This document shows, piece after piece, positions 1-37,261 of a DNA stretch of 37,261 bases. Position 1 is the first letter of the stretch; each line of letters opens with the position of its first letter. The DNA lies in the NCBI GenBank assembly GCA_021646405.1, contig SOER01000034.1:1-37261 (forward strand), written 5' to 3'. The position numbers were made by a program, and so were the translations under genes. A model generated the notes under the pieces. That model saw only the letters and a list, made by a program, of their open reading frames with translations. It did not search any database and was not told the DNA's origin. Source of the stretch: Candidatus Loosdrechtia aerotolerans (lineage in GTDB: Bacteria; Planctomycetota; Brocadiia; Brocadiales; Brocadiaceae).

Positions 1-339
1 GGTGACATTATGAAGCTGTTAGTTCGACAAGCTCACTACAAGGTTTTGGCACCACCGTTCCGGGTTAGCTGTTATTTTCATTTTTTATTTACAAGTATGT
101 CACCCCTTCGGGGTTTACAATTCTTCTGAGGTCTTTTGCTATAATCACGGCATCCCTTCGGGATTAAAAACAATTAAACATAAAGAATCACTGTTGCATC
201 ATAGTAACAGCATTAACCTTATAATAACACCTCCCCGTAAACCCGCTTACATAAAATGAAAATTCCTATACAATCAAGCTAAGGAGTAATGCTGTACTCT
301 TTCTGGTTCTCACACAAAGTTACCAAGGCATCAAGATAG

Positions 340-412
340 GTACCTGTACATAAATATTTGCGTATTGAAGCTCTCTATTAATAAAAATGTACAAAAATTT
401 GTGGTCAGGTAC
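340..412. repeat. 73-bp MITE-like element, copy 1
   Basis: This starts with GTACCTG and ends with CAGGTAC, so its termini are inverted repeats; the inner parts (ATAAATATTTG / CAAAAATTTGTGG) are also partly complementary. A second copy of exactly the same length lies at 26338-26410 and differs at about six positions by eye. It encodes nothing. It is probably a small non-autonomous mobile element, because the second copy interrupts a transposase gene. Confidence 0.8.
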
Positions 413-417
413 TATAT

Positions 418-460
418 CTGACGTCCAAGAGGTTTCCTGTGAAAACCTCTTGAATGTCAG
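418..460. repeat. Long imperfect stem-loop
   Basis: The left arm contains CCAAGAGGTTT and the right arm AAACCTCTTG. The outer bases CTGAC and GTCAG also pair, giving a stem of about 18 bp around a 6-7 base loop. There is no T-tract after it, so a palindromic repeat is more likely than an intrinsic terminator. Confidence 0.6.
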
Positions 461-610
461 TCCAACTCTGAACCCTGAACCCTGAATCTGGATAACTATA
501 AAATATTTTATTTGATATTTATAATTTAGAATGTATGGTTTAAAATATATATTTTGAGTTGTTTAATGAAAACTCCGTATTGAAAGATAAGGTATGAGTG
601 GGAAGATAAA

Positions 611-865
611 ATGTCTGAAGAAGGTGCCCGGAGACGAAAAGGGATTGTACATATTCAGCATGAGTATTGCAAAAAGTGCAGTATCTGTGTGAATTTTTGT
701 CCTGTAAAAAACTTAGAGATTCAAGAGCAGAAGTTGGTAGAGCTGGGAAGATGCATTGCCTGCAAGATGTGCCAGAGATATTGTCCGGATATAGCTATTG
801 AAATTGAGGAGATAGATGCCAAAACAGTTACTACAGGGGAACCAGGCCATAGCAATGGCGGCTGA
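611..865 (+). CDS. korD: 2-oxoacid:ferredoxin oxidoreductase, delta (ferredoxin) subunit
   Basis: An 84-residue dicluster ferredoxin-like subunit of a 2-oxoacid (probably 2-oxoglutarate) oxidoreductase. It would pass electrons between the TPP active site and soluble ferredoxin in the cytoplasm. Two 4Fe-4S motifs are visible: CKKCSICVNFCP (residues 20-31) and CIACKMCQRYCP (48-59). The last 50 bases overlap the start of korA in another frame, which points to translational coupling. It is the first gene of the korD-korA-korB operon. Length and cysteine spacing fit the family. The substrate is inferred from gene arrangement and cannot be read from the ferredoxin subunit itself. Confidence 0.88.
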   Translation: MSEEGARRRKGIVHIQHEYCKKCSICVNFCPVKNLEIQEQKLVELGRCIACKMCQRYCPDIAIEIEEIDAKTVTTGEPGHSNGG

Positions 866-1838
866 AAGCGCTGGATTAAAGTTCTTTGCCGGCTACCCTA
901 TTACACCCGCCTCTGAAATTATTCACGAAATGGTGAACAAGAGGCACATCAGGGTACTCCAGATGGAGGATGAGATTGCTTCTATTAATGCCATTATTGG
1001 TGCATCGCTGGCCGGACTCAAGACCATGACAGCTACTTCAGGACCTGGATTTTCTCTTATGCAGGAAAGCATCGGGATGGCCCACATGATGGAAGTGCCG
1101 ATTGTTATTGTAAATGTTCAAAGGGTAGGTCCCAGTACAGGCATGCCTACACTTCCTGCACAGGGAGATGTTATTCAGTGTATCCATGGCAGCCATGGAG
1201 ATTATTTTCCTATCGTATTTTATCCCAATTCCGTTGCTGAACTTTATCAATATACCATTATGGCGTTTAACGCTGCGGAAGAATCCCTGAGTCCTGTTAT
1301 TCTTCTCAGCGACGGCTATATCAGCCACCTGTATGAAACGATTACTCCCTCCGGAGATTTTGAAATAAAAGTACGCAGTCGTTCGCCTTTGGGTTCTGGT
1401 AACCGGCATTTTACAGGGCTTTCTCATGAAGATTCTTTGCCCAAAACATCGGATGTTGATAATTACCGGAGGCTTATTACCCGTTTGCAAGAAAAGCAGC
1501 AATCTGTTGCACAAAGGTATAATTATTATGAGTACCTGGAATGTAGTAAAGATACTGATACGCTTCTCATATCGTACGGTGGACTTTCGAGGGCAGCGTA
1601 TTATTTTAAGAATGATTTTTCTTTATACCGGCCGATACGAATGTTTCCCGTTGTTGAAGAGATCAGGAGTATAGCATCCCGGTATAAACGGATCCTTGTT
1701 ATGGAGATGAATACAGGGCAGTATGCACATGAAATCGAACGGATACTGCATCGCAATATAGAAAATATACCAATTCTCGGTGGTCGCATTGATTTAACAG
1801 AAATGAAACAAAAAATAAAGCAGAAGATGAATGAATAA
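816..1838 (+). CDS. korA: 2-oxoacid:ferredoxin oxidoreductase, alpha subunit
   Basis: The alpha subunit of the TPP-dependent 2-oxoacid:ferredoxin oxidoreductase, 340 residues. Together with KorB it interconverts 2-oxoglutarate plus CoA with succinyl-CoA, CO2 and reduced ferredoxin (oxidative or reductive TCA direction). The family motif GYPITPASEI is at about residues 26-35, followed by the pyrimidine-binding region with MEDEIASINAIIGAS and TATSGPGFSLM. The ATG at 816 follows a GAGGAG-type ribosome site that lies inside korD. The 50-base overlap with korD and 8-base overlap with korB show a tightly coupled operon. Paralogous enzymes use pyruvate or branched-chain oxoacids, so the exact substrate remains an inference. 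Confidence 0.9.
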   Translation: MPKQLLQGNQAIAMAAESAGLKFFAGYPITPASEIIHEMVNKRHIRVLQMEDEIASINAIIGASLAGLKTMTATSGPGFSLMQESIGMAHMMEVPIVIVNVQRVGPSTGMPTLPAQGDVIQCIHGSHGDYFPIVFYPNSVAELYQYTIMAFNAAEESLSPVILLSDGYISHLYETITPSGDFEIKVRSRSPLGSGNRHFTGLSHEDSLPKTSDVDNYRRLITRLQEKQQSVAQRYNYYEYLECSKDTDTLLISYGGLSRAAYYFKNDFSLYRPIRMFPVVEEIRSIASRYKRILVMEMNTGQYAHEIERILHRNIENIPILGGRIDLTEMKQKIKQKMNE

Positions 1839-2589
1839 GAATACCCATTTTAAACGTTATTTAAAACTTGATGTCTTACCCACGCCCTGGTGTCCGGGGT
1901 GCGGAAACGGTATTGTACTCAAAACAATATGCCAGTCGTTTGATGAACTGGATTTGCCAAAGAACGGCACTGTGGTTGTTTCAGGGATTGGATGCGCAGG
2001 CAGAAGTGCAGGCTTTTTTGATCTTGATTCTGTCCATACTGCCCATGGCAGGGCTTTACCGGTGGCTGAGGGTATTAAATATGCCAACGACGCCCTTACC
2101 GTTGTTGTTGTGAGCGGAGATGGCGATTTGCTTGGTATCGGGGGTAACCACTTGTTACATGCTATACGGCGAAAAACTGATATTACGGTAATATGCTATG
2201 CCAATGAAATCTATGCTATGACCGGTGGTCAGGTATCGCCTATTACACCGCATAATACGAAAACGCTCACAACACCTGATGGTAATCCTGATTATCCAAC
2301 CGATATACAATCTCTCTTTGGGTATCATAACTGTTTTTTTGCCCGTACTACGGCCTATCACCTGGGTCATATGAAGAAATGCATTACGGAAGCTTTGAAG
2401 TTTAAGGGTTTCTCTTTTGTAGAGGTAAGGACCATGTGTATTGTTAATTATGGCCGGAGATTGGGCTATAAGAACTCTAATGAAATGCTCTTGAATTTTA
2501 AGGATGTTTATAAAATGAATGATAATGCAGAAGAGTTAGCTCCGGATGAGATCGGGATTATAAGGGTGAATACAGACGGACACAGATAA
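1831..2589 (+). CDS. korB: 2-oxoacid:ferredoxin oxidoreductase, beta (TPP-binding) subunit
   Basis: The TPP-binding beta subunit, 252 residues. WCPGCGNG (about 20-27) is the typical N-terminal cysteine motif. The TPP/Mg signature is seen as GDGDLLGIGGNHL, followed by NEIYAMTGGQVSPITP, which is characteristic of Kor/Por beta chains. Its ATG overlaps the korA stop (ATGAATGAATAA). The C-terminus is short and ends just before a TTTGGGA-type repeat. No gamma subunit gene follows, although 2-oxoglutarate enzymes often have one. It must be elsewhere in the genome or dispensable here. Confidence 0.92.
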   Translation: MNKNTHFKRYLKLDVLPTPWCPGCGNGIVLKTICQSFDELDLPKNGTVVVSGIGCAGRSAGFFDLDSVHTAHGRALPVAEGIKYANDALTVVVVSGDGDLLGIGGNHLLHAIRRKTDITVICYANEIYAMTGGQVSPITPHNTKTLTTPDGNPDYPTDIQSLFGYHNCFFARTTAYHLGHMKKCITEALKFKGFSFVEVRTMCIVNYGRRLGYKNSNEMLLNFKDVYKMNDNAEELAPDEIGIIRVNTDGHR

Positions 2590-2625
2590 TAAACAGAATA
2601 GGTATAAGATTTCCTGTTTTTGATT

Positions 2626-2656
2626 TGTGGAATTTGGGATTTGATATTTGGAATTT
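2626..2656. repeat. TTTGGGA/TTTGGAA degenerate tract
   Basis: Three imperfect units (GGAATTTGGGA, TTTGATA, TTTGGAATTT) lie between the convergent korB and accA genes. Related tracts occur at 21993-22025 and near 34299-34315, so this is a dispersed low-complexity family. It is non-coding. Confidence 0.55.
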
Positions 2657-2671
2657 ACGCTATTTGTACGT

Positions 2672-3634
2672 TTACTCTTCCGAATATTTGCCGAGTGATC
2701 TGTACCGGTTATATCGGTTTTCGATAAGCGTATTAATGGGAATAGCCTTTAGTTCGTTTAGATATTTCATTATATATTTCTTAAGCGTATTTGCCATTAA
2801 TTTTGGATCTTTGTGGGCTCCTACCAGGGGTTCCGGAATAACATCATCTACTATCCCGAACGCCAGCAAATCTTTAGCGGTAAGCTTTAATGATTGAGCT
2901 GCTTCAGGTGCGTTTTCACTGTTTTTCCATAAAATTGCAGCACAACCTTCCGGTGAGATTACCGAGTAATAGGCGTATTCTAAAATGGCAAATTTATCAC
3001 CGATACCAATACCTAAGGCACCGCCGCTGCCACCCTCTCCTATCACAATGTTAATAATTGGAGTTTTCAACCGGAACATTTTATAAATATTTTCAGCAAT
3101 TGCATGTGCCTGTCCTCTTTCTTCTGCTCCAACATCAGGATTAGCCCCTGGTGTATCGATGAGGGTAATGATTGGTAAATGAAACTTTTCCGCAAGTTCC
3201 ATTTTCTGTAATGCCTTTCTATAACCCTCAGGATTTGGCATTCCAAAATTGCAAGCAATACGTTCCTTTGTGCTCTTTCCCTTCTGCTGTCCTATGATTA
3301 ACACCTTCTCCTGTCCGATCCTCCCCAGACCACAGATAATTGCCCTGTCGTCTCCAAAACGCTTATCTCCGTGAAGCTCAATAAAATCCTCGACAATAAG
3401 GGTAATGTAGTCCGAAGAGAGAGGACGCAAAGGATGACGCGCCAGCTTGACGATGTCGTAGGGAGTTAATTGATTGCACATCTTTACTTGCAGCTTCTCT
3501 TTTGTCTCTTTCAGACAGTTTATTTCTGAACTTCTGTCAAAACTATCTTTTGAAGAAGCATTTTCCAGATCTTCTATACGGTGTTCAATTTCTACAATGA
3601 GATTTTCTAATTCTATAATAGATTTTTCAGACAA
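2672..3634 (-). CDS. accA: Acetyl-CoA carboxylase carboxyltransferase, alpha subunit
   Basis: The alpha subunit of the carboxyltransferase that moves the carboxyl group from biotin to acetyl-CoA, the first step of fatty-acid synthesis. It is a 320-residue cytoplasmic protein, the usual family length. The N-terminal helical region (1-60) is followed by the ACCA core with ARHPLRP, ELHGDKRFGDD, NFGMPNPEGYRKA, LIDTPGANPDVGAEERGQ and the glycine-rich GEGGSGGALGIG. These are near-invariant in AccA. It is encoded alone on the minus strand, convergent with korB and divergent from tyrA. The partner accD is not in the window. Confidence 0.95.
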   Translation of the reverse strand: MSEKSIIELENLIVEIEHRIEDLENASSKDSFDRSSEINCLKETKEKLQVKMCNQLTPYDIVKLARHPLRPLSSDYITLIVEDFIELHGDKRFGDDRAIICGLGRIGQEKVLIIGQQKGKSTKERIACNFGMPNPEGYRKALQKMELAEKFHLPIITLIDTPGANPDVGAEERGQAHAIAENIYKMFRLKTPIINIVIGEGGSGGALGIGIGDKFAILEYAYYSVISPEGCAAILWKNSENAPEAAQSLKLTAKDLLAFGIVDDVIPEPLVGAHKDPKLMANTLKKYIMKYLNELKAIPINTLIENRYNRYRSLGKYSEE

Positions 3635-3955
3635 AACATCTCCTCTTTTTTCAGAATAGCGCTGATGAATGCGATAATATTCCCTGGAAAGTGTATACGC
3701 GTATGGAACAATATAGGGGGTTTATTTTAATTAATTTTCATTTTATTGCAAGTAAATTAACTGCTTTCCTTAAGGAGAAACAATAGCAATTACCTACAAG
3801 AAAGGTTTGTAATGTTTCAAGGACATTCATTGAAACAATTTAAAACATTGACAAAAAGAAATCAGGTATGTAACATTTGGTCTATTTGTACTTGTTACGA
3901 TATTTCATTCATTACACTTAATTATCCGAGAAAATTATCTGATAGTAAACCTTAT

Positions 3956-4906
3956 ATGCAATTTGAAACCGTCTGTATAATTGGCCCGGGACTCATCGGT
4001 GGTTCCATTGGCCTGGGGCTGAAAAAAAGAAATTTAGCCAGAACCGTTATTGGCGTTAGCCATAGGGCCTCTTCTCTGGAAAAAGCACGCAAAGTGAATG
4101 CAATTGATATTGGAGTTCTCCAGGTCGATAAAGCAGTGAAAGATGCTGATATTGTAATACTTGCTACGTCTGTAAACCAGATTATTCATTCAGTGAGAGA
4201 GGTTCTGCCGTTCATGAAGAGCAATGCAATCCTTACCGATGTAGGCAGTACGAAGGGTTGTATCGTGGAACATATAAATCGGAATAAGAGAGATGATGTT
4301 GCGTTTGTTGGTGTACACCCTATTGCCGGGTCTGAAAAAAAGGGGGTTGAATTTGCCTCGCCGGACCTCTTTGTGGACAGCACGTGTATTATAACGCCAT
4401 CACATGCCGGAGAAAGCGATGATGAGAGGGCCGGAGGCCGGGAGACCGGCGATTCAGATTCTCACCCCTGTAATTCCCCGTTCTCTCAACCCCGTTCTGA
4501 CTATTCAGCGGCATTAGAAACTGTTACTTGCTTATGGCAGCTTTTAGGTGCTAAAATTGTATTCATGAGCCCTCAACAGCACGATGAGATATTGGCACAG
4601 GTAAGTCACCTTCCTCATCTTGTTGCTACATGCCTGATCAATGCTATCCGGAAAGAACACCTTCAATACGGTGCCAGTGGATTAAGGGATACCACGAGGG
4701 TTGCATCCGGTGATCCGGCGTTATGGCTGGACATCTTTGATCAAAACCGCGAAAACATTATAAAATCGATTGATCAGCTTGTAAATGAGCTTAGTGGGTT
4801 TAAAGAGGACCTTTCGAATAAGGACAATGCCGGGTTACTGAACAGGTTAAAAGCGGCAAAATTACTACGTGACAGCGTATTTAATACAAAATCAAAAAGC
4901 GGGTAA
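3956..4906 (+). CDS. tyrA: Prephenate (arogenate) dehydrogenase
   Basis: An NAD(P)-dependent dehydrogenase of tyrosine biosynthesis that converts prephenate to 4-hydroxyphenylpyruvate (or arogenate to tyrosine). The Rossmann motif GPGLIGGSIG sits at residues 8-17 from this ATG. It is followed by DVGSTKG, GVHPIAGSEKKG and the helical C-terminal dimerisation domain (SHLPHLVA, SGLRDTTRVASGDP). The frame is open further upstream to an ATG at 3812, preceded by AAGAAAGG. The extra 48 residues do not resemble TyrA, so the ATG at 3956 is preferred, although it has only a weak ribosome site. A low-complexity insertion of about 35 residues (about 4401-4509) interrupts the region between the nucleotide-binding and C-terminal domains. 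No fused chorismate mutase or ACT domain is visible. Confidence 0.88.
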   Translation: MQFETVCIIGPGLIGGSIGLGLKKRNLARTVIGVSHRASSLEKARKVNAIDIGVLQVDKAVKDADIVILATSVNQIIHSVREVLPFMKSNAILTDVGSTKGCIVEHINRNKRDDVAFVGVHPIAGSEKKGVEFASPDLFVDSTCIITPSHAGESDDERAGGRETGDSDSHPCNSPFSQPRSDYSAALETVTCLWQLLGAKIVFMSPQQHDEILAQVSHLPHLVATCLINAIRKEHLQYGASGLRDTTRVASGDPALWLDIFDQNRENIIKSIDQLVNELSGFKEDLSNKDNAGLLNRLKAAKLLRDSVFNTKSKSG

Positions 4907-4938
4907 ACAGGAAACAGGAAACAGTTTAAATAGGCATT

Positions 4939-7803
4939 ATGTATTCAAGAATAGAGATATCCTTTAAGAACGAATCGATCGATCCTTTAGGAAGTGCCGT
5001 ACGGTCGGATATAGAAACCTTTGGCTTCCATGGAGTAACAAATGTCAGGGTATATCAGGTTTATATCCTTTTCGGGTATTTCAACAAAGACGAACTCGAT
5101 ACTATTGCCCGTAAGCTTCTGGCAGATATGGTAACTCAGCACTATCAGATATCGGATTTTGAGTCCCAAATGCCGGGTTTTCAGGGATATATTATTGAAA
5201 TTAGCCGTAAACCAGGTGTTATGGATCCGGCTGAACAGTCAGTTTTAAAAGCGCTTCATGATATAGGAATTCATGTCAACGGTGTGAAAACAGCAAAGAA
5301 GTATTGCATTGAAGGGGATTTGTCCCTGGAAACGGTCCGGGCCATAGCAACAAGGGTTCTTGCAAACACAAAGATAGAAGAGATTTTTATCTATCCGGAG
5401 ACACCTGATTACAATCACGGTACTATTCACTATACCTTTAAGAAGAATAGTATACCATTAATAAACGCAGATGAGGATCAGTTGGAGGAGATAAGTTCAC
5501 GTGGTCAGCTTTCTTTAAATGTGCAGGAAATGCAGGCTATCCAAAGCTACTACAGGTCACTTGACAGGGAACCTACGGATATTGAACTCGAAACAATTGC
5601 ACAAACATGGTCCGAACATTGTATTCATAAAACCTTGAGAGGTATTATTGATTTTCACGGAGACCGGATTGATAATTTATTACGTAGTACAATTATGAGG
5701 GCCACTGATGAACTGAGAAAACCATGGTGTGTTTCTGTATTTAAAGATAATGCTGGTATTATCCATTTTAACGATTCTTATAACATCTGTTTTAAAGTGG
5801 AGACCCATAATCACCCGTCTGCAATTGAACCGTACGGAGGTGCTAATACAGGAGTAGGGGGGGTGATCAGGGATGTAATGGGCACCGGGTTAGGGGGAAA
5901 ACCCGTTCTGAATACCGATGTGTTTTGTTTTGGCCTTCCGGATACCCCTCAGGGCAAAATTCCAAAAGGTGTTTTGCATCCGAAAAGAATATTCAAGGGC
6001 GTTGTTGCCGGGGTAAGGGATTACGGTAACCGTATGGGTATTCCGACCATGAATGGTGCCATCTTTTTTGATGAGCGGTATATCGGTAATCCTCTCGTAT
6101 TTTGCGGAACGGTTGGCCTTATCCCGAAAGATAAATGCCACAAAGAGGTTCATCCACATGATCTTATAGTCGTTGTGGGAGGAAGGACCGGCCGTGATGG
6201 AATTCACGGGGCAACATTTTCTTCTCTAGAGCTTCACGACCAGTCAGAGCAGATATCCGGTGGTGCGGTACAGATTGGTAATGCCATAACAGAAAAGGCA
6301 TTATTGGATGTGCTCCTGCAGGCCCGCGATAAAGGCCTCTATAACTCTATAACTGATTGTGGTGCCGGAGGTTTATCCTCGGCCGTCGGGGAAATGGGTC
6401 AGGACCTGGGAGCTGTTGTTTCCTTAGAAAAGGTACCACTGAAATATGAGGGCCTTACCTATACGGAGATATGGATTTCTGAATCACAGGAACGAATGGT
6501 GCTTGCCGTTCCACCAGAGAAGGAGGTTGAATTACTGGGTTTATTTGAATCAGAAAATGTTGAGGCAGTAGTTATTGGAAGGTTTACCGGTGACAAGACC
6601 TTGCGTCTGCTCTACGATTCTCAGGTGGTTGGTGAGATAGATATGGATTTTCTCCATAAGGGTATACCGAGGTTAGTGCGTGAAGCAGTATGGCATAAGC
6701 CCGTTTTTGAAGAACCTGTTTTACCGGAAAAAGGGGATTATGGAGATGATATAAAAAAGATACTCTCTGCCTGGAACGTTTGCAGCAAGGAATGGGTTAT
6801 ACGGCAATACGACCACGAGGTGCAGGGAGGGAGTGTTTTGAAACCCCTTCAGGGTATCTATAATGACGGGCCAGGCGATGCATGTATTATAACACCGGTA
6901 CTGGGGTCGAAACGGGGTGTAATCGTATCGAACGGAATGAATCCTCGGTACGGTGATATAGACCCGTATCAAATGGCTGCTTCAGCAATTGATGAAGCAC
7001 TGCGGCAAATAATAGCTGTCGGTGGAAGTTTAGAGCAGGTTGCACTTCTGGATAATTTCTGTTGGGGTAATACCAATAAACCGGACCGTCTGGGTAGCCT
7101 TGTAAAGGCTGCACAAGCCTGTTATGACATTGCCATTGCATACGAAACCCCGTTTATTTCCGGGAAAGATAGTCTGAATAATGAATTTGTTACCGACACA
7201 GAGACGATTGTAATTCCGCCAACATTGCTTATTTCTGCTGTTTCAGTAATAGAAGATGTGGAGAATGCTGTGTCAATGGATATAAAAGAGCCGGGCAACC
7301 TGGTATATCTCGTTGGTCTTACCCGTACAGAACTTGGTGGTTCACATTACTATGGCAACTATGGATATACAGGTAACAACGTTCCAAAGGTTGATGCCAC
7401 CCTGGGGAGGCGAGTCATGAATGCCATATCACGGGCAACGCGGCAGGGGATCGTGAGTTCGTGCCATGACTGTTCTGAAGGAGGGCTTGCCGTTGCTGCT
7501 GCTGAAATGGCGTTTGCAGGGGGGTATGGTATGACGCTTGACCTCTTCGCAATAGCTACCGATAGGCCGATTTACAGAAACGACACCCTTCTTTTTTCTG
7601 AATCGAATAGTCGCTTCATTGTTGAGATACGGCCTGAGCATCAAAAACAATTTGAAATACTTTTACAGGGTGTTCCCTATGGAATGATGGGGAGGGTGAT
7701 AGCAGAGCCGTTATTTCAGGTTAAAGGACTTGATAATAAGCTGGTCATCAACGAAAATATTTACGAGTTAAAGGAGGCATGGCAGTCGCCGCTGAGATGG
7801 TAA
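4939..7803 (+). CDS. purL: Phosphoribosylformylglycinamidine synthase, PurS-PurS-PurL fusion
   Basis: The ATP-dependent synthetase of purine step 4 (FGAR to FGAM), which receives ammonia from PurQ. It is 954 residues, about 200 longer than a small-type PurL. The extra N-terminus looks like two tandem PurS-like units, roughly residues 4-75 and 85-157. The second carries KPGVMDPAEQSVLKAL and GVKTAKKYCIEGD, close to stand-alone PurS. The PurL core follows with WSEHCIHKT, KVETHNHPSAIEPYGGA, GGVIRDVMGTG, GGRTGRDGIHGATF and the C-terminal half with SGKDSLNNEF and SSCHDCSEGGLAVA. It lies 32 bases after tyrA and 94 bases before purQ, so the two purine genes probably share transcription. No separate purS is needed. 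Confidence 0.95.
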   Translation: MYSRIEISFKNESIDPLGSAVRSDIETFGFHGVTNVRVYQVYILFGYFNKDELDTIARKLLADMVTQHYQISDFESQMPGFQGYIIEISRKPGVMDPAEQSVLKALHDIGIHVNGVKTAKKYCIEGDLSLETVRAIATRVLANTKIEEIFIYPETPDYNHGTIHYTFKKNSIPLINADEDQLEEISSRGQLSLNVQEMQAIQSYYRSLDREPTDIELETIAQTWSEHCIHKTLRGIIDFHGDRIDNLLRSTIMRATDELRKPWCVSVFKDNAGIIHFNDSYNICFKVETHNHPSAIEPYGGANTGVGGVIRDVMGTGLGGKPVLNTDVFCFGLPDTPQGKIPKGVLHPKRIFKGVVAGVRDYGNRMGIPTMNGAIFFDERYIGNPLVFCGTVGLIPKDKCHKEVHPHDLIVVVGGRTGRDGIHGATFSSLELHDQSEQISGGAVQIGNAITEKALLDVLLQARDKGLYNSITDCGAGGLSSAVGEMGQDLGAVVSLEKVPLKYEGLTYTEIWISESQERMVLAVPPEKEVELLGLFESENVEAVVIGRFTGDKTLRLLYDSQVVGEIDMDFLHKGIPRLVREAVWHKPVFEEPVLPEKGDYGDDIKKILSAWNVCSKEWVIRQYDHEVQGGSVLKPLQGIYNDGPGDACIITPVLGSKRGVIVSNGMNPRYGDIDPYQMAASAIDEALRQIIAVGGSLEQVALLDNFCWGNTNKPDRLGSLVKAAQACYDIAIAYETPFISGKDSLNNEFVTDTETIVIPPTLLISAVSVIEDVENAVSMDIKEPGNLVYLVGLTRTELGGSHYYGNYGYTGNNVPKVDATLGRRVMNAISRATRQGIVSSCHDCSEGGLAVAAAEMAFAGGYGMTLDLFAIATDRPIYRNDTLLFSESNSRFIVEIRPEHQKQFEILLQGVPYGMMGRVIAEPLFQVKGLDNKLVINENIYELKEAWQSPLRW

Positions 7804-7897
7804 AAACCGAAGATATGGGGTTGTCATACGAAAATACCTATCTTGTATACAGAGAGAATTACAGTATACTTATAAGAGTGGAAGTTTAAATTGAAAG

Positions 7898-8692
7898 ATG
7901 AAACAAACACCAAAAGTACTCATTCTTAGAACAGCAGGAACAAATTGTGACTATGAAACCGGATACGCCTTTGAAAAGGCCGGGGCAAAGGTTGATATAG
8001 TCCATATTAATGCGCTCCTGGCAAACAAAAAACTCCTCGGAGAATATCAGATTCTGGCCATTCCTGGCGGATTTACTTACGGAGACGATGTTTCTGCCGG
8101 TAAAATATTAGCAAACCAGATTAAATATCACCTGGAAGAGGATATCCGGGCCTTTATCCTCGAGAAAAAATTGATCCTTGGCATTTGCAATGGATTTCAG
8201 GTATTAATGAAGGCGGGATTATTGCCGTCAATCACTCATTCTGATCAGGGGGCAACCCTGACCTTTAATGATTCACATAAATTCGAGGATCGATGGGTTT
8301 ATCTGGAGGTTTGCTCAAGTACATCTCCGTTTATCCATAATGGACATGCATCAAGGATGTATCTTCCTGTGGCACATGGTGAAGGGAAATTTGTTACAAA
8401 AGATGAAGGTGTATTGAACAGGATTATTGCGAACCGCCAAATTGTTTTTAAATATGTAAATGCACAGGGTGAAGAAGCCGGTTATCCATGGAACCCGAAT
8501 GGTTCTGTTGAAAATATAGCAGGAATTTGCGATACCACTGGCCAGATTTTAGGTATGATGCCGCATCCCGAGAGGTATGTAGAACCAACACAGCATCCGT
8601 GTTGGACCCGTAGTAACAGGTTAAGGGATTGGGGAGACGGCCTTTCCATCTTTAAAAACGCTGTTAACTACGCGAAATCAACCTTTTCATAA
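7898..8692 (+). CDS. purQ: Phosphoribosylformylglycinamidine synthase, glutaminase subunit PurQ
   Basis: A class I glutamine amidotransferase that releases ammonia for PurL. It has 264 residues, at the long end for PurQ. LRTAGTNCDYET at the N-terminus and GGFTYGDDVSAGKI are PurQ hallmarks. The nucleophile cysteine lies in LGICNGFQVL (about residue 93), and the His/Glu of the triad lie in MMPHPERY near the C-terminus. It follows purL on the same strand and ends 13 bases before the convergent nuoF, leaving no room for a conventional terminator between them. Confidence 0.94.
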   Translation: MKQTPKVLILRTAGTNCDYETGYAFEKAGAKVDIVHINALLANKKLLGEYQILAIPGGFTYGDDVSAGKILANQIKYHLEEDIRAFILEKKLILGICNGFQVLMKAGLLPSITHSDQGATLTFNDSHKFEDRWVYLEVCSSTSPFIHNGHASRMYLPVAHGEGKFVTKDEGVLNRIIANRQIVFKYVNAQGEEAGYPWNPNGSVENIAGICDTTGQILGMMPHPERYVEPTQHPCWTRSNRLRDWGDGLSIFKNAVNYAKSTFS

Positions 8693-8705
8693 GAGATACT
8701 GTATA

Positions 8706-10400
8706 TTAACAGGCATCCTTTTCTTTATCTTCTTTCGGCGTATCCCCGCTTGAGGATTTATTGATAAGGGCTTCGTACTCATTTCGAAAATATTTTAGCG
8801 TAGATAACACGGGGTTAGGTGCGCTCTGTCCAAGTCCGCACAGCGATGTCTCTTTTACTGTATTTCCTAAGTCCCAAAGAAGGTTAAGGTCACTTTCCGT
8901 ACCATTTCCGCTTACTATTTTATCCAAAAGATCGAGCATTCTTTTGGTACCAATCCGGCAGGGTACACATTTACCGCAGGATTCGTCCTGGGAAAAATTT
9001 ACAAAGTAACGGGCAAACTCTACCATCGAAGTCCTGTCATCAACTACAACCAATCCTCCGGATCCCATTATTGAGCCAACCTTCTGGAGGGATTCATAAT
9101 CTATAGGCGTGTCCAGGAATTCTTCAGGAATACAACCACCTGATGGGCCTCCGGTCTGTACTGCCTTAAACTTTTTCCCCCTTGCAATACCCCCTCCAAT
9201 GTCAAAAATAAGCTCTCTCAGTGTTGTACCCATAGGTACTTCAACTAATCCCGTATTATTTATATTACCAGCCAGAGCAAATACTTTTGTACCTTTACTT
9301 TTTTCGGTACCAATGGTATTAAACCAACTGGCTCCCTTCTCAAGAATTACGGGGATATTTGCCAGCGTCTCCACATTATTTATACAGGTAGGTTTGCCCC
9401 ATAATCCGGAGGTTGCGGGATACGGTGGTTTCGCCCTCGGCATGCCGCGTTTACCTTCAATTGAAGCGATAAGCGCGGTTTCCTCTCCGCAAACAAAGGC
9501 GCCGGCACCTTTCTTTATCTCAATGTCAAAGTCAAACCCTTTCCCCAGAATATTCTGCCCGAGAATACCGATTTCCCTGGTCTGATCAATGGCTTTCTGT
9601 ACACACTCTATGGCCATTGGGTATTCAGCACGAATGTAAATATACCCCTTCGTACATCCTATAGCGTATGCACCGATTATCATTCCTTCCAGAACCTGGT
9701 GGGGATTACCTTCCAGAATTGATCTGTCCATAAAGGCACCTGGATCACCTTCATCCCCATTACATATCAGGTACTTTAGATCCCCGGGGACATTCCTTAC
9801 GATTTCCCACTTTTTCCCGGTAGGGAAACCGGCACCCCCTCTGCCTCTCAGTCCTGAAATTGTTATCTCTTCTATAACGCGGGACGGACCCATTTCGGTA
9901 AAAATCTTCTCCAATGAAGCATAACCACCCATTGCTATATAATCAGAAACACTCGTGGGATCAATAAAGCCGTTATAACGCAGTACAAGCTGCAGTTGTT
10001 TTTTATAAAAAGGGATTTCAGAGCGATTGGTAATTTTCTTCCGGGTTTGAATATCTGTATACAGTAAATTTTCTAACACCCGCTTATTGATGAGCGTTTC
10101 ATCAATTATCTTTTGAACATCCGCTTTTTTCACCTTTTGATAAAAGATATTTGTCGGTTGAATAACTACGAGAGGTCCTCTTTCGCAAAAGCCCTGACAA
10201 CCCGTCTTTTTCAGTTGGAACGTATCCACAATACCTTTCTCTTTCAAAATCTCATGAAAGGTATCATAGATATCATTCCCTCCGAATGTCTCACAACCCG
10301 TACCACCACAAATAACGATAGAGACACGCTCTTTCTCCTGATTTTTTCTGAGATGCTCCCTCAAATTCCTGAGATCCTCGCTTGACCTGAGTTTATTCAT
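8706..10400 (-). CDS. nuoF: NADH-binding flavoprotein subunit, NuoF / HndC-type
   Basis: The FMN- and NAD(H)-binding subunit of complex I or of a soluble NAD-linked oxidoreductase, 564 residues. The N-terminal part (to about 130) is a thioredoxin-like 2Fe-2S domain with CGGTGC and CQGFCERGP. The 51-kDa core follows with GLRGRGGAGFPTGKKW, CNGDEGDPGAF, GAGAFVCGEETALI and PTCINNVETLAN. The 4Fe-4S cysteines are in ESCGKCVPCRIG and SLCGLGQSAP. The N-terminal thioredoxin fold is typical of HndC/HydB-like and long NuoF proteins. A longer reading from 10484 exists, but the ATG at 10398-10400 overlaps the nuoE stop (ATGAATAA), the standard coupled start. No other nuo gene is adjacent, so it may serve a hydrogenase-, formate- or ferredoxin-linked complex. 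Confidence 0.92.
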   Translation of the reverse strand: MNKLRSSEDLRNLREHLRKNQEKERVSIVICGGTGCETFGGNDIYDTFHEILKEKGIVDTFQLKKTGCQGFCERGPLVVIQPTNIFYQKVKKADVQKIIDETLINKRVLENLLYTDIQTRKKITNRSEIPFYKKQLQLVLRYNGFIDPTSVSDYIAMGGYASLEKIFTEMGPSRVIEEITISGLRGRGGAGFPTGKKWEIVRNVPGDLKYLICNGDEGDPGAFMDRSILEGNPHQVLEGMIIGAYAIGCTKGYIYIRAEYPMAIECVQKAIDQTREIGILGQNILGKGFDFDIEIKKGAGAFVCGEETALIASIEGKRGMPRAKPPYPATSGLWGKPTCINNVETLANIPVILEKGASWFNTIGTEKSKGTKVFALAGNINNTGLVEVPMGTTLRELIFDIGGGIARGKKFKAVQTGGPSGGCIPEEFLDTPIDYESLQKVGSIMGSGGLVVVDDRTSMVEFARYFVNFSQDESCGKCVPCRIGTKRMLDLLDKIVSGNGTESDLNLLWDLGNTVKETSLCGLGQSAPNPVLSTLKYFRNEYEALINKSSSGDTPKEDKEKDAC

Positions 10401-10956
10401 TATTTGATCCTCGATAGGGTTCCAATATTTCCTGAACTTTTTCCGGGGTAACCTGGCCATAAAACTTATCTCCAAGCGATACATTACGATTCGGTTTTAC
10501 CGGACCACCACAGCAAGTCTCAGACTTTTTACTATTTCCCACAACCACAATAGGTCCCAAAGCGCATGTACCTACACACCCAACTGATTTCAGGGTAAAA
10601 TTATAATCGGGGGTAGTCTCTCCGTTTTTTATACCAAGAACCTCTTCCAGTTTTGTATTGATCTTATCAGCACCCCTTACGTGACAGGCGGTACCAACGC
10701 AGACCTTTACCGTATACCTTCCTCTGGGCACGAATGAGAATTGGGAATAAAAGGTAGCAACACCGTAGATCCTACTGACGGGAACATGTATACGTTTTGA
10801 TACGAACTCTAATGCCACCCTGGGTAAGTAGCCATAAATTTCCTGTATATGTTGAAGTAGCGGAATAATATCAGAATTGCTCAGTGTATGGTTTGCTCTC
10901 TGTATATAGTCATCTATTTTTTGCAATTCCGCGTCAACAGGTTCTTGTTCTAACAC
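10393..10956 (-). CDS. nuoE: NADH dehydrogenase 24-kDa type 2Fe-2S subunit
   Basis: The thioredoxin-like 2Fe-2S subunit that pairs with NuoF to form the NADH input module, 187 residues. The N-terminal helical part (LLQHIQEIYGYLPRVALEFV) and VSRIYGVATFYSQF are family signatures. The cluster cysteines lie in CVGTACHVRGA and CVGTCALGP. A cysteine-rich insert (SETCCGGPV) precedes the last helix and is less usual. The start is GTG at 10954-10956, with GGAGG about 13 bases upstream. It overlaps nuoF by 8 bases, so the two are co-translated. Confidence 0.92.
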   Translation of the reverse strand: MLEQEPVDAELQKIDDYIQRANHTLSNSDIIPLLQHIQEIYGYLPRVALEFVSKRIHVPVSRIYGVATFYSQFSFVPRGRYTVKVCVGTACHVRGADKINTKLEEVLGIKNGETTPDYNFTLKSVGCVGTCALGPIVVVGNSKKSETCCGGPVKPNRNVSLGDKFYGQVTPEKVQEILEPYRGSNNE

Positions 10957-11364
10957 GTTTTTACTTGTGCCTCCATTATGAGATTTTTATAATCTCTATT
11001 CATTCTAAATACTACAATGTATATCGTAAAATTAGAATTATCAACGAAAAAATTGAAAAGCATCCTTTTCATTGTTATGAAATTGCATACAAATCATTTT
11101 AAAAATATTTGTCATAGTCATGCAAGAATTTTTTAAAATAATTGTAAGGCAGAGAGGGAGAGATACCGGAGTGATGTGGATCGGAGCTTTTCTCAACCCC
11201 TTCCGATTCTGAATTCACTGTATTCCTGACAAAGATAAAAATAAAAGAAATTGTGAAAGTTGATGAAAGATAGTATACTTATTAAGTACAAGTGATTTGC
11301 TAAAAGTTATAGTTGTTGAATGTATTAAGATGTCCGGGCATCGGCAGTGCGAAGATCTTTGTTT
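10957..11364. other. Intergenic region between divergent nuoE and MobB-like gene
   Basis: An AT-rich stretch between two divergently transcribed genes, so it should hold both promoters. A ribosome site for nuoE (CCTCC on the plus strand, 10971-10975) and a sigma-70-like promoter toward the right gene (11251-11279) can be picked out. No coding sequence is seen. Confidence 0.6.
11251..11279 (+). promoter_or_regulatory. Putative sigma-70 promoter for the MobB-like gene
   Basis: TTGTGA at 11251-11256 and TATACT at 11274-11279 are separated by 17 bases. They lie about 85 bases upstream of the preferred start codon. This is assigned by consensus match only. Confidence 0.4.
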
Positions 11365-12066
11365 ATGAAGTTTCATAGTGCAGATGTCTTTTTAAAGAAT
11401 TTACAAAGGAATCCTGTACTTACTCATATGAGAATACTGTCTATCACAGGAACCGCCAGCGGCGTAGGAAAAACGACAGTTGCCCAGTTCTTGCTGAGGC
11501 ATTTTGACAACCTGTCAGCCTTAAAAATTACGACCAAACACGAGGGTAACTGTACCAGACATTCTGACTGCGATATATGTGATACTATGGTATTCCCATA
11601 CAAAATAGCGAGTGATTCCCTGCAGATCAATCAACCGGGCAAAGATACTGCCCTCCTTAAAAACGCAGGCGCCCGAAAGGTTGTGTGGCTCCAGGCTCAG
11701 TCTAAATATCTGAAAAGGGGTATTGAAGAGGCATTAACATACTTTGATAAAAACGATTCTGTTCTTGTAGAGGGTAACAGTTTCCTCCACACACACGATG
11801 CCGATCTTAGCATTCTTGTTGCCACACCAAGAGAGACAAAGATAAAGCGTTCTACAAGACAGATTATTTCTAAAATCGATCTTGCGGTAATTAACAAATA
11901 CAAAGACGATCATACAGACGATATCATAAAAATGCAGGAAAGATTGCATCAGATTGGTTGTTATGCATCGGTATTTATCATAAATCCATTTCAAAAAAAT
12001 TATACTCCCAACGAAGTTTTTCTCAATCACATCAAAGAAGTAATCGGTCACGGAGTCAGACCCTGA
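11365..12066 (+). CDS. MobB-like P-loop GTPase (molybdenum cofactor nucleotide protein)
   Basis: A P-loop NTPase resembling MobB, which assists guanylyl transfer to molybdopterin for Mo/W enzymes. The Walker A motif is in SITGTASGVGKTT, 22-38 residues into the protein depending on the start chosen. It is followed by KITTKHEGNCTRHSDCDICD, a cysteine/histidine cluster, and by GKDTALLKNAGA, which matches the MobB phosphate-loop environment. LVEGNSFLH sits at the expected Walker B position. Possible starts are GTG 11347, ATG 11365 and ATG 11428; the last gives the most MobB-like N-terminus but has no ribosome site. Anammox bacteria rely on Mo-dependent nitrite oxidoreductase and formate dehydrogenase, which would explain such a gene, but no Mo enzyme is adjacent. 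MobB identity is probable rather than certain. Confidence 0.6.
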   Translation: MKFHSADVFLKNLQRNPVLTHMRILSITGTASGVGKTTVAQFLLRHFDNLSALKITTKHEGNCTRHSDCDICDTMVFPYKIASDSLQINQPGKDTALLKNAGARKVVWLQAQSKYLKRGIEEALTYFDKNDSVLVEGNSFLHTHDADLSILVATPRETKIKRSTRQIISKIDLAVINKYKDDHTDDIIKMQERLHQIGCYASVFIINPFQKNYTPNEVFLNHIKEVIGHGVRP

Positions 12067-12075
12067 ATTGTTTCT

Positions 12076-12240
12076 GGATACGGTATTGGCCAGATCCGGA
12101 GCACCTAAGGCCTCCCCCAGCAGGAAGAGAATGGCAGCAACAGTAAAATTAGGAGCAAAGACAATTGTGGTTAGTAGCAGGCTTGAAGGAATATGAGTGA
12201 AGACCATCGTGTTTACCAGGCCAACCCGTTTTCTTGATTG
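12076..12240 (-). pseudogene. Fragment of a major facilitator superfamily transporter
   Basis: Reading the minus strand from 12240 gives RKRVGLVNTMVFTHIPSSLL followed by a hydrophobic run ending in ILFLLGEAL. This matches the conserved loop and helix of a bacterial MFS family in which THLPSN is followed by an APNFTLA helix and LLREAL. An in-frame stop lies just upstream (within CTAATC, 12241-12246), and similarity ends soon after LGEAL. It is therefore a remnant of about 45 codons. It sits between two convergent genes and has no start or domain of its own. Confidence 0.55.
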
Positions 12241-12283
12241 CTAATCAGACAGGTGTTGTATACTGCATCAAATGGAAAGTTGT

Positions 12284-12517
12284 TTACTTATTAACCGCTT
12301 CTACAGGAAGATTTTCTATACTCACATTAACAATATCGGAAAGGTTGAAACGCTGGCTTACATCTAATACCTCAATTCCTATTAATTGACCCTTTTCATC
12401 AAAGTCAATGACAACGCCATCTTCAATTTCTCTGGATTTTGCTACAAATTCCTCTATGAAGTAAACATAGATTGCATCTGCTTCTTTACTATATTCGATC
12501 TTCATTTTACCGGGCAT
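12284..12517 (-). CDS. DUF2283 family protein
   Basis: A 77-residue protein of the DUF2283 family, small beta-rich proteins of unknown function that are often linked to toxin-antitoxin or mobile neighbourhoods. It carries the family pattern: MKIEYSKEADAIYVYF at the N-terminus, then VVIDFDEKGQLIGIEVLD. The start codon abuts the stop of the upstream cyclase gene (TAA then ATG). The ATG four codons later, at MKIEY, fits the family better. It is probably the second gene of a two-gene operon. Confidence 0.75.
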   Translation of the reverse strand: MPGKMKIEYSKEADAIYVYFIEEFVAKSREIEDGVVIDFDEKGQLIGIEVLDVSQRFNLSDIVNVSIENLPVEAVNK

Positions 12518-13324
12518 TTACTTTGGCAAAATAGCCCATATACGGCACTGTCCGCCTGAGCCTCCTTCAATCTTGATGGGGGCTATGATAAGCGTGGCAC
12601 CTTTTGGGGAGAGTTTGTCGAGATTGGCGACATTCTCCAGGATAAATTTCCCTGCGCTATTTATAATATGATGAACTGCAAAGTCTGAGCACAGCCCGCA
12701 ATCCCCGCTAAGGGTATCAATGCCGATACCTTTTATCTGCCGTTTTTTTACAAGGAATCTGGCTGCTTCTCCCGAATAGCCGGGGAAATGCATGCGTCCG
12801 CATGCATCGTTATTTTTGTAATCCTCAAAATTATTCCACCGTCTACTCCATCCGGTATTTAATAATACAATCGATCCCTCAGGTATCCTGCCATAGGTCT
12901 TTTCCCATGATAATATGTCAGATAATGAAAGGGTATAGTCGGCATTCTGCTCCACTTTCTGCGTTATATTCATGACGATAGCAGGACCAATGAGTTGTTC
13001 AAGAGGGATTTGATCCACTGACTGCTGGTTTTGTTCAAAATGGTTGGGTGCATCGATATGTGTTCCAAGATGTTCCGGTGTGCTGTATTTCCCCGAGAAT
13101 ACTTTGTCTTTTTTGATCGTTGCAATGACTTCGTATTGAAAAGGAGTATAGTTACTCATCGGCCAGTGGGCATTTTTTTCATTTAACGGATATGTTAAAT
13201 CAATAACCGATGCCTTACCCTCTATAACATCTTCAAGGAGTCCGGCCCTCGCATAATTATTCTGGGAAAATACCAGTATACCCATTATAAACATTTGTAG
13301 AAAGATTTTCATTCTACCACTCAT
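12518..13324 (-). CDS. Exported cyclase-family (kynurenine formamidase-like) metal hydrolase
   Basis: A protein of the cyclase/kynurenine formamidase-like family, 268 residues. These are metal-dependent hydrolases of amides or cyclic substrates. The metal site HLGTHIDAPNHF is clear near residue 86, and GIDTLSGDCG and EGGSGGQCRI follow in the expected positions. The first 27 residues (basic start, hydrophobic IFLQMFIMGILVF, then ARA) look like a signal peptide, so it is probably exported. A good ribosome site (GAGGAATAAATAATG) supports the start. Its true substrate cannot be told from sequence. Confidence 0.82.
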   Translation of the reverse strand: MSGRMKIFLQMFIMGILVFSQNNYARAGLLEDVIEGKASVIDLTYPLNEKNAHWPMSNYTPFQYEVIATIKKDKVFSGKYSTPEHLGTHIDAPNHFEQNQQSVDQIPLEQLIGPAIVMNITQKVEQNADYTLSLSDILSWEKTYGRIPEGSIVLLNTGWSRRWNNFEDYKNNDACGRMHFPGYSGEAARFLVKKRQIKGIGIDTLSGDCGLCSDFAVHHIINSAGKFILENVANLDKLSPKGATLIIAPIKIEGGSGGQCRIWAILPK

Positions 13325-13342
13325 TATTTATTCCTCTCTTTG

Positions 13343-14284
13343 TCATGGTACACATACACGTTCTCTTATTTCTGTATTCATCTTAAGGAGTGCCTGTTGG
13401 GTCGCCTCTTTCCATGTGTGGACGCCATATTTCTCTTTCCACGGTGGGAGAGTATAGGCATAAAGGATGGAACGGGATGCATTTATGATAGCTCCAAGGC
13501 CATCCGGATTAAAGCAGTTTTTGATATCGTTTGCTGTAGCACCCTGGGCACCGTAACCGGGGACGAGAAAATATGTTGCAGGCATGATTTTCCGTAATAT
13601 TACTATTTCCTCCGGGAATGTAGCACCGACAACTGCTCCGACAGAACTGTAACCCTGTTCACCGATTAACTCTTTTCCCCATTCCTGTGTTTTCTTTGCA
13701 GTAATCTCGTACAATTTTCTTTTTCCGCATACGAGATCCTGAAATTCTCCGGACAGGGGATTTGATGTTTTAACGAGGACGAATATACCCTTATGGTGTT
13801 CCCGGGCTGTACGTATGAAAGGAAGGATACTGTCGGTCCCTAAAAATGGATTAACAGTAACGGCATCTGTTAGAAATGATGTTTCCGTGGTGTCATCTAT
13901 ACGAACCTCTCCAAGGTGGGCGTTAGCGTATGCTATAGCTGTAACAGGAACATCACCCCTTTTAACATCTCCGATGACTATAAATCCTTTTTGTTTTGCA
14001 TATTTAATGGTCTCACTATAGGCCCAGATTCCCCAGTGACCATACAATTCATACAATGCAATTTGAGGTTTGACGATGCCTGTATGTGATGCAATAAGAT
14101 CAAGAACTTCCCTATTAAATTCTAAAATAACACGTGCAGCGTATTCAAAACAGTGTTTCTTCAGAACGAAAAACCGTTTCTTTACTGTGTCAGGGATGAG
14201 CTCAAAATAAGGGTCTAATCCGACTACCACGCAACTATTTTTGTTACGGATGGTATGAATAAGACGATCAGCAAAATTTTCCAT
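13343..14284 (-). CDS. pyrF: Orotidine 5'-phosphate decarboxylase, type 2
   Basis: The last step of UMP synthesis (OMP to UMP plus CO2), cytoplasmic, 313 residues. The length and VVVGLDPYFELIP at the N-terminus indicate the type 2 family. The catalytic Asp-Lys-Asp tetrad lies in VIGDVKRGDV (about residue 97). TVNPFLGTDSI and VPGYGAQGA form the phosphate-binding part. It lies 18 bases downstream of, and on the same strand as, the cyclase gene's promoter side; trpG/pabA lies 40 bases upstream of it, so a pyrF-trpG operon is likely. Confidence 0.93.
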   Translation of the reverse strand: MENFADRLIHTIRNKNSCVVVGLDPYFELIPDTVKKRFFVLKKHCFEYAARVILEFNREVLDLIASHTGIVKPQIALYELYGHWGIWAYSETIKYAKQKGFIVIGDVKRGDVPVTAIAYANAHLGEVRIDDTTETSFLTDAVTVNPFLGTDSILPFIRTAREHHKGIFVLVKTSNPLSGEFQDLVCGKRKLYEITAKKTQEWGKELIGEQGYSSVGAVVGATFPEEIVILRKIMPATYFLVPGYGAQGATANDIKNCFNPDGLGAIINASRSILYAYTLPPWKEKYGVHTWKEATQQALLKMNTEIRERVCVP

Positions 14285-14324
14285 GCAGAAGAATATCTGA
14301 GAAGGTTTTATGGTATTCGGACGG

Positions 14325-14891
14325 TTAAAGTGCTAAAAAATTTTTCAGGAGTTTGGGTCCCTCTTCGGTTAAAAAAGCCTCGGGATGAAATTGTACCCCT
14401 TCCAATGGGTACTCTTTATGGCGAATACCCATAATCTCATCATCATCATCTGCCCTTGCTGTAATCTCAAAACAATGGGGTAGTGAGTCTTCTTTAACAG
14501 TGAGCGAATGGTAACGTGTTGCAACAAAAGGATTGGAAAGCCCTCTGTAAATAGTTTTACCATCGTGGGTAATCAATGACGTCTTGCCATGCATAAGCCT
14601 TCGTGCACGGATTACATCTGCGCCGTAAGTATATGCAATACACTGGTGACCTAAGCAGACCCCTAAGATTGGTACTTTATTGGAAAAATACCGTACGATA
14701 TCGTTAGACATACCCGCCTCTTTTGGTGTACATGGGCCTGGTGATATAATAATATGGCTCGGTTTTTTCCCCTCAATCATCTCAAGGGTGATCATATCAT
14801 TTCTGAATACTTCCATTACTACGCCAAAGGCACCTATTTGTTGTACCAGGTTGTAGGTAAAAGAATCATAGTTATCAATGATGATTATCAT
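14325..14891 (-). CDS. trpG: Anthranilate / aminodeoxychorismate synthase glutaminase
   Basis: The glutamine amidotransferase subunit that feeds ammonia to TrpE (anthranilate) or PabB (p-aminobenzoate), 188 residues. DNYDSFTYNLVQ opens the protein, SPGPCTPKEAG follows, and the nucleophile cysteine is Cys79 in GVCLGHQ. The His-Glu pair lies in QFHPEAF near the C-terminus. Its partner is not in the window. In bacteria with a single copy it often serves both pathways, so trpG and pabA cannot be separated here. Confidence 0.9.
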   Translation of the reverse strand: MIIIIDNYDSFTYNLVQQIGAFGVVMEVFRNDMITLEMIEGKKPSHIIISPGPCTPKEAGMSNDIVRYFSNKVPILGVCLGHQCIAYTYGADVIRARRLMHGKTSLITHDGKTIYRGLSNPFVATRYHSLTVKEDSLPHCFEITARADDDDEIMGIRHKEYPLEGVQFHPEAFLTEEGPKLLKNFLAL

Positions 14892-15025
14892 AATTTATTT
14901 CTTATCTTAACTCCGGTTTTTGGAATATTAACAAAATACATTACGAATATCAAAGAGATTTTTGAGCATCGTTAAGATATATTATTATACTTATTTACAA
15001 CGGATATTCATACCGTAAAAATAAC

Positions 15026-15053
15026 TTGACAACAGTATTTTTTTTGATAAAAT
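15026..15053 (+). promoter_or_regulatory. Strong sigma-70-like promoter upstream of nusA
   Basis: TTGACA at 15026-15031 (perfect -35) and TAAAAT at 15048-15053 are spaced by 16 bases. Transcription would start near 15060 and run toward nusA through the hairpin at 15162-15186. Confidence 0.65.
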
Positions 15054-15059
15054 TCCAAT

Positions 15060-15188
15060 AACGATACATTATTTATAGATTAAGGAAGAATAGAAATGCT
15101 TCATCTTTAAACGTTTTTATTGATCGTAACCATAGATTTAGAGGCGGATTTTCTTGATAGCAAAAGTGGGGCGACCCACTTTTTTGTT
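15060..15188 (+). ncRNA. Putative small RNA or attenuated leader of the nusA-infB operon
   Basis: A transcript of about 125-130 bases is predicted between the promoter at 15026-15053 and the terminator at 15162-15186. It contains a GAAG/CTTC local hairpin over a five-codon ORF and the terminator stem. NusA and IF2 operons in other bacteria are commonly controlled in the leader, so readthrough control is plausible. I do not recognise a known RNA family. Confidence 0.35.
15162..15186 (+). terminator. Intrinsic terminator / attenuator
   Basis: AAGTGGG and CCCACTT pair around a GCGA tetraloop, immediately followed by a T-rich run (TTTTTTGTTTT). It lies about 135 bases upstream of the nusA start, on the nusA strand. 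Confidence 0.7.
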
Positions 15189-15320
15189 TTATATGTCTGA
15201 AAATTTTATAAATCCGGGTTAATGACATAGTTTTATATCTAACCTCTTATAATGATGTTATTACTGGGATTGGGTAAGATAAGGCTACTTTCAGTTAGTC
15301 TTCACCCGGAAAAGATATTT

Positions 15321-16391
15321 ATGGATAGAGAAAGTTTACTACGGTTAGTAGATAGTCTGCATAGAGATAAAGAGATTGCCAAGGACGTTGTCTTCCAGGG
15401 TATCGAGGCTGCTTTAACTACTGCTGCACGAAAGCACTTTAAATCCCAACGCGCAATTTCTATTCACATTGACAGGAACACGGGAGAGATTGTGGCGATG
15501 GAAGGAGAGCATAGAATAGATCCTTCCGAATTGGGGAGGATTACGGCTCAGACCGCTAAACAGGTTATCATCCAAAAGATACGGGAAGCCGAACGCGATG
15601 TGATTTATGAGGATTTTATAAGCAGGAAGGGCTCTATTGTTAGTGGTACAGTTCAAAGGTTTGAGGGGCCTTCTATAGTTGTTAATTTGGGCAAGACAGA
15701 AGGTGTTTTACAAAAATCTGAACAGATTGCAGACGAACATTACAATGTAGGCGAACGGATCAGGGCGGTTGTCATAGAGGTAAAGAGGATGGGAACACGA
15801 ATAAAAATATCGCTTTCCAGGTCTCATCCTGATTTTGTCCGCAGGCTTTTTGAGTTAGAAGTGCCGGAAATTGCGGAGGGTACTATTGAAATAAAGGCTC
15901 TGACAAGGGAACCCGGTCACCGAACCAAAATAGCGGTGGCATCGAGTGATCCGAATGTCGATTGTGTTGGTGCGTGTGTTGGCATTCGCGGGGCCCGAAT
16001 CAAGAATATTGTAGATGAATTAAATGGTGAAAAAATTGATATTATCCGATGGTCTGATGAACCTGAATCCTTATTACCGAATGCATTAAAACCGGCTGAG
16101 GTCTCAGGGATTATCCTGTCCACGGAAAATAGGGTTGCAACCATTGTCGTGCCAAACAATCAGCTCTCTTTAGCTATTGGAAAAAGAGGACAGAACGTAC
16201 GCCTTGCATCCCGCTTAACTTCCTGGGATATTGATATTATAACTGAATCAGAGTTTGAAGAGAGGCAAAGATCGAATGCTACGGAAGTTTCCGAGGTTGC
16301 CGAACCGAGTAAAGTATCTTCAAACAGTATAGATCAAACAGATGAATCATCTTCAGAGAGTATCGAATTCAATAATAAAGAAGAGTTATAA
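15321..16391 (+). CDS. nusA: Transcription elongation/antitermination factor NusA
   Basis: An RNA polymerase-associated factor controlling pausing, termination and antitermination, 356 residues from this start. The N-terminal NusA domain begins MDRESLLRLVDSLHRDKEI. The S1 domain is around GSIVSGTVQRFEG. Two KH domains follow, with GACVGIRGARIKNIVDEL and the second GKRGQNVRLASRLTSWDI. The tail is acidic and serine-rich. The frame is open to an ATG at 15252, but family alignment and the GGAAAAG just upstream favour ATG 15321. It lacks the C-terminal acidic repeats of enteric NusA, as in most non-enteric bacteria. It is the first gene of nusA-infB-DUF503-rbfA. Confidence 0.94.
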   Translation: MDRESLLRLVDSLHRDKEIAKDVVFQGIEAALTTAARKHFKSQRAISIHIDRNTGEIVAMEGEHRIDPSELGRITAQTAKQVIIQKIREAERDVIYEDFISRKGSIVSGTVQRFEGPSIVVNLGKTEGVLQKSEQIADEHYNVGERIRAVVIEVKRMGTRIKISLSRSHPDFVRRLFELEVPEIAEGTIEIKALTREPGHRTKIAVASSDPNVDCVGACVGIRGARIKNIVDELNGEKIDIIRWSDEPESLLPNALKPAEVSGIILSTENRVATIVVPNNQLSLAIGKRGQNVRLASRLTSWDIDIITESEFEERQRSNATEVSEVAEPSKVSSNSIDQTDESSSESIEFNNKEEL

Positions 16392-16429
16392 GATAACAAA
16401 TTATTACGTTTATTAAATTAGGAGTTTAA

Positions 16430-18673
16430 ATGGAAAAAATTAGGATCAGCTCACTTGCGAAAGAACTAGGAGTAAAGAGCAGCCTGTTAATTGATAAGTG
16501 TCATGAAACGGGACTGATGCACGTTACTCATCATGCGAATACCCTAGTACCTGAGCAAGCAGAAATGATACGGCAACTATTCCAGCCAGGTATAAAGGCA
16601 ACTCCTGTAAAAGAAGAACCCAAGGTAGAGAAAAAAACTGTTCCACAAGTCCCGGAACAGGAAACAGAGCAGAAGAAAGATGTCAAAGAGCCGTTGCGAG
16701 TTAGTAATACCAATAAAAATGTACAACCAACCAAGGATGTAAAAGTTCACAAGGGAGATACCTCTCGAAAACATATGTTCGTAAAGGTAACTCCTGTAAA
16801 AACATTTTGGAAAAAGAAACGCCCGCCGGTTCCTCCGCATCAAAAGAGGAATGAACCTTTCAGGGAAGTTGCTGAGAAGAAAAAACTGACATTTAAGGAA
16901 AAAGAGACAAAGGTTGTTATGGAGCCACCAATTACAGTAAAAGACCTTTCCTCCAAACTAGGGATTCGTGCAAATGAGATTATAACCAAGTTACTTCTTG
17001 AACATAATATCCGTGCAACGATTAACCAAATTTTAAGGGAAGATATTGTAGAATTACTGGGTCTTGAGTACGGAGTAGAAATAAGGATTAAAAAGAGGGA
17101 AATTATGGAGGAGCAGGATCTTCTTGCCCACCAGGTATCTACGAGGGCAGAAGACATGGTATATCGTGCGCCAATTGTGACATTCCTGGGACACGTTGAC
17201 CATGGTAAGACGTCACTTCTTGATAGTATTCGTCAAACAGACGTAGCTGCCGGAGAAGTCGGAGGAATTACCCAGCACATAGGTGCACATAAGGTAGAGA
17301 CGAACGGCAAGCACGTGGTATTTCTGGATACACCGGGTCATGAGGCCTTTACCGCGATGAGGGCACGAGGGGCAAATGTTACCGACGTGGTAGTGCTTGT
17401 TGTGGCTGCTGATGACGGGGTAATGCCTCAAACAGAAGAAGCGATAAACCATGCAAAGGCCGCTAATGTACCGATTGTAGTAGCGGTAAATAAAATAGAT
17501 AAGCCAAGCGCTAATCCAATGCGGGTAATGCAACAACTTGCGGGGCTGGACCTGATCCCGGAAGAATGGGGTGGAAAAACGCAGTTTGTCGAGACCTCTG
17601 CTATCACGAAAAAAGGAATTGATGCCCTCCTCGAAAGGCTCCTTCTGGAATCCGAAATTCTTGAATTAAAGGCAAATCCAAAGAACCCGGCACGAGGGGT
17701 GGTTCTGGAAGCGCATTTAAGTGAGGGGCGAGGTGTTGTTGCCAACGTCCTGGTACAGGATGGTACGTTACGTCAGGGAGATATCATTCTCTGTGGTAAA
17801 ACGTTTGGTAGAGCACGTTTCATGACAAATGACAAAGGCATTGAAGTAAAAGAGGCTGGCCCGTCAACACCTGTATCAGTTTCTGATTTTTCTGAAGTTC
17901 CTGAGGCAGGGGACAAATTTTATGCCGTTGGCGATATACAAAAGGCAAGAGAAATTGCCCAGGAAAGACAAGAGAAAGAGCGGGAAACATCATTAATGAA
18001 GTATCAGCATGTTACGCTGGATAATCTTTACACGAAAATCGCAGAAGGAAATGTAAAGGAGATCAGGTTAATATTGAAGGCTGATTATAAAGGTTCTGTT
18101 GAAGTGCTTAAGAAAGCACTGGAAGAGCTTTCGACACCGGAGATCAAGGTAAGGATTTTACATGCAGGCGTGGGAGGCATTACAGAATCAGATGTGCTTC
18201 TCGCAGATGCATCAGATGCATTTGTCATTGGATTTTACGTGACGGCTGAAGACAGAGCACGAATACTTGCTGAAGAAAAAGGGGTGGAGGTCAGACTGTA
18301 CAAAATTATCTACAATGCGACTAATGAAATAAAGGCCGCTATGGAAGGCATGTTAGAGCCTGAGTCTAAAGAGGTGGTGTTAGGTCAGGTTGAGATCCGG
18401 CACGTTTATAATATCTCAAAAATTGGTAACGTTGCCGGATGCTACGTGAAGTCAGGTAAGATTACGAGAAACGCTTTCGTCCGTTTGATTCGTAATAATA
18501 TTGTTATCTACGATGGAAAACTAGAGTCGTTAAAGATCGTTAAAGACGATGTTAAAGAGGTGAGAGCCGGTTTTGAATGCGGGTTGAAAATCGCTAATTA
18601 CAATGACATTAAGGTTGGGGATATCGTAGAGGCATACGAAGTACAAAAGATTACGCGGACTTTAGCCGTGTAG
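16430..18673 (+). CDS. infB: Translation initiation factor IF-2
   Basis: The GTPase that brings initiator tRNA to the 30S subunit, 747 residues. The N-terminus has an IF2N domain (RISSLAKELGVKSSLLI), a lysine- and proline-rich linker (about 55-160) and a second IF2N-like segment (TVKDLSSKLGIRANEII). The G domain starts near residue 250: GHVDHGKT (G1), DTPGHEAFTAMRA (G3), NKIDKP (G4). Domains II to IV follow, ending at FECGLKIANYNDIKVGD. The start has a GGAGTTT ribosome site. It lies 38 bases after nusA, a near-universal pairing. Confidence 0.96.
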   Translation: MEKIRISSLAKELGVKSSLLIDKCHETGLMHVTHHANTLVPEQAEMIRQLFQPGIKATPVKEEPKVEKKTVPQVPEQETEQKKDVKEPLRVSNTNKNVQPTKDVKVHKGDTSRKHMFVKVTPVKTFWKKKRPPVPPHQKRNEPFREVAEKKKLTFKEKETKVVMEPPITVKDLSSKLGIRANEIITKLLLEHNIRATINQILREDIVELLGLEYGVEIRIKKREIMEEQDLLAHQVSTRAEDMVYRAPIVTFLGHVDHGKTSLLDSIRQTDVAAGEVGGITQHIGAHKVETNGKHVVFLDTPGHEAFTAMRARGANVTDVVVLVVAADDGVMPQTEEAINHAKAANVPIVVAVNKIDKPSANPMRVMQQLAGLDLIPEEWGGKTQFVETSAITKKGIDALLERLLLESEILELKANPKNPARGVVLEAHLSEGRGVVANVLVQDGTLRQGDIILCGKTFGRARFMTNDKGIEVKEAGPSTPVSVSDFSEVPEAGDKFYAVGDIQKAREIAQERQEKERETSLMKYQHVTLDNLYTKIAEGNVKEIRLILKADYKGSVEVLKKALEELSTPEIKVRILHAGVGGITESDVLLADASDAFVIGFYVTAEDRARILAEEKGVEVRLYKIIYNATNEIKAAMEGMLEPESKEVVLGQVEIRHVYNISKIGNVAGCYVKSGKITRNAFVRLIRNNIVIYDGKLESLKIVKDDVKEVRAGFECGLKIANYNDIKVGDIVEAYEVQKITRTLAV

Positions 18674-18725
18674 AATTAATACATGGTTTTTTACCGTTCA
18701 GAAAAGAATTGCATATTACTGCGTT

Positions 18726-19037
18726 ATGAATCTGGAATTTCGTGAATCGAATGATGCGGTAATCGGGATATTACATATTCGGCTCGTAATCAGAAGCGCG
18801 ATGACATTAAAGGATAAGCGCCGCATCATTAAGAGCATAAAAGACCGTATCAAAAATAATTTCAATGTTTCGATTGCAGAAATCGGATTTCTCGATCATT
18901 GTCAATATGCTAAACTGGGGATTGCAATGGTAGGAAATGACAATCGGTATATAAACAGTGTTTTAACAAAACTAATTCATATAATCCGATGTGTACCCTC
19001 TGTTATGCTTACTGATTATAAACTTGAATTTATTTAA
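18726..19037 (+). CDS. DUF503 family protein
   Basis: A 103-residue protein of the DUF503 family (YlxP-like). These small proteins are commonly encoded between infB and rbfA and are of uncertain role, possibly linked to ribosome assembly. The family core is clear: ILHIRLVIRSAMTLKDKRR, then IKDRIKNNFNVSIAEIG, then AKLGIAMVGND. The order infB-DUF503-rbfA here matches that of many bacteria. Confidence 0.82.
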   Translation: MNLEFRESNDAVIGILHIRLVIRSAMTLKDKRRIIKSIKDRIKNNFNVSIAEIGFLDHCQYAKLGIAMVGNDNRYINSVLTKLIHIIRCVPSVMLTDYKLEFI

Positions 19038-19114
19038 GCTCTTTTGAGGTAAGTAGACTTGCAAATCCCTTTTAAATAGTATCGTTTTTTTATGAAAAAG
19101 AAAGGGGATTTGTT

Positions 19115-19492
19115 ATGTCTTCAAGAAGAATTGAAAGATTGTCAGAGGCTATTAAGCAAGAAGTAAGTAAAGCAATCCTCTATAAATTGAAAGATCCTCG
19201 CATAAGTTTTGTTACTGTTACAAGAGTTGAAGTTACACCCGACTTAAAAAAAGCGAAGGTGTATGTTTCTATATTAGGTGATGAGAAAACACAGAGAAAA
19301 ACCTTGCAGGGATTAGAACGTGCAAAAGGATTTATTCAAGCAGAGGTTGCTGCTCATTTACAAATAAAATATACACCTGTTTTGGTATTATATTTAGATG
19401 AATCGGTCAAAAAGAGTATGCAAATTTCAAAACTTATTGATGAGGCAGTTAAGGGAAGTGATATAACGACGGAAGGTGAGACAGAAGAATGA
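19115..19492 (+). CDS. rbfA: Ribosome-binding factor A
   Basis: A 30S maturation factor needed for 16S rRNA 5'-end processing, 125 residues. It has the RbfA KH-like fold with RIERLSEAIKQEVSKAI, KDPRISFVTVTRVEVTPDLK and AKVYVSILGD, then LQIKYTPVLVLYLDES. AAAGGGG 7-8 bases before ATG is a strong ribosome site. The stop overlaps the hisG start by 4 bases (ATGA). Confidence 0.93.
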   Translation: MSSRRIERLSEAIKQEVSKAILYKLKDPRISFVTVTRVEVTPDLKKAKVYVSILGDEKTQRKTLQGLERAKGFIQAEVAAHLQIKYTPVLVLYLDESVKKSMQISKLIDEAVKGSDITTEGETEE

Positions 19493-20361
19493 ATAAATTG
19501 TGCTTGGGTTTACCAAAAGGCAGCCTTCAGGAGGCTACCATTGATATGTTGAAAAAGGCAGGGTATACGGTCATTGTAAGTGCCCGTTCTTATTATCCGA
19601 CAATTGATGATGATGAAATCTCTGTAAGGTTAATCAGACCACAGGATATGCCCCGATATGTTGAAAAAGGTATCGTTGATGCTGGCCTGACAGGTGCTGA
19701 CTGGGTGAAAGAGGCCGGATCAGATGTTAAGGTTGTTGTAAGCCTGGTCTACGCAAAACGGCAGTTAACAAAGGTAAAATGGGTACTTGCTGTTCCTGAA
19801 AACTCAGATATCCGTTCAGTAAATGATTTACAGGGGAAAAAAATTGCCACTGAGTTGGTAAATGTAACGCGACAATACCTTGCAGAACGGGGAATAGTTG
19901 CCGATGTTGAATTTTCTCATGGTGCAACAGAGGCGAAGGCTCCCGATCTGGTTGATGCAATCGTAGAGCTTACGGAAACGGGTAGTAGCCTGAGGGCAAA
20001 TAAACTGCGTATCGTAGAGAATATTATGGAGTCTTCAACGCTTCTTATTGCTAACCCTGATTCATGGGTGAATGAATGGAAACGAACGAAAATAGAAAAC
20101 CTTGCCATGCTTTTTGAAGGGGCTATTATTGCCCGTGAGAAGGTTGGATTGAAAATGAATGTGTCAAACGAATCCCTTGATCAGGTGCTAAAAAAACTGC
20201 CGGCACTGAGGAAGCCAACTATTTCTACCCTGGCCGAAGGTGTTGGTTATGCGATTGAGACAGTTCTGGATGAAACGATAGCAAGAAAGATTACCCCTGA
20301 ACTAAAAAGGGCAGGGGCAGAAGGAATTATTGAGTATCCTCTCAATAAAGTTATTCTTTAA
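19489..20361 (+). CDS. hisG: ATP phosphoribosyltransferase, long form
   Basis: The first, feedback-regulated step of histidine synthesis (ATP plus PRPP), 290 residues. The length and the C-terminal ACT-like HisG_C domain (about 215-290) indicate the long, HisZ-independent type. The N-terminal part has LGLPKGSLQEATIDMLKKAG and GIVDAGLTGADWV. The PRPP-binding loop is seen as IVELTETGSSLRANKL. It is coupled to rbfA by an ATGA overlap, an unusual link of a biosynthetic gene to a translation operon. No other his gene is in the window. Confidence 0.94.
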   Translation: MNKLCLGLPKGSLQEATIDMLKKAGYTVIVSARSYYPTIDDDEISVRLIRPQDMPRYVEKGIVDAGLTGADWVKEAGSDVKVVVSLVYAKRQLTKVKWVLAVPENSDIRSVNDLQGKKIATELVNVTRQYLAERGIVADVEFSHGATEAKAPDLVDAIVELTETGSSLRANKLRIVENIMESSTLLIANPDSWVNEWKRTKIENLAMLFEGAIIAREKVGLKMNVSNESLDQVLKKLPALRKPTISTLAEGVGYAIETVLDETIARKITPELKRAGAEGIIEYPLNKVIL

Positions 20362-20406
20362 ACTGATACATATTCTTTATAGATGTTCGAGAATACCTGA
20401 AGCAGT

Positions 20407-21963
20407 ATGAGATGTTTTTTTACTGGAATACTTAATATTTTTTTCTTAACGCTTGTACTGAACGGCTTCCCCGGGCATATTACTGCTTATGCTGAATGGG
20501 GTATCCTGCCTGATTACGATATGAAAATCCAGCCGTTAAACACGCAGGAAAAGGCCTATACGTATTTTTGTATCGGTTATTTTCATTTTCTCGATAAAGA
20601 CTGGGAAAACGCAGCAGAGAATTTTGAAAAGGCCCTCCAACTGGATGGCTCCTCCGAAAGGATTCTACGACACCTGGCTACCTGTTATTTTCAGCTAGGC
20701 AGGAATGAAGAATCTATCCACGCTGTTGAAAAATTAATAAAGATTAAACCGGATGATTTTCATACCCGTTATACACTTGCCACACTGTACGAGATTACAG
20801 GAAGAATTCAGGATGCAATTGCTGAATACGAGCGTGCCCAAAAATGTAAGACAACAGAGTTAGATCGCGTATTCTTGTCCGATACTCTGTACAAACTCGC
20901 TAACCTTTATATGCAGGAGGGGATGATGGAGAAGGGTGCTGAGTGCTACAAGAGCATGTTAGATATGAAGTTAGTAAGTGATCCTGCAAAGATATATTCC
21001 GAAATCGGGTTGAAGTATTTTGAAAAAAACAATATCAAAAAATCCCTGGAGTATTTTTTGAAGGTAAAAGAGGCAGATCCGGATCTAAGTCTTGCCAGCT
21101 TTTATCTTACTCTTTGTTACGATGCACTGGATGATTATGCGAGTGCGGTCCATGAGGCAAATAATTTTTTACAGAAAGAACCAAACAATTGGATTATGCA
21201 TTTCGCATTATCAGAAATCTACGGGAAAATGAACGACACAAAGAAAAAGGATGAAGAGATAGAAAAAGTTAAGGAAATCTTAAACAAAAACGTGGATAAC
21301 GGTAGTAAAAACCCCAAAGAATACTTTATGTTATGTCAGATTTACAGAAATCAACGGAGAATTAGCAGGGCTATAGCTGTTATTGAAAATTTAAAATTAA
21401 TTCCACTGAATAAAGAAGACTACAGGGATATTCATTTCTTATTGGCAAACCTGTATTACGAGAACCAGGAATTTGATAAAGTGGAAAATGAACTGCTTAT
21501 GACCCTGAAACTTGATCCTGAGTATCACGAAGCCTGTAATTTTCTGGGGTATTTCTTTGCTGAAAACAATAAAAACCTGGATGAGGCTATAAGGCTTATT
21601 AGCAAGGCATTAAAAGCACAGCCTAAAAATGGAGCATACCTTGACAGTTTAGGTTGGGCTTATTATAAGAAGGCTCAGAAGGAAGGTGGAGGCAATTACT
21701 TAAGCATGGCGCTCCAAAAATTACGTGAGGCCGTTCAATTTGCTGAAGAGCCGGATATTTATGAACATATTGGTGATGTTTGCTATAGCTTGGGGAACTG
21801 GGATGAGGCCGTCCATGCCTTTGAAAAGGCAAAAGTATTGTATGAAAAGGCGTTTAACGGGAAAGCAAGAATAAAAAACGTAAAAGATAAGCTTGAGAAA
21901 ATAAAGAAATTAATTTCTCTGGAAAAAGCAAGCATGGAATATAGTGTAGCCTTGAAGGGCTAA
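20407..21963 (+). CDS. Exported tetratricopeptide-repeat protein
   Basis: A 518-residue TPR protein. The first 29 residues (MRCFFTG, then the hydrophobic ILNIFFLTLVL, ending in AYA) look like a signal peptide, so it is probably periplasmic or membrane-anchored. At least eight TPR-like helical pairs are visible. Clear ones include ENAAENFEKALQLD, ESIHAVEKLIKIKPDD, KSLEYFLKVKEADPD, EAIRLISKALKAQPKNGAYLD and EAVHAFEKAKVLYEKA. Such proteins are scaffolds. No catalytic domain is visible and the partner is unknown. Confidence 0.8.
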   Translation: MRCFFTGILNIFFLTLVLNGFPGHITAYAEWGILPDYDMKIQPLNTQEKAYTYFCIGYFHFLDKDWENAAENFEKALQLDGSSERILRHLATCYFQLGRNEESIHAVEKLIKIKPDDFHTRYTLATLYEITGRIQDAIAEYERAQKCKTTELDRVFLSDTLYKLANLYMQEGMMEKGAECYKSMLDMKLVSDPAKIYSEIGLKYFEKNNIKKSLEYFLKVKEADPDLSLASFYLTLCYDALDDYASAVHEANNFLQKEPNNWIMHFALSEIYGKMNDTKKKDEEIEKVKEILNKNVDNGSKNPKEYFMLCQIYRNQRRISRAIAVIENLKLIPLNKEDYRDIHFLLANLYYENQEFDKVENELLMTLKLDPEYHEACNFLGYFFAENNKNLDEAIRLISKALKAQPKNGAYLDSLGWAYYKKAQKEGGGNYLSMALQKLREAVQFAEEPDIYEHIGDVCYSLGNWDEAVHAFEKAKVLYEKAFNGKARIKNVKDKLEKIKKLISLEKASMEYSVALKG

Positions 21964-21992
21964 AGAGAGATTGTCTAAAAAGTTTAAACAAA

Positions 21993-22056
21993 AATGGGAT
22001 TTGGAGTTTGGGATTTGGAATTTGAACGTGAGTGTGCGCAGGCTAAAGACCTGCGA
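21993..22056. repeat. TTTGGGA tract followed by a CGCAGG/CCTGCG palindrome
   Basis: A run of GGATTTGGAGTTTGGGA-type units (about 21994-22025) is followed by a hairpin with CGCAGG and CCTGCG arms (around 22036-22055). Both are typical of dispersed extragenic repeats. They lie between the TPR gene and yebC. Confidence 0.55.
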
Positions 22057-22125
22057 CTACATCAGGAGTTACCTTTTTTACGATAACACTATTTTATTAA
22101 CCTTATTTTAGGGATAGAGAAGAAA

Positions 22126-22878
22126 TTGGCTGGACATTCACATTGGGCAAGTATAAAGCACAAAAAAGGTGCGGCAGATGCTAAAAAAGGAAAAATCTTT
22201 TCTAAATTAGCCCGTATGATTACCGTAGCGGTAAAAAAGGGCGGTAGTAGCGATCCCGAGATGAACCCGAAATTACAGCTTGCTATAAGCAAGGCCCGTG
22301 CTGTCAATATGCCGAAAGAGAATATCGAACGTGCTATTCAAAAGGGTACGGGTGAGGCAAGCGGGGATGGGGGGTTGTTTGAGCTGATGTATGAGGGGTA
22401 TGGCCCATACGGTGTTGCATTAATGCTGGAGATTTTAACTGATAATAAGAATAGAACAGCCCCCGAAATACGAAAAATATTTGAACGATTTGGCGGGAAT
22501 TTAGGAGAATCCGGTTGTGTTTCCTGGATGTTTGAAAAGAAAGGCCTTATTGAGGTAAACAGTAACAACCTGAATGAAGATGAATTCATGATGCGAGCCT
22601 TAGAGGCAGGAGCGGAGGATGTACAGAGAGTGGGTAATACCTTTCAAATAATATGCTCACAGACAGATTTAGATGAGGTGAAAAAAGGTATAGAAAGCAG
22701 GAATACTATAGAGATTCTGAATGCAGAAGTTTGCTGGATACCAAAAAATACCGTTGATCTGGACGAAACTGCAGCCCGCAAAGTGTTAGGCCTTATGGAA
22801 GCACTTGAGGAACATGATGACGTACAGGATATATACTCAAACGCTAATCTTCCGCAAAGCCTTCTCGCTGAGATATAA
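22126..22878 (+). CDS. YebC/PmpR-family transcriptional regulator / translation factor
   Basis: A protein of the YebC/TACO1 family, 250 residues. Members bind DNA or act at ribosomes on polyproline stretches. It begins AGHSHWASIKHKKGAADAKK, the invariant start of the family, read from a TTG codon after GAGAAG. Other signatures are NMPKENIERAIQKGTG, YEGYGPYGVALMLEILTDN and GCVSWMFEKKG. It is convergent with ftsH; a hairpin at 22918-22948 separates them. Confidence 0.93.
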   Translation: MAGHSHWASIKHKKGAADAKKGKIFSKLARMITVAVKKGGSSDPEMNPKLQLAISKARAVNMPKENIERAIQKGTGEASGDGGLFELMYEGYGPYGVALMLEILTDNKNRTAPEIRKIFERFGGNLGESGCVSWMFEKKGLIEVNSNNLNEDEFMMRALEAGAEDVQRVGNTFQIICSQTDLDEVKKGIESRNTIEILNAEVCWIPKNTVDLDETAARKVLGLMEALEEHDDVQDIYSNANLPQSLLAEI

Positions 22879-22917
22879 TCTGCAAAGCTCTTATCCTGAA
22901 TATCAGATAGAAGAAGA

Positions 22918-22948
22918 TGTAGAGCGAAGTGCCTCTCCCCGCTCTACA
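22918..22948. terminator. Possible bidirectional terminator hairpin
   Basis: TGTAGAGCG pairs with CGCTCTACA around a 13-base loop, between convergent yebC and ftsH. The T-tract is poor on both sides, so the terminator role is tentative. Confidence 0.4.
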
Positions 22949-22961
22949 ATCGTAGCTACCT

Positions 22962-24863
22962 TTAATTAATTACTTGCGGTTCTTCTGTCGGAACAACATC
23001 AATTTCTTTGTGGGCCTTTGGTTGCTTCTTTCCTATTTTTAGCAACTCGAGGACCTGGTCTCCCTCAAGCACCTCCTCTTCTTCCAGTTTCTTTGACAGC
23101 AGCTCCAGCTTGTCACGGTTCTCTATGATTAACTTCTTTGTTTTCTCATAGCCGTTCATAATAATGTTTGTAACCTCTTCATCGATAACCATAGCCGTTT
23201 TTTCGCTGTATTCTTTTTCCTGGACGAGGTCGTGCCCGAGGAATATATTTCCGGACTGCCTGCCAAAGGTTTGAGGTCCAAGTGCTTTACTCATACCAAA
23301 CCGGCATACATAATTTCGGGCCAGTTGCGAAACCTTCTCCAGGTCGTTTTGGGCGCCGGTAGACACCTCATGCAATACCAGTTCTTCAGCTGCCCGGCCT
23401 CCGAGGAGTACACAAAGCATATCTAAGATTTCGGACTCGCTCGTTAAGTATTTATCTTCCAGCGGTAATTGCATAGTATATCCTAATGCTGCAGTCCCCC
23501 TTGGAATAATCGAAACTTTATGTACAGGGTCTGTATGAGGAAGCAGTGCCGCTACTAACGTATGGCCCGATTCGTGGATTGAGACGGTCTTTTTCTCATA
23601 ATCACTCATAATCCTGCTCTTTCGTTCGGGACCGGCCAATACCCTGTCAATAGAAGCTTCCAGCTCCTCCATGCCCACACACAACTTATTATGCCTTGCT
23701 GCAAGGAGTGCTGCCTCGTTAATAACATTTGCCAGGTCTGCCCCTGAAAACCCGGGTGTTCGTTTTGCTATGACCTTCAAACTAATATTGGAATCCAGTT
23801 TAATACTTTTTGCATGAACTGACAGAATAGCCTCCCGGCCCGGAAGGTCTGGCCTGTCCACAGTTACTTGACGGTCGAAACGGCCAGGCCGTAACAGTGC
23901 GCTGTCGAGAACATCCGGTCTGTTCGTTGCTGCAATAATAATAACTCCCTTTTGTGAAGAGAAACCATCCATCTCTGCAAGGAGTTGGTTAAGTGTCTGC
24001 TCGCGTTCGTCGTGTCCGCCGCCCAGCCCGGTTCCCCGTTGACGTCCTACACTATCAATTTCATCGATAAAGACGATACATGGTGCCTTTTCCTTTGCCT
24101 GTTCAAACATGTCCCGTACCCTTGCTGCTCCCATTCCAACAAACATCTCAACGAAATCAGAACCACTGATTGAGAAAAATGGTACACCTGCTTCCCCGGC
24201 AACGGCTCTTGCCAGCAATGTTTTTCCTGTACCTGGAGGGCCTACAAGAAGTACACCCTTGGGAATTTTTCCTCCGAGCTTTTGGAATCGTTCCGGATAG
24301 GACAGAAAATCGATAATCTCTTTTAATTCCTCTTTTGCCTCATCACATCCGGCGACATCCAGGAAGGTCGTCTTTTGTGTTCCATTATCTGAATACAGCT
24401 TTGTTTTTGCCTTTCCAAAAGACATAAAAGGGGAGCCCATTCCGCCGACTTTTTTAAAGAGGAAAAGCCATGCCAGTATCATAATGCCAAAAGGAACGAT
24501 CCACCACATCAGGAGGTTTTTCAGAAGATTATTCTCTGCTACACCCCTGAACTTGACCTGTTGGGCCTCAAGTTCGTTAACAAGGCCTGAGTCAAATATC
24601 GGTGTGGTAACGAATGCAACTTTCTCTTCTTTACCATCCCCTTCATCTGACAATTTTTTATAATGACCCCTGATAACATTCGAGCCTACAGAACAATCGG
24701 AGATATATCCATTTTTTAAATACTGTCTGAATTGACTATAGGAGAGTTCTTCTGCCTTAGGCGATAAAAACATCTGTACGATGTACATAACAGCAAGAAA
24801 AAGAAGGATATATCCTATGGAAAATGGTGTCTTATTTGTTTTGTTTTTATTTTTTTTAAACAT
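22962..24863 (-). CDS. ftsH: ATP-dependent membrane zinc metalloprotease FtsH
   Basis: A membrane-anchored AAA+ protease that degrades damaged or short-lived membrane and soluble proteins, 633 residues. Two membrane segments are visible (about 14-33 and 114-136) around an extracytoplasmic domain. The Walker A motif GPPGTGKT is at 208-215, Walker B IVFIDEID follows, then the AAA second region of homology [18 protein letters not shown]. The zinc motif HESGH is at 430-434. The usual FtsH motif is HEAGH; serine at the variable position is tolerated. It is encoded alone on the minus strand. Confidence 0.95.
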
Positions 24864-24994
24864 GTATTTATTTGGAAAAATGAAACCTAACCGGTTATTA
24901 AACTGAACAAACTATTGTCCCTATAAAAAAACAATCAGATAAAATTATATTAGAAGATATAAGTAATGTCAAAGTATTTCGGGAGAGATTTCTA

Positions 24995-25022
24995 TTGATA
25001 ATAGATGAAAAGGCTCTATAAT
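24995..25022 (+). promoter_or_regulatory. Putative promoter of tRNA-Pro
   Basis: TTGATA at 24995-25000 and a perfect TATAAT at 25017-25022 are spaced by 16 bases. They would start transcription a few bases before the tRNA at 25036. Confidence 0.6.
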
Positions 25023-25034
25023 AATATACGTATG

Positions 25035-25090
<56 letters not shown>

Positions 25091-25112
<22 letters not shown>

Positions 25113-25729
25113 ATATATTCAAGGGTTTCAGGCATTCGATACATTTTTGTTTTTCTCCACTGTGCCAAATTGTGACCGAACTCTAAGGCCTCTACCCCAT
25201 TTTTAAGACTGTCAAGGCAATGATGTGCATACCGTTGTGTCATTTCTACAGAATGATGTCCTAACAACTTCAATATCTTATAAATATCAATGCTCCTTTG
25301 TGCTAACCGTGTTGCAAAGGTATGTCTTGGATCATGGAAATGAAAGTCATGGATACCTGCCTTTTTTATGGCATTATTAAAAGCCATTCTGGGATTGTGA
25401 CGGTCAATCTTAGTTATTGCATTGCTCAGAAATACAATGTCATTCTTAAGATTCCTGATTTTTGCCTTTTCCATTAAAATATTCAGTGCAATTTGGTTTA
25501 ATGGAATCGTCCTTTGCTTGCCGCTCTTAGATTCCTGAATAATGATAATTTTACGAAATAAATCAACCCGATCCCATTGAAGAGAAAGCAATTCCCCCTG
25601 ACACAATCCAGTGTGCAGATCAAAAAAGATTATATCTCTCAGCCATTGAGGGGTATTTTCGAGTAATCTTCTTTCCTGTCCCGTGGCTAATTGTGCCTGT
25701 ACGACTGTATTGAGAGAAATTATACATTT
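25091..25729 (-). pseudogene. Truncated tyrosine recombinase (phage/island integrase)
   Basis: The C-terminal catalytic half of a phage-type integrase. Visible parts are GELLSLQWDRVDL, KSGKQRTIPLN, HDPRHTFATRLAQ, LLGHHSVEMTQRYAHH (second Arg, His and the Tyr nucleophile). The first catalytic arginine, expected in TGLRxGELL, is a cysteine here (TGLCQGELL, codon TGT), one transition from CGT. An in-frame open stretch continues upstream (GQERRLLENTPQWLRDII) to a TGA at 25730-25732, with no N-terminal core-binding domain. The enzyme is therefore both truncated and probably inactive. Its last codons lie antisense in the tRNA-Pro gene, the classic position of an integrase at its attachment site. 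Confidence 0.8.
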
Positions 25730-26064
25730 TCACAGAAAATATCTCCAATGATTTTATTAACTGTATTTTCACCCGTATTCCGTTTCAAGGACGACATTAT
25801 CCTATTTTTGAGGTTTATCTTTGTTCTTAAATAATCTTTATCTTTACCCCATGTCTCTCTTCTCAGATGATCTTGCGCTTCATTCCAACACTTCATTACA
25901 GCTTTCTCGTCAATGATATCTAATCTATCCCTTGCTGCAAAGGAAGTCATATAGCCTGTTATTCCATTTTGATATAATATCTTATCACTGGGAATCCGGT
26001 CCTTATTTATCTCTCTTATTATTCCAGCATAAGTACCGTCCAGGAAACGTGTTTGTTGGATCAT
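25720..26064 (-). CDS. Hypothetical protein (114 aa)
   Basis: I do not recognise this ORF. It encodes a largely helical, charged protein without membrane segments or known motifs. Its start overlaps the stop of the preceding ORF by 4 bases (ATGA), typical of coupled genes, but there is no clear ribosome site. Its 3' end runs a few bases into the integrase remnant. It could be a cargo gene of the integrated element or part of a decayed longer gene. Confidence 0.4.
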   Translation of the reverse strand: MIQQTRFLDGTYAGIIREINKDRIPSDKILYQNGITGYMTSFAARDRLDIIDEKAVMKCWNEAQDHLRRETWGKDKDYLRTKINLKNRIMSSLKRNTGENTVNKIIGDIFCENV

Positions 26065-26303
26065 TTCCCATATGAGTATATGTCCTTCTGAAAAAGATCA
26101 ATTACTTGAGATAATTCAAGAAGCGAATTAATAGTATCATTTGACATACCAGGATAATAAGGTTTTGTTTTTTTCAAATCAAAAAGTATTTTTTTTGATT
26201 GAAAGTTGTCAAAGGAACACATTGTTCCCAAAACAGGTATGGAAAGTTCATCGAAGAAATACAATCTGACTGAAAGGATTTTAAACATGACAGAACACAT
26301 CAA
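26061..26303 (-). CDS. Hypothetical protein (80 aa)
   Basis: Not recognised. The first 10 or so codons lie antisense to a transposase remnant (26274-26620), so the N-terminus is doubtful and the gene may be 5'-truncated by that insertion. The remainder (from DELSIPVLGTMCSFDN) has no known motif. Coupling by ATGA to the next ORF suggests the two once formed one operon or one gene split by a frameshift. Confidence 0.3.
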   Translation of the reverse strand: MMCSVMFKILSVRLYFFDELSIPVLGTMCSFDNFQSKKILFDLKKTKPYYPGMSNDTINSLLELSQVIDLFQKDIYSYGK

Positions 26304-26337
26304 TTATGGCAGGAAGGATTCCATCCGCAGCAAATAA

Positions 26338-26410
26338 GTACCTGTACATAAATATTTGCATATTGAAACTCTTGACTAATAAAAATATACAAAAATTTGT
26401 GGTCAGGTAC
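26338..26410. mobile_element. 73-bp MITE-like element, copy 2, inserted in a RAYT gene
   Basis: Same length and terminal GTACCTG...CAGGTAC as the element at 340-412. The immediate flanks extend the inverted ends to AAGTACCTG / CAGGTACTT. The insertion separates two conserved blocks of a transposase coding sequence, which shows it moved in after that gene existed. Confidence 0.8.
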
Positions 26411-26578
26411 TTACAATCTGAAGCGATGATGCGTCAGAAAATAGAGTATATTCATTACAATCCGATAAGAAGATGTTATGTAGATGACCCTGCCAGTTGG
26501 ATTTACTCAAACACAAGGAATTTTATGAACAATGATAATTCAGTCCTGGAATTAGATTCCATATATCCTGGTAGATGC

Positions 26579-26618
26579 GACGCAAAGCGTCTCACAGTGC
26601 ATTCCAACGCAGAGCGTT
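26579..26618. repeat. Paired REP-like palindromes
   Basis: Two small hairpins stand 14 bases apart: GACGC-AAA-GCGTC (26579-26591) and AACGC-AGA-GCGTT (26606-26618). They lie at the 3' end of the RAYT remnant, where the REP partners of such transposases are normally found. Confidence 0.65.
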
Positions 26619-26620
26619 GA

Positions 26621-26980
26621 AACGAGGAATCCAGAATCCAGTGCGGTATGCTTTTTTTGAGATCCGCAGATACTATTTTTATATATTTTTTGGTTCATTT
26701 CTTTGTTTAAAAACAAGTATAGTTTTAGGACTGCTCTTGATTAAATCCGTGTTTACATTGAACTTGTATAAATAAAAAAAAGAATGGCGAACTAGCAACC
26801 GCTAATCAGCATGAGCCAAAGTATTATCCTTTGGCATCTCAGTTGTGTTATCTGTACAATGAGCAAGTACAGGGTTGGGAGGTGAAAGTTGAAAATGCCA
26901 TAGTTGCCTGACAACCGCATCAACTTAAACTTGTAATCCTGTAATGTTCCATTTTAATCTTAAGATAGGGGGAAAACAGT
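26621..26980. other. Intergenic stretch with a possible decayed reading frame
   Basis: No intact gene is seen. One frame is open from 26783 to a stop at 26909-26911 and reads like a protein (GELATANQHEPKYYPLASQL, then CYLYNEQVQGWEVKVENA), but there is no start codon or ribosome site. It may be the tail of a lost gene. Confidence 0.35.
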
Positions 26981-27254
26981 ATGAGCGAGAATATTAAAAA
27001 ATATGGAATAGAGAAGGGATTATCCTGCAACGGGATTCTCCTGGGCTATAGAAAGCATTGATCAGCAGATTGTTATCCTGCAAAAGTCAGAATTCGTTGC
27101 CGATAAAGATTCTGGCATTGGTGGTGGCTTGAGAAAGTTTATCCTTGAGGCGAAAAACCAAGGCGAAACGACTCTCGTCTTTAAACTTTGGCGTGAATGG
27201 GAGGGTGAATCCTCTGTCAAACGGCGTTACCACGTCACACTGAAAATTCGGTAA
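26981..27254 (+). pseudogene. Chagasin-like (I42) cysteine-peptidase inhibitor, frameshifted
   Basis: The frame 27021-27254 reads YPATGFSWAIES, then FVADKDSGIGGG, then ETTLVFKLWREWE and ends VTLKIR. These match the three inhibitory loops of chagasin-family inhibitors (NPTTGYxW, GxGG, and the RPWE-like loop), which block papain-family peptidases. The ATG at 26981, with GGGGG about 10 bases upstream, is in a different frame and stops after 26 codons, and a TAG lies upstream in the inhibitor frame. The N-terminal strand is thus lost or frameshifted. A papain-like peptidase is encoded 5 kb downstream (32184-34163), suggesting a former enzyme-inhibitor pair. Confidence 0.7.
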
Positions 27255-27283
27255 AAGTTAGATACTATAAAAGGAGGATTTTT

Positions 27284-27616
27284 ATGGCAAATGAAGTAAT
27301 TGAGAAAATTAAGAATGCTGTTAATAATCTGGTAACACTTGAGATCATAACAGCTGTTGGGGATGTTATGCTTAAAGATGGAAAGGTTTCACCAGTTATT
27401 GACTATTCCAAGAATCCCAATGTTATGTTAACCCGGGTCGACCTCCTCCAGGGGGATATTACGACCGTTTTTCACGAGGAGTTTGTTACCGGGAAGTATC
27501 AGAGTTTGCGTGATTTCCATGCTGGCAGGGAGAAGGAAGGGTACGAGATGATAAAGGCAAATATTGCTGCACTTGAGAGACTATGGGATTTTGCACAAAA
27601 ATCGCTGGGAACATAA
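27284..27616 (+). CDS. Conserved hypothetical protein (module gene A, 110 aa)
   Basis: Function unknown. It is a soluble protein of 110 residues with a strong ribosome site (AAAGGAGG) before the ATG. The N-terminus IEKIKNAVNNLVTLEIITAVGD resembles the start of the next gene product (IKKIATDLLNLEINTI), so the two share an IK-x(5)-NL-x-x-LEI-x-T motif. The middle part (DLLQGDITTVFHEEF) is beta-like and the C-terminus (EGYEMIKANIAALERLWDFA) helical. It starts 29 bases after the inhibitor remnant and ends 12 bases before gene B, so it belongs to one operon. Confidence 0.75.
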   Translation: MANEVIEKIKNAVNNLVTLEIITAVGDVMLKDGKVSPVIDYSKNPNVMLTRVDLLQGDITTVFHEEFVTGKYQSLRDFHAGREKEGYEMIKANIAALERLWDFAQKSLGT

Positions 27617-27628
27617 GAGGGCATACCA

Positions 27629-28318
27629 ATGCAGAATTTTAAAGAACAGATCAAGAAGATTGCAACTGATCTTTTGAATCTTGAGATCAATACCATTATT
27701 AAGCCCACTATTGAAGGCACAAAGATGCCGGGTCCCCGTCATGCATTGTTAGACATAGCAATGACATTTGATTGTGAGCTTATACGCCTTGGAGCAAAAC
27801 GATTTGAAGATCATGACGATACCGGCGGTTTTAGAGCATTTGATCAGTTACGAGGCAGGGCTAAAAACAAGATTCTTGAACTTGAGGAGGGTGGGATGAC
27901 GATTGAAAGAGTAGCTGATGTGTTAATGTTGCACCGGATAAAGGATAAATCGGATCAGATCAAAGGTATGTTCAATTCTCTCAAGCGGCGATATCCTAAT
28001 CCTGTCGTTTGGGATAATAACTATACTCATGCGCAAGTAGAAGAAAAAAGGCCTCCGTTCCCCCTGAATCCGGATGAACTGGTGTTAATTCGGAAGATTT
28101 GGGAAATCGGGGTAGAGGATATCTCTATGCAGACCGTTATCCAGCTTGATGGGGATGTGATAACACGGATACAGCCAAAATATATCTCGCCGGCTTACGA
28201 ACTGATTCATAAATTCCATAATCAAAGCATTGATACTTCTGTATCTTTTTGGAAGGATCTTGTAGGGATTGTAAATGAGTTTTTTAATTCAACTTTAAAA
28301 ATATTCTTTAAGCAATAA
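27629..28318 (+). CDS. Conserved hypothetical protein (module gene B, 229 aa)
   Basis: Function unknown; soluble. The N-terminal motif IKKIATDLLNLEINT matches that of gene A. The middle (about 40-125) is helical and charged, with DFCELIRLG-like helices and MTIERVADVLMLHRIKDKSDQIK. The C-terminal third contains QTVIQLDGDVITRI, closely similar to WTLIQPDGDIINKI in gene C. Gene B thus shares one motif with each neighbour, as an adaptor would. It overlaps gene C by one base (TAATG). Confidence 0.75.
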   Translation: MQNFKEQIKKIATDLLNLEINTIIKPTIEGTKMPGPRHALLDIAMTFDCELIRLGAKRFEDHDDTGGFRAFDQLRGRAKNKILELEEGGMTIERVADVLMLHRIKDKSDQIKGMFNSLKRRYPNPVVWDNNYTHAQVEEKRPPFPLNPDELVLIRKIWEIGVEDISMQTVIQLDGDVITRIQPKYISPAYELIHKFHNQSIDTSVSFWKDLVGIVNEFFNSTLKIFFKQ

Positions 28319-28764
28319 TGATGTTTTTCCGTCAGCTAGTAAGTTTACTCAGAGAGATGTATCTATCGGGTGGTGTTGAGGTGCGTACCCGTTTCGATAA
28401 TGCCTCAATATCTGATCCTTCACTCTGTGCATGGACATTGATCCAGCCGGATGGTGATATCATTAACAAAATTTCCGAAAGAGTTCTTGACCAGCCGGAT
28501 AATTGGCACAGGCATCTGGAGAATGTAGAACAAAAGATGGCTATTTTACGGCGATTCAGAAGTTCCTTAAAATGGATATCTGTTTCCTCAATACCCTTCC
28601 TCATATCGACAGGTTGCACCGCATGGATATTTCGGGAAAATATTCGTTACATGATAATTATATCTGCAGGAGGAACGGTTTTTAGCATTTCTTCTTTGCT
28701 TGTTAGATTTCTTACTGGCTGCATACTTCAATGGTATGTAAGGCGAAAGTTGATTGTTGATTAG
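28318..28764 (+). CDS. Membrane protein with shared IQ-DGD motif (module gene C, 148 aa)
   Basis: Function unknown. The N-terminal half carries WTLIQPDGDIINKI (about 39-52), the motif shared with gene B, followed by a helical segment. The C-terminal half has two hydrophobic stretches (about 84-103 and 108-132), predicted to form a membrane hairpin that ends in a basic tail. Overlap with gene B by TAATG indicates coupling. A membrane anchor for the A-B module is a reasonable guess. Confidence 0.72.
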   Translation: MMFFRQLVSLLREMYLSGGVEVRTRFDNASISDPSLCAWTLIQPDGDIINKISERVLDQPDNWHRHLENVEQKMAILRRFRSSLKWISVSSIPFLISTGCTAWIFRENIRYMIIISAGGTVFSISSLLVRFLTGCILQWYVRRKLIVD

Positions 28765-28877
28765 AGTAGTGCAATATCAACATGATTTTCGGTAAACAAT
28801 TAATAGGAATACATGTATATGGAAGGCTCTTATATCTTGTGTTGTGCTGTTACAGAAAGAATGTATACTTTCCCCAA

Positions 28878-28995
28878 GCGGATTCAAGTTTGTAACTTGA
28901 ACCCCATATTTTCTAGTGTTTATTTAGCCTGTTGATGATAAAGAGCACTATTATCCAGTCAAACTTATGGGTTCAGGTTACAAACCTGAACCCGC
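28878..28995. repeat. Large inverted repeat of two self-palindromic arms
   Basis: The left arm (28878-28906) and right arm (28968-28995) are near-perfect reverse complements. Each arm is itself palindromic: TTCAAGTT-TGT-AACTTGAA on the left and TTCAGGTT-ACA-AACCTGAA on the right. The 61-base centre is AT-rich and non-coding. The layout resembles a paired-REP unit or a short MITE. Confidence 0.7.
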
Positions 28996-29034
28996 TGTGG
29001 AATACATTTCGAAGAAGCAAAGAATGCATAATCG

Positions 29035-29345
29035 GTGACCAGCAATAATGTTGAGGACGCCCTTGACGGCCTTGCTGGTAAAATGTCAAAAATGCAGTAG
29101 AAGAGCTTGAAAAACTCAAAGAACTCAAAGAACTCAAAAATCTTAAAGAATTCAAAGATTTTGCAGAAGAATACGTGAAAGAATGGATTCCTATTAGTTA
29201 CTCAGTAGAAAGCAGTTCAGCCTGTTTTACCTATATTGGCAACAGCGGTGGATTGGAAAGAAATGATTCAGGAATCTTTTTGAGTATTGAGGTTTTATAT
29301 CAGAATGCAGAGAGGATTTTAAAAAGAAAAATAGCTGGAATATAG
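29035..29345 (+). pseudogene. Small frameshifted ORF with lysine/glutamate heptads
   Basis: A first frame from a GTG at 29035 (NNVEDALDGLAGKMSKMQ) stops at 29098-29100. A second frame continues from about 29094 with VEELEKLKELKELKNLKEF, then AEEYVKEWIPISYSVESSS, and ends at 29343-29345. The two halves fit one small protein broken by a single frameshift. The heptad-like LKEL repeats suggest a coiled coil. No family is recognised and no ribosome site is seen. Confidence 0.45.
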
Positions 29346-29351
29346 CTATTT

Positions 29352-29372
29352 GCAAGGCTTTTCAAGCCTTGC
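29352..29372. repeat. Short perfect hairpin before the M36 gene
   Basis: GCAAGGCTT and AAGCCTTGC pair perfectly around TTC. It may be a terminator for the preceding frame or a REP-like unit; no T-tract follows closely. Confidence 0.5.
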
Positions 29373-29405
29373 AAGACACTTTATCTTTAGGAAGGAGGAA
29401 TTACT

Positions 29406-32081
29406 ATGAGCCGGGAAATTGATCGTCGGAATTTTAGTATCAACAAAGTTACACCTGCACGGGAAGCGGAGCTGAAATCACGTGCATCAGAAGTCTCAGA
29501 CCGCCTCCCCGGGTCACATCGGATAAGGATCAAAAGTTTTGATACTGCCACCGGTAACCCTTCAGTAATCATCTCAGAAGATGGACCTGCCGGGACGGAT
29601 AATTATATTCAGCGTGCCCTGGATCATGTGCGGAATATCAGTAAGGCATTAGGTTTGACGGCGGTTCAGCCGTCTGAATTTATGGCAGACCCACACATTC
29701 AACGCACTACCAGCGGTGCAGTTGCTGTTCACCTTCAGCAGCAGTATAAAGGTATACCTATCTTCCAGGCTACCGAAACGGTACGTTTTGCTCCAGACGG
29801 TAAGTTGAAGGAGACTGTGGGTAGTAGTATTGCAATTTATCAGGAGAGAGATGTTGTTCCAAAACTTTCCGTACAAGATGCTGTGTTGAAGGCAGCGCAG
29901 CATGTAGCTGCACCTGATAAAGATGAATATGAATTAAAAGATCAATTTGGAACGCCACTTATCCCAAAACAGGTAAATTTGAACGGTTTTGATCCCAAAG
30001 TAATTGCAACCTTTCCGGATAAGCCTGAACAACTCACTGTCCTTGAAGCTGGTCCATTTGGCGATAAAATCAGGGCCAATTTGATTTGGTTTCCCTTAAG
30101 CGATGACCTGCGATTAGCATGGGAAGTACTCCTGGCAATGCCAAACTACGAAGGCCAGTATCGTACCATGGTGGATGCTGAAACCGGGGAAATACTGTAT
30201 TGTAAACAATTGGTACAATCTGTTGCTGCGCAGGGAAATGTATATCTTGTGGATGGTAACACAGGTTCCCGCCAAATGATTCATTTCCCAAGGCCTTTAA
30301 CGGATTATAATCTGTCCATACCAAATAACTTGCCATTGGGGTTTCCTGAAGAGTGGGTTGAGACGAATAATACAGCGGGCAATAGTGTGTATGCACACCT
30401 GGGAGATAGTGGCCCGACGACTCAAGGGATTGTTCAAAATGGTATCCTTACCTTTGATCCTGCTGATCCGCAAGGCGACGATCAGAAGGTTCTTAATATC
30501 TTCTATTACAATTGTTACATGCACGACTTCTTTTACCTGCTTGGTTTTCGAGAGGTGGATGGAAACTTTCAGCATAATAACTTCAACCGGGGTGGTGTGG
30601 CGACTGATCGGGTTGATGCACGGGCCCATAGTGGTGCAGTATGGGGAACTGCTAACATGGCGACACCTGTCGACGGTTCAAGGCCTGTTATGAATATGGG
30701 ATTAGTAACGTCAACAAATCGGCATACGGCTTTTGACTCCAGCGTGGTGTTTCACGAGTTTATGCATGGCGTTACCAATCGCCTTGTCGGGGGCCCTATA
30801 AATGTTCGTGCTTTAGAAGCTCCCCAAAGCGCGGGTATGGGTGAAGGCTGGGGGGACTATATAGCATGTACTATCAATAAGAGTACCGTTGTTGGTTCAT
30901 GGGTTACCGGAAGACCGAATGGTATACGGGGATTCCCTTATGACAGCAACTTCCCTGATACCTTTGCTGATGTGGGGAAAGGTCGTTATGATGAAGAACA
31001 TAATATTGGTGAGATCTGGTGCGCCACGTTAATGGAAATGAATAGAAAAATTCATGGTACTGCTTTAGCTGTTCAGTTAGTTGTAGATGCCTTAAAGTTA
31101 TCTCCTGCTAATCCCAGTTTTCTTGATATGCGCGATGCTATACTGGCAGCTCTCGATGATAAAAATACTGCTGGTCAACTGAGTTCAAGTGAGTATTCTG
31201 CAGCCCGAAACGGTATCTGGTCTGCTTTCGCAAAGTTCGGAATGGGACCAAATGCACGTTCTAATGGTGCATCGTTGTTGGGTATCGTTGCTGATTTTAA
31301 AACCCCACCTGATACGACAGGCCAAAACGTGCGAGTTGGAACAGAGCCAAATATCGCTATTCCTGATAATAGCCCATCCGGTATAACCAGCATATTGACA
31401 ATCTCGCAGGCCGGACGAATCATAAAGTTGGCTGTTTTGATCGATATTGAACATACCTACATTGGTGATCTTAAAGTGAGCCTGACAACGCCGGGAGATC
31501 GTACGATTGTGCTTCATGACCGTACCGGAGCAGGTGCGGACAATTTAGTCAGGTCGTATACGAGTGAAGATATATCATCCCTTGCGACCCTTATAGGTGA
31601 ACAAGTGCAGGGTAATTGGGTGCTCAAAATAGCTGACCTTGCCGGAGCAGATGTTGGTACATTACGGCGCTGGGGTCTTGAAATAGATCTCGAGGGAGCA
31701 TCTCAGGTTGTGCGGGGTGAAGCAATACCGGCCTTAACAATTCCTGATAACAATCCTGTCGGAATAAGCAGCATTATTAATATCACCCAATTGGGAATAG
31801 CAAAAGGAATGAAGGTTGGTATCGATATTACCCATACCTATATTGGAGACCTACGGGTTGAACTTGTAGCCCCATCAGGTGAATTGGCAATACTTCATAA
31901 CCGTACGGGCGGCGGCCAGGATAATTTGATCACGACCTATGATTCGATCTCTACTCCATCCCTTGCGACTCTCATTGGAAAGCAAATAGAAGGAAGCTGG
32001 ATCTTACGGGTTACCGATACGGCCGGGCAAGATATCGGTAAATTGAACAGGTGGAGTTTGGAGTTTACTTTGCAGATATAG
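29406..32081 (+). CDS. M36 (fungalysin-type) metallopeptidase with two C-terminal P-domains
   Basis: A zinc peptidase of family M36, 891 residues. Residues 1-260 look like an inhibitory FTP/PepSY-type propeptide. The catalytic domain has the zinc motif HEFMH (450-454), NRLVGGP just after, and the third ligand glutamate in GMGEGWGDY (Glu470). Two repeats of about 115 residues (about 645-765 and 775-891) carry HTYIGDL, LHDRTG/LHNRTG and W(V/I)L-x(5-7)-AG motifs of proprotein convertase P-domains. GGAAGGAGG gives a strong ribosome site. No signal peptide is visible, although M36 enzymes are normally secreted. Either export uses another route or the enzyme works inside the cell. Confidence 0.88.
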   Translation: MSREIDRRNFSINKVTPAREAELKSRASEVSDRLPGSHRIRIKSFDTATGNPSVIISEDGPAGTDNYIQRALDHVRNISKALGLTAVQPSEFMADPHIQRTTSGAVAVHLQQQYKGIPIFQATETVRFAPDGKLKETVGSSIAIYQERDVVPKLSVQDAVLKAAQHVAAPDKDEYELKDQFGTPLIPKQVNLNGFDPKVIATFPDKPEQLTVLEAGPFGDKIRANLIWFPLSDDLRLAWEVLLAMPNYEGQYRTMVDAETGEILYCKQLVQSVAAQGNVYLVDGNTGSRQMIHFPRPLTDYNLSIPNNLPLGFPEEWVETNNTAGNSVYAHLGDSGPTTQGIVQNGILTFDPADPQGDDQKVLNIFYYNCYMHDFFYLLGFREVDGNFQHNNFNRGGVATDRVDARAHSGAVWGTANMATPVDGSRPVMNMGLVTSTNRHTAFDSSVVFHEFMHGVTNRLVGGPINVRALEAPQSAGMGEGWGDYIACTINKSTVVGSWVTGRPNGIRGFPYDSNFPDTFADVGKGRYDEEHNIGEIWCATLMEMNRKIHGTALAVQLVVDALKLSPANPSFLDMRDAILAALDDKNTAGQLSSSEYSAARNGIWSAFAKFGMGPNARSNGASLLGIVADFKTPPDTTGQNVRVGTEPNIAIPDNSPSGITSILTISQAGRIIKLAVLIDIEHTYIGDLKVSLTTPGDRTIVLHDRTGAGADNLVRSYTSEDISSLATLIGEQVQGNWVLKIADLAGADVGTLRRWGLEIDLEGASQVVRGEAIPALTIPDNNPVGISSIINITQLGIAKGMKVGIDITHTYIGDLRVELVAPSGELAILHNRTGGGQDNLITTYDSISTPSLATLIGKQIEGSWILRVTDTAGQDIGKLNRWSLEFTLQI

Positions 32082-32183
32082 GAATTTCAATTTTAGATTT
32101 TCTAGCAAGACAAACAAAAGGGAAATACACAAACGCATATTCAGAGTAAACTTTAGGCTATTTTAGGAAAGGGGAATAAGACC

Positions 32184-34163
32184 ATGGCAAAAAAGAAAAA
32201 GGAGGGGAAGCGTGTCCTGGATGCACGTCCTGATACGCTTGATTTTCGTGATAAAATGTATGTCCCAACATTAATGGAAGTACCTACTCGTATTGACCTT
32301 GATGAGTATAAGCATCTGTATGTACCTGTTCTTGACCAAGGCACTGAAGGGGCATGTACCGGATTTGGCCTGGCTACGGTGGCGAATTATCTCCTCCGTA
32401 AACGCAGGATGGTACCAGATACTACATCGGTTAGTCCACGCATGTTTTATGAAATTGCCAGACGTTATGATGAGTGGGTGGGAGAGGATTATGATGGGTC
32501 GAGTGCTCGTGGAGCAATGAAGGGTTGGCATAAGCACGGGGTTTGTGCAGAAACGCTTTGGCCATACAATCCGCTTAAACCAGATAATCATCTGACACAT
32601 GAGCGACTGAGGGATGCAGCAAAGCGTCCTTTGGGTGCTTATTTCAGGGTAAACCATAAGGATTTAGTTGCCATGCATACTGCCCTGGCAGAAGTAGGCA
32701 TTCTTTATGCAACTGCATTGGTACATGATGGCTGGGATAAAATTGGTGCCGATGGGGTAATCCCGCCCAATGGTAAGATTCTTGGTGGACATGCCTTTGC
32801 TATCGTAGCCTTTGATGATCGGGGTTTTTGGATTCAAAATTCCTGGGGAGAAAATTGGGGGCAGGGCGGCTTTGCCTTAATTATGTATGATGATTGGTTG
32901 AACAATGGTACTGATGTCTGGGTAGCCCGATTAGGTGCTCCAGTTATCCTACGAACACCGGAGGCTGTCGCTACGAGTCAGTCGGCTATAGCTCAACAAT
33001 CGGAGACGTATGTTTATCAGGACCTTCGTCCTCACATCATTAGTATTGGCAATGATGGTTTTCTTCGTGAAAACGGTACCTATGGTACATCGGAAGCCGA
33101 AGTTGCTTCAATCTTTCGTGAGGATTTCTTACAGATTACAAAGGATTGGAGCAAGAAGCGGCTCCTCCTTTATGCCCACGGAGGGCTTACCAATGAATAT
33201 TCTGCCATACAACGTGTTGCAGACTACCGCACTGCATTATTAGAATACGAAGTCTATCCACTTGCGTTTATCTGGAAGAGTGATTTCTGGACAACGTTAA
33301 CTAATTTACTGAAGGATGCACTGAGCAGGCGGCGTCCCGAAGGTTTTATTGATGAGTCGAAGGACTTTATGCTCGACCGGCTGGACGATGCATTAGAGCC
33401 GCTCGTTCGGATGCTTGGGGGAAATCTCATATGGGATGAAATGAAAGAAAATGCTTTGGGTGCAACATATGAATCGCAGGGTGGTACGCGTATTGCAATA
33501 AAATATCTGGCAGAATTACTATCAAAAGATTCATCTATTGAGATTCATGTAGCCGGACATAGTGCCGGGGCTATATTTCATGCACCTCTTATTCAACTGT
33601 TGACCGGGCAAGGAAAGATAACATCAGGACCATTAAAGGGGAAAAAGGGCTATGGACTTAAGGTCTCCTCGTGTACCCTTTGGGCACCTGCTTGTACGAT
33701 AGAATTATTCAAACAAACCTACATGCCTGCAATTCAAAAGGGAGGTATTGGGAGATTTGCTCTGTTTACCCTTATGGATAGTGCAGAACAGGACGATCAT
33801 TGTGCATCAATTTATAATAAATCACTTCTCTACTTAGTCTCCAACGCCTTTGAAGAAAAACCGCGTATCCCGTTATTCCGTGATGGAGAGGCAATCCTTG
33901 GTATGGAAAAATTTATTAAAGAGGATAAGGATATTATGAAGCATATCGGTACCAAAAAATTCCAGTGGATCCTCTCACCGAACAATGCTGAGCCGGGCTC
34001 TCCGGATCACTCGACGGCAAAGAGTCATGGTGATTTTGATGATGACAAGGCGACGCTCCAGGCTACACTTGCCCGTATACTTCAGGAATCGGAAGTAGAT
34101 GTAAAATTTGCCATTCACCGTTCTGCATCTTCTTTGCAGAATAAGAGACATAAACTTATGTAG
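32184..34163 (+). CDS. Papain-like (C1A) cysteine peptidase fused to an alpha/beta hydrolase-type domain
   Basis: A 659-residue two-domain protein. The N-terminal C1 domain (about 10-250) has the oxyanion Gln52 and nucleophile Cys58 in DQGTEGACTGFG, the catalytic His203 in GGHAFAIVAF, and Asn219 in IQNSWGENWGQGGF, so the triad is intact. There is no signal peptide and almost no propeptide. After a linker, the second half has LLLYAHGGL (about 327-335) and a nucleophile elbow GHSAG (Ser460), as in lipase-like alpha/beta hydrolases. An AAAGGGG ribosome site precedes the ATG. The inhibitor remnant at 26981-27254 belongs to a family that targets this peptidase type. The substrate is unknown. Confidence 0.85.
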   Translation: MAKKKKEGKRVLDARPDTLDFRDKMYVPTLMEVPTRIDLDEYKHLYVPVLDQGTEGACTGFGLATVANYLLRKRRMVPDTTSVSPRMFYEIARRYDEWVGEDYDGSSARGAMKGWHKHGVCAETLWPYNPLKPDNHLTHERLRDAAKRPLGAYFRVNHKDLVAMHTALAEVGILYATALVHDGWDKIGADGVIPPNGKILGGHAFAIVAFDDRGFWIQNSWGENWGQGGFALIMYDDWLNNGTDVWVARLGAPVILRTPEAVATSQSAIAQQSETYVYQDLRPHIISIGNDGFLRENGTYGTSEAEVASIFREDFLQITKDWSKKRLLLYAHGGLTNEYSAIQRVADYRTALLEYEVYPLAFIWKSDFWTTLTNLLKDALSRRRPEGFIDESKDFMLDRLDDALEPLVRMLGGNLIWDEMKENALGATYESQGGTRIAIKYLAELLSKDSSIEIHVAGHSAGAIFHAPLIQLLTGQGKITSGPLKGKKGYGLKVSSCTLWAPACTIELFKQTYMPAIQKGGIGRFALFTLMDSAEQDDHCASIYNKSLLYLVSNAFEEKPRIPLFRDGEAILGMEKFIKEDKDIMKHIGTKKFQWILSPNNAEPGSPDHSTAKSHGDFDDDKATLQATLARILQESEVDVKFAIHRSASSLQNKRHKLM

Positions 34164-34300
34164 CCGCACGCTATATTGAACTGAATCCTGTAAGGGCAAA
34201 TTTGGTTAAGAAACCACAGGAGTATCGATGAAGTAGTGTATCTGCACACATTGCGGGATGAGATGATCGGCTTGTGCAGGTAGCTCCGCTACTTGAAATG
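34163..34300 (+). pseudogene. Fossil of a second RAYT transposase C-terminus
   Basis: The frame starting at 34163 reads AARYIELNPVRANLVKKPQE, then YR, a stop, SSVSAHIAG, a stop, DDRLVQVAPLLEM. In intact RAYTs this is YIELNPVRAGLV...YRWSSARAHLxGRDDxLVxVxPLL, so the two stops fall at a Trp (TGG to TGA) and an Arg (CGA to TGA). Only the last 45 or so codons survive, directly abutting the peptidase stop codon. Confidence 0.8.
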
Positions 34301-34432
34301 TTTGGGATTTGGGATGATTTCCTTAGGAATCAGTCCTTCCAGGGTAAAAATCACAAGCTCTGTAGCTTGGATGGCAGGTAGGAGGGAAACCAAATAGCTG
34401 AATTCTCATTTAATGATTATGCGGCAAATCAC

Positions 34433-36454
34433 ATGGATGAGATGTATGCAACTTTGAAATCAGCCTTTCAACAAGCGGAAGGTAACGGTCTGCGCTTGAT
34501 TCTCCTAATCCAGTTGGGCGGATTCAGCGCCGGTCATTGGGAGAAAATCGCCGCAACTAATTCTAACATCAAAATGAATTTCATTCAGACACGTGAAGGA
34601 AATCAGACGAAGCGCTATGGAGCACCATCGATTGCACCCGAACCAAATGGAATTGACAAGAGTTTTGAGGATCTCCTGGTCAAGATCCGGGATGCGCACC
34701 AGCACTCGGGCGTTTCGTATCCCCTTGAATACCTTCATATCGGCCATGATGAACCGTCAAATCACAGGGTGTGCATCTTCGGGAAACAATGGGCGAATTT
34801 CTTCATCTGGGGCGTAACAAAATCAGGTATTCCCTATGCTACCGAGGCAGCCTCTATTACAGATATTCATCACATCAATGGTCTGAGGAGATCTGGCTTA
34901 ACGACTTCCCAGGCGTATCAGCAGACGTATGTCGGTGAGATCTTCAGGCGGCTTGAGCAGACCCAGCGCATACTTGGCGACCACGTTCAACTGATGATCT
35001 ACGGCGACGCATGGGATCCACAGTCTCATGGCTGGCTGACCTTTGAGACAAACGCGGGCGATGCCCAGTGGTGTGATGGTATTCTGATGCTTTCCGGACT
35101 AACCGATGATCAGAAAATACACTTTAAAAACGGAGTCATTCTTCTTCCTTGGAACTATGATGGAAGAAGGCCGTTTGCTCTCCCAGAGGAATACGCCAGA
35201 TTCAATGCGCCCGGCATCTTCCAAAAGGACATTCGTCCAGACTACCGTACAGATGACACCTTCTATAAGCTTACCAAGAACGGTTTCAGGTATCTATGGA
35301 CGTATGCTAATGCCACCTATCATAACACAAACCAGGCTTGGGAGTATCGGAACAACAGTTTGAACCACAAGAGGAACGTTCTCGGTTACTATGCGGCGAC
35401 TTGGCATTTGTGGAATCAAAACTATGTGGATGGTGCCTTCTCTGTAATCAAATTCTTGCGAGACGTAAATGTCAACGATGTTCCATCAAGAAGTTTTGTT
35501 AATCGGGGATCTGAACGATTCTACGACGTACATCTGCGGTCGCATACCGGTCACTCGCTGAAGGCCACAAATGGTGGTGGTTCAAGTGTGGTCGCAACGG
35601 ATTTCAATCGAAGCCGATGGGAAACGTTCACCTTAGTTGACCTTAATGGAGGAAGCCTCCAAAGTGGAGACGAGGTCTGGATTCAAACTTGGAACAACAT
35701 GCATTATCTTGTAGCTCAGAACGGCGGTGGCAATGCCCTCCTTGCCGATTGTACTTTGCCTACGTACTGGGAGACCTTCACCATTCATCGCGTTGATAAC
35801 TGGTTCAATGCAGTGAGTGGTACCATAGGGTCTGGAACTCGGGTTGCATTCAGGGCCTACAACAACAGGAACTACATTCGAGTGCTCAACGGTGGAGGTA
35901 TAGGCATTGATGTCGCAGGAACCGCAATTGGCACGTGGGAAGTCATGACGTTGGAATACTCCTCGTTACACTCTCTATCATTCGAAACGATCAACGGCTG
36001 TTATCTTGTGGCCGAAGGGGGAGGGGGGGACAGGCAGACGGTAAATGCAGACAGAACAACTGCTGGGAACTGGGAGACATTCGTTGTGACGGACCTCAAT
36101 GGTGGGCTTCTCGAAAGCGGGGACCAGGTGAACATCGCTGGATGGAACAACACCCACTATGTCGCCGCTGAGCGGTGGGGAGAACGTCAGCTCAATGTCG
36201 ATCGACCGAGCCCCGGAACGTGGGAAACATTCAGAGTGAAGCTACTTGATGCCAATCGGAGTATCGTTGGTGGGACTATACACAACATGGCCAATATCGC
36301 TATCGAAACACTTGAGATCCCACCGTACTATGTGGTTGCCGAAGGTGGCGGCGGTGCACGGCCCGCGCTCGCAGTACCGCTATCGGCAACTGGGAAGTAT
36401 TCAAAATCCACTACTGATATCTGGGGTGTGCCGATATTGTTCACTTTTCGCTAA
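34433..36454 (+). CDS. GH20-like glycosidase with C-terminal beta-trefoil-type repeats, 5'-truncated
   Basis: A protein of 673 residues from this ATG. The N-terminal half resembles a TIM-barrel glycosidase of the GH20 (hexosaminidase) type: LHIGHDEP (102-108) matches the GH20 Asp-Glu signature, and IYGDAWDP and ILLPWNYDG fit later strands. From about residue 365 onwards five WETF/WEVM units recur, with SGDEVWIQTWNN and YLVAQNGGG elements, as in fascin-like or lectin-like beta-trefoils. The frame stays open and protein-like (AEFSFNDYAANH) back to a TAG at 34379-34381, with AGGAGG but no standard start codon there. The first barrel strands therefore seem lost and the true start is uncertain. 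It lies just after the RAYT fossil. Confidence 0.65.
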   Translation: MDEMYATLKSAFQQAEGNGLRLILLIQLGGFSAGHWEKIAATNSNIKMNFIQTREGNQTKRYGAPSIAPEPNGIDKSFEDLLVKIRDAHQHSGVSYPLEYLHIGHDEPSNHRVCIFGKQWANFFIWGVTKSGIPYATEAASITDIHHINGLRRSGLTTSQAYQQTYVGEIFRRLEQTQRILGDHVQLMIYGDAWDPQSHGWLTFETNAGDAQWCDGILMLSGLTDDQKIHFKNGVILLPWNYDGRRPFALPEEYARFNAPGIFQKDIRPDYRTDDTFYKLTKNGFRYLWTYANATYHNTNQAWEYRNNSLNHKRNVLGYYAATWHLWNQNYVDGAFSVIKFLRDVNVNDVPSRSFVNRGSERFYDVHLRSHTGHSLKATNGGGSSVVATDFNRSRWETFTLVDLNGGSLQSGDEVWIQTWNNMHYLVAQNGGGNALLADCTLPTYWETFTIHRVDNWFNAVSGTIGSGTRVAFRAYNNRNYIRVLNGGGIGIDVAGTAIGTWEVMTLEYSSLHSLSFETINGCYLVAEGGGGDRQTVNADRTTAGNWETFVVTDLNGGLLESGDQVNIAGWNNTHYVAAERWGERQLNVDRPSPGTWETFRVKLLDANRSIVGGTIHNMANIAIETLEIPPYYVVAEGGGGARPALAVPLSATGKYSKSTTDIWGVPILFTFR

Positions 36455-36795
36455 CTCTGAAGCAGAACACTGAAAGGTCTAAGATACGAAACAATTGACG
36501 TATTAAGTGTTTGCAAACGCGTGTGGCTGCTATCGCTTCCCTCCAGCTCACACAACGAGGAGCGCTTGTGTCAAATCGCACGAATAGAAAAAGCACTATT
36601 TCGGATCCATGTAACTGTTGTGTATGAATCGATATACGGCGGGGACACCGTACTTAATTATTGGCTTTATTTTTAAAATAGTCGGGTAGGTTGGGTTATG
36701 TGAAGTAAATCCAACAAAAGCTTAGAACGTTGGGTTTCGTTCCTCAACTCAACCTACAGAACATCATTTTTACCGGATTTACGCAACAAAGCCTA
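36455..36795. other. Non-coding stretch with a hairpin repeat
   Basis: No gene is recognised between the glycosidase and the insertion sequence. The only clear structure is the inverted repeat at 36686-36758. Confidence 0.5.
36686..36758. repeat. GTAGGTTGGGTT-type inverted repeat
   Basis: The left arm (36686-36715, GTAGGTTGGGTT...CCAAC) pairs with the right arm (36729-36758, GTTGGGTTTCG...AACCTACA) over about 30 bases with several mismatches. This GTAGGTTGGGTT family of extragenic hairpins is widespread in unrelated bacterial genomes. Confidence 0.7.
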
Positions 36796-37261
36796 GAGCG
36801 TGTTATGCACTTTTGTGGGTAAAACTGTTATAATTAGGGTATGGAAACTAATAAAAACAAAAGAAAACCGTACCCAAGCGATGTTAGTGATGCTGAATGG
36901 GCATTTGTCGCCCCTTATTTGGCCTTGATGAAAGAGGATGCTCCCCAAAGAGATCATTCTTTGAGAGAAGTCTTCAATGGGCTGAGATGGATGGTCAGAG
37001 GGGGAACCACCTGGAGGATGATCCCTCATGATCTTCCTCCCTGGTACACCATCTACCAGCAAGCTATGAGATGGATAAGAGCTGGAGTCTTTGAGGCCAT
37101 TGTTCATGATCTTCGAGAGATCCTGAGGCTGGCTGAAGGAAAGAAAAAGAAGCCTTCTGCAGCGATTATCGATAGCCAGACTATTCAGTCTACACCTGAG
37201 AGCGGGGGAAGAGCCGGATACGATGGACACAAGAAGAAGAAAGGGAGCAAGATCCATATGG
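36796..37261 (+). mobile_element. IS5-family insertion sequence, 5' part
   Basis: The left end is placed at about GAGCGTGTTATGCAC (36796), 45 bases before the transposase ATG, a usual distance for the group. The right end lies outside the window, so the terminal repeats could not be compared. Confidence 0.65.
36841..37261 (+). CDS. IS5-family (IS1031/ISL2-like) transposase, cut by the window end
   Basis: The first 140 codons of a DDE transposase. The start has SDVSDAEWAFVAPYL and the DUF4096-type N-terminal region with FNGLRWMVRGGTTWRMIPHD and PPWYTIYQQAMRW. The DDE fold begins at AAIIDSQTIQSTPESGG, which carries the first catalytic Asp, and GYDGHKKKKGSKIHM. No frameshift or stop is seen up to the edge. 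Confidence 0.9.
   Translation, partial: METNKNKRKPYPSDVSDAEWAFVAPYLALMKEDAPQRDHSLREVFNGLRWMVRGGTTWRMIPHDLPPWYTIYQQAMRWIRAGVFEAIVHDLREILRLAEGKKKKPSAAIIDSQTIQSTPESGGRAGYDGHKKKKGSKIHM

What the first reader, a model, noticed from the sequence alone, without database searches (positions are those of the whole stretch)
27284..28764. Three-gene module A-B-C linked by shared short motifs, ending in a membrane hairpin
Genes A and B both begin with an IK-x(5)-NL/LL-x-LEI-x-T motif. Genes B and C both carry T-x-IQ-x-DGD-x-I-x-x-I. The genes are spaced by 12 bases and by a one-base overlap, with gene C predicted to be membrane-anchored. Motif sharing along a chain of genes suggests proteins that bind each other or a common partner. 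Next to a peptidase inhibitor and two peptidases, this looks like a signalling, protease-control or conflict system that I cannot match to a named one.
Basis: partly seen in the sequence, partly recalled or inferred. Interest (0 to 1): 0.72.

Follow-up and report, generated by a model that had tools for sequence, protein, structure and literature searches.

The report
Undescribed three-gene membrane-linked protein module
Three small neighbouring genes in an anammox bacterium, matching no described family, appear to carry versions of one small protein domain, the third with a membrane anchor; the same trio occurs in other anammox genomes and in soil Azospirillum, so it is probably a real, mobile protein complex, though what it does is unknown.

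Summary
A and B share both the N-terminal helix-strand motif and a later GD[I/V]-x-T hairpin, in the same order; B carries a long helical insert between them. B and C share the hairpin. A-B and B-C profile matches beat 200 of 200 column shuffles; A-C alone does not. Low-confidence models give A and C the same helix-strand-strand-strand-helix order with GD at the same turn. All three genes are under purifying selection. No model in Pfam, NCBIfam, PADLOC, PHROGs or PDB sequences credibly matches them. The trio is conserved in order in 5 of 62 anammox-order genomes and on Azospirillum megaplasmids, where it follows parA-parB with no peptidase nearby. In anammox genomes 4 of 5 copies sit near different peptidase genes, but the papain-type gene is usually found without the trio and has a different transfer history. 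So the protease link is a recurrent island association, not a defining feature. Best reading: a mobile, membrane-tethered three-subunit complex built from one repeated domain, possibly the constant part of a conflict-type system. Biochemical function is not shown.

The parts
27284..27616 (+). Gene A, 110 aa: helix, strand LEIIT, then hairpin MLTRVDLLQGDITT, then long helix; compact form of the shared domain
   Evidence: ORF; orthologues in 4 other anammox genomes and Azospirillum; dN well below dS
27629..28318 (+). Gene B, 229 aa: same N-terminal helix-strand (IKKIATDLLNLEINT) and same hairpin (TVIQLDGDVITR), with a mostly helical insert of about 130-140 residues between
   Evidence: ORF; alignments; profile matches to A and C
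28321..28764 (+). Gene C, 147 aa from the conserved ATG (148 from 28318): GVEVRT strand, hairpin TLIQPDGDIIN, helix, then C-terminal helical hairpin predicted to be in the membrane
   Evidence: ORF; alignments; AF2 order H-E-E-E-H plus long helices; hydropathy
27271..27279 (+). Likely ribosome-binding site of A (AAAGGAGGA)
   Evidence: sequence
26983..27253 (+). Chagasin (I42) inhibitor remnant, N-terminus lost or frameshifted; neighbour, not part of the module
   Evidence: Pfam PF09394 E 2e-14 on the downstream frame; frame break
29406..32081 (+). M36 metallopeptidase with two P domains, no obvious signal peptide; variable neighbour
   Evidence: Pfam
32184..34163 (+). Papain-type (C1) peptidase fused to a region with a GHSAG motif, probably an alpha/beta hydrolase; variable neighbour
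   Evidence: Pfam PF00112; 13 of 61 genomes; second half matches no Pfam or PDB sequence, so the hydrolase call rests on the motif only

Best explanation
A, B and C are three subunits of one membrane-tethered complex, each built around a divergent copy of one small helix-strand-hairpin-helix domain. A is the bare domain. B has a long helical insert in it. C has the domain followed by a membrane hairpin, which would hold the complex on the inner face of the membrane. The subunits most likely join through the shared domain. The trio moves as a unit between unrelated genomes. In anammox bacteria it tends to settle in islands beside exchangeable peptidase or hydrolase genes, which could be the effectors that the complex holds or switches. 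Shown: conserved trio, shared motifs above chance for A-B and B-C, predicted membrane segment in C, purifying selection, patchy spread. Inferred: physical complex, shared fold for all three, membrane side, any control of effectors.
For: Same order and strand in five anammox genomes of two families and in Azospirillum megaplasmids. Profile matches A-B and B-C beat all shuffles. AF2 gives C the order H-E-E-E-H with DGD at the strand 2-3 turn (block pLDDT 60-82 there); A has the same order with GD at the same turn, but pLDDT under 50. TM segment in C in 8 of 8 orthologues, none in A or B. dN 0.12-0.49 against dS above 1.3 or saturated. Different flanks everywhere: the FtsH-YebC core next to the window copy is conserved in related genomes without the trio. 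Linked genes: papain-hydrolase and M36 (window); papain-hydrolase, S8 and M43 (G011); TIR/deoxyribosyltransferase-like gene and caspase-hydrolase (G032); NAL1/trypsin-fold (G039); reverse transcriptase plus FGE-sulfatase-domain protein about 5 kb away (G036).
Against: The fused A-B model is poor (mean pLDDT 43.5) and did not build the B strands. A-C similarity is not significant by sequence. No effector is constant; Azospirillum copies have no linked effector at all and sit by parA-parB. No experimental interaction data.
Confidence: 0.5

Rival explanations
1. The trio is the constant core of a conflict (defence or programmed-death) system of the general type described by Kaur et al. 2020, and the variable neighbouring peptidases and hydrolases are its effectors.
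For: Four of five anammox copies lie near peptidase genes of different families; caspase and alpha/beta-hydrolase pairing is a theme of those systems (PMC7159879); a TIR-like effector match in G032; the membrane-associated EACC1-caspase system is a published analogue; patchy distribution.
Against: No EAD, EACC1 or Trypco match in A, B or C and no credible PADLOC match. Azospirillum and G036 copies lack adjacent peptidases. The papain-hydrolase gene is mostly found without the trio and was exchanged more recently (dS 0.52) than the trio (near or at saturation).
Confidence: 0.3
2. The trio is an accessory housekeeping or plasmid-maintenance module (for example aiding parA-parB partition or membrane positioning), and the peptidases are unrelated island cargo.
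For: In all five Azospirillum regions read the trio directly follows parA-parB, and the seven plasmids carrying the close parB are the seven carrying the trio.
Against: The seven plasmids are close relatives, so this is in effect one event. No parA-parB was seen beside the anammox copies.
Confidence: 0.2
3. The motifs are chance or convergent short strings in three unrelated orphan proteins that happen to be co-transcribed.
For: Motifs are short; A-C is not significant; the models are weak.
Against: 0 of 200 and 0 of 150 shuffles reach the A-B and B-C scores, there are two collinear matches between A and B, and the motif positions are conserved across phyla.
Confidence: 0.12

Closest known systems
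[quoted passage not shown] 2020, PMC7159879)
   Same: Small alpha+beta membrane protein in a compact gene set, in some genomes near caspase-type peptidases; patchy spread
   Different: EACC1 has one TM helix between alpha+beta ends and its second gene carries a fused caspase; here three genes share one domain, C has a hairpin, no linked enzyme is constant, and no EACC1 profile match was found
MoxR-vWA ternary systems with Trypco-trypsin or caspase-alpha/beta-hydrolase pairs (Kaur et al. 2020, PMC7159879)
   Same: Peptidase plus alpha/beta hydrolase as linked enzymes in some loci
   Different: No MoxR, vWA, VMAP or Trypco component beside the trio
Bacterial TRADD-N / Death-like adaptor domains (Kaur et al. 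2021, PMC8195603)
   Same: Idea of one adaptor domain repeated in neighbouring proteins to bring partners together
   Different: No Pfam match to any of these; the shared domain is not fused to effectors here

Membership tests
EACC1 system | EACC1 profile match (PF19953) in the membrane protein | tested here: not met
   No Pfam match for C and its relatives; the only EACC1 hit in the genome is elsewhere and below cut-off
EACC1 system | Adjacent 3' gene with N-terminal caspase or cyclase | tested here: not met
   Caspase gene only in G032, about 3 kb downstream with a gene between
MoxR-vWA ternary conflict systems | MoxR ATPase and vWA protein adjacent | tested here: not met
   No such pair seen beside the trio in the regions read; a lone vWA/CBM9 protein lies about 15 kb away in G011
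Trypsin-co-occurring Trypco1/2 | Trypco profile match and trypsin gene | tested here: not met
   No match for A, B, C; only G039 has a trypsin-fold gene next door
Known anti-phage systems in PADLOC | Profile match of A, B or C | tested here: not met
   None for A or B; only short stray matches for C (SAVED E 0.017) and for one C relative (Cas2, 30 residues, best E 4e-4)
Conflict system in general | Protects against invaders or kills the cell on invasion | not testable with these tools
   Needs an experiment
Same-domain trio (this proposal) | A and B share two collinear motifs above chance | tested here: met
Same-domain trio (this proposal) | B and C share the hairpin above chance | tested here: met
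Same-domain trio (this proposal) | One fold in all three | tested here: inconclusive
   C and A same element order at low confidence; B strands not built
   4 of 5 anammox loci yes, Azospirillum loci no

The most novel reading that the evidence does not exclude
An undescribed class of membrane-tethered three-protein switch, made of three copies of one new adaptor domain, that recruits interchangeable peptidases or hydrolases and is spread horizontally across phyla.
Probability: 0.22. Interest if true: 0.75.

Novelty: new variant of a known kind. Interest (0 to 1): 0.45.

Why it matters
It defines three protein families without any described match and ties them together by a shared domain, a fixed gene order across two phyla, and selection. 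If the complex and its link to changing enzymes are confirmed, it would be a new adaptor platform of the sort used in bacterial immunity or programmed death; if not, it is still a conserved, mobile complex awaiting a function.

Tried and rejected
Pfam, NCBIfam, PADLOC, PHROGs and PDB-sequence searches gave no credible family. Viral contigs and phage genomes gave no relative, so a phage origin is not supported. Phylum-wide searches gave none outside the anammox order apart from two marginal hits (E about 0.005-0.009) that vanished with the wider profile. Foldseek with the C model gave nothing significant in PDB or viral models; the helix-strand-strand-strand-helix order recalls the dsRBD topology (from memory), but TRBP hits at E 1.5-2 are noise, so this is only a lead. 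A papain-linked system was rejected as a general description. Structure prediction was limited to three sequences because only those loci were admissible, which keeps the models weak.

Full report
What is there. A (27284-27616), B (27629-28318) and C (28318-28764) are open frames on the + strand with the spacing stated. Orthologues begin C at the second ATG, so 28321 is the more likely start. The contig belongs to a 3.26 Mb genome whose same-family relatives include Candidatus Brocadia assemblies, so it comes from an anammox-group bacterium.

Are the motifs more than chance? The two matches lie in the same order, so A and B look like one domain with a long helical insert in B. Profile comparisons on eight orthologues gave A-B P 3e-4 (0 of 200 column shuffles reach it), B-C P 7e-5 (0 of 200), N-terminal A-B P 1e-5 (0 of 150); A-C is not significant (23 of 200) although its best alignment falls on the same GD hairpin. 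Plain pairwise alignment with shuffles agrees: A-B p about 0.004, B-C p about 0.006, A-C 0.72.

Structure. AlphaFold2 with three admissible sequences gave C a mean pLDDT of 64: helix 2-16, strands 20-25, 37-42, 48-52, helix 60-85, then long helices of a membrane hairpin, with DGD at the turn between strands 2 and 3. A and B were folded as one chain read through the stop of A, which is in frame with B. Mean pLDDT was only 43.5; A shows helix 2-16, strands 18-24, 47-53, 58-63, helix 75-108 with GD at the same turn, and the strands of B were not built. This is compatible with a common fold but does not prove it. Fold searches were not informative.

Who has it. The trio is present, in order, in 5 of 62 genomes of the order: the window, G011, G032 and two genomes of another family, G036 and G039. 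tblastn found B in seven Azospirillum megaplasmids (E down to 4e-13), and reading five of these regions showed A and C on either side of B. No phage or viral contig has it. A, B and C were never seen apart in these data. All three genes show dN far below dS among the three closest genomes.

Neighbours. Window: truncated chagasin gene, M36 with P domains, papain-type peptidase fused to a GHSAG-bearing region. G011: the same papain fusion directly upstream, with S8 plus P domain, M43 and an eCIS-core protein further up. G032: a deoxyribosyltransferase/TIR-like gene and a caspase plus hydrolase protein downstream. G039: a NAL1-type trypsin-fold gene directly upstream. G036: no peptidase next door; a reverse transcriptase and FGE-sulfatase-domain protein lie about 5 kb downstream. 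Azospirillum: parA-parB directly upstream, no peptidase near. If one assumes that 15% of loci would have a peptidase gene this close by chance, 4 of 5 has p about 0.002, but that rate is an assumption and two of the four share the same papain gene. The papain fusion occurs in 13 of 61 genomes and lies beside the trio in two. Between window and G011 its dS is 0.52, while the trio, FtsH and YebC are at or near saturation. So the papain gene was probably exchanged recently on its own. Two separate meetings of papain gene and trio may mean a functional link or a shared island hot spot; the data do not decide. Genomes with the trio have the papain gene more often (4 of 5 against 9 of 56, Fisher p 0.006), not corrected for kinship.

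Setting. Upstream, the FtsH-YebC block is conserved in related genomes, and similarity stops at about 25.1-25.2 kb, where an integrase fragment lies; the DNA that follows in three related genomes shows no match to the window. The window trio is therefore in a variable island.

Compared with what is known. The nearest published ideas are the membrane-associated EACC1-caspase system and the adaptor-domain systems of Kaur et al. (PMC7159879, PMC8195603). The trio works like these at most by analogy; every profile-based membership test was negative.

Verdict. The interpretation of interacting proteins is plausible and well supported by conservation. The protease-control interpretation is only one option. 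The families are undescribed in every library searched. The function is open.

Noticed in passing
window 32184-34163; L009 7593-9572: Papain-hydrolase fusion gene is 90% identical with dS 0.52 between genomes whose housekeeping genes are saturated at synonymous sites, so it was probably transferred recently; present in 13 of 61 related genomes.
   Followed up: partly
window 25091-26620: Integrase fragment and a short ORF resembling the end of a REP-associated transposase (recalled, no Pfam match) lie at the edge between the conserved FtsH-YebC block and the variable island.
   Followed up: partly
window 28880-28995: Two related stretches (GTTTGTAACTTGAACCC and GGGTTCAGGTTACAAACCTGAACCC) just after gene C look like an imperfect inverted repeat, perhaps a small mobile element.
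   Followed up: no
window 26983-27253: Chagasin inhibitor gene with broken N-terminal frame.
   Followed up: yes
window 34433-36454: Large protein with four DUF7910 stretches following the peptidases.
   Followed up: no
L013 5757-6959 and 8313-10256: eCIS-core (PF13699) protein and S8 peptidase with P domain in the same stretch as the trio in a Brocadia genome, suggesting genes of the injected-cargo type.
   Followed up: no
L011 17027-19945: Reverse transcriptase with an FGE-sulfatase-domain protein, like a diversity-generating retroelement, about 5 kb from the trio in G036.
   Followed up: no
L010 3061-8058: TIR/deoxyribosyltransferase-like gene and a caspase plus alpha/beta-hydrolase (DUF7379) protein downstream of the trio in G032, possibly a separate defence unit.
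   Followed up: partly
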